NCBI RefSeq assembly: GCF_029953265.1
Contig: NZ_JASBAO010000001.1
Coordinates: 1,502,001 to 1,566,000, forward strand
Reading direction: 5' to 3'
DNA from: Commensalibacter oyaizuii
GTDB taxonomy: Bacteria > Pseudomonadota > Alphaproteobacteria > Acetobacterales > Acetobacteraceae
Length of the DNA: 64,000 nucleotides
A program made the translations under genes and the position numbers. Shown in pieces: positions 1-64,000 of this stretch (its first letter is position 1; the number at the start of each line of letters is the position of its first letter). Under the pieces are notes generated by a model. It was given only the letters and a program-made list of their open reading frames with translations, was not told the origin of the DNA and did no database searches.

Positions 1-175
1 ATGCCCCACGTGCATCTTTTAACACCACCGCCTGACTATCGTTCATCGCAGCAAAAATCTCTGAAAATGAAGGATCGACACTATTGGGATCCTCTACCCA
101 TTGGGCATATAAATCTGCAAGATATGCGATATTAGATCCACTAAATGCACTGGCAATTTGATCAGCAATCGCCAT
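1..175 (-). CDS. sucA: 2-oxoglutarate dehydrogenase E1 component, N-terminal part (runs off the window)
   Basis: Only the first 58 codons lie in the window. The reading frame starts at ATG 175 with a GAGGGG ribosome site seven bases upstream. The peptide contains SGSNIAYLADLYAQWVEDP followed by SVDPSFSEIFAAM, the conserved N-terminal helix of SucA-type thiamine-diphosphate E1 subunits that helps dock E1 to E2/E3. The enzyme decarboxylates 2-oxoglutarate in the TCA cycle. The catalytic domains lie outside the window. It follows zapE on the same strand after a 140-base gap, so it may have its own promoter. The N-terminal motif is specific, so the call is firm despite the truncation. Confidence 0.9.
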   Translation of the reverse strand, partial: MAIADQIASAFSGSNIAYLADLYAQWVEDPNSVDPSFSEIFAAMNDSQAVVLKDARGA

Positions 176-315
176 AACTTTTCCCCTCAAATAATTTAAG
201 AACTTCAGTATCTGTCACAGTTCAGAATACTTACTTATATACCAATACCCCTAAAAACAAACTTCACAATTTTTTTAACAAAAACTGCTTCACTTCCATC
301 GCAAAGACAGTATCG

Positions 316-1425
316 TTAAGAGTTCCCCCAACTTTGACTTTGCATTTCATTTAGGCGAGAAATCGTACGTTCGAAAAAGGCCCTACGATCCTCTTTTCGG
401 TAAATATGTTCGCAATCTGCCGCTGCAGAAACGTATAACTTAGTATGTTGTTCATATAATACATCAATCAACATCGTAAAACGTTCAATAGCGTTCACAT
501 TTTCAGGATTAAACATGGGAATATTGTCAATAATAAGGACTTTGAAACGTTGTGCCAGTGCCAAATAGTCCCCAACACCCAAAACAACATCACAAAGTTG
601 TTCAAACGAAAATCGTGCAACATCGCCTGCTGCTTTTGTAACAACAAACGAACGTCCCATTACTGTCAATGTTTCTTCTTTGATAGGTTTGCCATGGGAT
701 TCACGCAAAAAAATATGGTCCAACTTTGCTGTATTTTCATCATTGCAAGGAATCAACCATCGTTGTTCGTCCCCCGCCCTGCCCAAACGATAATCCTGTG
801 CTGCATTTAGCTCAACTTCGACCAGATTTTGTTGTAGAACCTTAATAAAAGGTTTAAAGGCGTCCGCCCCAGGTCGATTTTGAAAAAGTTGCGAAAGTTT
901 CACATTTGATGTCGCAACAACGACAACCCCCAAAGTAAATAAGTTTTCGAACAAACGGCCTAATAAAACCGCATCAGCAATATCGTTAACTTGAAATTCA
1001 TCAAAACATAATAGCCACGCTTTTTGAGCCAATTCTTTGGCTAAATCTGGAATAGGATCACCCCCTTTAGGAGATTGTTGTTTTAACACATGAAATTTCT
1101 TATATGTTTCCTGCATAAATACATGAAAATGGGTGCGTAATTTATGCTGTACCGACGTTTGTTCGTAAAACAAATCCATCAACATGGATTTTCCCCGTCC
1201 TACTGAACCAACAAGATAAATGCCTTTGGGGCTGGGGACAGGTTTTTGCCATAAACTTTTTAGAGATCCAAATAAGCCAGAATTACTGGTATGCACAGCA
1301 GGTTGATATATATTAAGCTCTTTACATAATTGATCAAATAATAATACAACCCGTTCTTGTGCCTCGTCATGTTTTAACACTCCGTCACGTACTCTTTGTT
1401 GGTAAACAGCACTTGGCCAGTTCAT
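316..1425 (-). CDS. zapE: AFG1/ZapE family cell-division ATPase
   Basis: 369-aa P-loop ATPase of the AFG1/ZapE family (usual length 350-400). Walker A is GSVGRGKS at residues 73-80 and Walker B is LLCFDEF at 138-144, followed by the family-typical QVNDIADAVLL. In E. coli ZapE acts on Z-rings during stress; the mitochondrial relative Afg1/LACE1 is linked to turnover of respiratory-chain proteins. The protein is predicted to be cytosolic or peripheral at the membrane. It lies just upstream of sucA on the same strand. The start at ATG 1425 is followed directly by a well-conserved N-terminus. Family assignment is firm; the cellular role in this organism is inferred. Confidence 0.9.
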   Translation of the reverse strand: MNWPSAVYQQRVRDGVLKHDEAQERVVLLFDQLCKELNIYQPAVHTSNSGLFGSLKSLWQKPVPSPKGIYLVGSVGRGKSMLMDLFYEQTSVQHKLRTHFHVFMQETYKKFHVLKQQSPKGGDPIPDLAKELAQKAWLLCFDEFQVNDIADAVLLGRLFENLFTLGVVVVATSNVKLSQLFQNRPGADAFKPFIKVLQQNLVEVELNAAQDYRLGRAGDEQRWLIPCNDENTAKLDHIFLRESHGKPIKEETLTVMGRSFVVTKAAGDVARFSFEQLCDVVLGVGDYLALAQRFKVLIIDNIPMFNPENVNAIERFTMLIDVLYEQHTKLYVSAAADCEHIYRKEDRRAFFERTISRLNEMQSQSWGNS

Positions 1426-1656
1426 GAAATAACTCTTCCTATTTGTTCAAAATAAACCATTCCCCTCCTTTTAAAAGGATCACAAAAAATTCCTAGTGTT
1501 TTTGACGGATATTTTACGCATCTCTTGTAATTGTGATCAATTTTACAGAATTTCGTCATCCCACATTTACATACGCGAAGAAAACAGTAGAATATTTACC
1601 TAGATATTAACTATTTTACTTTATTTAAATAAAGATTACTTCAAGGATTAAGAACT

Positions 1657-2679
1657 ATGGGTTATCGCGTAGCCGTTATGGGTGCCACTGGGGCCGTCGG
1701 CAGAGAAATTTTGAAAATTCTTGCTGAGCGGGATTTTCCAATTGATGATATTGCAGCTTTGGCCTCTCCCCGCTCTGCGGGGAAAGAAATTTCTTTTGGT
1801 GATAAAAAAGTTCTTAAGATTCAAAACCTTGAAACGTTCGATTTCAACGGATGGGATATCGTTTTATCTTCTGCTGGTGCTGCTGTCTCTGCAACTTATG
1901 CGCCCAAAGCAGCAGAAGCAGGCTGTTTTGTGGTTGATAATACCTCTTACTTCCGCATGGAGCCTGACGTACCGTTGGTTGTACCAGAGGTAAACCCTAC
2001 AGATTTAACCAAAGCGAAACGCCGAATTATTGCGAATCCGAATTGCTCTACCATTCAAATGGTTGTGGCTTTGAAACCATTACATGAGCTTTTTAAAATT
2101 AAAAGAGTCGTAGTTGCCACCTATCAAGCAACCGGTGGGGCAGGCAAAAAAGGGATGGACGAGCTGTATAACCAGACGAAATCTTCGCTGATTGGTGAAA
2201 GCATTACCCGCGGAAACTTTACCAAACAAATTGCTTTTAACTGTATTCCTCATATTGATAAATTCATGGAAGACGGTTTCACCAAAGAAGAATGGAAAAT
2301 GACGGTCGAAACCAAGAAAATTCTAGACCCTGATATCCAAGTTGTTGCAACCTGTGTACGCGTTCCGGTCTTTATTGGACATGGTGAAGCCATTACCATT
2401 GAATGTGAGCGTCCTGTTGACTTAGAAAAAGCAAGGAATGCACTGCGTAATGCAGAAGGTGTTATTTTATATGATGAACGCCAAGATGAAGGATATGTCA
2501 CTCAAATTGAAGCTGCAGGAGAAGATGCATCTTACGTTTCCAGACTGCGCATTGACCCCACCGTTCCAAATGGATTGGCACTATGGTGCGTTTCTGATAA
2601 CCTCCGCAAAGGGGCAGCTCTGAACACAGTACAAATTGCTGAATCTTTAATTGAACAAAATATTATCGCTGGCAAATAA
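1657..2679 (+). CDS. asd: aspartate-semialdehyde dehydrogenase
   Basis: 340-aa enzyme converting L-aspartyl-4-phosphate and NADPH to aspartate semialdehyde, the branch point to lysine/diaminopimelate, threonine and methionine. The N-terminal dinucleotide fold has GATGAVG at residues 9-15. The catalytic cysteine is Cys130 in NPNCST, and ATYQATGGAGKKG and RVPVFIGHGEA carry other conserved active-site residues. The length is normal. Start ATG 1657 follows an AAGGA box (TCAAGGATTAAGAACT). It is transcribed away from zapE across a 230-base divergent spacer and is followed at once by a strong hairpin terminator, so it looks monocistronic. Confidence 0.97.
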   Translation: MGYRVAVMGATGAVGREILKILAERDFPIDDIAALASPRSAGKEISFGDKKVLKIQNLETFDFNGWDIVLSSAGAAVSATYAPKAAEAGCFVVDNTSYFRMEPDVPLVVPEVNPTDLTKAKRRIIANPNCSTIQMVVALKPLHELFKIKRVVVATYQATGGAGKKGMDELYNQTKSSLIGESITRGNFTKQIAFNCIPHIDKFMEDGFTKEEWKMTVETKKILDPDIQVVATCVRVPVFIGHGEAITIECERPVDLEKARNALRNAEGVILYDERQDEGYVTQIEAAGEDASYVSRLRIDPTVPNGLALWCVSDNLRKGAALNTVQIAESLIEQNIIAGK

Positions 2680-2697
2680 ATCTATATTGCACACCTA

Positions 2698-2730
2698 AAC
2701 AAAAAAGCGAGTTAACCTTGCTTTTTTGTT
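2698..2730 (+). terminator. Rho-independent terminator after asd
   Basis: A perfect 11-bp inverted repeat, AACAAAAAAGC (2698-2708) and GCTTTTTTGTT (2720-2730), encloses an 11-base loop and carries its own T-run. It lies 18 bases after the asd stop codon. Confidence 0.85.
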
Positions 2731-3125
2731 TTCCAAATTAGACTTTTGGCTATCTGCAACGCCCCATTGTTAGATTGGTTCATTACAAAACAAGCTGCCC
2801 CTTCCACTTAACCAATAAAAACTTTGATTATATAGTTTCTATGGAACTTAAAATGTTCTCTACGTAGTCTTGTAATGCCCTACGAGATAATAAATCCCCT
2901 AAAAAATTTAATATGTATATCTTATCATTAAGTAAACTTGTTACGTAAAAACATAATAATTGCCATTTAGGATCAAGACAGTATCAGCAATTTTGCCGTC
3001 TATACAAACCGAGACATTCTGAAAATCATAATAAATTGACTAGACCAATCTAATTAGCGGGTATAGGTTAATTTAAGACAAATTCATCGGCACAAGGCCG
3101 AAAAATGATACATTAGGAAATGATT
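2731..3125. other. Spacer between asd and sdhC, no gene seen
   Basis: About 390 AT-rich bases without a convincing ORF or RNA. It must contain the promoter of the sdhCDAB operon. I see no clear -35/-10 pair or operator that I would defend. The sdhC ribosome site AGGA is at 3115-3118. Confidence 0.5.
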
Positions 3126-3578
3126 ATGTCGGATATACGAGACACTTTTTATGTCGGTCATAAAAGTGATGGCACTCTAAAAAAACGCCCCATGTCACCC
3201 CATTTACAAGTTTATAAGCCCGTTCCTTCAATGGCTTTATCCATTTTAAACCGCATTACAGGAGCGGCCCTTTCTGGGGGTAGCACATTAATGGTTGCGT
3301 GGTTGGCCTCAGCAGCAAAAGGGCCAAAACCTTTTAAAACTGTACAAAAAGTAACGGGCAGTTTTATGGGACAAATTATTTTATTTGGGTTTTCAGTGTC
3401 ATTTTTTCTGCATTTAATCAGAGGGATACGTCATCTGATTTGGGATGCAACAGGTCAACGATTGGACAAAGAAACCATCAACAAAGATAGTAAAACCGAT
3501 ATTGTAACGATTTCAGCGCTGACCTTGGGACTATGGACAATTATAATTGGTAAACGATTAAGAAAGAAAAGAAAATAA
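3126..3578 (+). CDS. sdhC: succinate dehydrogenase cytochrome b556 subunit
   Basis: Membrane anchor of succinate dehydrogenase (complex II), 150 aa. It shows RPMSPHLQVYKP near the N-terminus, SILNRITG, then transmembrane helices. HLIRGIRHLIWDATG carries the histidine expected to ligate heme b. ATG 3120 is two codons upstream in frame, but the AGGA box at 3115-3118 sits only one base from it and seven from ATG 3126, so 3126 is the better start. First gene of sdhCDAB, with about 85 bases to sdhD. Family and context leave little doubt. Confidence 0.95.
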   Translation: MSDIRDTFYVGHKSDGTLKKRPMSPHLQVYKPVPSMALSILNRITGAALSGGSTLMVAWLASAAKGPKPFKTVQKVTGSFMGQIILFGFSVSFFLHLIRGIRHLIWDATGQRLDKETINKDSKTDIVTISALTLGLWTIIIGKRLRKKRK

Positions 3579-3662
3579 AAATTCTATCAAATACAAACGG
3601 CTATTTCCGTTTTGTAATTCTTTTCATCCCTACATCTTTCTAATTATTCAGGACAAATTACA

Positions 3663-4079
3663 GTGACAAAATTCTCAGATTCTGAACATCCTACTATTTT
3701 ACGCTCTCACCTTGGGCGCATGCGTCAATTGGGTGCTGGACATAACATATTCGAACACTGGTGGACGGAACGTGTTTCTGCTGCAGGTATGGCACCTTTA
3801 TCCATTTGGTTTGTCATTCAAATGTTACGCCTAGCAGATGCTGAACACCAAGAAGTCGTGGATTGGACCAGAAAACCCGTAAATAGTGTTCTATTGCTCT
3901 CATTAGTAATCTTAACTTTTTACCATATGCGATTGGGATTGCAGGTCATTTCCAACGACTATTCTCGGGGTCGCAATCGATTGATTATCAATTTCTGTAT
4001 CAAAGCGGGCAGTCTCTTCATGGGATTATTAGCAGTTACATCAATATTAAAATTGGCACTTGCCCCTTCAAAAAAATAA
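3663..4079 (+). CDS. sdhD: succinate dehydrogenase hydrophobic membrane anchor subunit
   Basis: 138-aa SdhD. It starts with GTG at 3663 (MTKFSDSEHP), with an AGGA box about nine bases upstream. Conserved features are HWWTERVSAAGMAPLSIWF in the first part and YHMRLGLQVISNDY, which carries the heme-ligating His and the Asp-Tyr pair near the quinone site. Three membrane helices are predicted. It works with SdhC to anchor SdhAB to the inner membrane and reduce ubiquinone. It lies between sdhC and sdhA in the operon. Confidence 0.94.
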   Translation: MTKFSDSEHPTILRSHLGRMRQLGAGHNIFEHWWTERVSAAGMAPLSIWFVIQMLRLADAEHQEVVDWTRKPVNSVLLLSLVILTFYHMRLGLQVISNDYSRGRNRLIINFCIKAGSLFMGLLAVTSILKLALAPSKK

Positions 4080-4107
4080 AAATACAAGAAACAGGATATA
4101 TTAAATA

Positions 4108-5919
4108 ATGAGTACAATGACCTTACCTACACAACGCAGTTATCGCGTTGTTGACCATGCTTATGATGTTATTGTTGTGGGGGCTGGTGGTTCTGGTCTA
4201 CGCGCAACTTTGGGAATGGGGGCAGCAGGTCTACGCACAGCCTGTATTACCAAAGTTTTTCCAACACGCAGTCATACCACTGCGGCTCAAGGGGGTATTG
4301 CTGCCTCTTTAGGCAATATGGCCGAAGATCACTGGCAATGGCATATGTATGATACCGTCAAGGGATCAGATTGGCTAGGCGATCAAGATGCAATTGAATA
4401 TTTATGTCGCGAGGCTGTTCCCGCCGTCTATGAATTAGAACATCTGGGGGTTCCTTTTACCCGCACCGAAGATGGCAAAATCTATCAACGACCCTTTGGT
4501 GGGCATATGCGTGATTTTGGTAAGGAACCTGTTCAACGTGCCTGTGCTGCGGCCGACCGAACAGGACATGCCATATTACACACCTTGTATCAACAAAGCT
4601 TGAAACACGATGTTGAATTCTTCATAGAATATTTTGCCATTGATTTAATTATGGACGAAGAAGGTGCATGTAAAGGGGTCATGGCGTGGTGTTTGGATGA
4701 TGGTACCATGCATCGTTTCCGCGCAAACCTAGTTGTCTTAGCCACAGGTGGTTATGGACGTACTTTTCAATCCTGTACTTCTGCCCACACTTGTACGGGG
4801 GACGGAAATGCCATGGCCATGCGTGCAGGCATTCCAACCCAAGATATGGAATTTGTACAATTCCATCCAACAGGAATCTTCCCTGCTGGATGTCTATTGA
4901 CGGAAGGATGTCGTGGCGAAGGCGGATATCTGACCAACGGTGAAGGCGAACGTTTCATGGAACGTTATGCCCCCCATGCCAAAGATCTTGCTTCTCGCGA
5001 CGTGGTATCGCGTGCTATGATTGTTGAAATTAACGAAGGACGTGGCTGTGGTCCTAAAAAAGACCATATTATGCTTCATCTGGAACATCTAGGCGCAGAT
5101 ATCTTGCACGAACGTTTACCCAGTATCGTTGAAACATCACGCGTGTTTGCAGGGGTTGATGTAACCAAAGAACCAGTTCCTGTTTTACCGACTGTACACT
5201 ATAATATGGGTGGTATTCCAACCAACATTCATGCCGAAGTTATCCGTCCAACCAAAGATAATCCAGATGCAACCGTTCCAGGCCTAATGGCTGTTGGCGA
5301 GGCTGCATGCGTTTCAGTCCACGGTGCTAATCGTTTGGGTACAAATTCTTTGCTTGATCTAATTGTCTTTGGACGTGCTGCAGCACTAAGAGCCAAAGAA
5401 ATTATAAAGCCCAATTCTCCTATTGCACCGCTACCTAAAAATGCCGGAGAATCAGCATTGGCACGTCTAGATGCCCTTAGATATGCCAATGGAAAAACCA
5501 GAGTATCAGAGATGAGAGATACTCTACAACGCACCATGCAACGCCACGCATCTGTGTTTCGCAATAATCAAAACCTAAAAGACGGGGTGGATAAAATTAA
5601 AAATATCTGGTCTGGACTGTCAGATATTTCTGTTTCAGATCAATCTTTGATTTGGAACACAGATTTAATGGAGGCCCTAGAATTCGAAAACCTACTTGCC
5701 AATGGTACAGTAACCATGGTCAGCGCAGAAGCCCGTAAAGAAAGTCGTGGTGCCCACGCACATGACGATTATCCAGACCGTGATGACAAAGACTGGTTAA
5801 AACACACTGTGTCCTTCCTTAATGAAAAAGGAGATGTTTCTTTAGAATATCGTCCTGTTCACATGAAAACATTAACAGACGAAGTTCAGGTTTTCCCACC
5901 CAAAAAGCGGGTATATTAA
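4108..5919 (+). CDS. sdhA: succinate dehydrogenase flavoprotein subunit
   Basis: 603-aa catalytic subunit oxidising succinate to fumarate. The FAD-binding GAGGSG lies at residues 25-30. His56 in FPTRSH is the residue that covalently carries FAD, followed by [14 protein letters not shown]. The substrate and FAD end is marked by [18 protein letters not shown], and the C-terminal [13 protein letters not shown] segment is normal. Full length for alphaproteobacterial SdhA. The start at 4108 gives the standard N-terminal extension. Third gene of sdhCDAB, 20 bases before sdhB. Confidence 0.98.
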
Positions 5920-5939
5920 GTTAAGAAAGGCAATAATCC

Positions 5940-6722
5940 ATGGTTGAATTTAAATTACCCAAGAATAGTGAAGTTGGGATAGGAAAAACTTTTCATGCCT
6001 CTCCTAATGCTAAAAACGTCAAGCGCTTTAAAATTTATCGTTGGAACCCCGATGATGATCGTAATCCCGTCATTGATACCTATGAAATCGATCTAGATGA
6101 AGTAGGGCCAATGGTATTAGATGCATTGATCTATATTAAAAACGAAATTGATCCGACACTTTCCTTTCGTCGTTCCTGTCGCGAGGGGGTCTGTGGATCC
6201 TGTGCAATGAATATAGATGGTCATAATACCTTAGCTTGCCTAAAATATATTAGTGAAATCGATTCAGATGTGCCAATTTATCCATTGCCACATATGCCTG
6301 TCGTGAAAGATTTAATCCCAGACCTAAGCGGCCCCTATGCACAATTGCGCGAGATTGAGCCCTGGCTGAAATCTGATACACCACCACCACCTGATAAAGA
6401 ACGTCCGCAAAGTATTGAAGAACGTAAAAAATTAGATGGGCTTTACGAATGTATCCTGTGCTTTTGTTGTTCAACGTCTTGTCCCTCTTATTGGTGGAAT
6501 GGTGATCAATATTTAGGTCCAGCAGTTTTATTAGCTGCAATGCGATGGGTATCGGATAGTCGTGACGAATATGCTGGTGAACGCCTCAGTGAATTAGAAG
6601 ATTCTATGCGTCTGTATGCTTGTCGCACTATTATGAATTGCACTCAAACCTGCCCAAAAGGATTAAATCCTGCCCAAGCAATTGCTGAATTAAAACGCTT
6701 ACAGGTTGAACGAAAAGCATAA
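5940..6722 (+). CDS. sdhB: succinate dehydrogenase iron-sulfur subunit
   Basis: 260-aa electron-transfer subunit. The [2Fe-2S] ligands are Cys80, 85, 88 and 100 in the [11 protein letters not shown]...C pattern. The [4Fe-4S]/[3Fe-4S] ligands lie in [16 protein letters not shown] (about residues 171-186) and [17 protein letters not shown] near the C-terminus. All cluster cysteines are present. It passes electrons from SdhA to quinone in SdhCD. Last core gene of the operon; the phosphatase-like gene follows after 21 bases and may be co-transcribed. Confidence 0.98.
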
Positions 6723-6743
6723 TTCAGATAATAAGAATGGATC

Positions 6744-7421
6744 ATGAGCAAAAAAATACCCTTTGATCCATCCCTATCCAACCGTTATGAATATTTTAAA
6801 GCATGGATTGATAGTCTATTTATCGACCATGCTATTTTTCGTCTAGTGTGGTCTAATTTCCATGCTGTTATTCCTAAGAAAATCTATCGCTGTAATCACC
6901 CAACCCCAGCTCGTTTAACCCGTCTGAAAACAAAGTATAGACTTAAAACTATAATTAACTTGCGTGGACACCGTGACTGCGGATCTGACGCTTTATCACG
7001 AACACAAGCAAAGTCTTTGGGCTTGATCTATATCGATATGCCTTTCGAAAGTCGTGGCGCCCCCCACAAAGACCGCATTCTAAAACTTGCGGATATTTAT
7101 CCTACTCTAGAATTTCCGATTTTAATTCATTGTAAATCCGGTGCTGATAGAGCGGGATTGGTCGCAGCTTTACTTGTATTACTAGAAAATGGTAAAATAG
7201 AACAAGCCATGCAACAATTATCTTGGCGGTATGGACACTTCAAGCATTCAAAGACAGGTATTTTAGACGCATTTTTAGTCCACTATTATCAAGAAACGTA
7301 TAACAAAGTTTCTTTCTTAGACTGGGTTAGAAATGATTACGATGAGAATGTACTAAGACAAAGCTTTAAAAGCAAAGCTTTGTCATCTTTTATAACAGAT
7401 ACTATTCTCCATCGAGAATAA
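6744..7421 (+). CDS. dual-specificity/tyrosine phosphatase-like protein
   Basis: 225-aa soluble protein with the cysteine-phosphatase signature HCKSGADRAG: nucleophile Cys130 and Arg136 in a CX5R loop. INLRGHRDCG precedes it, as in bacterial DSP/PTP folds that act on phosphotyrosine, inositol phosphates or lipid phosphates. The general acid is not obvious to me. It is 21 bases downstream of sdhB on the same strand, so it could be read from the sdh promoter. It ends three bases from the convergent XRE regulator. The substrate cannot be told from sequence. Confidence 0.8.
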   Translation: MSKKIPFDPSLSNRYEYFKAWIDSLFIDHAIFRLVWSNFHAVIPKKIYRCNHPTPARLTRLKTKYRLKTIINLRGHRDCGSDALSRTQAKSLGLIYIDMPFESRGAPHKDRILKLADIYPTLEFPILIHCKSGADRAGLVAALLVLLENGKIEQAMQQLSWRYGHFKHSKTGILDAFLVHYYQETYNKVSFLDWVRNDYDENVLRQSFKSKALSSFITDTILHRE

Positions 7422-7424
7422 ATA

Positions 7425-7931
7425 TTACCGACTTTCGCCCATAACTTTAATCAAATGCAATAATTTTTGACGAACAGCATCGTCCTTAATACTGTAATAA
7501 GCTTTCAATAAATTAGCTGTTTCTTTACTATTGATAACCTCAAAAACATCAGAGATTGAACCTTCTTCTTCCATCGAAGAAATTTGATCTTCTACAGCAT
7601 GTCCAATATCCTCGACAGCGGTTTGAGGCCCCGAAGATATCCCTTTTTCCACATATACGGGGTTTAATAACTCATCGAAAAAGAAATTAATTGGTACTTG
7701 CAGTACTTGCGCAATATCAAATAAACGCGAAGCACCAACCCTATTTGTTCCTTTTTCATATTTTTGAATTTGTTGAAAAGATAGACTTAATGCTAAAGCT
7801 AATTTTTCCTGAGAGTATCCTAACAAACGTCTTCTTAAACGAATGCGACTACCTACCCTTTTATCGATCAAATTTGGAATAGAGGCATCCTCTTTCAAGG
7901 AATGATCTAATTGAATTTTATTTGTTATCAT
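7425..7931 (-). CDS. XRE-family helix-turn-helix transcriptional regulator
   Basis: 168-aa protein with one N-terminal Cro/C1-type HTH at about residues 27-85 (VGSRIRLRRRLLGYSQEKLA, then SFQQIQKYEKGTNRVGASRL). The C-terminus is alpha-helical and ends in AVRQKLLHLIKVMGE. This layout resembles the family of short alphaproteobacterial XRE regulators that includes PraR-type proteins; the match is by recollection. It starts at ATG 7931 next to a 640-base AT-rich spacer. The target is unknown. Confidence 0.85.
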   Translation of the reverse strand: MITNKIQLDHSLKEDASIPNLIDKRVGSRIRLRRRLLGYSQEKLALALSLSFQQIQKYEKGTNRVGASRLFDIAQVLQVPINFFFDELLNPVYVEKGISSGPQTAVEDIGHAVEDQISSMEEEGSISDVFEVINSKETANLLKAYYSIKDDAVRQKLLHLIKVMGESR

Positions 7932-8572
7932 AAAGCCTATTTACTCTCATAACTAAAAACCGTTGTCAAACATGGTGCTTTTATTTTGTTCAAATAATAA
8001 TTTAACATTCATTCAAAATCGAGACAGGATACATAATAGTATAGCATCGATTTAAATATTAAAAATACAAAATGAAATTATTCTTTCTAATAATACAGAA
8101 TTAAACAGTATATTTTTTACATATTTACTTTCATGCCATCAATATTATACTATAAATTGTAATTTTTATTTAAATACAACCAAAAGTATGTTTTTTCAAT
8201 ATATTGTTTACTAATACAAATTAAAAAAAAAAAACGCAAGAAAATTATAACGCATAAATAATAAAATTATTTTTTATATATTATTCACTAATTTAATTAT
8301 TATTTAATGAAAAAAATAAGCAAATATTCTCAAAAAAAATCTTTCATAGTATAAAATTAAAGATCTCGATTTCAATGACTCTATAATACAAAAAAATTAT
8401 ACAAATTATAAAAAAAAAGGACTAATTTAGTCTATACATCTATGATTATCTTGAAAATAAAGTATGATACCTTTATCTCTATATAAAATATCTTATGACA
8501 TCCGTTCACGATTTCTGAAAGTTGTATAAGTTATATATAGAGTGACAGTCTAACCTAATTTTGGAATTAAAT
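7932..8572. other. Extremely AT-rich spacer between the XRE regulator and nadK
   Basis: About 640 bases, almost all A and T, with a 12-base A-run near 8223-8234 and no ORF I can support. A short palindrome, GACTAATTTAGTC, sits at 8419-8431, about 140 bases before nadK. The region must hold promoters for both divergent genes; nothing else is recognisable. Confidence 0.5.
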
Positions 8573-9361
8573 ATGTGGCCACCAATTAATCCACCCACAA
8601 AAATACATTTTGTATCTGTCAATTTACCAGACGCACTTCAATATAAACATGCACTTATAGAAAAATACGGGAACGCAGACATTAACGAAACAGAAGTCAT
8701 CATATGTATTGGTGGAGATGGCTTTATGCTGGAAACGTTACATAACTATATTAATTATAATATTCCCATATACAGCATCAATTTCGGTACAATCGGTTTT
8801 TTGACAAATCCTAAAATTCCCATTCATGAAGATTTGCCAATAATTTTACATAAAGCACAACCAACCCATCTACATCCCTTATCGATGACAGCAGAAACTG
8901 CCGACGGTAAGACACACACAGCCCTTGCTTTTAATGACATCTTTTTGTATCGCCAAACAAGGCAAGCCGCAAAAATTCAAATCATTACCAATAATAAAAT
9001 TAGATTACCCGAGCTTATTTGTGATGGCATAATCGTAGCAACACCAGCAGGATCAACAGCATATAATTTATCAGCACATGGTCCGATAGTACCGCTGAAT
9101 TCTGGATTATTACCTTTAACCCCAATTTGCCCTTTTCGCCCGAGGAGATGGCGAGGCGCTTTACTTCCATCAGATACCTCCATTCGTTTTTTAACAATAG
9201 AAGAGCAAAAACGACCCATAGCAGCGGTTGCCGACTTCACCGAAATCAGAGATGTCACAAATGTTTTTGTAAAAGAGAACCGCTCTATCACATCTTGGAT
9301 TTTATTTAATCCAGATCATGGTTTATCTGAACGAATTGTCGCAGAACAGTTCACTGATTGA
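8573..9361 (+). CDS. nadK: NAD kinase
   Basis: 262-aa enzyme making NADP from NAD and ATP or polyphosphate. It shows the diacylglycerol-kinase-like GGDGFML motif near residue 47, FNDIFLYR (the usual NE/ND pair) and CDGIIVATPAGSTAYNLSAHGP, the NAD-binding stretch. The frame also opens with TTG at 8561. A GGA box at 8563-8565 lies seven bases before ATG 8573, so the ATG is chosen. The length is typical for alphaproteobacterial PpnK. Convergent with the CtrA-like gene. Confidence 0.93.
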   Translation: MWPPINPPTKIHFVSVNLPDALQYKHALIEKYGNADINETEVIICIGGDGFMLETLHNYINYNIPIYSINFGTIGFLTNPKIPIHEDLPIILHKAQPTHLHPLSMTAETADGKTHTALAFNDIFLYRQTRQAAKIQIITNNKIRLPELICDGIIVATPAGSTAYNLSAHGPIVPLNSGLLPLTPICPFRPRRWRGALLPSDTSIRFLTIEEQKRPIAAVADFTEIRDVTNVFVKENRSITSWILFNPDHGLSERIVAEQFTD

Positions 9362-9389
9362 ACTTTGATTACAATACAATCATATAATC

Positions 9390-10124
9390 CTAAGAAAGCC
9401 CTACCATTTCTGGAACTTTGACATTGTCTTTTACAAGATGGTTATTTGTTTTACTGCGAAAGATATACCCTTGTCCCCACATGGTTGAAATTAAATCTCC
9501 AGCCCCTGATTTTTGTAATTTCTTGCGTAATTTACAGACAAAAACATCAATAATCTTCATATCTGGCTCTTCTCCGTTTTCAGTATAAAGATAATTCAAA
9601 ATTGTGTTTTTACTGATCAAAACACCGCGTCTTAGTACAAGCATCTCTAATATCATGTATTCTTTACCCGTTAAATGAACAGGATTCTGATTGACAAAGA
9701 CTTCGCGAGTTTCCAAGTTAACTTTTAAATTATCTACTTGAACAACACGATCTGCAACCACTTTATCAACACGCCGAAGAACAGCCTTACATCTTGCGAT
9801 CAACTCAGACACATAGAAAGGAATCACCACATAATCATCAATTCCGAATTGAAAAGCTTGAACTTTAATCTCCACATCGTCTCTTTGAGAAACGACAATA
9901 ATGGGAATTTTCTCGTCAAATGATCTCAATAATTTCACAGCTGAGAAAAAGGCTTTATCAACATTACTCAGCTCCACTATAATTAAATCATAATCGTAAT
10001 ACCGCGTCGCAGATAAGATCTGAGCATCATATCCAACACGATCAATAGAAAAACCAGTTGCTCTTAACTCCTGGTAGAACTCATGCTCTGTGAAAAAGAT
10101 CTCGCCCATAAGAAGAACATGCAT
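9390..10124 (-). CDS. CtrA-family response regulator with degenerate receiver domain
   Basis: 244-aa OmpR/PhoB-type regulator. The C-terminal winged helix is clearly CtrA-like (VHLTGKEYMILEMLVLRRG, KIIDVFVCKLRKKL, then a WGQGYIFR end). Placed against Caulobacter CtrA from memory without gaps, the phospho-acceptor Asp51 is Glu51 here (DYDLIIVEL). The acidic pair after LLIE is lost (MHVLLMGEIFF), and the conserved Lys before Pro-Phe is Ile (VVIPF). It is therefore unlikely to be phosphorylated normally and may be locked in one state. The C-terminus ends VGLS, not the Ala-Ala degron of Caulobacter CtrA. The start at 10124 gives the standard N-terminal beta strand. Whether a normal CtrA exists elsewhere cannot be seen. 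Confidence 0.85.
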   Translation of the reverse strand: MHVLLMGEIFFTEHEFYQELRATGFSIDRVGYDAQILSATRYYDYDLIIVELSNVDKAFFSAVKLLRSFDEKIPIIVVSQRDDVEIKVQAFQFGIDDYVVIPFYVSELIARCKAVLRRVDKVVADRVVQVDNLKVNLETREVFVNQNPVHLTGKEYMILEMLVLRRGVLISKNTILNYLYTENGEEPDMKIIDVFVCKLRKKLQKSGAGDLISTMWGQGYIFRSKTNNHLVKDNVKVPEMVGLS

Positions 10125-10303
10125 AATAGCTACTCCAGGTTATACTTTATATAAACTTACCACTATAAGTTGAGGCAAAATTTGAAAAAAAGCAATAAAA
10201 ACTTAACAATTAAATAATAATTATTGCCTCAAAATAAAAATAGACTTTTCACGTTGAAGCCAGATAACCACACAAGTTCCCACTTCAACATGAGAATTAC
10301 GCA

Positions 10304-10738
10304 CTAACCATTTTTCCCCAACATTCTTTTTACAAAATTCCAAAGAAAACGACGAATAAACTCTCCCAAAGGACCACTTAAAGTACCTAATAACGCAGTA
10401 ATTGCCAAAGAATTACGCAATTCTTTTAAATTATAATTACGTATGATTTTTGCTTCAATTTCTTCTTCACTAACTCTTTGTTTAGAGGCGCACAAGAATA
10501 AAAGAGCCATACAGACAATGTCAAACGCCAATATAATAAAGGATATCCCAAGAACACCAATGTTTAAAATATACCAACATAATGCAGCCAAAACTGCATG
10601 AAGAGAAATTAACGTAAATAAACCAAATAATGCAGCAACACAACATAACAAGACCTGCTTGCTAATCCGCATTGATTTTTTCTTTATAAGTAAAACTTCT
10701 GCATCGACAGCAGCTTTACTAAATTCAGCAATCTTCAT
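10304..10738 (-). CDS. YqjE-like / phage-holin-superfamily membrane protein
   Basis: 144-aa protein with two hydrophobic helices in the middle (roughly residues 27-52 and 60-85), a basic N-terminus and an amphipathic C-terminal part that may contain a further helix. The pattern and the DUF883-type neighbour just upstream match the E. coli yqjD-yqjE pair. YqjE proteins fall in the phage_holin_3_6 family, despite not being phage lysis genes. Same strand and 32 bases from the upstream gene, so probably one operon. Function unknown; an envelope or stress role is likely. Confidence 0.6.
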   Translation of the reverse strand: MKIAEFSKAAVDAEVLLIKKKSMRISKQVLLCCVAALFGLFTLISLHAVLAALCWYILNIGVLGISFIILAFDIVCMALLFLCASKQRVSEEEIEAKIIRNYNLKELRNSLAITALLGTLSGPLGEFIRRFLWNFVKRMLGKNG

Positions 10739-10770
10739 AGGTTTTTAAATCACTTTCCACTATAATGTAA

Positions 10771-11052
10771 TTAACGAGTGACGCGACCCAACAAATATCC
10801 CACCACAACTGACGTAATAATTGTCATTAGTGGTTTCGACTGTACCTTCTTTGATACATGTTTCATTTGGTGGTCAGTTATCTCTTTAGTATTATGAACA
10901 ACCTGATCTGCTTTATCAGCAGCATGAACAATCGCAGGGGTTACACGATCTGCTAGTAATTCCTCTACCTGACTTTTTAAAGTTTTAAGCTCTTCTTGTG
11001 CGTTAGCTTTAACATCTTCTACTGACTTTTTTTTCTTCTTACAAAAAAACAT
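10771..11052 (-). CDS. DUF883/ElaB-YqjD-like membrane-anchored protein
   Basis: 93-aa protein with a lysine-rich N-terminus, a helical amphipathic middle (LKSQVEELLADRVTPAIVHAADKADQ split over residues 24-50) and one C-terminal membrane anchor, TIITSVVVGYLLGRVTR. This is the architecture of the ElaB/YqjD/DUF883 family, whose E. coli members tether to the inner membrane and associate with ribosomes in stationary phase. It is the first gene of a probable two-gene unit with the YqjE-like protein. Confidence 0.75.
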   Translation of the reverse strand: MFFCKKKKKSVEDVKANAQEELKTLKSQVEELLADRVTPAIVHAADKADQVVHNTKEITDHQMKHVSKKVQSKPLMTIITSVVVGYLLGRVTR

Positions 11053-11300
11053 TATCTTGACCTTTCATATACTTACGTAAGTATTAAAATTATTTTCGAA
11101 AATTACTCATAGCCCCAAGCGAAACCTAATAAACTATTTTTTCTATAAAGATAAGAAATACATAGAAAATAATACAGTTATTGAATAATATCTCAATATC
11201 TTAAACTTAATTGATAACTTATGCTTCTATCTTAAATAGATACAATGTTAGTACATTATAATAAAATTAACTTTGGTCTACAATTAATTTAGTAATTTTT

Positions 11301-12295
11301 ATGCCATTACTCAAATTCTTGCTTATATGCCTCATTATTACTCTTAAACTTGGCACCATTAACATTAGTTACGCCAAAAATAACATAGCAAAAACATCAA
11401 CTCTTATATTCGGTGTTATAGATGGGTATCAAAATCAAGTTGCATATTTACACAAAAAAAAATCAAAATTTCAATATCGCATTTTAACGTGGGACGGAAC
11501 ATTACAAACACTACAAGAATTAATTACACAAAAACAAAAATCTATTGATTTTCTTTTACTGGATCAAAATACTTCAAACAAAGCATGTATAAAAAATTAC
11601 TATTATATCCTTCCAAAGACCTCCCTATTACTAAAAATATTTGCACTACATTTTATATAACGGACTACATTACCTTGGCATGGGACAAACGTAAACTTAA
11701 CTTCAATCCTAATTGGAAGGATTTTTGGAATGTTACTCAATATCCAGGCAAACGAGGTTTGCAAAAAGATGCCGTTTCTGCATTATCCATCGCATTAATG
11801 GCAGACAATGTCCCAGCTGGTAAAGTTTCTGCGGCACTCTCCTCTCCTCAAGGGGTAAAAAGGGCATTCCGTAAACTGACGCAACTGCGTCCCTATATTG
11901 TATGGTGGACAACCCCCAAGGATGCCACATTATTGTTAAAAAATAATCATGTTTTGATGAGTAGCGCATCAGCATTAAATATTCAACACAATACATCCCT
12001 AAAAAACATGCCCCCATTGCAAATACAAACAAACTATATATTAGAAAATAATCTATCGTGGGGAATTCCTATAAATATTAAACCTTCTAAAAAACAACAA
12101 ATGTTAGAAAATTATTCTATTAAATCTCTAAAAAAAACCAATATCCTTGATATTCGTGGAAAATCGATTATCAAAGAAGATGTTATCTTTTTGCAACAGA
12201 CCCAATCCACCCTGGAAAACCAATTCGACCAGTGGCTTTTTTTAACAAATACATCACACAATAATAATGAAAACCGACAAAATCCCCTTGACTGA
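11301..12295 (+). pseudogene. PotD-like periplasmic polyamine/solute-binding protein, frameshifted
   Basis: Two overlapping frames together encode one binding protein. The first (11301-11660) starts with a signal peptide (MPLLKFLLICLIITL...SYA). The second (open from 11585 to 12295) carries WKDFWNVTQYPGKRGLQ and LRPYIVWWTTP, typical of PotD/spermidine-putrescine binding proteins. The break falls at or just after a six-A run at 11591-11596. Restoring the frame needs a -1 shift, so a one-base loss in the A-run would explain it. The bases A_AAA_AAT there also fit a -1 slippery heptamer. No permease or ATPase gene is adjacent. Options are pseudogene, sequencing error or programmed shift; the first two are most likely. 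Confidence 0.7.
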
Positions 12296-12600
12296 ATATA
12301 CACAAAGACTTATTCGCATTATATATTTTGAAAATGGAAAAGACGTAAAACCATTTTTTTGAATAGTTTTACGTCATTATTAATAATCATGATGTCTTTA
12401 AATCTAAATGTTATAGTCTGCAAAAAGGTCATAATATTTCCGTATATTAAGATTAAATATCGGCCTTATAGAAGCCTCTTTAATCTTAATAATGACAACA
12501 CTTTATTTAAATTCTTTATCCATTATAAACGATTTATCACTTTTTACTTACCCTGCTTACTTTCTTCGCAAAACCATAATATAGAAATAGGTACAAGAAA
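12296..12600. promoter_or_regulatory. Leader with two perfect inverted repeats before the efflux genes
   Basis: This 305-base gap holds two long perfect dyads. One is GACGTAAAAC (12342-12351) with GTTTTACGTC (12366-12375). The other is TATTAAGATTAAA (12445-12457) with TTTAATCTTAATA (12479-12491), whose loop contains a further GGC/GCC pairing. A weak ORF from a TTG at 12359 crosses both and looks non-coding. They may be a terminator for the upstream gene plus a regulatory leader or operator for the DUF1656 operon. Function is inferred; the repeats are seen directly. Confidence 0.5.
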
Positions 12601-12795
12601 ATGATCGCAGAATTTGACTTTTTTGGTATTTTCATTGCACCTTTCGTTGTATACACATTGCTTGCCCTGATTGTGACAATGATCGTTCGGTCTATTTTAT
12701 GGAAAACAGGGCTAATAAAAATATTTTGGCATATTGCCCTATTCGAAGTAGCCTTATATTTCTGTATTTTGTGTTTACTTATTCTATATGCGTAA
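12601..12795 (+). CDS. DUF1656 (AaeX-like) small membrane protein
   Basis: 64-aa protein with two membrane helices, beginning MIAEFDFFGIFIAPFVVY, typical of DUF1656/AaeX. In other bacteria this small protein sits between an FUSC-family permease (AaeB) and an HlyD-family adaptor (AaeA) in aromatic-acid or drug efflux operons. Here the adaptor and an outer-membrane factor follow, but no FUSC gene precedes it. An AGG box lies about nine bases upstream of the ATG. Confidence 0.8.
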   Translation: MIAEFDFFGIFIAPFVVYTLLALIVTMIVRSILWKTGLIKIFWHIALFEVALYFCILCLLILYA

Positions 12796-12824
12796 CCTTT
12801 TACTCTTAAGTTTGATCCGCAACC

Positions 12825-13736
12825 ATGTTTTCTTTTAATAATATTATTCGTATCAGTTTAACACTTGTCGTTGTTATTATCGCCATCATCTTAGGAGTAA
12901 CCCTTTGGGATACATACATGATCGCCCCATGGACACGCGATGGCCGCGTTCGGGTTTATGTGGTTAAGATCGCCCCCGAAGTTTCAGGTACTGTTGTTCA
13001 AGTTCCTGTGCGTGACAACCAATATGTCCGTAAAGGCGAACCATTATTTGTAATTGACCCTGCACGGTTCAGACTCGCAATCCAACAAGCCCAGGCCAAT
13101 TTAGAAAATGCCCAAGCCAATTTGGCATTACAAAGACGTAATGCAATGCGTAGAAAAGGCCTAGAAGGAATCGTCTCAACAGAAGAACAAGAAGATTACA
13201 ATACAAAAGTAAGAACAGCACAGGCCAGCGTTGATTCAGCCCAAGCCGCACTAGCTGAAGCCAAACTTAATATGCAGCGTTCTGTTTTATATTCGCCGGT
13301 AAATGGATATATAACCAACTTGAATTTAAGAGTTGGGGATTACGTAACAACAGGGCAATCTTATTTATCCGTTGTTGATGCAGATTCGTTTTGGGTTTAC
13401 GGATATTTCGAAGAAACAAAAATGTGGGGAATTCATGTTGGAGATGTCGCCCGTATTAAATTAATGGGATATAAACAAATTCTACCTGGTCATGTCGTCA
13501 GTATCGCACGTGGCATCAATGACGCGAACGCAAATACAGATGCCTTCGGCTTGCAAAATGTTAATCCAATTTTTACGTGGGTTAGATTGGCCCAACGTAT
13601 TCCAGTTCGTATTCATATCGATCATGTTCCAGACACGATTCATCTTTCTGCAGGGATGACCGCAACAGTTAGTATCGGCCCCCAAACCAAGGGAAGAAGA
13701 GGATTCTTATCCTCATGGTTACAGGATCATTTGTGA
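12825..13736 (+). CDS. HlyD-family efflux periplasmic adaptor subunit (AaeA/EmrA-like)
   Basis: 303-aa membrane-fusion protein. It has one N-terminal membrane helix (about residues 8-28), then WTRDGRVRVYVVKIAPEVSG, a biotinyl-lipoyl-like half-motif, a coiled-coil hairpin rich in Ala/Gln (QQAQANLENAQANLALQ), and LYSPVNGYITNLNLRVGDYV completing the lipoyl domain. It bridges an inner-membrane pump and an outer-membrane channel. It is 29 bases after the DUF1656 gene and overlaps the most upstream possible start of the NodT gene, so the three are one operon. The inner-membrane pump is not encoded here. Confidence 0.88.
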   Translation: MFSFNNIIRISLTLVVVIIAIILGVTLWDTYMIAPWTRDGRVRVYVVKIAPEVSGTVVQVPVRDNQYVRKGEPLFVIDPARFRLAIQQAQANLENAQANLALQRRNAMRRKGLEGIVSTEEQEDYNTKVRTAQASVDSAQAALAEAKLNMQRSVLYSPVNGYITNLNLRVGDYVTTGQSYLSVVDADSFWVYGYFEETKMWGIHVGDVARIKLMGYKQILPGHVVSIARGINDANANTDAFGLQNVNPIFTWVRLAQRIPVRIHIDHVPDTIHLSAGMTATVSIGPQTKGRRGFLSSWLQDHL

Positions 13737-13747
13737 GAACTATCAAC

Positions 13748-15259
13748 ATGTGCATTCAGAAATATTTATATCAAACCACTATTCTCACCTTTGTTTTAGG
13801 ATTAGGGGCATGCACAGTAGGCCCCAATTTCCACAAAGATCATATGCAGATCCCTGAGCAATGGACTGAAAAGGTTTGGAAACGCCCTGCAACAGCACAA
13901 GAAATTGCTCAAGCAGCAAATGACATGCGTAGATGGTGGGAGCAATTTCACGATCCATTATTGAACCAATTGGTTGAAAAAGCCATTGCAAATAACTACG
14001 ATTTAAAAATCGCAGGCCAAAGGATTCTAGCCGCGCAATCTTTACGTGACCAGCAATCTTCGAACTGGTATCCACAACTGGACGGATCAGCAGGATATGG
14101 ATATCAAACCACATCTTATACATTATCAAATACGATGCACCAAAATGGTAATGCCAATAACACGGTTGTACGACGATATGGTGCGACATTTAGCTGGCAA
14201 CTTGATGCATTTGGTCGAATTCGTCGTATGGTGCAATCCCAAGAAGAAGCAGTCAAAGCATCAATTGAAGATAGACGTTCAGTTTTATTGACCATGTTGT
14301 CTCAGTTGGCAAATAATTACGTAACCCTTCGAAACATGCAGTTACGCCTAAGAATTGCTGACGAAAACGTAGCAATCGCACAATATGTTTATAATTTGAC
14401 GCAAAAACAATATCAAGAAGGAACGGGAACAACCCTTAGTACTGCTCAGGCTCAAGCTGAACTAGAAGCACAACGTGCGTCCAGAGAACCCCTTAAAACC
14501 AGCATTACTCAAATTACGCATGCAATTGATGTGCTTTTGGGACAAGCTCCAGGCACAACTGAAGCGTTATTAAAAGAGGAAAAACCCTTACCTGACTTGC
14601 CACCCTATCCACCCTCTATTCCTTCTATCGCGCTTGCCAATCGTCCAGACGTGCGAATGGCCGAACACCAATATGCAGAGGCAACAGCTAATATTGGAAT
14701 AGCTGTTTCTGAACTTTATCCCCAATTTACCATTGATATGAGTGCCATGCCGACCACCTCTTTCACCAGTCAAATGGCAAACATTGCAAGTTTAGTATCC
14801 AGCAGTTTTATTAATATGTCGATCCCAGGATTACATGGTGGACGACTTTCTGCCCAAGTTAAACAAGCACAGGCACAAGCAGAAGCATCCCGATTACAAT
14901 ATCGTCAAACTATCTTAAATGCGCTTAAGGAAATAGAGGATGTCATTGCGGCTTGGGGTGACGATGCCGAGCATGTTGAACTGCTGCACCGATCAAAATT
15001 AAGCAGTCAATTAGCCCTAAGCCGCGCGCAAAAACTATATAAAGCAGGATTAACAGGATATCTGGATGTATTAACTGCTCAACGAACGGCAACCAATGCC
15101 GCAAATGCCGAAGCAATTGCCATCTTGGAACGCTTTCAAGATGCTGTTAATCTATTCACCGCTTTGGGGGCAGGATGGCAAGGTGTCGATTTAACCAAAA
15201 CAGAATTACCTGTAACGTTAGAGCAACAAAATATATGGGCAAAAGCGATCAAACAATAA
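13748..15259 (+). CDS. NodT-family outer-membrane efflux lipoprotein
   Basis: About 503-aa TolC-like outer-membrane factor of the RND/NodT family. It starts MCIQKYLYQTT, with the lipobox LGLGAC giving the lipidated Cys, then TVGPNF and PEQW, the standard NodT opening. Two repeats rich in long helices follow, with the LANRPDVRMAEHQY consensus. The frame opens upstream at 13715, inside the hlyD gene. ATG 13748 has a GAGA box about nine bases upstream and puts the lipobox at the usual place, so it is preferred. It completes a DUF1656-HlyD-NodT set. Confidence 0.9.
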   Translation: MCIQKYLYQTTILTFVLGLGACTVGPNFHKDHMQIPEQWTEKVWKRPATAQEIAQAANDMRRWWEQFHDPLLNQLVEKAIANNYDLKIAGQRILAAQSLRDQQSSNWYPQLDGSAGYGYQTTSYTLSNTMHQNGNANNTVVRRYGATFSWQLDAFGRIRRMVQSQEEAVKASIEDRRSVLLTMLSQLANNYVTLRNMQLRLRIADENVAIAQYVYNLTQKQYQEGTGTTLSTAQAQAELEAQRASREPLKTSITQITHAIDVLLGQAPGTTEALLKEEKPLPDLPPYPPSIPSIALANRPDVRMAEHQYAEATANIGIAVSELYPQFTIDMSAMPTTSFTSQMANIASLVSSSFINMSIPGLHGGRLSAQVKQAQAQAEASRLQYRQTILNALKEIEDVIAAWGDDAEHVELLHRSKLSSQLALSRAQKLYKAGLTGYLDVLTAQRTATNAANAEAIAILERFQDAVNLFTALGAGWQGVDLTKTELPVTLEQQNIWAKAIKQ

Positions 15260-15269
15260 GGCACATTGT

Positions 15270-15488
15270 TTATAAATTATTTTCTTTTCCTATCGCAAAA
15301 ATCCGATAAGAAGAGAAAATAGCCAATCCCACACCCAAAACTAAAATAATGACGGGCAAGACCAAGGAATGTCCTGGTTGATAAATACGTAATCCAATAT
15401 AAGAAAATGCCAACCAACTGATCAAAAAACCAATAATTAAACCGATAAGTGCGTGTAAAATTCGCTTCATAAGGAAAAAGTCACCCAT
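15270..15488 (-). CDS. small two-helix membrane protein of unknown function
   Basis: 72 aa, two hydrophobic helices (about residues 9-30 and 42-62) separated by a short loop with GLRIYQPGHS. An AGGA box sits seven bases before ATG 15488; an inner ATG at codon 7 is the alternative. I do not recognise the family. Convergent with the NodT gene, ten bases away. It is probably real given its ribosome site and membrane pattern. Confidence 0.55.
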   Translation of the reverse strand: MGDFFLMKRILHALIGLIIGFLISWLAFSYIGLRIYQPGHSLVLPVIILVLGVGLAIFSSYRIFAIGKENNL

Positions 15489-15787
15489 TTTTCATTCCTG
15501 CCGTCTGTTCTAATGATCTGTCAAAAAATATAACAATGCCGCCTGCCTATCACCTCATTGATCAACAACTATCAATTCAATTCAAAAAGAACGCATTATA
15601 CTAACCTGTTAATGTGTGTTGGTATTCACCACACAGCATACTTAATTATATAATTTTATATAGGCCTCTTATAAAATTGTATAAGTCTTTTTTAACATTG
15701 TCTAATAAGAATGATCTTCGTATATAGTAAGCTACTGTCCCTAAGAATGACAATAATCATTTTATATACAATATTGGATTACTATTT
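15489..15787. promoter_or_regulatory. Divergent spacer with dyads and a Fur-like box upstream of the DUF475 gene
   Basis: Three dyads are visible. They are TGTGTG/CACACA around 15613-15635, an AATTTTATA/TATAAAATT hairpin around 15652-15677, and AATGA-N6-TCATT at 15746-15761. The last lies 27 bases before the DUF475 start and matches 10 of the 14 fixed positions of the Fur core TGATAATNATTATCA. It may bind a Fur/Mur-type metal regulator. No yybP-ykoY-type riboswitch core is evident to me. Confidence 0.4.
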
Positions 15788-16816
15788 ATGAAGTATTTTA
15801 AAGGCTCTTTTGTATTTACAATTATTTGCCTTTGCCTTGCTGCAGCCCTTGGCTACAATAATACTGGAACCACTGCTGGTGCTTTATCGACTGTATTTAT
15901 ATGCACGATATTAGGAGTGTTAGAAGTTTCATTGTCATTCGATAATGCCGTTGTCAACGCCACAGTTTTAAAAAACATGAATGCAGTCTGGCAGCGCCGA
16001 TTTCTGACTTGGGGGATCTTAATTGCTGTTTTTGGTATGCGCCTAGTTTTTCCATTAATAATCGTAGGCATTGCTGCCCATCTTGATCCAATCTCTGCCC
16101 TAGATCTGGCAATAAAACACCCCAATCAATATGCCCAGATTTTATCAGGGGCTCACATCGGTATTATGGGGTTTGGTGGTTCATTTTTAGCTCTGGTTGG
16201 CTTAAAATTCTTTTTTAACGATGAGAAAGATGTGCATTGGGTTGCTTTCATTGAAAAGCAACTTGTCAGATTCTCTAAATTACAATCCATCGAAGTTGTC
16301 ATTGTTCTTTTGGCATTATTTGGTATTTCTAAATTCCTTCCTCAATCAGAGGCTTTAACCTTTATTGTTTCTGGAATATTTGGAATTATTACCTTCATCG
16401 CCGTTGAAGCCATTAGCACCCTTATAGAGACTAAGGAAGCCACAACAACCGCTGCCAAGGCAGGTTTAGGCGCTTTTATCTATCTGGAAATTTTAGATGC
16501 CTCTTTTAGTTTTGATGGTGTTATTGGTGCATTTGCCTTATCAACAAATTTATTTATTATTGCCATTGGTCTAAGCATTGGGGCAATGTTTGTAAGGTCT
16601 TTAACGGTAATGTTGGTTAAACTTGATACATTGTCACAATATCGCTATTTGGAACATGGAGCTTTTTGGGCCATTTTAGCCTTGGCTGGATTAATGTTTG
16701 CCAGCACCTGCAGGGAAATTCCCGAAGTTGTTACAGGATTAATTGGAGCTGCCTTTATCATTCTAGCTTTAATTTCGTCGATTCGATGGAATAAAACCCA
16801 CATTAAGGAACAATAA
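15788..16816 (+). CDS. DUF475 / TerC-like integral membrane protein
   Basis: 342-aa polytopic membrane protein with about nine helices. It shows LGVLEVSLSFDNAVVNATVLK near residue 42 and DASFSFDGVIGAFALS near residue 240. These are paired half-motifs with acidic residues inside membrane helices, as in the TerC/DUF475 group, which is linked to tellurite resistance and manganese or other metal export. The length is normal for DUF475. It stands alone, preceded by a Fur-like dyad. A metal-related role is plausible; the substrate is not provable from sequence. Confidence 0.8.
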   Translation: MKYFKGSFVFTIICLCLAAALGYNNTGTTAGALSTVFICTILGVLEVSLSFDNAVVNATVLKNMNAVWQRRFLTWGILIAVFGMRLVFPLIIVGIAAHLDPISALDLAIKHPNQYAQILSGAHIGIMGFGGSFLALVGLKFFFNDEKDVHWVAFIEKQLVRFSKLQSIEVVIVLLALFGISKFLPQSEALTFIVSGIFGIITFIAVEAISTLIETKEATTTAAKAGLGAFIYLEILDASFSFDGVIGAFALSTNLFIIAIGLSIGAMFVRSLTVMLVKLDTLSQYRYLEHGAFWAILALAGLMFASTCREIPEVVTGLIGAAFIILALISSIRWNKTHIKEQ

Positions 16817-16913
16817 AAAACTGATATTTATCATATTTGGTGGGCTTAATATTTCAAAGGTTTATCAATTTCTTCAATAGCAATTCACTAAACAATCTGC
16901 TTGGTGCCATATC

Positions 16914-17690
16914 AGATTTTTTCCTATACTTAAATTTAATAATTTTCTTAAAATATCAAACGATATTGATCATGTTAATAAGATTTCATCCTTTCTGGCC
17001 CCTAATGACTCTGCATCTATCACCAAAACTAAAATAGATATCGTTATTTATGCAGGTAATGCCATTTTAGATACTGCAATAGCAGCATATAAAATGGCAC
17101 AAGAACAAAATTGCTGGCTGCTCTTTTCCGGTGTGATAGACCATTCGACAGAACTATTAATCAAAGCAGTTCATAATCAGTATTAAATTGTTCGCACAAC
17201 ATTAGAAGGTAAATCAGAAGCAGAAATTGTCGGATATCCTGCAATCAAACACTGGAACTTTCCTACTGAACGATTAATCTTGAAAACAAAATCTACAAAC
17301 TGCGGACACAACGCATCGTTCACACTTGATACTCTAATTAAACACAATCTGTCCCACAAAAATGCGATCATTATCCAAGACCCACAATGCAAAGAAGAAC
17401 CTTTGTTACCTTTCAAAAAGCATGGGAAACATCTTCCCTTTAAAACCAATTTTTATAATTACCTGTCTTTTGTTCCAAAATTAATTTTCGAAAATAATTA
17501 TATTATATATGCAAACCATTCTGCCGATCAGTTATGGAGTCCTGATTGATTTATATCTTTGTTACTAGATGAAATTCCAAGATTACGCGATGATAAAAAT
17601 AGCTATGGTCCAAAAGGAAAGAATTTTATTGCTCACGTCGACATGCCAGAGGATGTTGAAAATGCTTATTATCATTTAAAAATTGGTTGA
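16914..17690 (+). pseudogene. ydcF: YdcF-family (DUF218) protein, broken by two in-frame stops
   Basis: One continuous frame matches E. coli YdcF along its length, as I recall it: IDIVIYAGNAI, then STNCGHNASFTLDTLIK, AIIIQDPQC, and finally EIPRLRDDKNSYGPKGK with FIAHVDMPEDVENAYYHLK. TAA at 17184-17186 and TGA at 17547-17549 interrupt it, both in the same frame, and no clear start codon remains at the N-terminus. The second stop replaces a residue just before the ISLLLDEIPRLRDD block, consistent with a CGA-to-TGA change. YdcF binds S-adenosylmethionine in E. coli and has no settled role. This copy is a decaying relic. Confidence 0.85.
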
Positions 17691-18732
17691 ACAAAAAAAT
17701 CCGTTTTAAATCGCAATAATATTAAATAGATAAGTATAAAAATACGCTCTCTAATTCAATAGGCATGATCAATCTCCTTACTTGATAAAGCTCTTAGCTT
17801 TGTCAAATAAGTTGTTTCCCCGAATATTACAATAATGTGGTAAACAACATAATATAGCGTTCCAACGGAACTTTCTTTATTATTATATTCAAAATATGTT
17901 TCCAGAGTCCTTGTATTTATCTCAAATACAAGATTTAAATCTGATTTAAAATGATAATATTATTAATACCATCATCTAATTTTTATTTAATAAGGCATTA
18001 AGGTCATCTGGACCGCTCAATCAAATTTCATTCAAAAAAGTTAATAAAAACCAATATTTTCCATAGAGGGTTCTGAATCCTTTGCCTAAATCATAAGACT
18101 CCCTCGGAAACTTATGAGCAAAAGGATCAACTCACATTAATTAATAAAAGGATATTATTGGTAAAGTGTTCTATTTCGACAAGCTGTTTGCAACGGCTCG
18201 AGTCATACTTCTACCCTTGATACCAAACCGTTTGATCCATCTATTACCAATATTATTAAACAAGTTCGCCATTCGACTGCATATTAATTTTTTATCTTAT
18301 CTCGAAAAATTATTTCTTCAACATTGATAAAAATATCGTTTAACACTTGAAAATATTTATTATGATCACTGGAAAATTATATAGTAAGGCGAATAGCCAA
18401 AAAATCGATAATATCCGCAGAGCATCATTTTGAATTTTTTTAATTGCTCTGATGACTTAGCACAAAATATCACAATAATCTTAAAACCATTGCAGATAAC
18501 CGCAAACATACAATGCTAAGAAGTTAATTTTACAAACTCACAATAAAAATCATATCGAGTTAATAACAATTGACGAGAACCTATATATTTTTGTTTGCCA
18601 GAACTGTTACTAATTCCAATGGGTATTTATCATTATATTGAAATATAAAGTGAAGAACGGCAAACAAAAAACGATTAGACGTTTATATTATTTTAATTTT
18701 TAGGAGAAGAAATATTCAAAAACAAACATCAA
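17691..18732. other. Gene-poor debris region between the ydcF relic and tRNA-Leu
   Basis: About 1 kb without a supportable ORF. A nested hairpin lies at 18077-18127: ATCCTTT pairs with AAAGGAT, and inside it CATAAG pairs with CTTATG. A short open stretch around 18175-18285 has coding-like character in one frame (RQAVCNGSSHTSTLDTKPFD), ending at TAA near 18286. I could not identify it. Together with the neighbouring pseudogene this looks like eroding sequence, possibly with a small RNA. Confidence 0.4.
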
Positions 18733-18831
18733 TGGTGCGAACTGTGGGACTTGAACCCACACGTCCAATTGGACACAAGATTTTAAGTCTTGAGCGTCTA
18801 CCATTCCGCCAAGCTCGCTCTTGATGTTTGT
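18722..18831. repeat. 11-bp inverted repeat flanking tRNA-Leu
   Basis: ACAAACATCAA at 18722-18732 abuts the CCA end, and TTGATGTTTGT at 18821-18831 lies two bases outside the 5' end. The arms are perfectly complementary, so leader and trailer of the precursor can pair and extend the acceptor stem. On the minus strand the trailer runs into a T-rich stretch, so the paired form could also serve as a terminator. Confidence 0.7.
18733..18818 (-). tRNA. tRNA-Leu (anticodon UAA)
   Basis: An 86-base cloverleaf on the minus strand. The acceptor GCGAGCU pairs with AGUUCGC, and an encoded CCA follows. The anticodon arm CAAGA-CUUAAAA-UCUUG gives anticodon UAA. A long variable arm (GUCCAAUUGGAC) is typical of class II leucine tRNAs, and the T arm is GUGGGUUCAAGUCCCAC. 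It reads UUA/UUG leucine codons. It is flanked by a perfect 11-bp inverted repeat just outside the mature ends. Confidence 0.95.
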
Positions 18832-18960
18832 AAGCAATTAATACCATGAAGATTCAAAAGGTCAAATAAATAATTACAAAAAAATCAATTTTTTTATAAA
18901 CAAAAAAATATATAAATTTATCAGTTCATTAAGCTCAATTATCCTATTTATAAAATAGAT

Positions 18961-19404
18961 TTACGATTCTTGGGCTGGCCAATCAACGATATAATCCTCT
19001 AAATCACCAGCATCACGTTCACTAATTACACGACCTTTGACTGAAATGCCCACCGCATACACACTATCAAAATTACCTGAACGCAGATAATGCCACTCTG
19101 GCAAATCTTTACCCTCCGATATTAAACGATAAGCACAAGTAGGTGGCAACCAATCAATTTCAGCAATTAAATCTTGTGTTAATTGGATACAGTCGGGAAT
19201 TCTGCGTTTACGATTACAATAATCCTTACACTGCCCAGTTTGTACATCCAACAATCGACATGCAACGTTAGTATAGGCAATCTGATCTGTATCTTCGTCA
19301 CGTAATTTGTGTAAGCAACAACGCCCACAACGATCGCATAATGCCTCCCATTGCTGTTGATCCATTTCACTTAGGGTTAACTCTTGCCAATAAGGTTTCA
19401 CCAT
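18961..19404 (-). CDS. ycgN: YcgN/UPF0260 family cysteine-cluster protein
   Basis: 147-aa protein with the UPF0260 pattern: WEALCDRCGRCCLHKL (four Cys), then TNVACRLLD, CKDYC, IPDC, WLPPTCAYR and a closing WPAQES. The many conserved cysteines suggest an Fe-S or zinc site. The family is widespread in proteobacteria, with no agreed function. It is downstream of xseA on the same strand with a 38-base gap, a common pairing in Acetobacteraceae as far as I recall. Confidence 0.85.
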   Translation of the reverse strand: MVKPYWQELTLSEMDQQQWEALCDRCGRCCLHKLRDEDTDQIAYTNVACRLLDVQTGQCKDYCNRKRRIPDCIQLTQDLIAEIDWLPPTCAYRLISEGKDLPEWHYLRSGNFDSVYAVGISVKGRVISERDAGDLEDYIVDWPAQES

Positions 19405-19442
19405 CTTTTTTTAACCGATACTCTACAATTTCAATATCTAAG

Positions 19443-20894
19443 TTATAAATCTAAAATTTCTTGCTGATTTTCTTGATCTTTTAATACCTTGACCATACGC
19501 TGCCCATCATAAAATGTTAGAGTTAACTCTGAGCCCACTCTTAACCCTTTAGCCTTTGTCACTGTATGTCCTTGTTTATTTTTAACAAATACATACCCTC
19601 TCGATAATACAGCCTTTGGTGATAAAGACTCTAATCGTGCTGATAAGCTTTCTAATCGTAATAACTTTTCTCTGGTCAAGGCTTTTAGTGCAGATAGAGA
19701 TAATACAGGCATTCCCCCTTTTTGCTGCTGAATAAAATGTCGCCATGACGCTGATAATTGCATTTTATTAATATCTAAACGATTTCGGAAACGCTGTAAT
19801 AAGCCAAAAACATATTGATCTACAGGTTGAATGGCTGATAATTGATGGCGACGTTTCATCACCAATGCAGGCAATGCCAAATCCAAGCGATAAGAACGAT
19901 CATCCAATCGCATCCGACTTTGCGCCAACAAAGTTGGAATATCAGGCAATTTACCAGTTGCTTGATTTAATCGAATACGATAGGCTTGATTAATATGAAT
20001 AAGGGCTTTGCTTAACCGTGTCGTAACTTGCATAATGGCAGCGATCATGTCTGCTTTCGACGGAACCGCCATTTCAGCCGCTGCGGTCGGAGTGGGTGCC
20101 CTGCAATCAGAAGCAAAATCAATTAATGTCGTATCTGTTTCATGCCCCACCGCCGAGATCAAAGGAATTTGTGAAGCAGCAGCTGCACGTACGACCATCT
20201 CGTCATTAAAAGCCATTAAATCTTCTAACGATCCCCCCCCTCTGGCAACAATCAATACGTCAGGTCGGGGAACAGAGGCACTATTGTCCAGTTGATTAAA
20301 ACCTTCAATCGCCTTGACAATTTGTTGTGCAGCCCCTTCTCCTTGCACGGATACGGGCCAAATAATAATATCGCGAGGAAAACGTCGCGTAATTGTGGTG
20401 CGGATATCATGCAATACAGCCCCTTTGGGTGAGGTAATCACCCCAATAACCTGGGGCAACACAGGAATTGCACGTTTGCGTTCTTTGGCGAATAGTCCTT
20501 CGCCCTCCAATTTTTTACGCAGTTTTTCGATTCGGGCTAACATTGCCCCCTCACCTGCATAATCGACTTGATCGACAATTAATTGATAAGATGATCGTTC
20601 ACCATACGAAGATATCTTACCAGTCGCAATAATTTCTATGCCATTTTCAAGCTGCATTTTTAACCGCGCGGCAGTATAACGCCAGATAATCGCAGTTAAC
20701 TTTCCAACCTCATCTTTTAAAGAAAAATATATATGACCTGATGGATATTTTTTTAACTCGGTAACCTCTCCACGGACTTTTACCCTAGAAAAATTTCCTT
20801 CTAAAATCCGTTTAATCGCTGTAGAGATATCCCCTACACTATATTCTGGTATATTGTCTGTCATTAAATCAGAAAGTTGGTCATTCATAGACAT
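19443..20894 (-). CDS. xseA: exodeoxyribonuclease VII large subunit
   Basis: 483-aa XseA. The N-terminal OB-fold is at about residues 18-110 (FSRVKVRGEVTELK, SGHIYFSLKD). The catalytic region includes VIGVITSPKGAVLHD, DVLIVARGGGSLEDL and AVGHETDTTLIDFASDCRAP, followed by a long coiled-coil region and a C-terminal beta segment. With XseB it degrades single-stranded DNA to oligonucleotides in repair. M1 and M3 are both possible starts. Divergent from purD, whose ribosome site is about 40 bases away. Confidence 0.95.
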   Translation of the reverse strand: MSMNDQLSDLMTDNIPEYSVGDISTAIKRILEGNFSRVKVRGEVTELKKYPSGHIYFSLKDEVGKLTAIIWRYTAARLKMQLENGIEIIATGKISSYGERSSYQLIVDQVDYAGEGAMLARIEKLRKKLEGEGLFAKERKRAIPVLPQVIGVITSPKGAVLHDIRTTITRRFPRDIIIWPVSVQGEGAAQQIVKAIEGFNQLDNSASVPRPDVLIVARGGGSLEDLMAFNDEMVVRAAAASQIPLISAVGHETDTTLIDFASDCRAPTPTAAAEMAVPSKADMIAAIMQVTTRLSKALIHINQAYRIRLNQATGKLPDIPTLLAQSRMRLDDRSYRLDLALPALVMKRRHQLSAIQPVDQYVFGLLQRFRNRLDINKMQLSASWRHFIQQQKGGMPVLSLSALKALTREKLLRLESLSARLESLSPKAVLSRGYVFVKNKQGHTVTKAKGLRVGSELTLTFYDGQRMVKVLKDQENQQEILDL

Positions 20895-20946
20895 AAAATA
20901 TGCTAAAACCTTACTCTAAAAGAAACACTTGATAAAGGAGATCACT

Positions 20947-22221
20947 ATGCGAGTTTTACTCGTCGGTTCAGGCGGCAGAGAACATGCCCTGGCTATGGCC
21001 ATTGCTCGCTCACCCAAACTTACAGAGCTATTTATCGCACCAGGAAACCCAGGTACCGCCCAATATGGTAAAAATATTCATATTAAAGCCGATGATATCA
21101 CCGATCTCGTAAAATTTGCACAAGAAAATCATATTGATCTGATCATTCCAGGTCCAGAACTGCCATTGGTCAAAGGATTAACCGATGCTTGCAACCATAT
21201 AGGGATTGCCTGTGCAGGGCCAACCCAGCAAGCCGCACAATTAGAAGGCAGCAAAAGCTTTACCAAATCGATTTGCGATGCCGCCCATATCCCCACAGCA
21301 CAATGGCAAGAATTTACAGAAATTGATCCAGCAATTTCCTATTTAAAAACACAAAATTTTCCAATTGTTATTAAAGCAGATGGTCTAGCCGCAGGCAAAG
21401 GCGTTATCATTGCCAATGATTTTGATGAGGCTGAAAAAACCATCAAAAATATGTTAGAAGGCAATAGCTTTGGCAATGCTGGCCATAAAATTGTTATTGA
21501 GGAATTCTTAAGCGGTGAAGAGGTTTCTTTATTTGCCTTTTGTGATGGAGATACTGCGGTATTAATTGGCGCAGCCCAAGATCATAAACGCATTGGTGAT
21601 AACGATACGGGTCCCAATACAGGAGGCATGGGGGCTGTATCCCCTCCACCATTTTTTGATAAAGTCGCACAAGAGGCTGCATTAAATTTAACGGTACGCC
21701 CAATGCTAAAAGAAATGAACCGACGGGGAACCCCATTTCGTGGCGTTATTTTTGCAGGGCTGATGCTGACCAGCAAAGGTCCGTATTTAATTGAATACAA
21801 CACCCGCTTTGGTGACCCAGAAGCTGAAGTACTGCTGCCACGTTTACAATCTGATTTATTAGAAATCTTATTTAACCTAAGCCAAGGAAAACTATCACAA
21901 TCTGAAATTACGTTCTCAGACCAAGCTGGCATTTGTATTATCATGGCCGCCAAAGGATACCCTGGCATTCCTATTACTGGTGGAATTATTCGTAACATTG
22001 AACAAGCTGAAGCCCTGCCAAATACCAAGGTTTTTCACGCTGGCACAGCTTTGAACAATCAAAACGAGCTTTGTGCAGCAGGTGGACGTGTTTTATGTAT
22101 ATCCGTACTTCATGAAGATTTAGAAACAGCACAAAAAATTGCGTATCAAGCTGTAAATTGCATTGATTGGAAAGATGGAATTTGGCGCAAGGATATCGGC
22201 AATCGTGCGTTGAGAAAATAA
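20947..22221 (+). CDS. purD: phosphoribosylamine-glycine ligase (GAR synthetase)
   Basis: 424-aa ATP-grasp enzyme of purine synthesis, joining phosphoribosylamine and glycine. It begins MRVLLVGSGGREHALAMAI. Conserved blocks are IIPGPELPLVKGL, VIKADGLAAGKGV, GEEVSLFAFCDG and YNTRFGDPEAEVLLPRL. The frame can be opened further upstream from a TTG at 20929. An ideal AAAGGAG box at 20934-20940 lies six bases before ATG 20947, which fixes the start. Monocistronic, followed by a perfect terminator. Confidence 0.97.
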   Translation: MRVLLVGSGGREHALAMAIARSPKLTELFIAPGNPGTAQYGKNIHIKADDITDLVKFAQENHIDLIIPGPELPLVKGLTDACNHIGIACAGPTQQAAQLEGSKSFTKSICDAAHIPTAQWQEFTEIDPAISYLKTQNFPIVIKADGLAAGKGVIIANDFDEAEKTIKNMLEGNSFGNAGHKIVIEEFLSGEEVSLFAFCDGDTAVLIGAAQDHKRIGDNDTGPNTGGMGAVSPPPFFDKVAQEAALNLTVRPMLKEMNRRGTPFRGVIFAGLMLTSKGPYLIEYNTRFGDPEAEVLLPRLQSDLLEILFNLSQGKLSQSEITFSDQAGICIIMAAKGYPGIPITGGIIRNIEQAEALPNTKVFHAGTALNNQNELCAAGGRVLCISVLHEDLETAQKIAYQAVNCIDWKDGIWRKDIGNRALRK

Positions 22222-22225
22222 ATAA

Positions 22226-22262
22226 AAAGAAAACCCTTTGAATGATTCAAAGGGTTTTCTTT
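22226..22262. terminator. Bidirectional terminator between purD and the flavoprotein gene
   Basis: A perfect 18-bp dyad: the arm 22226-22243 (AAAGAAAACCCTTTGAAT) is mirrored at 22245-22262, with A- and T-rich flanks on both sides. It lies between two convergent genes and can stop transcription in both directions. Confidence 0.9.
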
Positions 22263-22271
22263 AGTAAAACT

Positions 22272-23690
22272 TCAATATCCCGTTAAAATACGATCAATTA
22301 ATTCTTTAACTGTTGGTGTAAAACCATTTGCATAAAATGGATCAACTCCAAAACGCCAAGCTTGGACACCACTAAACATTAAATTATTATCAATAATCTT
22401 GTCCGCATCAGGTCCAGAAGCATGTGCAATGGCCTGCAACGTTTTTTGAATGCAAAAAGAACGAGGATCAGGACGATAGCCATTTGTATATTCCGGCCCG
22501 TGTTGCGACCAATTGGAAAAACGACACATTGACAAACAACCCATACAATCAGCCTGGTCTTTTTGAATTTCCCTCGCTTTATCAGGAGATACAAAAATAT
22601 AAGTATTGTCTGGGGTCAATAGCATTTGGGTAAAGCCCTGACTTTCCCATCCTGCTATACGTTGACGGTCTGCTTCACTAACATAGATTACTCTACCCCG
22701 CGTACCGTATTCATAAGCAACATTTTTATCCCCTTCTGGTTCTTTTGCAAAAGAAACCTGACGTTCGGAACGTTCTTTCAACTCCAATAGAAAGCTATTT
22801 TTAACCGCAGACGAATAAAACCCAGTGGGAGAGAATTGATTTAAATAAACATCCCCCTCTTTTAACGTGCGCAAACGGTCCTTCCATGCTTGGGGAATAG
22901 GACTTTCTTTGGTTAACAATGGACGGCTACCAAATTGAAACGCAATTGGCCCCAAATCTGGGTTGTCCAGCCAATCTTCCCATTCGGAAAGCCACCAAAC
23001 ACTGCCAGCCATAATGATAGGTGTATCATTTAACCCGTATTGACGCATGATCCGTCTTAATTCTAAGACTCTAGGTAATGGATCTTGAGGGACAAATGGA
23101 TCTTCACTATTTGATAATCCGTTATGCCCTCCTGCTCTCCACGGATCTTCATAAACAACGCCCCCTAACCATTCAGGATGCTTTTGGTAAGATCTGCGCC
23201 AAAGCGCATTAAATGCCCGGCCAGAAGAAATGATTGGATAATAATGAATCCCATATTTTGCAGCAATTTCGGATAATTTAAAAGGCATACCCGCACCACA
23301 AGTTACACCATTAATCATGTTCTTTGTCTGGTCTAAGACCGCAGAAATGATGGCTTCACTACCCCCCATTTCCCACAAAATATTAGCATGAATTCGTGCG
23401 TCAGGCCCAGCGATTTCACGTGCAATTTTTACCTGATCGATACCACCAGCAATTGCGTATTGAATTAATTCGTCATGACGTTCACGACGCGTTTTCGTAC
23501 GATAAATCTGAGGAACAATATTTCCTTGTTCGTCATAACTATCAGCATTGACAATGGATATAGTACCAACACCACCAGCAGCAGACCAATGACCCGCAGA
23601 TACCCCTGTTGAGATAGCAACACCTTTACCACCTTCTATTAATGGTAAAACCTCTTTACCCCCCATACGAATTGGATTTACTGCTTTCAT
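22272..23690 (-). CDS. nitronate monooxygenase-like flavoprotein with C-terminal cysteine cluster
   Basis: 472-aa FMN-type TIM-barrel protein. MKAVNPIRMGGKEVLPLIEGG opens the family's 2-nitropropane dioxygenase-like domain; GVTCGAGMPFKLSEIAAKYG, YPIISSGRAFNALW and IIMAGSVWWLSEWEDW follow. The C-terminal part adds a CMGCLSMC cluster and a later Cys, as in long NPD-like proteins of alphaproteobacteria; this may bind a metal or Fe-S centre. The frame opens at 23720, but AGGAG lies five bases before ATG 23690, so that start is used. The substrate is unknown. An enoyl reductase or other NPD-fold activity is possible. Confidence 0.75.
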   Translation of the reverse strand: MKAVNPIRMGGKEVLPLIEGGKGVAISTGVSAGHWSAAGGVGTISIVNADSYDEQGNIVPQIYRTKTRRERHDELIQYAIAGGIDQVKIAREIAGPDARIHANILWEMGGSEAIISAVLDQTKNMINGVTCGAGMPFKLSEIAAKYGIHYYPIISSGRAFNALWRRSYQKHPEWLGGVVYEDPWRAGGHNGLSNSEDPFVPQDPLPRVLELRRIMRQYGLNDTPIIMAGSVWWLSEWEDWLDNPDLGPIAFQFGSRPLLTKESPIPQAWKDRLRTLKEGDVYLNQFSPTGFYSSAVKNSFLLELKERSERQVSFAKEPEGDKNVAYEYGTRGRVIYVSEADRQRIAGWESQGFTQMLLTPDNTYIFVSPDKAREIQKDQADCMGCLSMCRFSNWSQHGPEYTNGYRPDPRSFCIQKTLQAIAHASGPDADKIIDNNLMFSGVQAWRFGVDPFYANGFTPTVKELIDRILTGY

Positions 23691-23765
23691 TACTACTCCT
23701 GCTCTTTCAATGCAGATCAAAATATAAACTCAAAACTTTATTAATAATAAAAAACGTTTTTTTCC

Positions 23766-23798
23766 AGTAAAAAAGAACGCAAGCGTTCTTTTTTTACT
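23766..23798 (-). terminator. Rho-independent terminator after pnp
   Basis: AGTAAAAAAGAACGC (23766-23780) pairs with GCGTTCTTTTTTTACT (23783-23798) around a two-base centre, with flanking runs of T and A. It lies 45 bases past the pnp stop on the minus strand. Confidence 0.8.
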
Positions 23799-23843
23799 AA
23801 AAACTAAAGTTAACAATATAGTATAATACTATAACCAAGTCTT

Positions 23844-26015
23844 TTATGATGATCGTGAACTGCGATCATTGCGATTCCGTCCAGAATTAGCGTTGGCTCG
23901 TGGCCCCACCTTTTCGCTAATATCTGCACCAGTTTCTTGGTCTACTTCGCGCATTGACAGTTTAATCTTGCCACGATCATCAAAACCAACCACTTTAACC
24001 TTAACCATATCGTCTACTTTGACAACATCGCCAGTTCTTGCAACGCGACCCTCTGCCAACTCAGAAATATGAACCAATCCATCTCGCGCACCCATAAAGT
24101 TTACAAACGCACCGAAATCAGCAACTTTAACAACTTTACCAGTATAAATACGGCCTACTTCTGGTTCAGCAACAATGGCTTCAATACGTTCCCTTGCTTT
24201 ATCAGCCTGTTCGCTTGATGTCACCGCAATTTTAACCGTACCATCATCTTCTATATCGATCTTACAACCAGAATATTCAACAATCTCACGAATTGTTTTT
24301 CCACCTGCACCGATCAAATCTCTGATTTTTTCCTTGGGAACGTTCATAACGATAATATGAGGTGCATTATCGGATATTTCTGCACGACTTTCTGTTAATG
24401 CTTTAGCCATTTCACCAAGAATATGCATACGGCCATCTTTGGCTTGTGCCAGAGCTTGCTTCATAATTTCAGGGGTAATAGACGTGATTTTAATATCCAT
24501 TTGTAGTGCAGTAATACCCACTTCGGTTCCTGCAACTTTAAAATCCATATCACCAAGATGATCTTCATCACCCAAAATATCGGTTAATACAGCAACCCCT
24601 TTGTCTTCTTTGATTAATCCCATTGCAATCCCTGCAACGGGACGTTCCATTGGAACACCAGCGTCCATTAAAGATAAAGAGGTCCCACAAACCGTTGCCA
24701 TAGAGGAAGACCCATTACTTTCGGTAATTTCAGATACAACCCGCATTGTATATGGAAATTGTTCTTTACTTGGTAGCAAAGGATGAATAGCACGCCAAGC
24801 AAGTTTACCATGACCAATTTCACGACGACCTGGGGCTCCTAAACGTCCGCATTCCCCAACGGAATAAGGAGGGAAATTATAGTGCAGCATAAAGTTCGAA
24901 CGATGTTCACCTTCTAATGCATCAACAATTTGTTCGTCTTGAGCAGTTCCAAGCGTAGTGACCACCAACGCCTGTGTTTCACCACGGGTAAATAACGCAG
25001 AACCATGCGTTCTGGGTAGAATACCAACTTCACCAATAATTGGACGAACCGTGGTTAAATCGCGGCCATCAATGCGCATTCCGGTTTTTAAAACAGATGT
25101 ACGGACAATATTAGCCTCTAAACTATCAATAATAGACGGTGCTTTTTCAACATCCAGTTCTTCTTCTGTAATTTTTTCGATAATTTTAGCACGTGCCTCG
25201 TCAAGAGCTGCGTAACGTTTCTGCTTTTCCCGCTCTTTATAAGCTTCAGCTAAAATTTTGCGACCAATTTTATCAATTCGGGTTTTTAACTTTTTCTCTT
25301 CATCAGTTGGTTCTGCCAGTTCCCAAGGTTGGCGTGCAGCATGTTCAGCCAATGAGATGATTGCATCAATTACTGCCTGACCTGCCTCATGCCCAAAAGT
25401 CACTGCGCCCAACATAACTTCTTCAGTTAACTCTTTGGCTTCTGATTCGACCATTAAAACGCCTTCAGAAGTCCCCGCAACAACCAAATCCAGCTCTGTA
25501 TCTTCGCCTTCAGAAAGCGTTGGATTTAGTATATATTCGCCGTTCTTATATCCAACGCGACATCCAGCAATCGGTCCCAAAAAAGGAATACCCGATAATG
25601 TCAATGCTGCAGAACATCCAATTAATGCAACAATTGCTGGATCATTTTCCATATCATGACTTAACACAGTCGCAATCACTTGCACTTCGTTATGAAAATT
25701 TTCTGGAAATAATGGTCGAATTGGACGATCAATTAACCGAGAATTTAAAGTTTCAATTTCAGAAGCTCGTCCCTCGCGCTTAAAAAACCCACCTGGAATT
25801 TTTCCAACTGCGAATGCTTTTTCTTGATAATGCACTGTTAGAGGAAAAAAGTCTTGACCTGGCTTAACTTTTTTATCCCCAACCGCAGTACATAATACAA
25901 CCGTCCCACCATATGTTACCACAACAGCACCATCAGCTTGACGTGCAATCTTTCCTGTTTCCAAAATAAGGGGACGACCGCCCCATTCTATTTCTTTACG
26001 ATAATATTTAAACAT
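23844..26015 (-). CDS. pnp: polyribonucleotide nucleotidyltransferase (PNPase)
   Basis: 723-aa phosphorolytic 3'-5' exoribonuclease of the RNA degradosome. Two RNase PH-like domains occupy about residues 1-540 ([53 protein letters not shown]). The KH domain follows ([17 protein letters not shown] near 565), then an S1 domain ([19 protein letters not shown]). It ends in a basic, Ser/Arg/Asn-rich tail. Full length. Preceded by rpsO, as in most proteobacteria, with a structured leader between them. Confidence 0.98.
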
Positions 26016-26085
26016 TATATTTTCCTATATCAGATACGATCAGGAAAAAATTCTGAAGTTCTATTACACCATAAACTGCAAATGA

Positions 26086-26151
26086 CAGCGTCTCGGACGG
26101 CATGGAGCATCTTGTTATCCTGTTTATCGCACCATGTGGCCTGAAACGCTG
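26086..26151 (-). promoter_or_regulatory. pnp leader hairpin (possible RNase III/PNPase autoregulation site)
   Basis: In the 229-base rpsO-pnp gap, CAGCGT (26086-26091) pairs with ACGCTG (26146-26151). Inside it CATGG (26101-26105) pairs with CCATG (26132-26136), with partial pairing between the two stems. E. coli pnp is autoregulated through a leader hairpin cut by RNase III in the same place. The structure is seen; the mechanism is by analogy. Confidence 0.45.
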
Positions 26152-26244
26152 AGAATAGACTTTAAATTTTTTCACATCTATATCTATATTTAATCATCAA
26201 ATAGAAACTGATTTAAAAAAATTAAACCAGTTTCCACTTATTTC

Positions 26245-26514
26245 TTAACGACGCAGACCCAGACGTTTAATTAAATTTTCATAACGACTTTGATCTTTTG
26301 TGCGCAAATAACTTAACAAACGGCGACGTTGTCCAACCAATTTTAATAGACCACGACGTGAATGAAAATCTTTTGCATGATCTTTCATATGTTCTGTTAA
26401 GTTAACAATTCTTTCCGTTAACAAAGCAACTTGAACCTCTGGAGAACCAGTATCGTTCTCTTTGGTTTGATATTCTTTCATTAACTCTGCACGGCGTTCA
26501 GCTGTAATCGACAT
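26245..26514 (-). CDS. rpsO: 30S ribosomal protein S15
   Basis: 89 aa, the exact usual length of S15. Conserved blocks are [21 protein letters not shown]-type helix as [16 protein letters not shown], and [12 protein letters not shown]. It binds 16S rRNA helices 20-22 early in assembly. Located between truB and pnp on the same strand, the standard order. Confidence 0.98.
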
Positions 26515-26538
26515 CGTATTATCCTTTTCTAAAAAAAA

Positions 26539-27459
26539 TTAAAATACACGAATTGGACGTAACCGTTCTTCTTCAAAACGGCATAACCCAATAAAATGCC
26601 CCCCATTCATGGCGCGAAGTACCCCATCAGGTAACTCCACCTCCAATGAAATACGATCCTTCAGTTGATCTATCCCTAAGGAACGGCCAAACCTAAGGTC
26701 GGTGGCTTCTTCTGACGTTAAGGCTAGAGCCGGGATGTCGTCCAGCGCAGTCTCAACAGGCAGAATCAAATCCAAAGAAGCTTCTCCTTTTTTGTCGTTT
26801 CCGACAATTTTGTCCAGTGAAAATGCGTCTGTCACATCAAAAGGACCAACTTTTAAACGGCGCAATTCAGAAATATATCCGACAGACTGACATGCAACCG
26901 CCAAATCTCTGGCCAAAGAACGCATATAAACCCCTTTGCCAGAAATAACTTCAAATTTTGCACGATCCTGATCTAAACGCTCGATCATTCGAAAAGAATC
27001 TATTCGCGCAGGACGTTGCTTTAATTGGGGTAACTCCCCTTGACGAGCAAGATCGTAAGAACGTTTTCCACCGACTTTAATAGCAGAAAAAATCGGAGGA
27101 ATCTGCATAATTTCCCCCTGAAACTGGATCAATGCCTGTTCAATGTCGGCATCACTTGGCCGAACATCGGATCGTGCAATCACTTCACCCTCAGCGTCAT
27201 CAGTGGTTCTAGATTCACCAAAGGTTAAAGTAAAATGATAAACTTTTTTCTTATCCATAATATATGGGATGGTTTTTGTGGCTTTACCAAAAGCAATTGG
27301 TAACAATCCTGTTGCCAAGGGATCAAGTGTCCCACTGTGACCGACTTTTCGTGCATCAAAAACATATTTCACTTTATTTACAATAAAAGCAGATGTTTTT
27401 TCTAACGGTTTATCTATTAACAACCATCCATCAATAATTTGTCCACGCCTATTGCGCAT
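26539..27459 (-). CDS. truB: tRNA pseudouridine(55) synthase
   Basis: About 306-aa TruB modifying U55 in the T loop of tRNAs. DGWLLIDKPLEKTSAFIV opens the fold. VGHSGTLDPLATGLLPIAFG contains the catalytic Asp, and SGKGVYMRSLARDLA the conserved C-terminal catalytic-domain segment. A TTG codon (27460-27462) directly precedes ATG 27459; an AGGGG stretch lies 13 bases before the ATG and 10 before the TTG, so either could be used. First gene of truB-rpsO-pnp; normally truB would directly follow rbfA. Confidence 0.95.
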   Translation of the reverse strand: MRNRRGQIIDGWLLIDKPLEKTSAFIVNKVKYVFDARKVGHSGTLDPLATGLLPIAFGKATKTIPYIMDKKKVYHFTLTFGESRTTDDAEGEVIARSDVRPSDADIEQALIQFQGEIMQIPPIFSAIKVGGKRSYDLARQGELPQLKQRPARIDSFRMIERLDQDRAKFEVISGKGVYMRSLARDLAVACQSVGYISELRRLKVGPFDVTDAFSLDKIVGNDKKGEASLDLILPVETALDDIPALALTSEEATDLRFGRSLGIDQLKDRISLEVELPDGVLRAMNGGHFIGLCRFEEERLRPIRVF

Positions 27460-27682
27460 CAATCTGTAAACGCCCCTAATTCTGGTTCTTATAACGATGA
27501 ACCTTTTCGATCACTTATTCATTACACGGTAATCATTGAAAATAAAACAGTATATTCTATACAAACACAAAATTTTATAATATCTTATTGCCAATTTACC
27601 ATGTTTTTTTGAAATATCTCTAATTCTAGATGATAGTAAACTATATAATTAAGACGATATTATGTATCAATAAGGTATCCAC

Positions 27683-28834
27683 TTGACTATAGAAAAAAAA
27701 GCGAGTTTTTCCCCCGAACCCCTTAAATGGAATTTCGAATGCAAAGACGAGCAATCAATATTTATTCTGCACGGTGATTGGCTTTCTAAAAACGATAATA
27801 TTCCTCAGTTACCTTCAAACATATTTGATCATCTTTCAAATGCCACTACGATCCAATTTGACACAAAGCATCTGCGGTCTTGGGACAGTGGTTTTATCAC
27901 ATTTTTATGGGAAATCAAACAGTTATCTGCACAACATCAAATAAAATTTAGTGATCAAGGTCTACCTGAAGCAACCCAAAAATTATTATCTTTGTTAACT
28001 GAAAACAAAGCACCAGCCCATACTCAATCTAAACGCGGATTTCGTCCTTTATACAATCTTGGTGGGTGGACTATTAACGCATTAAATAGCTTGGGTGTAA
28101 CCACACAGCTTTTTTTCTTGACCCTTAACGGTGTATTTAAATCTTTTGCTGGACGTTCTTTTATGCGTCTTGCTGACTTGTTAAAAGATATCAAAGCAGC
28201 AGGTCCCTCGGCATTAATCATTATCAGTGTTGTGAATTTCCTTGTTGGAGCTATTTTAGCATTTGTTGGTGCAGTACAATTGCGTCGTTTTTCTGCAGAC
28301 GCATATGTTGCTAATTTAGTGGGTATTGCAACCGTTCGTGAAATGGCAGCCGTAATGACGGCTATCGTTATTTCAGGACGAACTGGGGGTGCATATGCAG
28401 CCCGCATCGCCACTATGCAGGGGAACGAAGAAATTGATGCATTAAAGGTCATGGGTATTCCTGTGACTGAATATATTATTTTACCCTCTATGCTTTCATT
28501 AACTCTGACAATGCCTCTTTTATATTTATATGCATGTTTTATGGGTATATTCGGGGGATTAATTGTTTCTATTCTGATGTTAAAAGTTTCCGTAATTGGA
28601 TTTTTACAACAAACTTTTGGTGCTGTTGCCTTTAACCAATTTGTATTTGGTGGTGTTAAAACGATAGCATTTGCTATGTTTATTGGGGTAAGCAGCTGCT
28701 ATATCGGGATGAAATCAGGCAGAAGTGCTGCTGATGTAGGTATTGCTGCGACCAAGGCAGTTGTTGTTGGAATTGTTGGGGTTATCGCTCTTGACGCGAT
28801 CTTTGCTGTTATTGCTGATATGATTGGGATATGA
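27683..28834 (+). CDS. MlaE-like ABC transporter permease with N-terminal STAS domain
   Basis: 383 aa. Residues 1 to about 110 form a STAS-like domain (LRSWDSGFITFLWEIKQL). The rest is the MlaE/YrbE permease with five or so helices and the signatures GAILAFVGAVQLRRF, VREMAAVMTAIVISGRTGGA and EIDALKVMGI. Starts with TTG at 27683, with an AAGG box about seven bases upstream; no better ATG exists. First gene of a four-gene cluster with an ATPase, an MCE protein and a lipoprotein: a retrograde/anterograde phospholipid transport system of Mla type between the membranes. Confidence 0.9.
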   Translation: MTIEKKASFSPEPLKWNFECKDEQSIFILHGDWLSKNDNIPQLPSNIFDHLSNATTIQFDTKHLRSWDSGFITFLWEIKQLSAQHQIKFSDQGLPEATQKLLSLLTENKAPAHTQSKRGFRPLYNLGGWTINALNSLGVTTQLFFLTLNGVFKSFAGRSFMRLADLLKDIKAAGPSALIIISVVNFLVGAILAFVGAVQLRRFSADAYVANLVGIATVREMAAVMTAIVISGRTGGAYAARIATMQGNEEIDALKVMGIPVTEYIILPSMLSLTLTMPLLYLYACFMGIFGGLIVSILMLKVSVIGFLQQTFGAVAFNQFVFGGVKTIAFAMFIGVSSCYIGMKSGRSAADVGIAATKAVVVGIVGVIALDAIFAVIADMIGI

Positions 28835-28837
28835 ATC

Positions 28838-29623
28838 ATGTCTAACATCACAACTGAACAACCTTTATTATCCGTAAAAAATTTACAAATCGGGTATGGT
28901 CCTAAACTGATCCAAAAAAATATTAACTTTACTGTTAAAAAAGGCAGTATCTTTGCCCTGATGGGGGGGAGCGGTTGCGGAAAAAGCACATTGCTCAAAT
29001 CCATGATCGGATTATTGCCCCCACAAAAAGGCAACTTTTTCTTTAAAAACGAAGATTACTGGCAAGCTTCAAAAAACCACAGAATTAAAATTGCACATAA
29101 ATTTGGCGTTTTATTCCAAAGCGCCGCGTTGTGGAGTTCAATGACCGTTGGCGAAAATATAGCGCTGCCTTTACAACTTTTTACAGACCTTTCCCCCACG
29201 ATGATTCAGCGACTTGTAGAGTTAAAATTAGGATTGGTCGGAATGGACCATGCCATTAATCTATACCCTTCAGAACTGAGTGGAGGCATGAAAAAACGTT
29301 GTGGACTGGCCAGGGCTTTGGCTTTAGATCCTGAGGTTTTATTTTTTGACGAACCCTCCGCTGGATTGGATCCAATCACATCAAAACGATTGGACGATTT
29401 GATTTTAAATCTACGTAATGGATTAGGAACAACCATCGTCATTGTCAGTCACGAATTACCCAGTTTGTTTACCATCGCAGACGATGGTATATTTATGGAC
29501 GCCCAAACAAAAACTCCGATCGCCTATGGCTCCCCCAAAGCATTGCGAGACAATCCACCTTGTGAACAGGTTAATGATTTCATGCATCGTCAACGCTTTG
29601 ATCAACTAAAACAGAAAGACTAA
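28838..29623 (+). CDS. MlaF-like ABC transporter ATP-binding protein
   Basis: 261-aa ATPase. Walker A is GGSGCGKST at residues 43-51, the signature is LSGGMKKRCGLARAL, and Walker B is EVLFFDEPSAGLDPI; a switch His follows in VIVSHELPS. Met in place of Gln in the signature (GGMKKR) is characteristic of MlaF/Mkl ATPases. Three bases after the permease gene, same operon. Confidence 0.93.
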   Translation: MSNITTEQPLLSVKNLQIGYGPKLIQKNINFTVKKGSIFALMGGSGCGKSTLLKSMIGLLPPQKGNFFFKNEDYWQASKNHRIKIAHKFGVLFQSAALWSSMTVGENIALPLQLFTDLSPTMIQRLVELKLGLVGMDHAINLYPSELSGGMKKRCGLARALALDPEVLFFDEPSAGLDPITSKRLDDLILNLRNGLGTTIVIVSHELPSLFTIADDGIFMDAQTKTPIAYGSPKALRDNPPCEQVNDFMHRQRFDQLKQKD

Positions 29624-29629
29624 TCCATC

Positions 29630-30580
29630 ATGACAACAAATCAACAAACAACTATTGGGGCGTTCGTTCTTGGAGGATTGATTCTTGCCCTGTGCGTTAT
29701 TATTTTCTTTGGTAACTTCGATTTCTTTTCCAGTAAAAAACAAGCTATTGTTATATTTCCTGGATCTGTAACAGGCTTGTCGGTGGGTGCCCCAGTTACC
29801 TTTCGCGGGGTTCAAGTTGGATCCGTAAACAACATTACCTTACAATTTGATCCAAAAGATCATAAGGCCTATATCCCTGTTACAATCAGTATCGATCCCA
29901 AAAAAATTCAATTAAGTGCTCATTATAAAAGTTATAAAGAGTTCATGAATACCATGATTCAAAATGGATTATGCGCAGAAATTAGTACTGAAAGCTTTGT
30001 TACTGGAACTTCAAATATTTTTCTAGATTTCGATCCTCAGAATAAACCTATTTTTCATCCAAGATTAAACGAAAATATTATAGAAATTCCTGCACATCCC
30101 TCCACAATCCAAAAAATTAAGTCAGAGTTAATGAATCTTCAACTTGAAAAATTATCTCTGGATCTTGATTCTACTATTCAAAAAGTCGGCAATCTAACAG
30201 ATAAATTAAACGAACAAATACCTATGTTACTGAAGAGTGTGCAAAATACCTCAGATAGTACAAATAAACTAATCGTTCATCTTAATGATAATATCGATAC
30301 GGTTGTGCACAACTTAAATATATTATTGGTTAATAGTAATAAGCAAATCAATGCCCGTGGGAATGAACTTCACCACGTATTGGTTTCGACAAATAAAACA
30401 CTTCTTAACGCTTCAGATGCCTTACAAAACGTAAAAACCATGACATCCGTCAGATCAACCACAAGAATCAATTTGGATATTATTTTACGTAATCTTGCTG
30501 ATGCTGCGACCTCTTTAAGAGGATTTGCAACCCAAATCGAACGTAATCCAAAACTGCTTCTTATAGGCCGTAAACAATGA
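29630..30580 (+). CDS. MlaD-like MCE-family substrate-binding protein
   Basis: 316 aa with an N-terminal membrane helix (about residues 8-30), then one MCE domain (VIFPGSVTGLSVGAPVTFRG, VQVGSVNNI, LDFDPQN). The C-terminal half is long, helical and Asn/Leu-rich, and may form a helical barrel for lipid passage as in longer MCE proteins. Six bases after the ATPase gene and overlapping the lipoprotein gene by four bases (ATGA). Confidence 0.9.
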   Translation: MTTNQQTTIGAFVLGGLILALCVIIFFGNFDFFSSKKQAIVIFPGSVTGLSVGAPVTFRGVQVGSVNNITLQFDPKDHKAYIPVTISIDPKKIQLSAHYKSYKEFMNTMIQNGLCAEISTESFVTGTSNIFLDFDPQNKPIFHPRLNENIIEIPAHPSTIQKIKSELMNLQLEKLSLDLDSTIQKVGNLTDKLNEQIPMLLKSVQNTSDSTNKLIVHLNDNIDTVVHNLNILLVNSNKQINARGNELHHVLVSTNKTLLNASDALQNVKTMTSVRSTTRINLDIILRNLADAATSLRGFATQIERNPKLLLIGRKQ

Positions 30581-31173
30581 AAAAATTAATTACTTATTCT
30601 GCTATCAGCATATTCACAATTTTAACGGGGTGTTCAGCCCCCCCTTTAAAATTTTACACACTTAACGAAACTGGGCCACGGCAATCAGAGCGTGTAAGCA
30701 ATTACACCAACTCAGCCCCTGTAATTTATGTTTCACAAGTAACAGTGCCTGATTATTTAAATACGACTGATATTATCACACGAACTCAATCTACACTAAA
30801 TCACAGCCCCAATGGACGTATGAGCAGTATTTTATCCATAGGGGCGACCGAATTTATTACACATGTTTTAGCTGATAAAAACCCTAATCTTTTTATTACA
30901 AATCAGACACAAATCGAGCCCCCAACCTATCAATTAATGATAAATATTAGCCGTTTTGACGTACAGGAAGATGCTTCTAAAACAGGGCATATAACCTTAG
31001 AAGCAAATTGGAGCATCGTACCAAAGAATGAGAATCAATCTATTCAAAAACAGAGGGCTACATTCACGGCTCAAAGCAAATTGTATAATGATAGTGATAT
31101 TATTGAATTAGAACAAAACGCATTAACGCAACTGTCCACTGCTATAAATAATAGCCTTGCTACATTGCGTTAA
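30577..31173 (+). CDS. ABC-type transport auxiliary lipoprotein (PqiC/LptE-like)
   Basis: 198-aa lipoprotein: MKKLITYSAISIFTILTGC gives a signal peptide and lipobox with Cys19, followed by SAPPLKFYTL, the start of the PqiC/ABC-transport-auxiliary domain. The C-terminal half has NISRFDVQ and a helical end (NALTQLSTAINNSLATL). These lipoproteins sit in the outer membrane and partner MCE transporters. Translational coupling with the MCE gene supports joint function. Confidence 0.82.
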   Translation: MKKLITYSAISIFTILTGCSAPPLKFYTLNETGPRQSERVSNYTNSAPVIYVSQVTVPDYLNTTDIITRTQSTLNHSPNGRMSSILSIGATEFITHVLADKNPNLFITNQTQIEPPTYQLMINISRFDVQEDASKTGHITLEANWSIVPKNENQSIQKQRATFTAQSKLYNDSDIIELEQNALTQLSTAINNSLATLR

Positions 31174-31196
31174 TTTTTTAAAAATCGATTTTATGC

Positions 31197-31622
31197 TTAT
31201 TCTTCGTTGTGATCTAAATCACGAGAAACTTCTGGACTATGCAACAAAGCATCAATCTTAGCAGCATAATCCAAACCGGTATCTGCATGAAATCGTAATT
31301 CAGGCAGAAACTTAAGTCGTAATTTTGATTTTAATTGACTGCGCAAAAACGCAGATGCCCTTTTTAACGCAGGCAGTAATTCTTCAATATCATTTCGCCC
31401 CAAATGCACAACATAAACCATCGCATTGCGCAAATCTGGACTCATCCTGACTTCAGTTACCGTTATCCGCTTATCCCGTAACTCTGGATCACGAAATTCA
31501 GTGCGCGTAAATACATCAGAAAGAATATGTCTTACTTCTTCAGCAACACGCAATTGTCGTTGAGAAGGGGCCTTGGAATGTTTATCCAAGGAATCCCTAC
31601 CCATTAAAAAAGGCTTATTCAT
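31197..31622 (-). CDS. rbfA: 30S ribosome-binding factor A
   Basis: 141 aa with the KH-like RbfA fold: SQRQLRVAEEVRHILSDVF, ITVTEVRMSPDLRNAMVYV, FLRSQLKSKLRLKFLPELRF. It helps 16S rRNA 5'-end maturation and cold adaptation. Its first base is shared with the last base of the infB stop, so translation is coupled. In most relatives truB follows directly; here a plus-strand lipid-transport operon intervenes. Confidence 0.95.
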   Translation of the reverse strand: MNKPFLMGRDSLDKHSKAPSQRQLRVAEEVRHILSDVFTRTEFRDPELRDKRITVTEVRMSPDLRNAMVYVVHLGRNDIEELLPALKRASAFLRSQLKSKLRLKFLPELRFHADTGLDYAAKIDALLHSPEVSRDLDHNEE

Positions 31623-34456
31623 TATGCTTCAACAGTTTCCATCTCGTAGCATTCTACAACATCGCCCTCACGCAAATCATTAAATCCAGCAAAAGATAGT
31701 CCACATTCATATTCATGAGACACCTCTTTTACATCATCTTTAAAGCGTTTTAATTGACTGAGGTTTCCTTCGTGGATAACGACATTTTCACGTAACAAAC
31801 GAACACCACATCCACGACGCACAACACCTTGGGTAACATAACAACCAGCGACTTTTCCTGTTTTGCTAACAGAAAAGACCTTGCGGATTTCCGCATAACC
31901 CAAGAATTTTTCACGTTGTTTAGGAGCAATGCGCCCTTTGATCAATTTCTCGATATCATCTATAACTTGATAGATGATTGAGTAATAGTGAATATCAACG
32001 TCTTCATGTTGAGCTAGCTCTCTAGCCTGAGCCGTGGCACGCACGTTAAAGGCAACAATAATTGCACTAGATGCTTTTGCTAATTGAACGTCACTTTCTG
32101 TGATTTGACCAACGGTTGCTGAAAGAACACGTACTTTGATTTCTTCATGTTCTAATTTCATCACTGTTGTTTGAATAGCTTCAGCAGAACCCTGAACATC
32201 TGCTTTTATCAACACAGCAATCTCTTTTTGCTCGCCAGCCTGAATACGTGCCAACATTTGATCCAGTGTTCCACGAGCAGCCATTCTAACTGCGGCTTGT
32301 TTCTCACGCATTTTACGCTGTCTAAACTCAGAAATTTCTCTGGCTTTGCTTTCACTATCGACAACAACAAAAGGTTCACCCGCACGAGGAACGCCAGTCA
32401 GTCCTAACAACTCAACTGGAGTAGAAGGAGTTGCCTGTTTCATATTCTTGCTTTTGTCGTCAAGCATCGCACGAACACGACCCCATTCAGCACCAGCAAC
32501 AATGACATCCCCTTTGTTTAAAGTCCCTTTTTGCACCAATAATGTTGCAACTGGCCCACGTCCCTTATCCAAGCGGCTTTCAATAACTGCACCTTCAGCA
32601 ATTCTATTGGGATTTGCTTTTAGTTCTTGTAATTCAGCCAATAAAACGATCGCTTCCTCAAGCTTATCAAGACCAATTCTTTTCTTGGCAGAAACTTCAA
32701 CATCTTGAGTATCACCGCCCATATTTTCTACAACGATTTCATGTTGTAAAAGCTCCTGACGAACTCGATCTGGATTAGCACCCGGCAAGTCACATTTATT
32801 AATTGCAACAATAATAGGCACATTTGCAGCTTTGGCATGTTTAATTGCTTCAATAGTTTGAGGCATAACACCATCATCAGCTGCAACCACCAAGACAACG
32901 ATATCCGTCACGGATGCACCACGAGAACGCATTGCAGTGAATGCTTCGTGGCCTGGGGTATCTAAAAATGTGATTCTAGCACCAGAAGGAAGACGAACCT
33001 GGTATGCACCAATATGTTGGGTAATTCCACCTGCTTCACCTCTAGCAGTATCGGTGGTACGCAAAGCATCCAATAAAGACGTTTTACCATGATCAACATG
33101 CCCCATTACGGTAACAACGGGTGGACGTGATAATTTGTCTTCTTCTTTATCAGGCATATTTTCAATGCCTAGTTCAACATCACTGTCGGCAACACGATGC
33201 ACGCGATGACCGAATTCTTCAATAATTAATTCTGCTGTGTCAGCATCTAAAGATTGATTAACCGTTGCCATTACGCCCATTTTCATCAAGGCCTTAATAA
33301 CATCGCCTTGACGAGCAGCCATACGATTGGCAAGTTCTTGCACAGTAATCGTTTCGGGTAAAGTCACATCACGCACCACTTTGACCTGATCTGCACGTAA
33401 TCTTTCAAGTTCTGCTTGGCGACGTTCACGTTCTCTTTGACGACGGACTGAGGCTAAAGAACGAACTTTATTCCCATCTTCTCCCTCAATAGCGGCCTGA
33501 ATATCGATCTTACCTGAACGTCTGTTATCGCCACTCTTGCTACGGCCACCAGCACCAGCACCGCTCTTGCGGCTGGCACCAGCACCTCGACGCGAGGAAC
33601 CTCTGCGACCATCGCCCTCTTCACCATCCATCTCATCGCGCACATCGGTATTACGAACTTTCACGTGATCTTGGGTTTTCTTGGCGACCTTCTCATCTTT
33701 GTCGACAGCACGTGGTTCCGCAACAAACTTATCGCTAGCTGGCTTTGCTGGCTTATGTGCCATAACAGCGCGTTTTGCAAGTGGTTCGACAGGGCTTGGC
33801 TGGGGTGCAAACGTGATTTCACCTGGGATAGGAACGTTGGAAACCTTTACCTTACGATTAGGTTCAGTTCTGTCATTACTTTTCTTGACAGAGGCATTTT
33901 CTTTTTTGCTTGCTGCGTCTTTTTTCTTAGCAACGTCAACAGTTGCTTTCTCAGCTTCAATTTTTGCTGCAGCTTCTTGACTTGCCTTTTCAGCAGCTTC
34001 CTGTTCGGCTAGTGCTGCAGCAGCTTCCTGCTGGGCTTTCTCTTCTGCTTCCCGACGTTTTGCTTCTTCTGCTGCCGAAAGAATAGAGATTTTTTCTTGT
34101 TCTCTACGTTCGGCTTCTTTGCGTTGTTGATCTAGTTTTTGTTCTTCTAAAACACGTTGACGTGTTGCCAATTCAGCGGCTGTAAGCGCCCTTTTGCCTG
34201 ATGATGATCCTGCAGAAGATTTCTTAGCCGCAGGCTTGCGTGCAACACCAGCAGTGCTCCCCGCAGATTTTTCTGTGCCACCAGAAGCACCACGCTTTTT
34301 TCTTACTTCAACTTGCACAACTTTGGTGCGTCCATGACTGAAACTTTGTCTGATAGACCCGGCATCGACAGTACGTCCTACCTCTGTTCTAACTGGTGAT
34401 CGTAAAGATAGACGTTTTTTACCCTGTCCTTGTTCTTGATCGTTGCCTTCGCTCAT
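31622..34456 (-). CDS. infB: translation initiation factor IF-2
   Basis: 944-aa GTPase bringing initiator tRNA to the 30S subunit. The long N-terminal region (about 1-330) is charged and Ala/Glu/Lys-rich with coiled-coil character, then IF2 N-domain residues ([20 protein letters not shown]). G motifs: GHVDHGKTS near residue 451, [12 protein letters not shown]. Domains II, III and C2 follow, ending in a Glu-rich tail. Fourth gene of rimP-nusA-ylxR-infB-rbfA. The size is typical for Alphaproteobacteria. Confidence 0.98.
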
Positions 34457-34510
34457 ATACCTGCCTGTTCTTAATCCATTCGCCGGATTTAACCCGCCGA
34501 ACCCAATACT

Positions 34511-35095
34511 TTAATTGATAAACCCTGCTAATCGTCTGTTATCACATAAAATACGATAAACAAACGAACCTGTATGAATGGCTGCATGAACCACATACTC
34601 TCGGCCAAATAATATTCCTAATTCTTTAGCCGTAAAAATTGCTATATTAGGCAAATGCTTAGCCCCTGATAGCAAACGTTTTCTTTCTTCTTCACTACCA
34701 TTTGTAGCTTGTATAATCAACCCAACAACATTCTGAGAGATCTTTTCCCTTACTTTTTCAAAACCAAATGTAACCTGCCCAGCACGCCTTGCAAGACCCA
34801 ATGAATTTTTAATCCTGCATTGCAATCCATTAATAATCATTGATGATAGATTTTCTGGAACCTCTACCTGGCACTGTGCCGCACGTGAAAAAACACGACG
34901 TTCTATTGCCATATGTAGCACATTTTGATCAGCTTTCAACCACATTCCTCGCCCAGGAAGCCGTTCTGTCAAATCAGGGACCACCACATTGTCGGGTGAT
35001 ATGACAAAACGGATCAATCCTTCTGGATTTCCTTTTTCTCTTGTAACCAAACAGCAACGCTGTTGTTGTTTTGATTCGTCAGATTTGTTAACCAT
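34511..35095 (-). CDS. YlxR (DUF448)-L7Ae-like RNA-binding protein
   Basis: 194 aa. The N-terminal YlxR domain has RCCLVTREKGNPEGLIRF and LPGRGMWLKAD (family GRG motif). The C-terminal half resembles the L7Ae-type fold seen in alphaproteobacterial two-domain versions (NSLGLARRAGQVTFGFEKV). It sits between nusA and infB, where YlxR homologues are nearly always found, and probably acts in rRNA transcription or ribosome work. Family firm; role only general. Confidence 0.88.
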   Translation of the reverse strand: MVNKSDESKQQQRCCLVTREKGNPEGLIRFVISPDNVVVPDLTERLPGRGMWLKADQNVLHMAIERRVFSRAAQCQVEVPENLSSMIINGLQCRIKNSLGLARRAGQVTFGFEKVREKISQNVVGLIIQATNGSEEERKRLLSGAKHLPNIAIFTAKELGILFGREYVVHAAIHTGSFVYRILCDNRRLAGFIN

Positions 35096-35171
35096 TACCG
35101 TAGTTTACTAAGAATGAAAAGATATTATATCAAAACAACTAATTATTATACAGACTGGTGATAAATTATCA

Positions 35172-36698
35172 CTAATTTTCTTGAGAATCTTGATTTTCAC
35201 CTTCTTCGAACCAATGCTCGCGGGCACGCATAATAATTGCGTTCGCTGTTTCTTCATCCAAGGAATCCACACCTAATATTTCAATTAATTCGTCACTGGC
35301 CAAATCAGCAAGATCATCAAGTGTTTTAACACCCTTCTCTCCTAATAACACCAACATTTGTGGCGTAAAGCAATCTAGATCAACGATTTCATCGGCAACC
35401 CCTAATTCTTGACGCTTTAGATTCAAAGAATCCTGCTGCTTTGCCAGAAATTCTTCTGCACGTTGGAACAGTTCTTGCCCAAGATTTTCATCAAACCCGT
35501 CGATTTCCGCTAATTCCTCTGGTGATGAAAAGGCAAGATCTTCTATGCTATGAAAGCCTTCTGTAACCAATAGACCAGCAATAACATCATCCACGTCCAG
35601 ATCATTAACAAAGACGGCAGTTCGACTGCGAAATTCTTCTTGCCGACGATCAGATTCTTCGGTTTCTGTTAATATATCAATATCCCAACGGGTCAACTGA
35701 CTGGCAAGCCTTACATTTTGCCCTCGACGACCTATGGCAAGGCTGAGTTGGTCATCAGGCACAACAACTTCAACCCGACCAGCCTCTTCATCCATAACGA
35801 CTTTGGTAACTTCTGCTGGCGCCAATGCATTAACAACAAAGGTCGCAGCCTGACCACTCCAAGGGATGATATCGATCTTTTCCCCCTGTAGCTCTTGCAC
35901 TACGGCTTGAACGCGAGATCCACGCACACCAACACAAGCACCCACAGGATCAATTGCAGCATCTTTTGAAGTTACAGCCATTTTTGCACGAGACCCAGGG
36001 TCTCTGGCAACAGCCTTAATCTCGATAATACCATCGTAAATTTCAGGAACTTCCTGAGCAAACAATTTCGCTAAAAATGCAGGATGAGTTCGAGACAAGA
36101 AAATTTGTGGCCCGCGAGTCTCTTTCCTTACATCGTAGATATAAGCTCGAACACGTTCTGAGTTGCGGAAATTTTCTCTTGGAATCAACTCGTCCCGGCG
36201 TAATAATGCTTCGGAGCTTCCGATTTCAACCAGTAAGTTGCCATATTCTGTACGCTTGACTGTTCCGTTGACAATTTCACCAACACGATCTTTGAAATCT
36301 TCATATTGACGATTACGTTCGAACTCACGCACGCGTTGAACAATAACTTGTTTAGCTGTCTGGGCTGCGATTCGGCCAAAATCAATTGGAGGTAATGGAT
36401 CAATAATATACTCACCAACTTTGATATTAGGCTGAATTTTAACCGCAATATAATGAGGGATCTGAGAATCTTCGTTTTCAACCTCTTCAACGACTTCAGT
36501 CCAACGAGACAGGCGAACCTCGCCCGTTTTACGATCAATGATTGCACGAATATCTTTTTCATGACCATACTTAGCGCGACCCGCTTTTTGAATGGCCTGC
36601 TCCATTGCTTCGAGAACTTCATCACGGCTAATCGCTTTTTCACGCGCAACCGCATCTGCAACCAATAATAACTCAGGACGAGAAACAGACGTATCCAT
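35172..36698 (-). CDS. nusA: transcription termination/antitermination factor NusA
   Basis: 508 aa. NTD (residues 1-125, ELLLVADAVAREKAISRDEV), S1 domain (VNGTVKRTEYGNLLVEIG), KH domains (DPVGACVGVRGSRVQAVVQ, IDIIPWSG, LAIGRRGQNVRLASQL), then two helix-hairpin-helix acidic repeats at the C-terminus (LLVTEGFHSIEDLAF, LVLLGEKGVKTLDDLADL). It modulates pausing, termination and rRNA antitermination. Nine bases after rimP. Confidence 0.97.
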   Translation of the reverse strand: MDTSVSRPELLLVADAVAREKAISRDEVLEAMEQAIQKAGRAKYGHEKDIRAIIDRKTGEVRLSRWTEVVEEVENEDSQIPHYIAVKIQPNIKVGEYIIDPLPPIDFGRIAAQTAKQVIVQRVREFERNRQYEDFKDRVGEIVNGTVKRTEYGNLLVEIGSSEALLRRDELIPRENFRNSERVRAYIYDVRKETRGPQIFLSRTHPAFLAKLFAQEVPEIYDGIIEIKAVARDPGSRAKMAVTSKDAAIDPVGACVGVRGSRVQAVVQELQGEKIDIIPWSGQAATFVVNALAPAEVTKVVMDEEAGRVEVVVPDDQLSLAIGRRGQNVRLASQLTRWDIDILTETEESDRRQEEFRSRTAVFVNDLDVDDVIAGLLVTEGFHSIEDLAFSSPEELAEIDGFDENLGQELFQRAEEFLAKQQDSLNLKRQELGVADEIVDLDCFTPQMLVLLGEKGVKTLDDLADLASDELIEILGVDSLDEETANAIIMRAREHWFEEGENQDSQEN

Positions 36699-36707
36699 AA
36701 AAACCTC

Positions 36708-37367
36708 TCAATGTGTTTTATAGCGTTTTTGTTTACCAGACTTTTTAGGCTGGCTTGTATTATCTTGATCAGAAGAATCATCTATATCTTCAACAGATAC
36801 GGCCCCGTCCTTCATTTGTTGACAAGCATCAATCAATGCATCAGTCAATACTAATTTGGCCTTGCGTATTTCAGCAAAAGGTAAAGCGACCTCACTGCCA
36901 TCATCTAGACGCAAGCGTGCAACGTGTTCATCTGCACCTAAAACAATTCCGGAAAAACGTCTTCTGCCCTCAACAGGAATCATTGTTTCTGCCTTGGCCA
37001 AGTGACCCGAGAAGCGATTCCAATCTTTTACCCGCACTAGCGGACGGTCTATTCCTGCGGATGAAACTTCCAATGTCCAAGCCCCCTCGATAGGATCATG
37101 CACATCTAAGATCGCACTAACCGCATGACTGATCTGTTCACAATCTTCAACATTAATCAAGGAACCGTCAGCACGATCAACCATAATCTGTAGAGTCGGT
37201 GCTAATTTTCCTAAAATCATTATTCTGACTAGCTCATATCCCATATCGACCAAAGTAGGTTCAATTAAAGCTGCCACGCGATTTTCGATACGGTTATCAG
37301 TTAGTTCATCTGTAAGTTCTATTGAATCCAAAACAAAAAAAGGCGGCCGACTAAGGCCACCCCCCAC
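36708..37367 (-). CDS. rimP: ribosome maturation factor RimP
   Basis: RimP for 30S assembly. Conserved core: [57 protein letters not shown] split over the N-terminal domain, and FSGIVLG in the C-terminal SH3-like part. The longest frame starts at GTG 37367, giving 219 aa. Its first codons (GGGLSRPPF) overlap a terminator-like hairpin with a T-run and no ribosome site is visible there. TTG at 37329-37331 is a possible alternative, though it too lacks a clear ribosome site. The core call is firm; the start is not. Confidence 0.9.
37340..37366 (-). terminator. GC-rich hairpin with T-run at the rimP 5' end (terminator or attenuator)
   Basis: On the minus strand GGTGGCC, a short loop TTAGTC, then GGCCGCC followed by seven Ts form a classical intrinsic terminator (one G-T wobble pair). 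It lies downstream of gldA and at, or inside, the start of rimP. It may end gldA transcripts or act as an attenuator for the rimP-nusA operon. Confidence 0.65.
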
Positions 37368-37454
37368 ACTATGGAAGATAAATTTTATTTACCTTAACGC
37401 AAACCATGCAAAGTTACAAGTATTAACTAAAGATACATAATTATTTAAATATTA

Positions 37455-38570
37455 TTAGCATCCCTTTGCACAATACCGTTCTGCCAAGCTGTTCGCAGCA
37501 ACTATGGCGGCATAAACCTCCTCAACCGTCACCTTTTTGGGCATATTTCCCATCGTATCCTCGGGGTCACAAGCAATTTCTGCAACTTTTCGCCACTCTG
37601 CCTCAACAAATTTAGTTAGTCCCATATCTTTTAAAGTTAAGGGTAACCCTACAGTTTTAATAATATCAACAACGGCTTCAATTTCATGTTGCGGTGCATT
37701 TTCTAAAACCAATTGTACCAACAATCCGAACGCTACTTTTTCCCCGTGTTGTGCCTTATGCAAATCAGCAACTGCGGACATGCCATTATTAATTGCATGA
37801 GCTGCAGCCAAACCACCTGCCTCTGCACCGACACCACTTAAATAAATGGTTGCTTCTATCACTTGTTCCAACGCAGGGGTAACGATTTGATTACGAACCG
37901 CATCCATGGCACAAGCAACATTTTCTTGTAATACCTGATAACACAATTGAGCCAATCCCAATCCCGTCCTGGATGGTTTTTTTAAAACCAAATTAATCCC
38001 ATCAACCGCGTAACATGCCCGCGCTTCAAAATACGTTGCCAATGCGTCCCCCACCCCTGCGGCAAAAAAACGTGCAGGTGCCTGACAAATAATTGATGTA
38101 TCTGCAATCACAACATCAGGATTTTGCGGTAAAAATAAATAACGATCAAATTCACCGTTTTTTTTGTAAATTACCGCCAAGGCCGTACACGGTGCATCCG
38201 TTGATGCAATTGTTGGAACAATAATAACAGGGATTTTTTTATAATAGGCTACGGCTTTGGCTGTATCTAACGTTTTTCCCCCACCAATACCAACAATAAT
38301 ATTGGCAGACTGTTTTTCTATTACTGCAATGATCCGCTTTATTTCTGCGTCTGTGCATTCATATTGAAATTGCTCCGCAACACCAGATAATCCTGATAAT
38401 TGCACATTTGGTAACGCCTCTTTTTTAACACGATCCAATATAAACTCGTCACATAACAAAACGGCATTTGTACCAAAATCTTTGATATATTCATGCAACT
38501 GTCCCAAAAGATTGCTGCCTATAATAAATTTTTTCGGCGACGTTACTGTACGAGGTGTTTTTTGCATCAT
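37455..38570 (-). CDS. gldA: glycerol dehydrogenase
   Basis: 371-aa group III iron/zinc alcohol dehydrogenase close to E. coli GldA, as I recall it: IVGIGGGKTLDTAKAVAYY, VPTIASTDAPCTALAVIY, GVGDALATYFEARACYA, VIEATIYLSGVGAEAGGLAAAHAINNG, HKAQHGEKVAFG. The Asp in GVGD and the His residues in AAAHA and AQHGEK are the metal ligands. It oxidises glycerol to dihydroxyacetone with NAD. It lies downstream of acnA on the same strand, after a terminator, so it is likely independent. Confidence 0.93.
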   Translation of the reverse strand: MMQKTPRTVTSPKKFIIGSNLLGQLHEYIKDFGTNAVLLCDEFILDRVKKEALPNVQLSGLSGVAEQFQYECTDAEIKRIIAVIEKQSANIIVGIGGGKTLDTAKAVAYYKKIPVIIVPTIASTDAPCTALAVIYKKNGEFDRYLFLPQNPDVVIADTSIICQAPARFFAAGVGDALATYFEARACYAVDGINLVLKKPSRTGLGLAQLCYQVLQENVACAMDAVRNQIVTPALEQVIEATIYLSGVGAEAGGLAAAHAINNGMSAVADLHKAQHGEKVAFGLLVQLVLENAPQHEIEAVVDIIKTVGLPLTLKDMGLTKFVEAEWRKVAEIACDPEDTMGNMPKKVTVEEVYAAIVAANSLAERYCAKGC

Positions 38571-38676
38571 ACTATTTCCTAATTTTGTTTATAGAAGCAA
38601 CCTTTGATCAGCTTACCCTATGTGGATAAAATAACGAATATAAATTCTTTGTTAATACAACATACCGACTTCTACA

Positions 38677-38707
38677 TGAAAAAGGGAGGTTTACACCTCC
38701 CTTTTCA
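38677..38707 (-). terminator. Rho-independent terminator after acnA
   Basis: AGGGAGGT (38683-38690) and ACCTCCCT (38695-38702) form a stem with loop TTAC, extended by flanking A/T pairs (TGAAAA...TTTTCA). It lies just past the acnA stop on the minus strand. Confidence 0.85.
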
Positions 38708-38731
38708 TTGCAGATATAACTAATTTCTAGT

Positions 38732-41422
38732 TTATTGCGCCATTAATCGAAGAACATAAGGCAAAATACCCCCGTGACGATAATACTCAACTTCCTCTAG
38801 AGTATCTACACGACATACCAATGGTACTTCTTGGGTCGAGCCGTCTGCACGATGAATACGCATTGTCAATTTTTGGCGTGGTTTTAAAGTTTCAACACCA
38901 AGAATATCAATTTTTTCATCGCCTTTTAAATTCAAGGTTTTGCGGGTTGTCCCTTCCTCAAATAATAATGGTAAAACACCCATACCAACCAAATTAGAGC
39001 GATGAATACGTTCAAAGCTTTCTGCAATTACCGCCGCAACCCCCAATAGGTTAGTACCTTTGGCAGCCCAATCACGCGATGAACCCATACCGTATTCTTT
39101 ACCCCCAAAGACGATCAATGGAGTTTTTTCTTGTTGATATTGCATTGCAACGTCGTAAATGGCCCCTTCTTTACCGTCAGGATAATGTTTACTGTATCCA
39201 CCCTCAACACCAGGAACCATTTCGTTTTTTATACGGATATTCGCAAATGTACCGCGCATCATTACTTCATGATTACCCCGACGCGAACCATAAGAGTTAA
39301 AGTCGTTTACCTTTACCCCATGTTCAGTCAAATAACGCCCTGCGGGAGAATCCTTGCGAATAGAACCTGCGGGGGAAATATGATCGGTTGTGACGTTATC
39401 GCCAAGTAGTGCCAATATTCTGGCCCCTTTGATATCGGGACGTTTGGCAGGGGCTTCTTTACCCATGCCCTCAAAATAAGGAGGATTACGAACATATGTG
39501 GAATCGGGTGCCCAAGCATACGTCTGAGAGCCAGTGGCTACTTCTAATGCTTGCCATTCCGCGGGACCTGTTGAAACTTGGCTGTATCCTTTTTTAAACT
39601 CTTCCTTAGAAATTGCAGAGGCCATTGCATCAGCAATCTCTTGTTCTGAAGGCCAAATATCTTTTAGATAAATCTCTTTACCCTCTTTGGAGACCCCTAA
39701 CGGATCTTTGGTGATGTCTTTGCGCAGTGTTCCCAAAATGGCATACGCCACGACCAGAGGTGGGCTGGCCAAGTAGTTTGCACGCACGTTGGGAGAAATA
39801 CGGCCTTCAAAATTACGGTTACCTGATAATACTGCCGATGCAACCAATTTGTTATTCTCAATTGTATCAACAATTTCTGGTGCCAACGGACCAGAATTTC
39901 CAATACAGGTTGTACAACCATATCCAACGATATTAAAACCCAATGCATTTAAAGCATCGGTCAGTCCTGCTTTTTGTAAATATTCGGTCGCCACTTTTGA
40001 CCCAGGAGCCAAAGAAGTTTTTACCCAAGGCTTACGCGTCAACCCAAGGGCATGCGCTTTTTTTGCCAATAACCCAGCAGCCATCATCACTTCGGCATTA
40101 GATGTATTCGTGCAAGACGTAATCGCAGCAATTACCACAGAACCATGTTCCAATTGATAATCAGCATTTGCCACAGGATAAGATTTATCCGCATCTGCGG
40201 TGGGAACATTAAAACCGCCCACTAATTCTTTTTCAAACACAGATTTAGCATCATTTAACGAAATACGATCTTGTGGACGACGAGGCCCAGAAATTGATGG
40301 AACAACCTGACTAATATCTAATTCTAAAATATCGGTAAATTCTGGTTCTTCTGCACTACCATCACGGAACATTCCTTGTGCTTTTAGATAAGCTTCAACC
40401 AATTTGATTTGGTGTTCGTCACGACCCGTTAAGCGCAAATAATCCAAAGCTTGTTTGTCAACAGGGAAAAAGCCACAAGTTGCCCCGTATTCAGGGGCCA
40501 TATTTGCAATCGTTGCGCGGGTGTATAATGGCAAATGATCCAAGGCAGGACCATAAAATTCAACAAATTTACCAACAACCCCTTTTTTACGCAGCATTTC
40601 AGTGACAGTTAACACTAAGTCAGTTGCTGTGACACCAGCGGCCAGCTTACCAGTTAATCTAAATCCAATCACATCGGGAATTAACATGGTAATCGGTTGG
40701 CCTAACATTGCTGCTTCGGCCTCAATACCGCCTACACCCCAACCCAAAACACCCAAACCATTAATCATGGTTGTGTGGGAATCTGTTCCATACAAGGTAT
40801 CTGGATAAGCATAATTTTTACCGTCTTCCTCGTTTGTCCAAACTACTTTGGCAATATGCTCCAGATTAACCTGATGGCAAATACCTGTATCGGGGGGAAC
40901 TACTGAAAATCCTTTAAATGCTTCTTGTCCCCACCGTAAAAACGCATAACGCTCTGCGTTGCGCTCAAATTCTAAACTAATATTATTTTGTAATGCTGTG
41001 GAAGACCCCGCATAGTCCACCATAACAGAGTGATCAATTACCAAATTAACAGGAATTAGTGGATTAACCTTTTGGGGATCACCTTTTAAATTAATCATCC
41101 CATCACGCATCGCAGCCAAATCAACAACGGCAGGCACCCCAGTGAAATCCTGCATTAAAATACGGGCTGGACGGAAGGGAACCTCAGAATCACTATGACG
41201 GTTTTTCAACCATGCGGCAATTGCCTTAGCATTCTCGACTGTAAAAGATTGACCATTTTCAAAACGTAATACGTTCTCTAATAATACTTTTAATGTATTA
41301 GGTAAACGACGAAAAGACCCTAGTGTTTTTTCGGCTTCTGATAGGGAAAAATAGTGATAGGTTTTTCCATCAACCTCCAAAGGGCGGCAAGTATTTAAAC
41401 TATCCTGGCCAACGAGTTTCAT
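38732..41422 (-). CDS. acnA: aconitate hydratase
   Basis: 896-aa AcnA-type aconitase (citrate to isocitrate). Fe-S ligand cysteines lie in ITSCTNTSN and in YGCTTCIGNSGPL. Other conserved blocks are RPARILMQDFTGVPAVVDLAAMRDG, YPDTLYGTDSHTTMINGLGVLGWGVGGIEAE, and the swivelling domain GDNVTTDHISPAGSI with FGGKEYGMGSSRDWAAKG. Full length. It complements sdh and sucA as a TCA-cycle gene in this window. Confidence 0.97.
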   Translation of the reverse strand: MKLVGQDSLNTCRPLEVDGKTYHYFSLSEAEKTLGSFRRLPNTLKVLLENVLRFENGQSFTVENAKAIAAWLKNRHSDSEVPFRPARILMQDFTGVPAVVDLAAMRDGMINLKGDPQKVNPLIPVNLVIDHSVMVDYAGSSTALQNNISLEFERNAERYAFLRWGQEAFKGFSVVPPDTGICHQVNLEHIAKVVWTNEEDGKNYAYPDTLYGTDSHTTMINGLGVLGWGVGGIEAEAAMLGQPITMLIPDVIGFRLTGKLAAGVTATDLVLTVTEMLRKKGVVGKFVEFYGPALDHLPLYTRATIANMAPEYGATCGFFPVDKQALDYLRLTGRDEHQIKLVEAYLKAQGMFRDGSAEEPEFTDILELDISQVVPSISGPRRPQDRISLNDAKSVFEKELVGGFNVPTADADKSYPVANADYQLEHGSVVIAAITSCTNTSNAEVMMAAGLLAKKAHALGLTRKPWVKTSLAPGSKVATEYLQKAGLTDALNALGFNIVGYGCTTCIGNSGPLAPEIVDTIENNKLVASAVLSGNRNFEGRISPNVRANYLASPPLVVAYAILGTLRKDITKDPLGVSKEGKEIYLKDIWPSEQEIADAMASAISKEEFKKGYSQVSTGPAEWQALEVATGSQTYAWAPDSTYVRNPPYFEGMGKEAPAKRPDIKGARILALLGDNVTTDHISPAGSIRKDSPAGRYLTEHGVKVNDFNSYGSRRGNHEVMMRGTFANIRIKNEMVPGVEGGYSKHYPDGKEGAIYDVAMQYQQEKTPLIVFGGKEYGMGSSRDWAAKGTNLLGVAAVIAESFERIHRSNLVGMGVLPLLFEEGTTRKTLNLKGDEKIDILGVETLKPRQKLTMRIHRADGSTQEVPLVCRVDTLEEVEYYRHGGILPYVLRLMAQ

Positions 41423-41587
41423 AATGGCTTCCTTAATTAGTATATTTTATTTTTACAAAATCTATTAAAGCTGATTAAACAACTTTACAGATTATCATAT
41501 AGTTTTTATATCTCGAATCGAATAAAATCAATTATGTCTGACAACTTGCTGTTTCACTTATGTGTGTAGGTAAAGGAATACAAAACC

Positions 41588-42229
41588 CTGTCTGGAACAC
41601 GACCTCATTCATTATCAGTTATACAACTGTCTGCTTTTCGAGGGGAAAAACTTGTTTTAAAAAACGTTAATTTTACCCTTAATTCTGGAGAATCCCTGAT
41701 TATTCAAGGTCCCAACGGTGCAGGAAAAAGCACGTTATTACGCATATTGGCAGGGTTCAAGAAAATCGACTCTGGTGAAATTTTATGGAATCATGAAAAT
41801 ATTTTTGATAATCTGATCCAACATACTCAAAATGTTGCTTGGTTAAGTCATCAAGATTCCCTTAAACCTGCCTTAACTGTTCGAGAGAATCTTTCTTTAG
41901 TCAGCCATATTTATAAAACCGACCTACGTGATGCTCTTCAAACAGTCAATTTATCCTCTATAATTGATCTTCCTGCACGTATGTTATCAGCTGGGCAAAA
42001 AAGACGCGTTGCAATTGCCCGTATATTATTAAAGCCCGCAAGATTATGGTTGCTGGACGAGCCTTCTGTTGGGCTGGACCAACAAACCATGGAAATTTTG
42101 GCAGAGATTTTCAATCAATTTAAATCAGAAAATGGAATGATTATTACCACCACCCATGTGCCATTGCCTTTACCAAACAGTCAATATTTACAGCTAACCC
42201 CTTCATCGATTGTCAAAGCACCTTTCTAA
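41588..42229 (+). CDS. ccmA: cytochrome c biogenesis heme exporter ATPase CcmA (start codon unclear)
   Basis: About 213-aa ABC ATPase: LSAFRGEKLVLKNVNFTLNS opens the fold, Walker A is GPNGAGKST, the signature is LSAGQKRRVAIARILL, and Walker B is LWLLDEPSVGLD. It pairs with CcmB. The frame is open back to TAG 41567-41569, but between there and the P-loop it has no ATG, GTG or TTG. CTG 41588 sits ten bases after AAAGGA (41572-41577), so it is the best candidate. Standard ORF callers would start inside the protein at TTG 41747 and lose the Walker A. A start-codon mutation is the alternative. Confidence 0.75.
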   Translation: MSGTRPHSLSVIQLSAFRGEKLVLKNVNFTLNSGESLIIQGPNGAGKSTLLRILAGFKKIDSGEILWNHENIFDNLIQHTQNVAWLSHQDSLKPALTVRENLSLVSHIYKTDLRDALQTVNLSSIIDLPARMLSAGQKRRVAIARILLKPARLWLLDEPSVGLDQQTMEILAEIFNQFKSENGMIITTTHVPLPLPNSQYLQLTPSSIVKAPF

Positions 42230-42894
42230 TGTCTATTTTTTTTCATCTTATTGGTCGAGAATTAAGATTATCCTTACGGTATGGCACAGACAGTTTAGGA
42301 ACAATTTTATTTTTTGTATTAACTGCCTCACTGTTCCCTTTAGCATTGGGCCCTGAACCACAACTATTACAACAAATAGCCCCTGGTATTTTATGGGTTT
42401 GCAGCCTTCTGTCAGCATTATTACCTCTGGAACGACAATTTAACCACGAATATGAAGACGGATCCCTTGATCAATTACTGTTACTGGGTATTCCGGCTTT
42501 TGGTATTGCTTTGGCCAAAATAACGGGCCATTGGCTAACCACTGGGTTACCTTTACTTTTTTCCAGTGTTCCTTTGGCGCTAATGTTTAACTTTCCTTAT
42601 CATGCTATCCCTATATTCACAGCGAGCCTGTTCATTGGTACGGCCTGCTTATCTTTAATTGGTGGAATGACAACTTGCATTTCCTTGGGTGCAAGGCGTA
42701 ATGCCTTTTTATTACCTTTGCTGACCTTCCCACTTCTGACTCCTATTCTGATATTTGGTACAATGATTACAGATGCCCAATTACACAATCTTGATTTTGT
42801 CCCACATTTTGAATTATTGGGGGCATGTTTTGCTATAGCTTTGCCCTTATGCCCACTTGTTGCTGGTGTAGGTCTGACGCTGGCAGCGGAATAA
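42229..42894 (+). CDS. ccmB: heme exporter protein B (CcmB)
   Basis: 221-aa membrane protein with six predicted helices. LFPLALGPEPQLLQQIAPGI, then WVCSLLSALLPLERQF, DGSLDQLLLLG and HWLTTGLPLLFSS match CcmB closely. It is the membrane partner of CcmA in heme handling for cytochrome c maturation (system I). Its start overlaps the ccmA stop (TAATG), so the two are coupled. ccmC and the remaining ccm genes are not in the window. Confidence 0.93.
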   Translation: MSIFFHLIGRELRLSLRYGTDSLGTILFFVLTASLFPLALGPEPQLLQQIAPGILWVCSLLSALLPLERQFNHEYEDGSLDQLLLLGIPAFGIALAKITGHWLTTGLPLLFSSVPLALMFNFPYHAIPIFTASLFIGTACLSLIGGMTTCISLGARRNAFLLPLLTFPLLTPILIFGTMITDAQLHNLDFVPHFELLGACFAIALPLCPLVAGVGLTLAAE

Positions 42895-42899
42895 TCAAT

Positions 42900-43259
42900 T
42901 TACTGAACTGTAAACGGGATTTCACCTGAGCTTTTATCGCCTTTCCATGTCCACACCTCCCATTGCAACTTATATTTTCTAGCTTTTAAAGGATAGGTAG
43001 CCTTAACCTCTTTATAATCCATAGTTGTCGTTGCAGGAATTAATGTCGGCATTCCTGACGCATCCACCAATAATATGCGACTGCGAAAGGGATTAAATTC
43101 ATTATCATATTTTAAAATAATTTGTTGATTTCCTGCGTGCACTACTTGATTAATTTTTGGAAGAGAACTTGTTAACCCCAATGCACTAGCAGCGTTGGTA
43201 TATATTCCTGCTCCCATCAACAAGGCAGCAATCAAAAAAAATTTTTTAACTATTTTCAT
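42900..43259 (-). CDS. CopC-like secreted domain protein lacking usual copper histidines
   Basis: 119 aa from ATG 43259. It has a signal peptide (MKIVKKFFLIAALLMGAGIY...NAASA), then a CopC/YobA-like beta domain with LGLTSSLPKINQVV, IILKYDNEFNPFRSRILLVDASG and KLQWEVWTWKGDKSSGEIPFTV. In CopC the mature N-terminus begins with His and the last motif has D-x-H; here both histidines are missing. The frame opens further upstream at 43355, but only 43259 puts the signal peptide first. The periplasmic role is unclear. Convergent with ccmB. Confidence 0.65.
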   Translation of the reverse strand: MKIVKKFFLIAALLMGAGIYTNAASALGLTSSLPKINQVVHAGNQQIILKYDNEFNPFRSRILLVDASGMPTLIPATTTMDYKEVKATYPLKARKYKLQWEVWTWKGDKSSGEIPFTVQ

Positions 43260-43374
43260 CACTATCTGATATCCATCTAAAAAAGAATTTATTCCAAAGC
43301 AATCGTAAGCTATGGTCACATATCGTAGAAAATATATGCTATACCTGACCATCACTTTATCATAAGGACAGTAA

Positions 43375-43734
43375 ATGATTATTTATTCTAATCGTATATA
43401 TATTATTTCGATTTTAAGTTTAATTTCTATCATTTTATCCTCGACCGCTTATGCGAATTACAAACGATGCTGGATTAACAATGGCATCCCCAGTATTAAC
43501 TGCGCACCAGCAGATGGCAGCTATTATACAAAGCAAAAGGATGATACCTATAAAAAATGCCCTGTTGTAAGTGGAAGATTACGCAAGCCCTGTAAAGATG
43601 AGGATGGATTTGCAATGATAATTAATAATCATCTATGGTATCAATGCCCTATCCAACATGGCAAAAAACTGGATCATTGCAGCTTAGCAACAGGATATTA
43701 CACGATATCCCTACCCCACCTGCCAAGATTATAG
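43375..43734 (+). CDS. secreted protein with three CX10C repeats, unknown function
   Basis: 119 aa. A signal peptide covers about residues 1-28 (ending SSTAYA). The mature part has six cysteines in three evenly spaced pairs: C32-C43, C62-C73 and C91-C102, each CX10C with a Gly five residues after the first Cys. The first two repeats have Asp-Gly and the third Thr-Gly four residues after the second Cys. The unit is about 30 residues. Three disulfide-bonded hairpins seem likely. I do not recognise a family. It is divergent from the CopC-like gene and ends at a bidirectional terminator. Confidence 0.6.
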   Translation: MIIYSNRIYIISILSLISIILSSTAYANYKRCWINNGIPSINCAPADGSYYTKQKDDTYKKCPVVSGRLRKPCKDEDGFAMIINNHLWYQCPIQHGKKLDHCSLATGYYTISLPHLPRL

Positions 43735-43778
43735 ATCTAAATTTTGGCAAGGTAAAACCAAAATATCCACTGTTTTAA

Positions 43779-43805
43779 TATGGCTCTAAAAATATTAGGG
43801 CCATA
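43779..43805. terminator. Bidirectional terminator
   Basis: TATGGCTCTAA (43779-43789) and TTAGGGCCATA (43795-43805) pair with one wobble around a short loop, with A/T-rich flanks. It lies between the convergent triple-repeat protein and the GlfT2-like gene. Confidence 0.7.
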
Positions 43806-43811
43806 CTAAAA

Positions 43812-45569
43812 TTATTTTTTCGTATCTTTGTAGACATTTCTCCAAAATTGTTCTGTCATAAATTTAGGAGCCACTTTACGATACTGCTTTTTTAATACAT
43901 GAAAACATCTTATAAATTGATACATAATCTTAAAACTGTAGGCCAATTCTTCAAAGAATCTTTTACGATCATATCGAGCAATATATCCAGTATCATATCG
44001 ATTTGAATAATATACAACTTGTTTTGCTCTGAATAACTGACGAAAAACCCCATGAAAGGCTTTGTTGTTATAAACAATATCTGATTTAATTAAAAATTTG
44101 GGTAACAAAAAACTATTTAGAGTTAACATTCTTATAACTCTGTTAAGTTTACTTTCATGAAAAGGTAAGAATTTTAACCCTAATCCAGACATATCTAATT
44201 TCTTCATTTTTTCTTCAAAAGTCAAATGAGAAACCCGCTTTGATATACTAGCAAAAGACATATTTCTAGACCAAAAATCTGGCCCTTCCATGACATCCTT
44301 AAGCCCAAGACTTGTGGCCCTCGCACTATCATAGTTAAAGGAAAAAAGAGCTAGTTTGATTAAATTTAAATAGTTCTTAATATATTTCTTTAAAGGGGTG
44401 TGAGTCGCCAACAAACAAATAACATAATTAGCACGAATTGACAGATATTTTGCAAAAGGGCCGTCCTTATAACTGAAATTTTCTCCCCAAACAGCAATGC
44501 CATTAACAGTAATGATATTAAAATCATTCATAAAACTAAATAACATGTCGTCTCCTTTAACAAAGAAAGGAAATGGATAGTTTTTTACATCTGAAATATT
44601 AAATGCAAAAAGCCACCATGCACCATAATCAGGTTTTTCAAATCCTAAATCTGTTATTTGTAAATGATGAAAATCCATCATATTTAAACCATGATACAAT
44701 GGTCTAAAAACAAGCTCTTTAAATACAGCACCTTTTTCATGTAATATTTCGGGATGCTCTTCATACAACATTGACCCTGATATCGCTAATTTAGGTGTTT
44801 TAGAGTATTGTAATAATCGAAATGTTTTTATAATTGATTCAATTTCACAGCTTGCATCATCATCCATAAATAAACAATGTGTAAAACCGTTATCTTTTAA
44901 ATGTAACAGTCCTCTTGTAAAGCCGCCAGATCCCCCATAATTTTCGTTAGGAATTACAGTAACTCCTTTACTTTCTTCGGCAGTAATATTTTTCGAATTG
45001 TCAACAACAATTAATTCAATATGGTCTTTAAACTCAGAATGAGATAGTAACTGTGATCTTATTCTTTCAATTGCAGGTAAAACGTATTGCTTACGATTAA
45101 AGTGTGTAATTACTATACCTAGTTTTACATCATTAAGTGGCTTAGATTTAGTATAAAAACATCCAGATTGTATTGTGCAATCCGTTTTAGTAGTAATTTT
45201 AAAGAACAAAATACCATTATCAAGTTTTTCGTAAGGTATTTTAACATGTGCTTCTGATTGATTTAATGATATATGTTCTTCAAGAATAACCTCAGAAGCA
45301 ACTTCAAGTTTGGATATATATAAAGTAAGTATAAACTCACCACTACCTTCGATCTTGAAGGACAAATCTTTTAAATCACAATATGAATGCCATGTTCTTA
45401 GCGAAAAATAATTAAAATATGTTCCTAAAGATGTAATAGTATTTTTAGGTATTATAAGACTAACTTCATCCTTGTCAGGATAAGCAATACCATTTTCTGT
45501 CATATAATATAAACCTTTAGGAGCATTTATAGACGTTTTTGGAAAGACTAAATTTTGTATTGTATACAT
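43812..45569 (-). CDS. GlfT2-like family 2 glycosyltransferase (galactofuranosyltransferase-like)
   Basis: 585-aa enzyme. A beta-rich N-terminal domain (residues 1-140) precedes a GT-A domain: GIVITHFNRKQYVLPAI at about 151-167, IVVDNS, NENYGGSGGFTRG, and the DDD metal-binding triad at Asp236-238 (LFMDDDAS). PFFVKGDDMLFSF carries a second acidic pair. This layout is that of mycobacterial GlfT2 and relatives, which use UDP-galactofuranose. The sugar is inferred. It is the minus-strand member of a cell-surface glycan island. Confidence 0.8.
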   Translation of the reverse strand: MYTIQNLVFPKTSINAPKGLYYMTENGIAYPDKDEVSLIIPKNTITSLGTYFNYFSLRTWHSYCDLKDLSFKIEGSGEFILTLYISKLEVASEVILEEHISLNQSEAHVKIPYEKLDNGILFFKITTKTDCTIQSGCFYTKSKPLNDVKLGIVITHFNRKQYVLPAIERIRSQLLSHSEFKDHIELIVVDNSKNITAEESKGVTVIPNENYGGSGGFTRGLLHLKDNGFTHCLFMDDDASCEIESIIKTFRLLQYSKTPKLAISGSMLYEEHPEILHEKGAVFKELVFRPLYHGLNMMDFHHLQITDLGFEKPDYGAWWLFAFNISDVKNYPFPFFVKGDDMLFSFMNDFNIITVNGIAVWGENFSYKDGPFAKYLSIRANYVICLLATHTPLKKYIKNYLNLIKLALFSFNYDSARATSLGLKDVMEGPDFWSRNMSFASISKRVSHLTFEEKMKKLDMSGLGLKFLPFHESKLNRVIRMLTLNSFLLPKFLIKSDIVYNNKAFHGVFRQLFRAKQVVYYSNRYDTGYIARYDRKRFFEELAYSFKIMYQFIRCFHVLKKQYRKVAPKFMTEQFWRNVYKDTKK

Positions 45570-45653
45570 TGAGTTTAAACCATATTAATAAGAGTATTAT
45601 ATATTTTTTTCATATATACATATAAAATAAAAAAATAATTAGGTAAAATTAAA

Positions 45654-47804
45654 ATGTCTTTTACAAAGAATATGAAGTTGTTTTTTGGTTTTATGCTGTT
45701 CTCTTTATTAATAATTGTAATATGCACGTTAAGAAACCATTACTTTTTTACATTAGATGATGCTGAAAATGAGTATTTAGGATTTATGCATCAATACGGC
45801 CAATCATGGAAAAATGGTGAGATTCCATTTATCACCAAAGATCTTTTAGTTGGCGGCAATGCCATGGTTGAATTACAACGGGCTATATTTGCACCACATA
45901 ACATCATTGGATCAATACTCAATGCATCAAACCATATTCTCATATCTACAGGTTTATTTTTTGCATTTGTAAATATGATGACACTATGTTTCTCAGGCTA
46001 TATTATTGGCCGTACTCTAAACATAAAAAGAAATCTATGTGTTACTTTGGGATTATTTCTAGCAATCAACCCTATGTTCTTATTTCAATATTCAGGGCCG
46101 TGGTGGAACGCTGCAAATGGACACGCCATTTCTATATTGTCGATAGCTTCAATTTTCTACTTGATTAAGAACCAGACGAGATTGGCTTACACATTTAATT
46201 TTTTAACAGTTTTCTGGCTCTTGGTTTCGGGATGGCCCCACGGATTTATTGGTTACTTAGTAATATCAATCTGCCTTATAATTTCTTTTTCAGAAGCAGA
46301 CATAAAGTCAGCATTTTACTTGTTTTTCCCCACTTTATGCGCTGGCATAAGTGCAATCCCTATATATTCTGAATTTATTTATCTTAAAGCTTTTATTGAA
46401 AGACCCTCAGGATGGGATAATGTCAACAATTTTTTAGTACCGTCTTTATCCCAAATGCTGCTTTCTTTTTCTCCATCTTATTATGAGCATATGAATTATT
46501 GGGGAGGATACCGAACTGTTTTTTTTCCCATAGGTTTTTCAACAATTTTTTTTGTTTTTTCATGTTTCTTCCTAAAAATTGATTTAAAAAGCAAAACAAC
46601 CCAAACTTTAATTATAATAGCTGCTTTACTACTTTTACTATGCCAAATGCCATCGCAAGCTGGTATGTTAAGATATCCATATCGCTTTTTACCGTTGTTT
46701 TCCTCTATTATCACTATTTTTACTTTCTATGTAATTAATCGGTATGAAATTACTGTAAGTAGGCAAAGACAACAATTATTCTATTTTTTTATTTCAATCT
46801 TTATAATTGTTTCGATATCAACTTGTTTCTTCGAACTAAAAAACAAAGTTCTAATCGCAAACCTCATAACTTTTTGTTTATTAACTTACGTGTACCTAGC
46901 TTTTTTTAAAAATAAAAACTTAAAAGAAGCATCAACCATACATTTATCATTAATACCCTTTTGTTGTTTTTTAATCATGATCTTCGTTCTCCCTGGCGTA
47001 GGAAAAGGGAAATATATGTATGAATCGCATCTGCCTAATCAATTGCGAAATTTAAATAAACTTAATCTAAGTGGTTATACACTGTCTTTTTCCGGGGGAA
47101 CAGGCAGTTGGCAAAAAGCGCCCAAAGAACTAGCAGATTTAAATTCCTCACAGTTCGGATATTATGATATCAAGTCGACAACTGGATATTCGCCAAATGG
47201 TCACAAATTTTTAGACCAGATAATAGTACACCATAGCCCACATACAACTTTAAATCAAGAAGATGCTCTTTTACCACTTCTCCGCAAGATTCCAGAGTTA
47301 AACAATGTTTGTATGATCAATTTACTTAATGTAACTAATGTAGTCTTACATAACAATGTTAATTTTGAACAAATCAAACAATGTGGATTTACAAATTCTT
47401 TTACAGGAGCAAGAGATTATACATATGCAAATTACAAACGTAACTTATCCACTACGCTTTCATACTCTCTTATTCCCAATACAACAGTTAAAAACGAGAC
47501 AAATAACACCATAAAACTCTATATACCAGACAGTGCACAAAAAAATACATTAATCTTTTCTAGAGCTTTTTGGCCTGGTTACACGGCATCTGGCCTCGCA
47601 TGTAATGTACAGATATCTGGCTTTGAGAATGCATTATTATCTGCTCAAATTCCTGCTCACTGTTCAGGAAATCTGACCATTTCTTATTTTCCAAAAACAT
47701 GGAAATACACTTTATTTTTCGCTGTTATTGGCATAATAGCATTCCTAGTTTTCCTTATTTATAATTATAAAAGAAAACCTACTGTCAAGACTTGCTCTTT
47801 TTGA
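45654..47804 (+). CDS. large polytopic membrane protein, GT-C/YfhO-like
   Basis: 716 aa with about 12-13 hydrophobic helices, a loop with [15 protein letters not shown] after the first helix (an acidic pair in the first periplasmic loop is typical of GT-C glycosyltransferases), and a soluble C-terminal part of about 200 residues before a last helix. The family resembles YfhO-type or O-antigen-modifying membrane glycosyltransferases. Its 3' end overlaps the gtrB-like gene by 20 bases tail to tail. It probably transfers a lipid-linked sugar to a surface polymer. Confidence 0.6.
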
Positions 47805-48705
47805 TTATATATCTAGGTCTATTTTTTGTTTCAATATATATTCGACCAATATATTCACCTATAATCCCTATACCGGTCAGCTGAATACCACCAAAGAATA
47901 ATATTGAAACAAGAAGAGACGAATATCCAGGTACGGGGTTACCAAACAATAGCGTTTTTAAGATAATCCAAGATCCAAATATAAATGAAACAAATGAAAA
48001 GAAAAAACCAATATAAGTCCATATTTTTAACGGGAATGTAGAAAAACTGGTGATCCCTTCTATTGCTAAATTCCACAATTTCCAAAAATTAAACTTAGTA
48101 TTTCCTTCAACTCTCTTTTCACGTGTATATTCTACAATATCGGTTTTTCCTCCAACCCATGAGAAAACACCTTTCATAAAAAGATTTTTCTCATGAAGTT
48201 GTTTTATATCCTCGACAATATTACGGGATATGAGTCGAAAATCCCCTACATTCTCCTCAATTTTAGGATTACTAATCTTATTGTGTAATTTATAAAACCA
48301 TTCTGCAGTTTTACGCTTTAACACATTATCCGTTTTTCTATCAACACGTTTGGCCAGCACAATATCCGCGCCGTTTTGCCATTTTTCAATTAAGAGAGGA
48401 ATAATTTCAATTGGGTCTTGCAAGTCAACATCTATAGGAATAACGGCATCACCTGTAGCATACTCTAACCCACAAAATAACGCAGATTCTTTTCCAAAAT
48501 TTCGTGTAAATGAAATAGCAACTACAGAACTATCTTCTTGAGACAAAGCATTTATAATTGTTTCCGTATTGTCTGTACTACCGTCATTAACGAACAAAAT
48601 CTCTATATTATATTGTTTTAAACGGTCATTTTCTTTTATTTTTTTATAAAATATAGAGACAGTTTGCTCTTCATTAAAAACCGGAACAATTAAGGATAAT
48701 TTCAT
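47785..48705 (-). CDS. GtrB/DPM1-like polyprenyl-phosphate glycosyltransferase
   Basis: About 306 aa. GT-2 catalytic domain: [47 protein letters not shown] (acidic DxD-like), and [11 protein letters not shown], typical of bactoprenol glucosyltransferases (GtrB, YkcC, ArnC group). Two C-terminal membrane helices are at about 225-300, ending [17 protein letters not shown]. It makes undecaprenyl-phosphate-sugar, the donor a GT-C partner would use. The frame opens at TTG 48726, but ATG 48705 begins the conserved fold. Probably works with the adjacent membrane protein. Confidence 0.85.
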
Positions 48706-48879
48706 ATTATGTCTACTTTGTGTCAATTAGTATCATATACGCCATATAACATATAACATAATTTAATTATATTTCTAAATCAGTTATATTATTAATTCAT
48801 AGTGTGATCTGCTTTAAGGACGTTTTTAATAAAACAAAGATTACATAGTACCACCAATACATAACCTATATTTTCGCTA

Positions 48880-49386
48880 ATGAATAAAACATATTTTGAA
48901 ATTCAGACTCTCACCCTTAGTGATCTGAATTTACTTTTTAATATTTTTACACAATCAATTCGAAAAATCGCCTCTAAAGATTATACTCATTTCCAAATCC
49001 AAGCATGGATAAATATCCCTGCTGCACAGTGGCAAGCTAAATTATTAACACTCATCACTTGGGTGGCTAAAATAAATACAGTACCTGTCGGATTCATTAG
49101 TCTTGATAGGCCCAATCATATTGATATGCTTTATATCCATCCAGACCATCAATGCAAAGGTATAGCAACACAACTCCTAAGCACCTTAGAACAATCAATA
49201 ATCACTCGCTCTATTTCAACACTTACAACCGACGCCAGCCTTACTGCCAAACCCTTTTTCGAAAAACGTGGGTTTACAACCATTACCCAACAACAAGCCC
49301 GACGGCATGGGCAAGACTTAACCAATTTTAAAATGAGCAAAGATTTCAATCCTAAAAAACTAAATAAGAATTGCATATCTTTATAA
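48880..49386 (+). CDS. GNAT-family N-acetyltransferase
   Basis: 168 aa. Acetyl-CoA binding motif A: IDMLYIHPDHQCKGIATQLLSTL at about residues 84-106, with the DASLTAKPFFEKRGFTTI segment following (motif B). VPVGFISLD forms the preceding strand. Close to YafP/PhnO-type small acetyltransferases. The substrate is unknown. It stands alone between the glycan island and a decaying region. Confidence 0.85.
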   Translation: MNKTYFEIQTLTLSDLNLLFNIFTQSIRKIASKDYTHFQIQAWINIPAAQWQAKLLTLITWVAKINTVPVGFISLDRPNHIDMLYIHPDHQCKGIATQLLSTLEQSIITRSISTLTTDASLTAKPFFEKRGFTTITQQQARRHGQDLTNFKMSKDFNPKKLNKNCISL

Positions 49387-49659
49387 TACTTTGTTCAACT
49401 TACGTTTTTAATAATTATATCAAGCGATATAAATTTTATTTCATGTTGCTTTGATTAGATGCTAAAAGATTCGATCCTTCAATAGTTTTATTTAAGATAT
49501 TTAATTAGCTGGTAATTTTTACTAAATATCTATTAATGAAAATGCTAAATAAACTCTGTTGGAGAGCTTTGGGAGTATTTCTTATTGAGGTTTTGCTGTT
49601 TTTGGACGATCAATTTTTCTTGGAAACTTAAGATAGTGATAAGATATTACAAAAAGCAA

Positions 49660-50052
49660 ATGACTAATATCCTTCGTTTTAGAGCGAACATGTTATTAAT
49701 AGAATTAGATAATACTGATAAATCTATCAATAATATAGAAAAATCAATTAAGTATGATCCCAATAAGGTTCTTCAAATGATTATCTGAGATTTGAAAAAA
49801 GACAAGTTACAATTACCTATTACATCCGATATGTATCATTGCTATTCTAAAGCTGTTAATATTTTCAAAAGAATCAGCATGCTTCAAAAAGATATTGATT
49901 TTGTACGTACAAGACTTTTTAGTGGGGATGAATCAGCTATTACTAATTATAAGAATTTTTACAAAGCTTCAACTGAACAAGAAAGAAGGGCCTGTGAGAT
50001 AAATGCTCAAGGATTTTTCAATAAAACGGCTTACGAAAAAATTATAAACTAA
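49660..50052 (+). pseudogene. unknown helical protein interrupted by an in-frame TGA
   Basis: A frame starting at ATG 49660 (MTNILRFRANMLLIELD) runs to TGA at 49786-49788 and continues without shift (DLKKDKLQLPITSDMYHCYS) to 50052, giving about 130 codons with one internal stop. The predicted protein is helical and charged, with no recognised family. It is either a pseudogene or two small ORFs. There is little independent evidence that either half is translated. Confidence 0.4.
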
Positions 50053-50430
50053 TTTTCAAACAAACCACACTACAAAGTAACTTAAACTTTGGAATAGATT
50101 GTTAATACTTATCTCTAATTTCTAAATATTTGAAGACTATTAATTCTAGCTACATATTTTTTTAAAAGTTGATTGATGGATATTAATTTCAAGGCATTTA
50201 ATATGAGCTGGCATAATCTATGTATATTCTAAAAATAGGCTCCGTATTATATAATTAATTGTCAAGTTACTCTTATAATTTTTTAACGATATTAATGAGT
50301 TAAACAAAAGACAAATAAAAAAACATAACACCTCATATCCTTTTTATAAACTTCGTATATATTTTAAACTATTGAATTATTGTCATACTGACTAAATTCT
50401 TTACTAATTTGTTTTTAAAAAAATCCTAAT
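50053..50430. other. Spacer, nothing recognised
   Basis: AT-rich bases between the broken ORF and the tricorn-gene terminator. I see no ORF, RNA or repeat here that can be supported. Confidence 0.4.
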
Positions 50431-50465
50431 CAAAAAGGCACTTTAGTGATCAAAGTGCCTTTTTG
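50431..50465 (-). terminator. Rho-independent terminator after the tricorn-like gene
   Basis: CAAAAAGGCACTTT (50431-50444) pairs perfectly with AAAGTGCCTTTTTG (50452-50465), loop of seven, with its own A/T runs. It lies 18 bases past the stop codon on the minus strand. Confidence 0.88.
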
Positions 50466-50483
50466 AATATTTATATTTAATAC

Positions 50484-53400
50484 TTATTCTGGGCGTTTTT
50501 CAGGGCCCAGTTCTCCTTTCCCAAATGGTTCCCCTTGGGGTGGATAGGCTGTGCTCCAACTTGGAGAAGGGGGTAAAGATACAGGATGATCTTTTAATTC
50601 TTTCATTAAGTAATTAACTGCTGTTTCCAATTGCTTATCATGTCCCTCTTGTAACTCGGCTGGGGTATTTTCGACTTCGATATCTGGATCTACGCCATAA
50701 TTTTCAATAATCCATTCCGAATTCAGTCCGTATAAACTTTCTTCTGGAATGGTAATATATCCCCCATCACGCAACGGCCAATAGCCACGAATACCGCGAA
50801 CCCCTCCCCAGGTCCGTTTACCGATTATTTTACCCAATCCATATTTACGGAAATAATAAGGGAAAATATCCCCATCAGAGGCAGAATATTGATTGATTAA
50901 CGTTACTTTAGGCCCATGAATTAACTGCTGAGGCAACGTCGACTGCATCCTTTCACGATTGGTTGTCATGCCTACTAGTATTCTGCGTAATCTTTCCAAC
51001 AAAATTTGATCGATAAATCCACCACCATTCCAACGGTCGTCGATAATAACAGCTTGTTTATCCAATTGGGAATAGAACTGACGAATGAATTGCTGCATTC
51101 CTAATTCTTCCATATCAGATAAATAAATATAAGCAATTTTTCCATCTGATAACTGGTCAACCAACTGACGGTTATGGTCAATCCATGCTTGTTCTTTTAA
51201 AGAAAGTTCATTCTTTAATGGATTAACCTCAACGGTTTTAATTTTACCTGTTTTTTTATCTTCGAATGATACCTGTATTGGTCCCGTTAATCCTACAAAA
51301 AATTGATATGGATTAACATTCCCTTTGATCTCTTGCCCATTTACAGACAATAAATAGTCACCTTCATGAATATTTAATCCAGGCTCGGTTAATGGACTGC
51401 GATATTGTTTGCGACTGTTATCACCTTTATAAATTCTGGCCAAAGCATAACGCTCTTTTTCAGGGTTATAAGCAAAATCAACCCCAAGTAATACAGTTGG
51501 GACCGCTTTGATAGGGTTTTGCTGGTCACCACCGCCAACATAGGTGTGGGAATTACCAATTTCACCAACCATTTGACCAATAATATAATTCACATCAGAG
51601 CGTGATCCAGCCAAAGGCATTAATTGAACGTATTTATCGTGAACAGCCTGCCAATCTTGATCGTTCATTTTAGGATTAACAAACAAATCGCGCTGTAAAC
51701 GCCAAGCATTTTCAAACATTTCCTGCCATTCCTTGGGCGGTTCTACACGACTACGCAAAGACGAGACATCTAAAGTTTTATCCTCAGTATGCTTTGCTTT
51801 GGCATCCGCAACGATCCAAGACTCTTTTTGATCATATAAAACTTTCTGACCATCATAAGACAGACTGTAGTTTTCAATGCCTTTTTGAACAACGGTATCT
51901 TTGCGCTCTTTTAAATTATAAACATGTAAGGCTGGTTTCTCGCCTGAAAATTCACCAGACATGGTTTGCGGTGGAGCTAATAAATAATAAATTTTGTCCC
52001 CAGCAGCCTGCATATCTGTAATTTCCCCACCAGACATAGGAACGGGAACAATGCGCTGCTCGAATCCTTTAATATCAATCTTAAGAGGATGGATATCTGT
52101 TTTTTTCTTTTCTTCTACATCGTTTTTATGATCCTGATCTTGACGAATTTGCCCTTCGTCAGAACGTACTGCAAAAGGAGACGGGGTGTCAGACTGCAAG
52201 GTTGCAATATAAATCCCTGCACTTTTAACGGTTAAGGCATTCATTTCATTATCGGCGAAAACTGTATTTTCATAGCGATTGGAAACAAAATATAAGTACT
52301 TTCCATTAGGAGAAAAGACAGGCAAATAATCGTTATTTTGCCCAGAAGTTAACCTTATCGGTAAGTTTTGGCTGGTATCATATATCCACAAAGCACGTTG
52401 TTGATTAGGCTGGGTCAGACTATAGACCACCCATTTCCCGTCAGGTGAAAAATTAAAATCATGAATTTCGGCATGATCATCAACGGCTATTTTCTTTAAA
52501 TTATCGCCATTACGATCCATCAACCATAAATTATGATTACCATCCGAAAAAGCTATTTTCTTCCCATCAGGTGAAAAACGTGGGGCATATAAATAGCCAG
52601 ATTTAAAATTGGTTAATAACGTTGCTTTGCCGCCCTGTGCTGAACGAATTGCTAAATTTTGCTCGCCATTTTGATCTGTTGTATAGGCAATCCACTGACC
52701 ATCAGGCGACCAAACAGGATGATCGGCATCCTCAGCACTGGAATAAATTAAATTACGAATTACCCCGTGTTCAACAGGTACTGTAAAAATATTTCCTCTG
52801 GCGGCAAAAGCAGCACGTTTACCATTTGGGGAAATTGAATAATCTGGTTGTTGGGCAGGATCTACCTTACGAATGGCATCGGATATATCAACATAACGTG
52901 GCATTGTACGGGTTCCATCATCAGGAACCGTCACAGATATTTGATGCAATTGCTCTGAAGGCAAATCTAAAACATATAATTTGCCCCCCTGCTGGAATAC
53001 AATTCCCGTATCCCCCAAAGATGGAAAATCGATATCATAGTCCGTAAAATGCGTAACCTGTTTTTGCTGTCCTGTTGTTTTATCATATACCCATAGATTT
53101 AAACGGCGATTAGAGTCCCGATCTGATAAGAAATAAATCTTGTTTTGATACCACATAGGGATGGTATCAGTTCCTTTCCAATGGGTAATCTGGTCTAATT
53201 TTTTGGTATCAAAATTATAAGTATAAACATCTTGGGCTAGACCACCATCATAACGTTTCCATGTGCGGAAATCGCGATATATACGAGTATATGCAATTTC
53301 ATTCCCCGATGGACCATAGCTTATGAACCCTGATCGATCCAAAGGCAATTGTTGGGGCAATCCGCCATCTACAGGGACTGTAAAGGGAAGACTCATCCAG

Positions 53401-53909
53401 CTATTCCACGCATTACGACGGGATAAAAAGACAATAGATTTTGAATCAGGTGTCCAGGTTACAACCATATTATCAGGCCCCCACCGTTCAGGGGCCGAAG
53501 CCACAACATCGGAATGATAGGTTAATCGTTTTGCCACACCACCCGAAGCAGGCATTACATAGACATCACGGTTACCCTGGTAGCTGGCAGTAAATGCCAA
53601 CCATTTTCCATCGGGGGAAAATCTAGGCATCACGTCTTCACCCGTATCGGCGGTTAGGCGCCGCGCCATTCCTCCAGTTTTGGCGACCTCCCACACATCT
53701 CCACGGGCAACAAATGCTATTTTATCATTATGCAAAGTCGGATAACGCATCAAAGCCTGTTCGTTTGTTGATTTTTTTTCTTGCTCTTGAACAGGTTTAA
53801 CACTTTCATGTGCCTTTACTGGTGTAGAAAGCATCCCATAACCAATGGCTCCACCTTGAACCAGCATCGTACTTAATAATAATTTTTTCCATCGACTGAT
53901 CCGAACCAT
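50484..53909 (-). CDS. tricorn-like S41 protease with beta-propeller and PDZ domains
   Basis: 1141 aa from ATG 53909, which follows AGAGGA by about ten bases; an upstream in-frame start at 53939 is less likely. Signal peptide at the N-terminus (ends about TPVKAHE). Two WD/TolB-like beta-propellers with repeated FSPDGKWLAF-type units span about residues 45-660. Then come the C1 domain, a PDZ domain (LTEPGLNIHEGDYLLSVNG) and the C2 catalytic domain. Tricorn active-site equivalents are present: His in GNSHTYV, Ser-Asp in YSASDGDIFPYYF, and Glu in IENYGVDPDIEV. The protein is predicted to be periplasmic, digesting peptides processively. Confidence 0.9.
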   Translation of the reverse strand: MVRISRWKKLLLSTMLVQGGAIGYGMLSTPVKAHESVKPVQEQEKKSTNEQALMRYPTLHNDKIAFVARGDVWEVAKTGGMARRLTADTGEDVMPRFSPDGKWLAFTASYQGNRDVYVMPASGGVAKRLTYHSDVVASAPERWGPDNMVVTWTPDSKSIVFLSRRNAWNSWMSLPFTVPVDGGLPQQLPLDRSGFISYGPSGNEIAYTRIYRDFRTWKRYDGGLAQDVYTYNFDTKKLDQITHWKGTDTIPMWYQNKIYFLSDRDSNRRLNLWVYDKTTGQQKQVTHFTDYDIDFPSLGDTGIVFQQGGKLYVLDLPSEQLHQISVTVPDDGTRTMPRYVDISDAIRKVDPAQQPDYSISPNGKRAAFAARGNIFTVPVEHGVIRNLIYSSAEDADHPVWSPDGQWIAYTTDQNGEQNLAIRSAQGGKATLLTNFKSGYLYAPRFSPDGKKIAFSDGNHNLWLMDRNGDNLKKIAVDDHAEIHDFNFSPDGKWVVYSLTQPNQQRALWIYDTSQNLPIRLTSGQNNDYLPVFSPNGKYLYFVSNRYENTVFADNEMNALTVKSAGIYIATLQSDTPSPFAVRSDEGQIRQDQDHKNDVEEKKKTDIHPLKIDIKGFEQRIVPVPMSGGEITDMQAAGDKIYYLLAPPQTMSGEFSGEKPALHVYNLKERKDTVVQKGIENYSLSYDGQKVLYDQKESWIVADAKAKHTEDKTLDVSSLRSRVEPPKEWQEMFENAWRLQRDLFVNPKMNDQDWQAVHDKYVQLMPLAGSRSDVNYIIGQMVGEIGNSHTYVGGGDQQNPIKAVPTVLLGVDFAYNPEKERYALARIYKGDNSRKQYRSPLTEPGLNIHEGDYLLSVNGQEIKGNVNPYQFFVGLTGPIQVSFEDKKTGKIKTVEVNPLKNELSLKEQAWIDHNRQLVDQLSDGKIAYIYLSDMEELGMQQFIRQFYSQLDKQAVIIDDRWNGGGFIDQILLERLRRILVGMTTNRERMQSTLPQQLIHGPKVTLINQYSASDGDIFPYYFRKYGLGKIIGKRTWGGVRGIRGYWPLRDGGYITIPEESLYGLNSEWIIENYGVDPDIEVENTPAELQEGHDKQLETAVNYLMKELKDHPVSLPPSPSWSTAYPPQGEPFGKGELGPEKRPE

Positions 53910-54582
53910 TGATAATCTTTCCTCTTTAATGCAAAACAACTGAATATTCTTAATAAAATTACAGATTTATATCGATTAACTTTATTCAAAATAATAAGTA
54001 TTTACAAATAAAATATCTTTAGCATAAATTTATAAAACGTCCTTTTATTACAAAATACTTGCAGTGCCAACAGAAGGAACTATAGAGTAATCTCCTATCA
54101 ATTTTGCTCATAAGTGAAAAGAAATAGGCATGTTTCCCTTGTACTTTCTACCAAATATGATGAATTGCAAATTTCAAAAAACCATGCCTACGATCATTAA
54201 AAAATAAATACAGCTTCTCAAATAATATACTAACTTACCTTCAAAAAAATAATCCATCACAAGCAATTTTTATTGCCTCAGTTTCAATATGTCGTGGCAA
54301 TAGACAATAAGTTATGCTGGGATTTATCTTTCACTTTTGCGATTCACAACAACAGACCACATTGGTAAAATAAGCACATATATGACCTGACCATCCTTAT
54401 AATTTATTTGAAAATGCTAGTTGTCCAATCATATCGAAGGCATCTATTAAAAAAAATTTTAATCAATATATTTTATAATATTCATCAAGCTTTCTCTTTA
54501 TAAATAAAATACTTGTCAGAGTGAAAGATTTTTTTGTAATACACGATAACGTATATAGACTAATTCACAAGGAATCTTTTTC
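53910..54582. other. Spacer between the tricorn-like gene and the DUF3297 gene
   Basis: About 670 AT-rich bases with no supportable ORF or RNA. It must hold two divergent promoters. I see no strong dyad or gene remnant. Confidence 0.45.
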
Positions 54583-54828
54583 ATGACGGATACTCTTCCA
54601 GATCGTCTTTCTGCCGATCCCACCAGCCCTTATTTTAATGAAGAAATCTTAAACAATGGCGTTGGCATTCGTTTCAAAGGCGTTGAAAAAGACAACGTTT
54701 TGGAATATTGCATCAGTGAACAATGGGTTCGTGTTACTGTTGGTAATACAACGACCCGTGACGGCAAACCTATGACTATGAAATTAAGTGGTCCCGTTGA
54801 AGCCTATGTTAAAAAAGAAGAAAAATAA
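54583..54828 (+). CDS. DUF3297 family protein
   Basis: 81 aa, with the family consensus in order: LPDRLSADPTSPYFNEEIL, GVGIRFKGVEKDNVLEYCIS, WVRVTVG, and the end MKLSGPVEAYV. DUF3297 proteins are small and common in Alpha- and Gammaproteobacteria, with no known role. Start ATG has AAGGA (CACAAGGAATC) about 12 bases upstream. Single gene with its own terminator. Confidence 0.9.
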   Translation: MTDTLPDRLSADPTSPYFNEEILNNGVGIRFKGVEKDNVLEYCISEQWVRVTVGNTTTRDGKPMTMKLSGPVEAYVKKEEK

Positions 54829-54836
54829 ATAAATTC

Positions 54837-54873
54837 AAAAGCATTATATTTCTTAAATTATATAATGCTTTTT
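54837..54873 (+). terminator. Rho-independent terminator after the DUF3297 gene
   Basis: AAAAGCATTATA (54837-54848) pairs with TATAATGCTTTT (54861-54872), followed by further Ts. It may also serve the convergent hydrolase gene. Confidence 0.85.
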
Positions 54874-54885
54874 CTTTATGTGCCC

Positions 54886-55623
54886 TTATAAACGTCGCGC
54901 AAATAAACGAAGAACCAACCCTATACAAATCTGAAATAATTCTGAGTCGTATCTAGGCCCTTCATCACGCAAAAAAGCATGTTGTGCATTAAATTCATGC
55001 CACTCATATGTAGACCCTGCGGCTTGTAACGCCTGCTGAATTTTAATTCTGCCCTCAAAAGGAACATGAGGATCTTGCCTTCCCCATACAAACATGGTTT
55101 CGCCTTTTAATTCATCCAAACGATGAATAGTATCATCGGATTGGCCCTGACCCAAAGTTGAATCATGCACGTTCGTTGCATAAAAACAAGCTGCTGCCAA
55201 AACATCGGGGTTTAATGCTGCACGCAACGCCAAATGCCCCCCCAAGCAAACACCCATTGTACCAATCTTACCGTTGCAATACGTATAGGTTCTGGCCCAT
55301 TTAATTACCGCGTCAGCATCAGAATCATAAGCTGAAACAGGTTTTTTAAATTTTAAACAATTACCACGATCAGTTCCCTCTTTATCATAAGCTAAAACTG
55401 TACCCAAAGGCTCGTATTCATGATACACTTCTGGAACAAGAACGATATATCCTTGTCCAGCAATATAGGCGGCTAATCGTCGAATAGGTTGCGTTACTTG
55501 GTAAATTTCTGAATAAAAAATAACTGCTGAATATTTTCCCTCCGTAGCAGGACGAAAAACATGACAACGCATTGTACCCGTCGGTGTTTCAAGATCAATG
55601 GTCTCGTCAGTCTGAATAATCAT
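54886..55623 (-). CDS. dienelactone hydrolase family protein
   Basis: 245-aa alpha/beta hydrolase. The nucleophile Cys is in GVCLGGHLALRAA, where true serine hydrolases have GxSxGG. The acid is Asp in WGRQDPHVPFEGRI and the base His in FNAQHAFLRDEGP, the Cys-Asp-His triad of dienelactone hydrolases. The protein is predicted to be cytosolic. The natural substrate is uncertain; many family members act on esters other than dienelactone. Single gene. Confidence 0.88.
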   Translation of the reverse strand: MIIQTDETIDLETPTGTMRCHVFRPATEGKYSAVIFYSEIYQVTQPIRRLAAYIAGQGYIVLVPEVYHEYEPLGTVLAYDKEGTDRGNCLKFKKPVSAYDSDADAVIKWARTYTYCNGKIGTMGVCLGGHLALRAALNPDVLAAACFYATNVHDSTLGQGQSDDTIHRLDELKGETMFVWGRQDPHVPFEGRIKIQQALQAAGSTYEWHEFNAQHAFLRDEGPRYDSELFQICIGLVLRLFARRL

Positions 55624-56147
55624 ATTTTATTCACTTTCTCTTAATAAAAATAATATCAAAATATACAATTAGATTTATTTAATACCTCTAATGATCCTTC
55701 ATTGTCACTGTTAAGCACAATTAAACACAATTTTCTTTAAATAAAATACACAAAACTTAAAACCGAAGAAAATCGTGATTTTTCGTATCAATCATTTTTA
55801 GATGAACATGCCATATATCAACAAATAATATCTGAGATTATGATCTAATAATCATAAATAAAACGATCTAAAAACTCGTGTACAATTTATTATTACTTAT
55901 TTTGTGTGATACTGGATTGAATATGAAATAAGAATAATTATTTCTTTAGATTGGTACACAGCCTTGTACCAATTAATATTGTTATTTCCTTAGCCACCAT
56001 AATAAACTTATGATGAATTAAAAGTAAATAAATACTTCAATAAAATATTAGACAATAGAAATAAATAAAAATATTTCAAGCCAACACCACTTTTATAAAA
56101 TATAGCATCTATTGACTTGAATCTTCATACTATGAAATCATTCGATT
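55624..56147. other. AT-rich spacer with a small perfect hairpin
   Basis: 520 bases with no ORF. TTGGTACA (55951-55958) and TGTACCAA (55965-55972) form a perfect 8-bp stem with a six-base loop. It lies about 180 bases beyond the bacteriocin-like gene on its downstream side and 330 bases before the hydrolase start, so it could be a processing or regulatory site. Nothing else is recognised. Confidence 0.4.
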
Positions 56148-56522
56148 TTACAATAATGGAATTGGAATAAAGCAATCTAAACCAGCGAGAAGACCACCAA
56201 CAGCAGTTAAAGCAATTCCTGCGGCCATACCTCCAAATCCTGCAACGGCACCTGCAATCCCTGCGGCTGCGGCTGCGGCCCCAGCTGCAACTAAGGGAAC
56301 ACCAGCAACGGTCAAGCTGGATCCAAAAGCCGAAGCAATCAAACCAATCCCTGCTGCGCCAACGCCAGCCACACCGACAAGCGCTGCTAGACCACCAGCG
56401 ACAGCTCCAACAGGGATAAGTGGAATTCCTGCCCCTAGCCCTAGGCCACCAAGAAGACCTACGATTCCTAAAAAGCCACCTGTGACTTCAGTTACTTCTA
56501 TATTCGTTAGTTCTCTTATCAT
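56148..56522 (-). CDS. bacteriocin/microcin-like peptide with double-glycine leader
   Basis: 124 aa from ATG 56522, which has AAGGAT seven bases upstream; the frame opens at 56561 but without support. Residues 1-16 read MIRELTNIEVTEVTGG, a double-glycine leader very like those of microcin V and class II bacteriocins (conserved Leu, Glu, Val, then Gly-Gly). The 108-residue core is almost wholly hydrophobic and rich in Gly, Ala, Val and Leu with glycine-zipper-like patterns, ending in one Cys and FIPIPLL. It could form pores after export by a peptidase-containing ABC transporter. No transporter or immunity gene is adjacent. Alternative: a glycine-zipper membrane protein. Confidence 0.6.
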   Translation of the reverse strand: MIRELTNIEVTEVTGGFLGIVGLLGGLGLGAGIPLIPVGAVAGGLAALVGVAGVGAAGIGLIASAFGSSLTVAGVPLVAAGAAAAAAGIAGAVAGFGGMAAGIALTAVGGLLAGLDCFIPIPLL

Positions 56523-56865
56523 GATTTTATCCTTACGATAATAAATATAGTAACAAAACAACCATAGTTTCTTAGATAAAATAAGTCACAATAGTGCCTG
56601 TTACATTAACACAATAAAATTATAACATAGTAAAATCAAGTTATTTTCAATTAAATATTACTTATTAGTAAATAATTAATACTAAATTAATAGTAAATTA
56701 ATAGTAAATTAATAATATTAATATTTAATTTACATAAAGTATTATATCAATTATTATGAATATTATATTAATCATTATTCTATTTATTTTTAACAATCAT
56801 GTTAAATTTAATTATTTTATTTTATATACTCTATTTTTATAATATATTTAATTTTTTTTCACAAT
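56523..56865. promoter_or_regulatory. AT-rich upstream region of the bacteriocin-like gene with 11-bp tandem repeats
   Basis: 340 bases of almost pure A/T. At 56683-56714 an 11-base unit TAAATTAATAG occurs nearly three times in tandem, matching the helical repeat of DNA, so it may curve the promoter region. It lies about 160-190 bases upstream of the bacteriocin-like start. No ORF seen. Confidence 0.45.
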
Positions 56866-57240
56866 TTAGCGAAAAGAGTATACTGTCATCATGCCTAATA
56901 TCGTTAAAAGAACGGAACATAAAACATGAACCACGATTTCAGTTCCAGCCCACAAAAACCGTCCTTGTTGTAATGACAGTACCACCTCGGAAGAAAAAGA
57001 AGAAAACGTCGACAATCCCCCTAAAAATCCTGTAATCACAAACAAACGCCACGGAACCAATGCAGGGATCATTGTAAAAAGAGCAACCGCCACACCAATT
57101 AAATACCCAGCAATACAATTTGCTGCCAACGTCCCCAAAGGTAAATAAGGAAACAGACCATTTAGCCAGTTCCCTAATCCCCAGCGCATCAAACAGCCTA
57201 ATGCACCACCGACACTGATCATTACAATTGAATTTATCAT
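56866..57240 (-). CDS. crcB: fluoride ion channel/exporter CrcB (Fluc)
   Basis: 124 aa with four membrane helices. [18 protein letters not shown] at the start, [19 protein letters not shown] with the conserved Asn, and [18 protein letters not shown] carry the Fluc signature (GFxGGxTTFSTF form). It exports F- as an antiparallel dimer. A fluoride riboswitch lies directly upstream, which fixes the function independently. Confidence 0.95.
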
Positions 57241-57304
57241 TTTATGTCCTATCTAAAATTTACATAGCCAGATAGGTACAAGATCCACGTCCCACCCCAA
57301 TACC

Positions 57305-57363
57305 GGCCTACGTAGATATCATCAACCGCAAATGCGGCGGTTCAGGAGGAATATCATCTCCCA
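57305..57363 (-). ncRNA. fluoride riboswitch (crcB motif)
   Basis: Minus strand reads GGGAGATGATATTCCTCC, then TGAACCGC, a short loop CGCATTT, GCGGTTGATGATATCTACG. This is the crcB-motif consensus: GGAGATG...TTCCTCC, a second stem AACCGC/GCGGTT, then GATGATNNCTAC. It lies 65-125 bases upstream of crcB and should switch on expression when fluoride binds. Exact ends are approximate. Confidence 0.92.
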
Positions 57364-57420
57364 TTTAATTTTAATATTTCTCTTTTAATTCACGACAAAA
57401 AAACTGTCAAATTGTTCATT

Positions 57421-57450
57421 AAAAAAAAGCCAAACTTATAAGTTTGGCTT
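57421..57450 (-). terminator. Rho-independent terminator after the Deg/HtrA protease gene
   Basis: The 20-base palindrome GCCAAACTTATAAGTTTGGC with flanking A- and T-runs (eight As on the plus strand, thus eight Us in the minus-strand transcript). It lies 27 bases past the protease stop. Confidence 0.85.
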
Positions 57451-57476
57451 CAAATATAAATAAATACTATCTTGAA

Positions 57477-59015
57477 TTATTCGCCATCGGCCGTGCTAAC
57501 AGGAACAAATAATGCTTGATTACCGCGCAGAACCCGTAACAGAACCGTTGTATCTTTTTTTAAAGCATCATGAACGGCACTGATAGCCGCCTTTGGGTTA
57601 TCAATGTCACGATTATCAACTGAAACAATAACATCTCCTGGTTGTAATCCAGCCTTATCCGCTGGTGAACCATTGGTTATACCGCTGATAACAACGCCTT
57701 TAACCTTATCATCAACCCCGACTTGCTGTCTTACTTCTGGGGTAAGAGGGGATAAAGCAACGCCAAGATTACCTGGTTTATTTACAACCTCTTTACTGTC
57801 TGGTTTATTATCGTTTAAATTAGCAATTTGTACTTTGATCTCTTTTTTAATCCCATCACGTTGAACATTAAATGTCACCGTTGTTCCTGGAGCGATTGAG
57901 GCCACTCGTACGGCTAGATCCCGCGGACTATCAACTGTTTTTCCATTCAGTGATAAAAGAACATCCCCCACTTTTAATCCACTTTTTTCAGCAGGACTGC
58001 CAGGGGAAATAGAAGCAATTAATGCACCATCTGGTGTTTTTCCATGGTCTGGTGCTGGCAATTTAAGTGCTTTCACCATTGACGGTGTAATCGCTTGTGC
58101 AGCCACCCCCAAATAGCCTCTTGTTACGTGACCATTCTTTTCCAATTGGCCAATAATGTTCTTAACTGTGTTGGATGGAATAGCAAAACCAATACCAATA
58201 GATCCCCCTGAAGGTGACAAAATGGCCGTATTAACTCCGACAACTTTACCATCTTGAGAGAACAAAGGCCCACCAGAATTTCCACGATTAATCGGAGCAT
58301 CTATCTGAATAAAAGAATCGTATGGGCCATCCCCAATATCACGCCCCCGTGCAGAAACGATACCAGCCGTCACCGTTCCACCTAAACCATATGGATCCCC
58401 TACAGCAATAACCCATTCACCAGGTTCGATACCATTAGAATCCCCTAATTGGATGAAAGGAAAGGGTTTGTCTGATTGGATTTTAAGTAAGGCAAGATCT
58501 GTCTTTGGGTCGCGACCAATTACTTTTGCTTGATATTTTGAACCATCATCTAAAGATACCGTAATCTTCTTTGCATCTTTAACTACATGGTTGTTGGTGA
58601 CAATATATCCATTGGGGGAAATAATAAAACCTGATCCCCGTCCCTCTATAATCTGTTTAGGCATTTGCTGTGGAAACATAGGGAACGGAAATGGAATTCC
58701 TCCCTGAAAGCTATTTCCATCAGGAAATCCCCCAATCACTTGTTCATCACCCCCGACAGCCATTTGCGTCGTAATTGACACCACCGCTGGTTTAACCTGC
58801 TTTACCAAATTGACAAAATTCGGCAAGTTCTGTGCGGAAGTTACCGGCTTGATTGCACCAGCATGATTATTTAAAATATCGGCAGCCTTAACCTGATAAC
58901 ACCCAATAGATAGAGAGCTACCTAAAAACAAGGAAGCCATTAACCCTTGTTTTACATATGGGGTTATCCCAGAAAAAACTTTAATCGTTTTACCTTTTTG
59001 AAAAAGATTGATCAT
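57477..59015 (-). CDS. Do/DegP-family periplasmic serine endoprotease
   Basis: 512-aa HtrA-type protease. N-terminal signal segment (about residues 22-45), a Gly/Pro-rich linker, then the trypsin-like domain with catalytic His143 (TNNHVVKD), Asp173 (DPKTDLALLKI) and Ser247 (NRGNSGGPLF). Two PDZ domains follow at about 290-380 and 400-505 (GLKVGDVLLSLNGKTVD, GLQPGDVIVSVDNRDID). Acts in envelope protein quality control, as chaperone and protease. DegP versus DegQ cannot be told. Single gene with its own terminator. Confidence 0.95.
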   Translation of the reverse strand: MINLFQKGKTIKVFSGITPYVKQGLMASLFLGSSLSIGCYQVKAADILNNHAGAIKPVTSAQNLPNFVNLVKQVKPAVVSITTQMAVGGDEQVIGGFPDGNSFQGGIPFPFPMFPQQMPKQIIEGRGSGFIISPNGYIVTNNHVVKDAKKITVSLDDGSKYQAKVIGRDPKTDLALLKIQSDKPFPFIQLGDSNGIEPGEWVIAVGDPYGLGGTVTAGIVSARGRDIGDGPYDSFIQIDAPINRGNSGGPLFSQDGKVVGVNTAILSPSGGSIGIGFAIPSNTVKNIIGQLEKNGHVTRGYLGVAAQAITPSMVKALKLPAPDHGKTPDGALIASISPGSPAEKSGLKVGDVLLSLNGKTVDSPRDLAVRVASIAPGTTVTFNVQRDGIKKEIKVQIANLNDNKPDSKEVVNKPGNLGVALSPLTPEVRQQVGVDDKVKGVVISGITNGSPADKAGLQPGDVIVSVDNRDIDNPKAAISAVHDALKKDTTVLLRVLRGNQALFVPVSTADGE

Positions 59016-59094
59016 TTATCACCTATTTTTAAACGCATTCAAATGAACACAACCTTTAATATGAGTAGTAATTATGGCAAAAATTAACAAGAGT

Positions 59095-59577
59095 TTAGCG
59101 CAGCTGCTGAAAAAAAAATTTTAATAATTTTTGACTGGCCTGCTCTTGGACACCACCTATAATTTCAGGCTTATGCAACGTTTGACGATGTGAAAACACA
59201 CATGCACCATGCTCTATTCCCCCACCCTTAGGATCGTAAGCGCCAAAAACAATACGATCTACTCGGTAGTGCGACGCAGCCCCTGCACACATTGAACAGG
59301 GTTCTAGAGTTACCACCAATGTACATCCAATCAATCGTTTTTGCCCCAACAATTCGCATGCCTGCTGCAACGCTAAAATTTCGGCATGTTTTGTTGGATT
59401 TTGTTGGTTTTCTACCTGATTAATGGCTTGGGCAATGATATTTCCATGTTTATCAATAACTAAAGCCCCAACAGGAATTTCACCGGTATCACAGGCATGC
59501 TGCGCCAATTTTAAAGCTATATCCATTTTCCAAAAAGAAACCTGTTCTTTTTTCACCCATATATCCTTTACCAACAT
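59095..59577 (-). CDS. tadA: tRNA-specific adenosine-34 deaminase
   Basis: 160-aa zinc deaminase making inosine-34 in tRNA-Arg(ACG). His64 and catalytic Glu66 lie in TKHAEILAL, and the zinc cysteines Cys94 and Cys97 in LEPCSMCAGA. RIVFGAYDPKGGGIEHG continues the TadA consensus. The N-terminus has about 17 residues before MDIALKLAQHA, so a downstream ATG start is possible. Divergent from the amidotransferase gene. Confidence 0.93.
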   Translation of the reverse strand: MLVKDIWVKKEQVSFWKMDIALKLAQHACDTGEIPVGALVIDKHGNIIAQAINQVENQQNPTKHAEILALQQACELLGQKRLIGCTLVVTLEPCSMCAGAASHYRVDRIVFGAYDPKGGGIEHGACVFSHRQTLHKPEIIGGVQEQASQKLLKFFFQQLR

Positions 59578-59737
59578 ATTATTTTATTAAATGTTTCTAA
59601 AGATGATGTCATATTGCATTCTCTAATCGAGCCAATATTTACTGCAAAAAAAATATATCTTCGATAAATTTAAAAGAGACTTTGACAAAAAGAAATCTTA
59701 TTCTTAAAAAACAAATAGATCTTTCATCTTATTTGCT

Positions 59738-60499
59738 GTGAAAAGCCATTTATACATGATCCCTCAATCCTTACCCCTTATCGGTATTACCCTTGATATC
59801 TTACCAGGCTCTTCATCTGCATATTCTCATTATCCATGGTTAGCACTCAGAAAAAATTACACAACCATCACCACTGAGGCAGGCGGGATTCCCATTGGTC
59901 TTACCCCTGTTCCTTCGAAAACAGTTCCTTTTTTATTAGATAAAATTGACGGATTAATTGTTAGTGGAGGCAATTTCGACATTCCGCCTTATCTTTATAG
60001 TGAACATAAAATTTACAATCATACTCAGTTAAACGAAGCTCGTACGCTGTTCGAACTGCAATTATTACAAGAGGCATGGAAACGTAACATGCCAGTATTA
60101 GGTATTTGTGGGGGTGCACAATTAATGGCGGTCATGCTGGGGGGCAGTTTATATCAACATTTACCAGATGATGTCCCTGATGCCTTGCCCCATGAACAAG
60201 ACCTTCCCCCTCATCAAGGCAGTCACAGTGTTTTAATTCAGCCAGATTCTATTTTATCTTCCCTCAGTCAACGCACATCGTGGGCAGTTAACTCTTCACA
60301 TCATCAAGCTATTAAATCCCCAGGAACCGGTAAGATCAGTGCCGTTGCTGAAGATAATATTATCGAAGCGATCGAAGATCCGTCACGTGATTTTTTACTT
60401 GGTGTACAATGGCACCCTGAATTTGCCATTGAATATCCCGATCGTAAAATATTCTCTGCTTTAATTTCCAAGGCTAAACTTTATGCACAAAACAAATGA
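59738..60499 (+). CDS. class I glutamine-amidotransferase-like hydrolase (peptidase C26, PuuD-like)
   Basis: 253-aa protein of the gamma-glutamyl-GABA hydrolase family. Nucleophile Cys124 in LGICGGAQLMAV, His-Glu in GVQWHPEF, and NSSHHQAIK before it. In E. coli PuuD splits gamma-Glu-GABA in putrescine breakdown; related enzymes act on other gamma-glutamyl amides. GTG 59738 or ATG 59756 could be the start, neither with a clear ribosome site. It overlaps the next gene by 17 bases, so the two are probably co-translated. Confidence 0.85.
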   Translation: MKSHLYMIPQSLPLIGITLDILPGSSSAYSHYPWLALRKNYTTITTEAGGIPIGLTPVPSKTVPFLLDKIDGLIVSGGNFDIPPYLYSEHKIYNHTQLNEARTLFELQLLQEAWKRNMPVLGICGGAQLMAVMLGGSLYQHLPDDVPDALPHEQDLPPHQGSHSVLIQPDSILSSLSQRTSWAVNSSHHQAIKSPGTGKISAVAEDNIIEAIEDPSRDFLLGVQWHPEFAIEYPDRKIFSALISKAKLYAQNK

Positions 60500-61262
60500 T
60501 ACTCCTTCATCACCCCTACCTGAACCCAAAGGCGAGCGTATTGCCAAATGGTTGGCACGTGCGGGTGTGGCCTCGCGTCGTGAAGCAGAAGCAATTATTC
60601 AAGAGGGAAAAGTATATCTGAATAATGTATTGGTTACCCAACCTGCGACTTTTGTTCAGGAAAACGATATTATAAAGGTTAATGGGGAAATTATTTCTAC
60701 CCCCGAACGCACTCGTTTGTGGCGTTATCATAAACCTTTAGGCTTAATTACAACTCACAAAGATCCAGAGGGTCGTAAGACCGTTTTTGATTCATTGCCC
60801 ACTTTTATGCCCAGAGTTATCAGTGTGGGGAGGTTGGATTTAAATAGTGAGGGACTACTACTGCTAACCAATGATGGTTCACTGGCCAGAAAATTGGAAT
60901 TGCCCAGCAATAATTGGGTCAGGCGATATAGAGTGCGGGTTTTTGGCAATATCATACCTGAAAAACTTAATCTACTAAAAAAAGGAGTAACCGTAGAGGG
61001 TACACACTATGCCCCGATGGGAATAACAATAGATTCACAAAAAAACAATAACTCTTGGCTTACCGTTTCCCTTCAAGAAGGACGTAATCGAGAAATTAGA
61101 AAAGTTATGCAATATATTGATTTACAAGTAAATCGCCTGATCCGTATTGCGTATGGTCCTTTTCAATTAGGGACATTGGCAAAAGGGGAACTTGATGAAA
61201 TCTCTTTTAAAGTTATCAAAGAGCAAGTAGGGCTTCCTACAACTTCTAGTTCAAAAAAGTAA
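60483..61262 (+). CDS. rluB: RluB/RsuA-family 23S rRNA pseudouridine synthase
   Basis: 259 aa. The S4 domain is at about residues 18-65 (IAKWLARAGVASRREAEAII), then the synthase domain with catalytic Asp119 in VGRLDLNSEGLLLLTNDG. YRVRVFG and LQEGRNREIRKVM are also conserved. It modifies rRNA near the peptidyl transferase centre; RluB is favoured over RsuA from overall form. An AAGG box precedes the ATG. It lies between the C26 gene and rsmD, six bases from the latter. Confidence 0.9.
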   Translation: MHKTNDTPSSPLPEPKGERIAKWLARAGVASRREAEAIIQEGKVYLNNVLVTQPATFVQENDIIKVNGEIISTPERTRLWRYHKPLGLITTHKDPEGRKTVFDSLPTFMPRVISVGRLDLNSEGLLLLTNDGSLARKLELPSNNWVRRYRVRVFGNIIPEKLNLLKKGVTVEGTHYAPMGITIDSQKNNNSWLTVSLQEGRNREIRKVMQYIDLQVNRLIRIAYGPFQLGTLAKGELDEISFKVIKEQVGLPTTSSSKK

Positions 61263-61268
61263 ATACTA

Positions 61269-61826
61269 ATGCGTATTATTGCCGGAAAATACAAAGGCAC
61301 AACATTATATGCCCCACCAGGCAAGGAAACACGTCCCACCGCGGATCGTGCCAGACAAACTTTGTTTGATATTTTGCTACACGCACCGTGGGCTGATAGG
61401 TCATTTGTCGAACAAGCCGTTATTTTGGATGCTTTTGCTGGTACCGGGGCGATTGGATTAGAAGCATTGTCCAGAGGGGCACAAAAAGCTTACTTTTTTG
61501 AAAAAAATACTAAGACCTTATCTTTCTTGGAAAAAAACATTCAACTTTGCCGTGCAAATCTCAATACAATCTTGTATAAAGATGTTTTGTTACCGCCATT
61601 GGTGCATACACCCTGTAATCTTGCTTTTTTTGATCCACCTTATCAACAGAATTTGGTCCCTCAGGCAATAAAAAATTTGGAAAATAAAAACTGGTTTTCA
61701 AAAGAAACATTAATTGTTACAGAAACAGCTGTTAATGAAGCTCTATCTTTGGATTCTTCATTCAGTTTACTTGACGAACGCAAAGTTGGCGCTGCCTGCT
61801 TAAGGTTCTGGAAAAAAACGATATGA
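61269..61826 (+). CDS. rsmD: 16S rRNA (guanine(966)-N(2))-methyltransferase
   Basis: 185 aa. MRIIAGKYKG opens it, then TRPTADRARQTLFDIL, the SAM-binding ILDAFAGTGAIGLEALSRGA, and the catalytic AFFDPPYQQ (DPPY). Length and motif order match RsmD. Methylates G966 in the small subunit. Six bases after rluB, hence in the same operon; the RluB-RsmD pair is common in Acetobacteraceae and other Alphaproteobacteria. Confidence 0.94.
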   Translation: MRIIAGKYKGTTLYAPPGKETRPTADRARQTLFDILLHAPWADRSFVEQAVILDAFAGTGAIGLEALSRGAQKAYFFEKNTKTLSFLEKNIQLCRANLNTILYKDVLLPPLVHTPCNLAFFDPPYQQNLVPQAIKNLENKNWFSKETLIVTETAVNEALSLDSSFSLLDERKVGAACLRFWKKTI

Positions 61827-61898
61827 ATATGATATTGTAAAACTTTGATTTTACTTTTTTTGTTCAAATAACTCTATAATTTTAATGGATAAACAGTT

Positions 61899-64000
61899 GT
61901 GATTGGCCGTCATAAAGAAAAAATCATCTCCTCTGAATTACAATCTGCACTGGGTAAAAGGATTACTCAATGCAGTGGCTGGATTCTCTGGGTATTTGCT
62001 CTATTATTGACATTAGCTCTAATCAGCTACAATCCTTCCGATCCTTCTTTTAATACATCTTCAAATCAACCCCCAACCAATTTACTAGGGTACGTTGGTG
62101 CACATCTTTCAGATGCTTTATTTCAATGGGTAGGCATAGCAAGCTTTTTCCCTGTTGTTGTTTTTTTGGCGTGGGGATGGCGGATTATACGTCACCAACA
62201 TTTAAGAGGATTTATTATACGGATCATTGCGATGATCTGTGCCATTCCTGTATCTGCTGCAGTTATTGCCGCCATTCCTTTATTTATCGCAGACAATTAT
62301 GTTCCTCAATGGCCCAGTCAATCAGGTATAGGAGGATCAGTAGGATTTGTAATCGCACAAACCTCGTTTACCGCGGCCCATGATGCACTAGGATTATTGG
62401 GAAAAATTCTGATATGGATATTGGGAATTATTTTATCCGTATTGCTTATCCCCTTATCTATGGGACTTTCAAAACAAGAATGGCAACGAATTATAAATTT
62501 CCTTCATCGCATCGTTGCAACTATCATATACGTCTTCTCTAAGAAGAAAAAAGAAGCCTCTGAATCTGATCGCTATACAAACAGCACTTACTCAGCGCCT
62601 GTACGTACTTATAACAAGTCACCGTTTCAATCAGATCCAAACACGATTTATGACCAAGATTATATCCCCCCCTCTTATCAAGAGTCCATTCGGTCAACGA
62701 CCCAAAATCCTCATCCTACTCCCAAAAAACAAACAGCCTCATCGCTTGCCCCCGACAATACCCCTATTTTTGATCCACAAGATCTAAACGATAAAAACGA
62801 GCAAGCATCAACATCCTACTCATCTACCGTACAAAATTCAGCATCACAAACAGCATCACCCCCTGTAGAAATTCCACGACCTGCTGAATATTCTCAGCCA
62901 AACCCTGTTGTACCGCCAAAACCAAAAGGTATTTTTTCTTTACTTAACAAACCAATCAAAGAGCACCTAGCTCCAATTAAAGAACATCTAACCCCTATCA
63001 AGGAAACAATACAAGCTGCTGATCCTTATAAAGAACCTCAACATTATGTCGCTGAAAATGCGTGGTCTTTTCCACCCGTGTCTTTGCTAAGTCAAAACCC
63101 TAATGCGACAAGCGGTGGCCCGACCCAAGAAATGTTGCAAGCCAATGCCCGCATGTTAGAAACAATTTTGGATGATTACGGGGTAAAAGGAACCATTGGC
63201 GAGATTTTATGCGGCCCCGTGGTAACATTATATGAGTTAGAGCCCGCACCAGGTATTCGTTCAGCCAGAGTAATAGGATTGGCTGATGACATTGCTCGAT
63301 CTTTATCTGTTATTTCCGTACGTATTGCAACCGTTCCAGGGCGTAATATTATCGGAATTGAAGTACCCAATTCAAGCAGAGAAATGGTTTACTTTTCTGA
63401 TATGTTAACCAGTGAAGCATGGCATCGACACACAGCAAAACTTTGCCTAGCGTTGGGAAAAAATATTTTTGGTGAACCTATTTATACCAATCTTGCTAAA
63501 ATGCCGCACCTTCTAATCGCAGGGACGACAGGTTCTGGTAAGTCTGTTGGGGTCAATGCCATGATTTTATCCCTTTTATATCGGTTATCCCCTGATGAAT
63601 GTAGGCTGATTTTAATTGATCCCAAAATGTTGGAACTTTCTGTATATGAAGGGATTCCCCATCTATTAACCCCAGTGGTTACCGATCCACACAAAGCACT
63701 ATCGGCATTAAAATGGGCCGTTCGTGAAATGGAACGACGGTATCGTTTAATGTCTCAATTAGGTGTTCGAAATATTGATGGATATAATCAACGCATCACC
63801 AATGCCCGCAACCAAAGCAAAGTCATGACCCGTCGCGTTCAGACGGGTTTTGATCCTGAAACAGGAAAACCAACCTTTGAAGAACAACAAATACCCTTAG
63901 AACATTTTCCATATATCGTTGTAATCATCGATGAAATGGCTGATTTAATGATGGTTGCGGGTAAAGATATTGAAGCGGCAGTTCAGCGCTTGGCGCAAAT
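61899..64000 (+). CDS. ftsK: DNA translocase FtsK (5' part, runs off the window)
   Basis: 700 codons in the window, starting GTG 61899 (a GGA box lies about nine bases upstream). The N-terminus has about four membrane helices (ILWVFALLLTLALISY, FFPVVVFLAWGWRII, IIRIIAMICAIPVSA, ILIWILGIILSVLLIPL), then a Pro/Ser/Gln-rich linker of some 200 residues. The motor follows: NARMLETILDDYGVKG, Walker A AGTTGSGKSVGVNAM, and Walker B VVIIDEMADLMM near the end. It pumps chromosome ends to dif at division. The gamma domain is outside. Confidence 0.95.
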   Translation, partial: MIGRHKEKIISSELQSALGKRITQCSGWILWVFALLLTLALISYNPSDPSFNTSSNQPPTNLLGYVGAHLSDALFQWVGIASFFPVVVFLAWGWRIIRHQHLRGFIIRIIAMICAIPVSAAVIAAIPLFIADNYVPQWPSQSGIGGSVGFVIAQTSFTAAHDALGLLGKILIWILGIILSVLLIPLSMGLSKQEWQRIINFLHRIVATIIYVFSKKKKEASESDRYTNSTYSAPVRTYNKSPFQSDPNTIYDQDYIPPSYQESIRSTTQNPHPTPKKQTASSLAPDNTPIFDPQDLNDKNEQASTSYSSTVQNSASQTASPPVEIPRPAEYSQPNPVVPPKPKGIFSLLNKPIKEHLAPIKEHLTPIKETIQAADPYKEPQHYVAENAWSFPPVSLLSQNPNATSGGPTQEMLQANARMLETILDDYGVKGTIGEILCGPVVTLYELEPAPGIRSARVIGLADDIARSLSVISVRIATVPGRNIIGIEVPNSSREMVYFSDMLTSEAWHRHTAKLCLALGKNIFGEPIYTNLAKMPHLLIAGTTGSGKSVGVNAMILSLLYRLSPDECRLILIDPKMLELSVYEGIPHLLTPVVTDPHKALSALKWAVREMERRYRLMSQLGVRNIDGYNQRITNARNQSKVMTRRVQTGFDPETGKPTFEEQQIPLEHFPYIVVIIDEMADLMMVAGKDIEAAVQRLAQ

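Follow-up and report, generated by a model that had tools for sequence, protein, structure and literature searches.

Class IIa microcins carry a leader of 15–18 residues ending in GG or GA and an unmodified core of about 5–10 kDa, and leave the cell through a C39 exporter, an HlyD-type partner, and TolC, according to the accessible text of two reports (PMC10233263, PMC9746304). The catalytic triad of CvaB is given as Cys32, His105, and Asp121 (PMC9746304, PMC11494933, in the portions available), and known immunity proteins reach 216 residues in the available text of PMC9746304. As far as the accessible parts of PMC10233263 and PMC11494933 go, confirmed microcins come only from Enterobacteriaceae (PMC10233263), and microcins tend to adjoin their exporter and number one or two in most genomes (PMC11494933). 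A further described system is CDZ, whose mature CdzC and CdzD proteins consist to 75% of G, A, V, and I (PMC5380434, available text). Among titles on Commensalibacter or acetic acid bacteria combined with bacteriocins, microcins, or double-glycine peptides, a search with subscription papers mostly outside its reach, none describing the peptides reported here was found.

The locus analyzed here lies in a 64,000-nucleotide stretch of the Commensalibacter oyaizuii genome, referred to as the window. A gene on the minus strand at 56148..56522, with its ATG at 56522 and a stop codon ending at 56148, encodes a protein of 124 residues. The protein is composed of a 16-residue double-glycine leader, MIRELTNIEVTEVTGG (56475..56522, minus strand), and a 108-residue core (56151..56474, minus strand). 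The frame is open and its codon usage is that of the locality, and the ORF proposed in the initial annotation is real. The ORF list places the start at TTG 56561, giving 137 residues. ATG 56522 is the better start, because a ribosome-site-like AAGGA, read from the sequence at 56530..56534 (minus strand), precedes it by 7 nt; this stretch is common to the gene found at the same site in C. communis. The upstream neighbor at 56866..57240 (minus strand) is crcB (CrcB family, Pfam PF02537), which marks the site in relatives and lies outside the system. A dienelactone-hydrolase family gene at 54886..55623 (minus strand) is the downstream neighbor and marks the other side of the site. A promoter scan found 14 matches, against 8.4 ± 3.6 in shuffles, and is uninformative.

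The G+C content is 0.59 at 56200–56399, compared with 0.11 upstream (56600–56799) and 0.23 downstream (55900–56099), confirming the rise over A/T-rich flanks that had been noted at the outset. The suggestion then drawn from it, that the gene may have been acquired, is not supported. The G+C content of the gene is 0.519, and codon usage taken from ten genes of the window would give the same protein 0.532 ± 0.015. The amino acid composition therefore accounts for the high value, which is no sign of acquisition. An acquired island, as judged by G+C, is thus rejected on composition and local codon usage; C. communis, too, has a leader-bearing gene at this site.

The leader was scored against leaders of other genes. 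A position score was built from 25 such leaders, none of them from this gene or its same-site counterpart in C. communis. Of the 3343 start codons in the window, that of the cargo gene comes out highest, at 29.9 bits. The next start codon scores 8.4 bits, leaving a gap of 21 bits, and true leaders left out in turn score 18.9–45.4 bits. On this rank, a chance leader is rejected. Two further models omit this gene and contain the leader of its C. communis counterpart. An HMM of 19 leaders places the leader best in the window, with an E-value of 0.41 scaled to the genome (next, 380). A profile of 28 leaders matches it at E 0.033, and matches a 500-residue frame of the same genome, surely background, at E 0.14. 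The two single-leader profile E-values for this gene are modest. The double-glycine leader recognized in the initial annotation is supported, and is of a type common to the exporter-side genes. A likeness to the leader of microcin V was pointed out at the same time. A search against bacteriocin models had been advised; the 124-residue protein has no match in Pfam, which includes the MccV model (PF17508).

The modest whole-genome E-values for the leader alone, and a core of low complexity found in one genome only, would suit a protein that is no cargo, either a small membrane protein, ordinary or in decay, or a frame that arose by chance, with a leader-like start in each case. Against this stand the rank among start codons with its 21-bit gap, codon usage that fits the neighbors, and the DNA of the ribosome site and leader, which is identical to that of the C. 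communis same-site gene at 55 of 75 positions (E 2e-7 for two 1.2-kb stretches). Such an origin is therefore very improbable. As judged from its sequence, the product is instead very probably an export cargo.

A matching exporter is encoded elsewhere in the genome. The single C39 match of the genome lies in a 729-residue ABC protein at C1:2142060–2144249 (minus strand), about 584 kb from the cargo gene, and an HlyD gene adjoins it. Residues 12–714 of the ABC protein align with solved peptidase-containing ABC-type bacteriocin transporters. Cys27, His100, and Asp116, read from the sequence, are spaced as in the CvaB triad. Outer-membrane channel domains give 12 matches in the genome, apparently in six genes. 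Within the window, two matches to the OEP (outer-membrane efflux) domain fall in one frame at 13961–15169 (plus strand), a TolC-type gene. The initial annotation had proposed a transporter in trans, a proposal to be given up if the genome held no C39-type exporter. The search that it advised found both a C39 ABC exporter and its HlyD partner, and the proposal is well supported.

The exporter is matched by eight loci in named records, seven of them in Commensalibacter at 73–84% identity and one in a Clostridia MAG at 27%. A C39 match is present in all nine genomes of the genus, and a bacteriocin exporter gene (COG2274) is reported for all genomes studied in PMC10149009, in its accessible text. 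The exporter scores 511.7 bits against TIGR03796, below the cut-off of 853.3, and by this measure does not belong to an NHLM/NHLP export system. No modifying enzyme was seen among its neighbors. An S24-type repressor gene lies near it.

Leader and exporter also occur together across the family. Among 299 genomes, 99 have a C39 match and 21 have the leader at E up to 0.05; every leader genome also has a C39 match (P 2e-11). The same is true of the 14 leader genomes from other genera (P 5e-8). The count by genus is the fairest because related genomes are not independent; here all 7 leader genera have C39, against a base of 44 of 101 (P 0.002). E-values were computed per genome, so that about 15 chance genomes are expected at 0.05 among 299. 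The best leader E-value is 0.0011 or less in 12 of the 14 outside genomes, against about 0.3 expected, and an ORF with the leader near its start was read in all 14. A leader match lies within 10 kb of a C39 match in 13 of them; in the other, G141, the two are on different contigs.

The core has a mass of 9397 Da if cut after Gly16. It consists to 84% of G, A, V, I, and L, or to 69% of G, A, V, and I, and contains the single Cys of the protein, residue 117 of 124, in the C-terminal end LDCFIPIPLL. With a GRAVY of 1.75 it is the most hydrophobic among 32 cargo cores compared, which are part of all cores read. The hydrophobic core with one Cys described in the initial annotation is thus borne out, and its 9.4 kDa is the size of a microcin. 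GxxxG occurs 7 times, versus 6.3 in shuffles (P 0.45), and this spacing is not above what composition gives. Among 12 cores tested, a glycine zipper exceeds shuffles in the cargo of contig C3 (13 versus 5.6) and in that of genome G002 (10 versus 4.4). A single-sequence structure model contains three helices; its low quality (pLDDT 64.5, pTM 0.38) did not warrant a fold search.

No relative of the core was found in 39 other relatives, the only match among the 40 genomes being in its own genome, or in plasmid, phage, and PDB sequences. In a search that reaches close relatives only, 595 stretches of genome_contigs and 207 of viral_contigs fit a short pattern, and none was confirmed. Apart from its own gene, the core matches the 299 family genomes weakly at 18 places (E 6e-4 to 0.009, 17–21 bits), most of them in long frames. 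One of these loci, L138, was read and its ORF list includes no leader-bearing gene; we judge the 18 to be matches of composition. The best blastp E-value against 31 other cargo cores is 1.6. Since the core has no relative, there is no conservation by which selection could be demonstrated. Homologues of the core lacking a Gly-Gly leader had been named as evidence that would speak against cargo; none turned up, and with no core homologue of any kind this comparison could not bite.

The gene had been described as standing alone. Locally it does, with no adjoining immunity candidate, but the genome encodes the exporter elsewhere and contains 13 leader-bearing genes. Five are grouped immediately upstream of the HlyD gene and encode Gly-Gly peptides of 100–115 residues, whose leaders include MREISTVEIQFVAGG. 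Two of these five match the Pfam MccV model weakly (13.5 and 11.2 bits versus a cut-off of 27). Seven, including the cargo gene in the window, are scattered, and one is on a plasmid-like contig. The six further chromosomal genes are near 58k, 149k, 234k, 1432k, 1580k, and 1897k of C1. The 28-leader profile finds 12 of the 13 at E up to 0.033 and the 1580k gene at E 0.19. We count the latter, despite the background frame at 0.14, because its leader reads MIRDLSHNEVAQVSGA and blastp relates its core to those of other cargoes (E 4e-10 for the G006 core). It lies near 1580.5k (L194 1534–1845, plus strand) between a GTPase gene and a methyltransferase-like gene. The site looks conserved, as a related cargo adjoins a similar gene in the C. 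melissae-type genomes G006 and G008. A sequence pattern search of the genome gave 34 matches, against 8 for the reversed control. An ORF of 63–67 residues with EIKEITGG at C1:2322259 was not counted as cargo, its start being unlike a leader.

The remaining gene is on contig C3, which looks plasmid-like because it is 9.7 kb long and encodes a Rep_3 initiator; it also has a Hint-domain gene. The C3 cargo (L133 1951–2259, minus strand) has a strong glycine zipper. No exporter gene was seen in the ORF lists of this contig, and the plasmid-borne cargo would depend on the chromosomal exporter. The core of the 56148 gene contains one Cys and the other 12 cores of the genome none. Six other cargo cores compared are hydrophilic, such as the C. 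communis same-site core at −1.47; the cargoes of the exporter thus do not uniformly look membrane-active. In the nine genomes of the genus, the 28-leader profile has 36 matches at E up to 0.05, a plain count in which most matches are in the model or near-copies of its rows and are not independent finds. Cargoes of 40 and 41 residues are encoded in G001 and G004 (L107 1501–1623 and L112 1501–1626, both plus strand). Their ends are alike (FLGRRPGRG, FLGKKPGKG) and quite unlike the long Gly-rich cores. G004 is probably C. communis LMG 31819, and G005, G006, and G007 are likewise probably C. intestini A911, C. melissae AMU001, and C. papalotli MX01.

The same site was compared in relatives. In C. 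communis (L087), crcB is followed on one strand by a leader gene, a META-domain gene, and the hydrolase gene. The leader gene (5301–5510) encodes MLKELTSAEISEVSGG and then 53 residues rich in Pro, Tyr, and Ser. In the window the order is crcB, cargo gene, hydrolase gene; the META gene is absent, and no remnant of it was detected at 55624–56147 (best E 0.15). Among 26 other cargo genes, the C. communis same-site gene has the nearest 5' end (score 56, next 44), a lead due in part to one extra codon common to both genes. The two cores at the crcB site are unrelated.

A scan of the crcB site in G001, G003, G005, G006, G007, and G008 revealed no leader gene, and the META gene is present there. Seven relatives in the genus have the META-domain gene (L087 5714–6160, plus strand) in the interval from crcB to the hydrolase gene. 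In G005 an AraC-type gene, identified by eye, occupies the gap, and in G002 the DNA downstream of crcB differs. A crcB match is present in all nine genus genomes; in G003, a MAG, it is in pieces with in-frame stops (L092 4423–4796, plus strand), unlike in the other eight. The single pair compared fits two histories: a core swapped while its leader stayed, or the arrival of two cargo genes in one gap. We tentatively suggest, as a possibility less likely than its opposite, that in Commensalibacter one exporter serves a library of unmodified secreted peptides whose leader-tagged genes are scattered over the genome, and that a fixed site keeps ribosome site and leader while the whole core is replaced, with 108 Gly/Ala-rich residues here and 53 Pro/Tyr-rich residues in C. 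communis. If true, the leader would serve for docking, and new secreted peptides would originate behind it.

We regard it as fairly likely that the gene encodes a cargo of the genome's single C39-peptidase ABC exporter, exported in trans and acting as a microcin- or CDZ-like competition factor. By homology, the exporter would recognize the leader and cut after Gly-Gly, and the 108-residue core would leave through HlyD and a TolC-type channel. The leader would act as a constant tag in front of cores that differ strongly among the genes. Once exported, the strongly hydrophobic 108-residue core would most likely insert into or aggregate on bacterial membranes. Composition and class make killing the likeliest role, though no immunity candidate adjoins; that the product kills or inhibits bacteria has about an even chance.

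No immunity-like ORF of 40–160 residues with a ribosome site was found within 900 bases of the cargo gene, except crcB. Around nine places examined in the genome, the only immunity candidates are crcB, beside the cargo gene in the window, and frames that overlap the exporter-side cargo genes out of register. This scarcity, together with the presence of C39 throughout the genus, would also fit a peptide that is exported in the same way and is no weapon, serving at the surface or in the matrix for adhesion, aggregation, or biofilm in the insect gut. The EbfG proteins offer a precedent, as small Gly-Gly proteins with a reported part in biofilm and a dependence on a C39 exporter (PMC4997328, accessible text). 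However, cores that differ widely among species and at one site are expected of an arms race more than of a structural component, and one cargo is on a plasmid-like contig, which makes a matrix role rather unlikely. A role directed at the insect host or the bacterium's own population, as a signal, autolysis trigger, or gut-cell modulator, is improbable. Gly-Gly peptides are tied to autolysis in Neisseria gonorrhoeae (PMC11798529) and the genus lives in insects (PMC10149009), both according to the available text, but no gene resembling a receptor or sensor pair was found in the window or read near the exporter, and the S24-type repressor fits either reading.

The 56148 gene is probably a new cargo. 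The exporter is of a known kind; the layout, with one exporter, 13 leader-bearing genes, and widely differing cores, is unusual. Such an insect symbiont, with a single exporter for 13 candidate cargo genes of which eight lie at other places, would be a simple system. It would let one ask how a single Gram-negative exporter serves many cargoes, how producers survive when immunity genes are not linked, and where new secreted peptides come from.

Compared with class IIa microcins, the candidate has a 16-residue leader ending in GG, a core whose 9397 Da falls within about 5–10 kDa, and a genome with a C39 exporter carrying the triad residues, an HlyD-type partner, and TolC-type channel domains. 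It differs in the arrangement of precursor, immunity, and exporter genes, which are not close together here: the exporter is about 584 kb away and no immunity candidate adjoins. The cargo gene is also chromosomal, whereas class IIa microcins are listed as plasmid-borne in the text available to us, and its host is outside Enterobacteriaceae. Class IIb microcins have a Gly/Ser-rich C-terminal end for siderophore attachment, which is lacking in a protein ending in LDCFIPIPLL.

The remaining comparisons are with systems as described in the accessible text of their reports. Like the CDZ system of Caulobacter crescentus (PMC5380434), the locus belongs to an Alphaproteobacterium and combines small proteins rich in Gly and hydrophobic residues (75% there, 69% here) with type I secretion. 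CDZ cores contain GxxxGxxxG repeats, in contrast to the core studied here, where the zipper is not above shuffles. CDZ is also one cluster of two toxins, exporter, and immunity gene cdzI; no such gene lies beside the cargo gene. EbfG1–4 of Synechococcus elongatus (PMC4997328) are likewise several small Gly-Gly proteins needing a C39 exporter, but their reported role is biofilm formation. Prochlorosins and synechococsins (PMC10783134) resemble the present set in their many scattered precursors, common leader, variable cores, and shared machinery. They differ in the ProcM lanthionine synthetase and a leader of about 60 residues, as opposed to leaders of 15–16 residues here and an exporter with no modifying enzyme near it.
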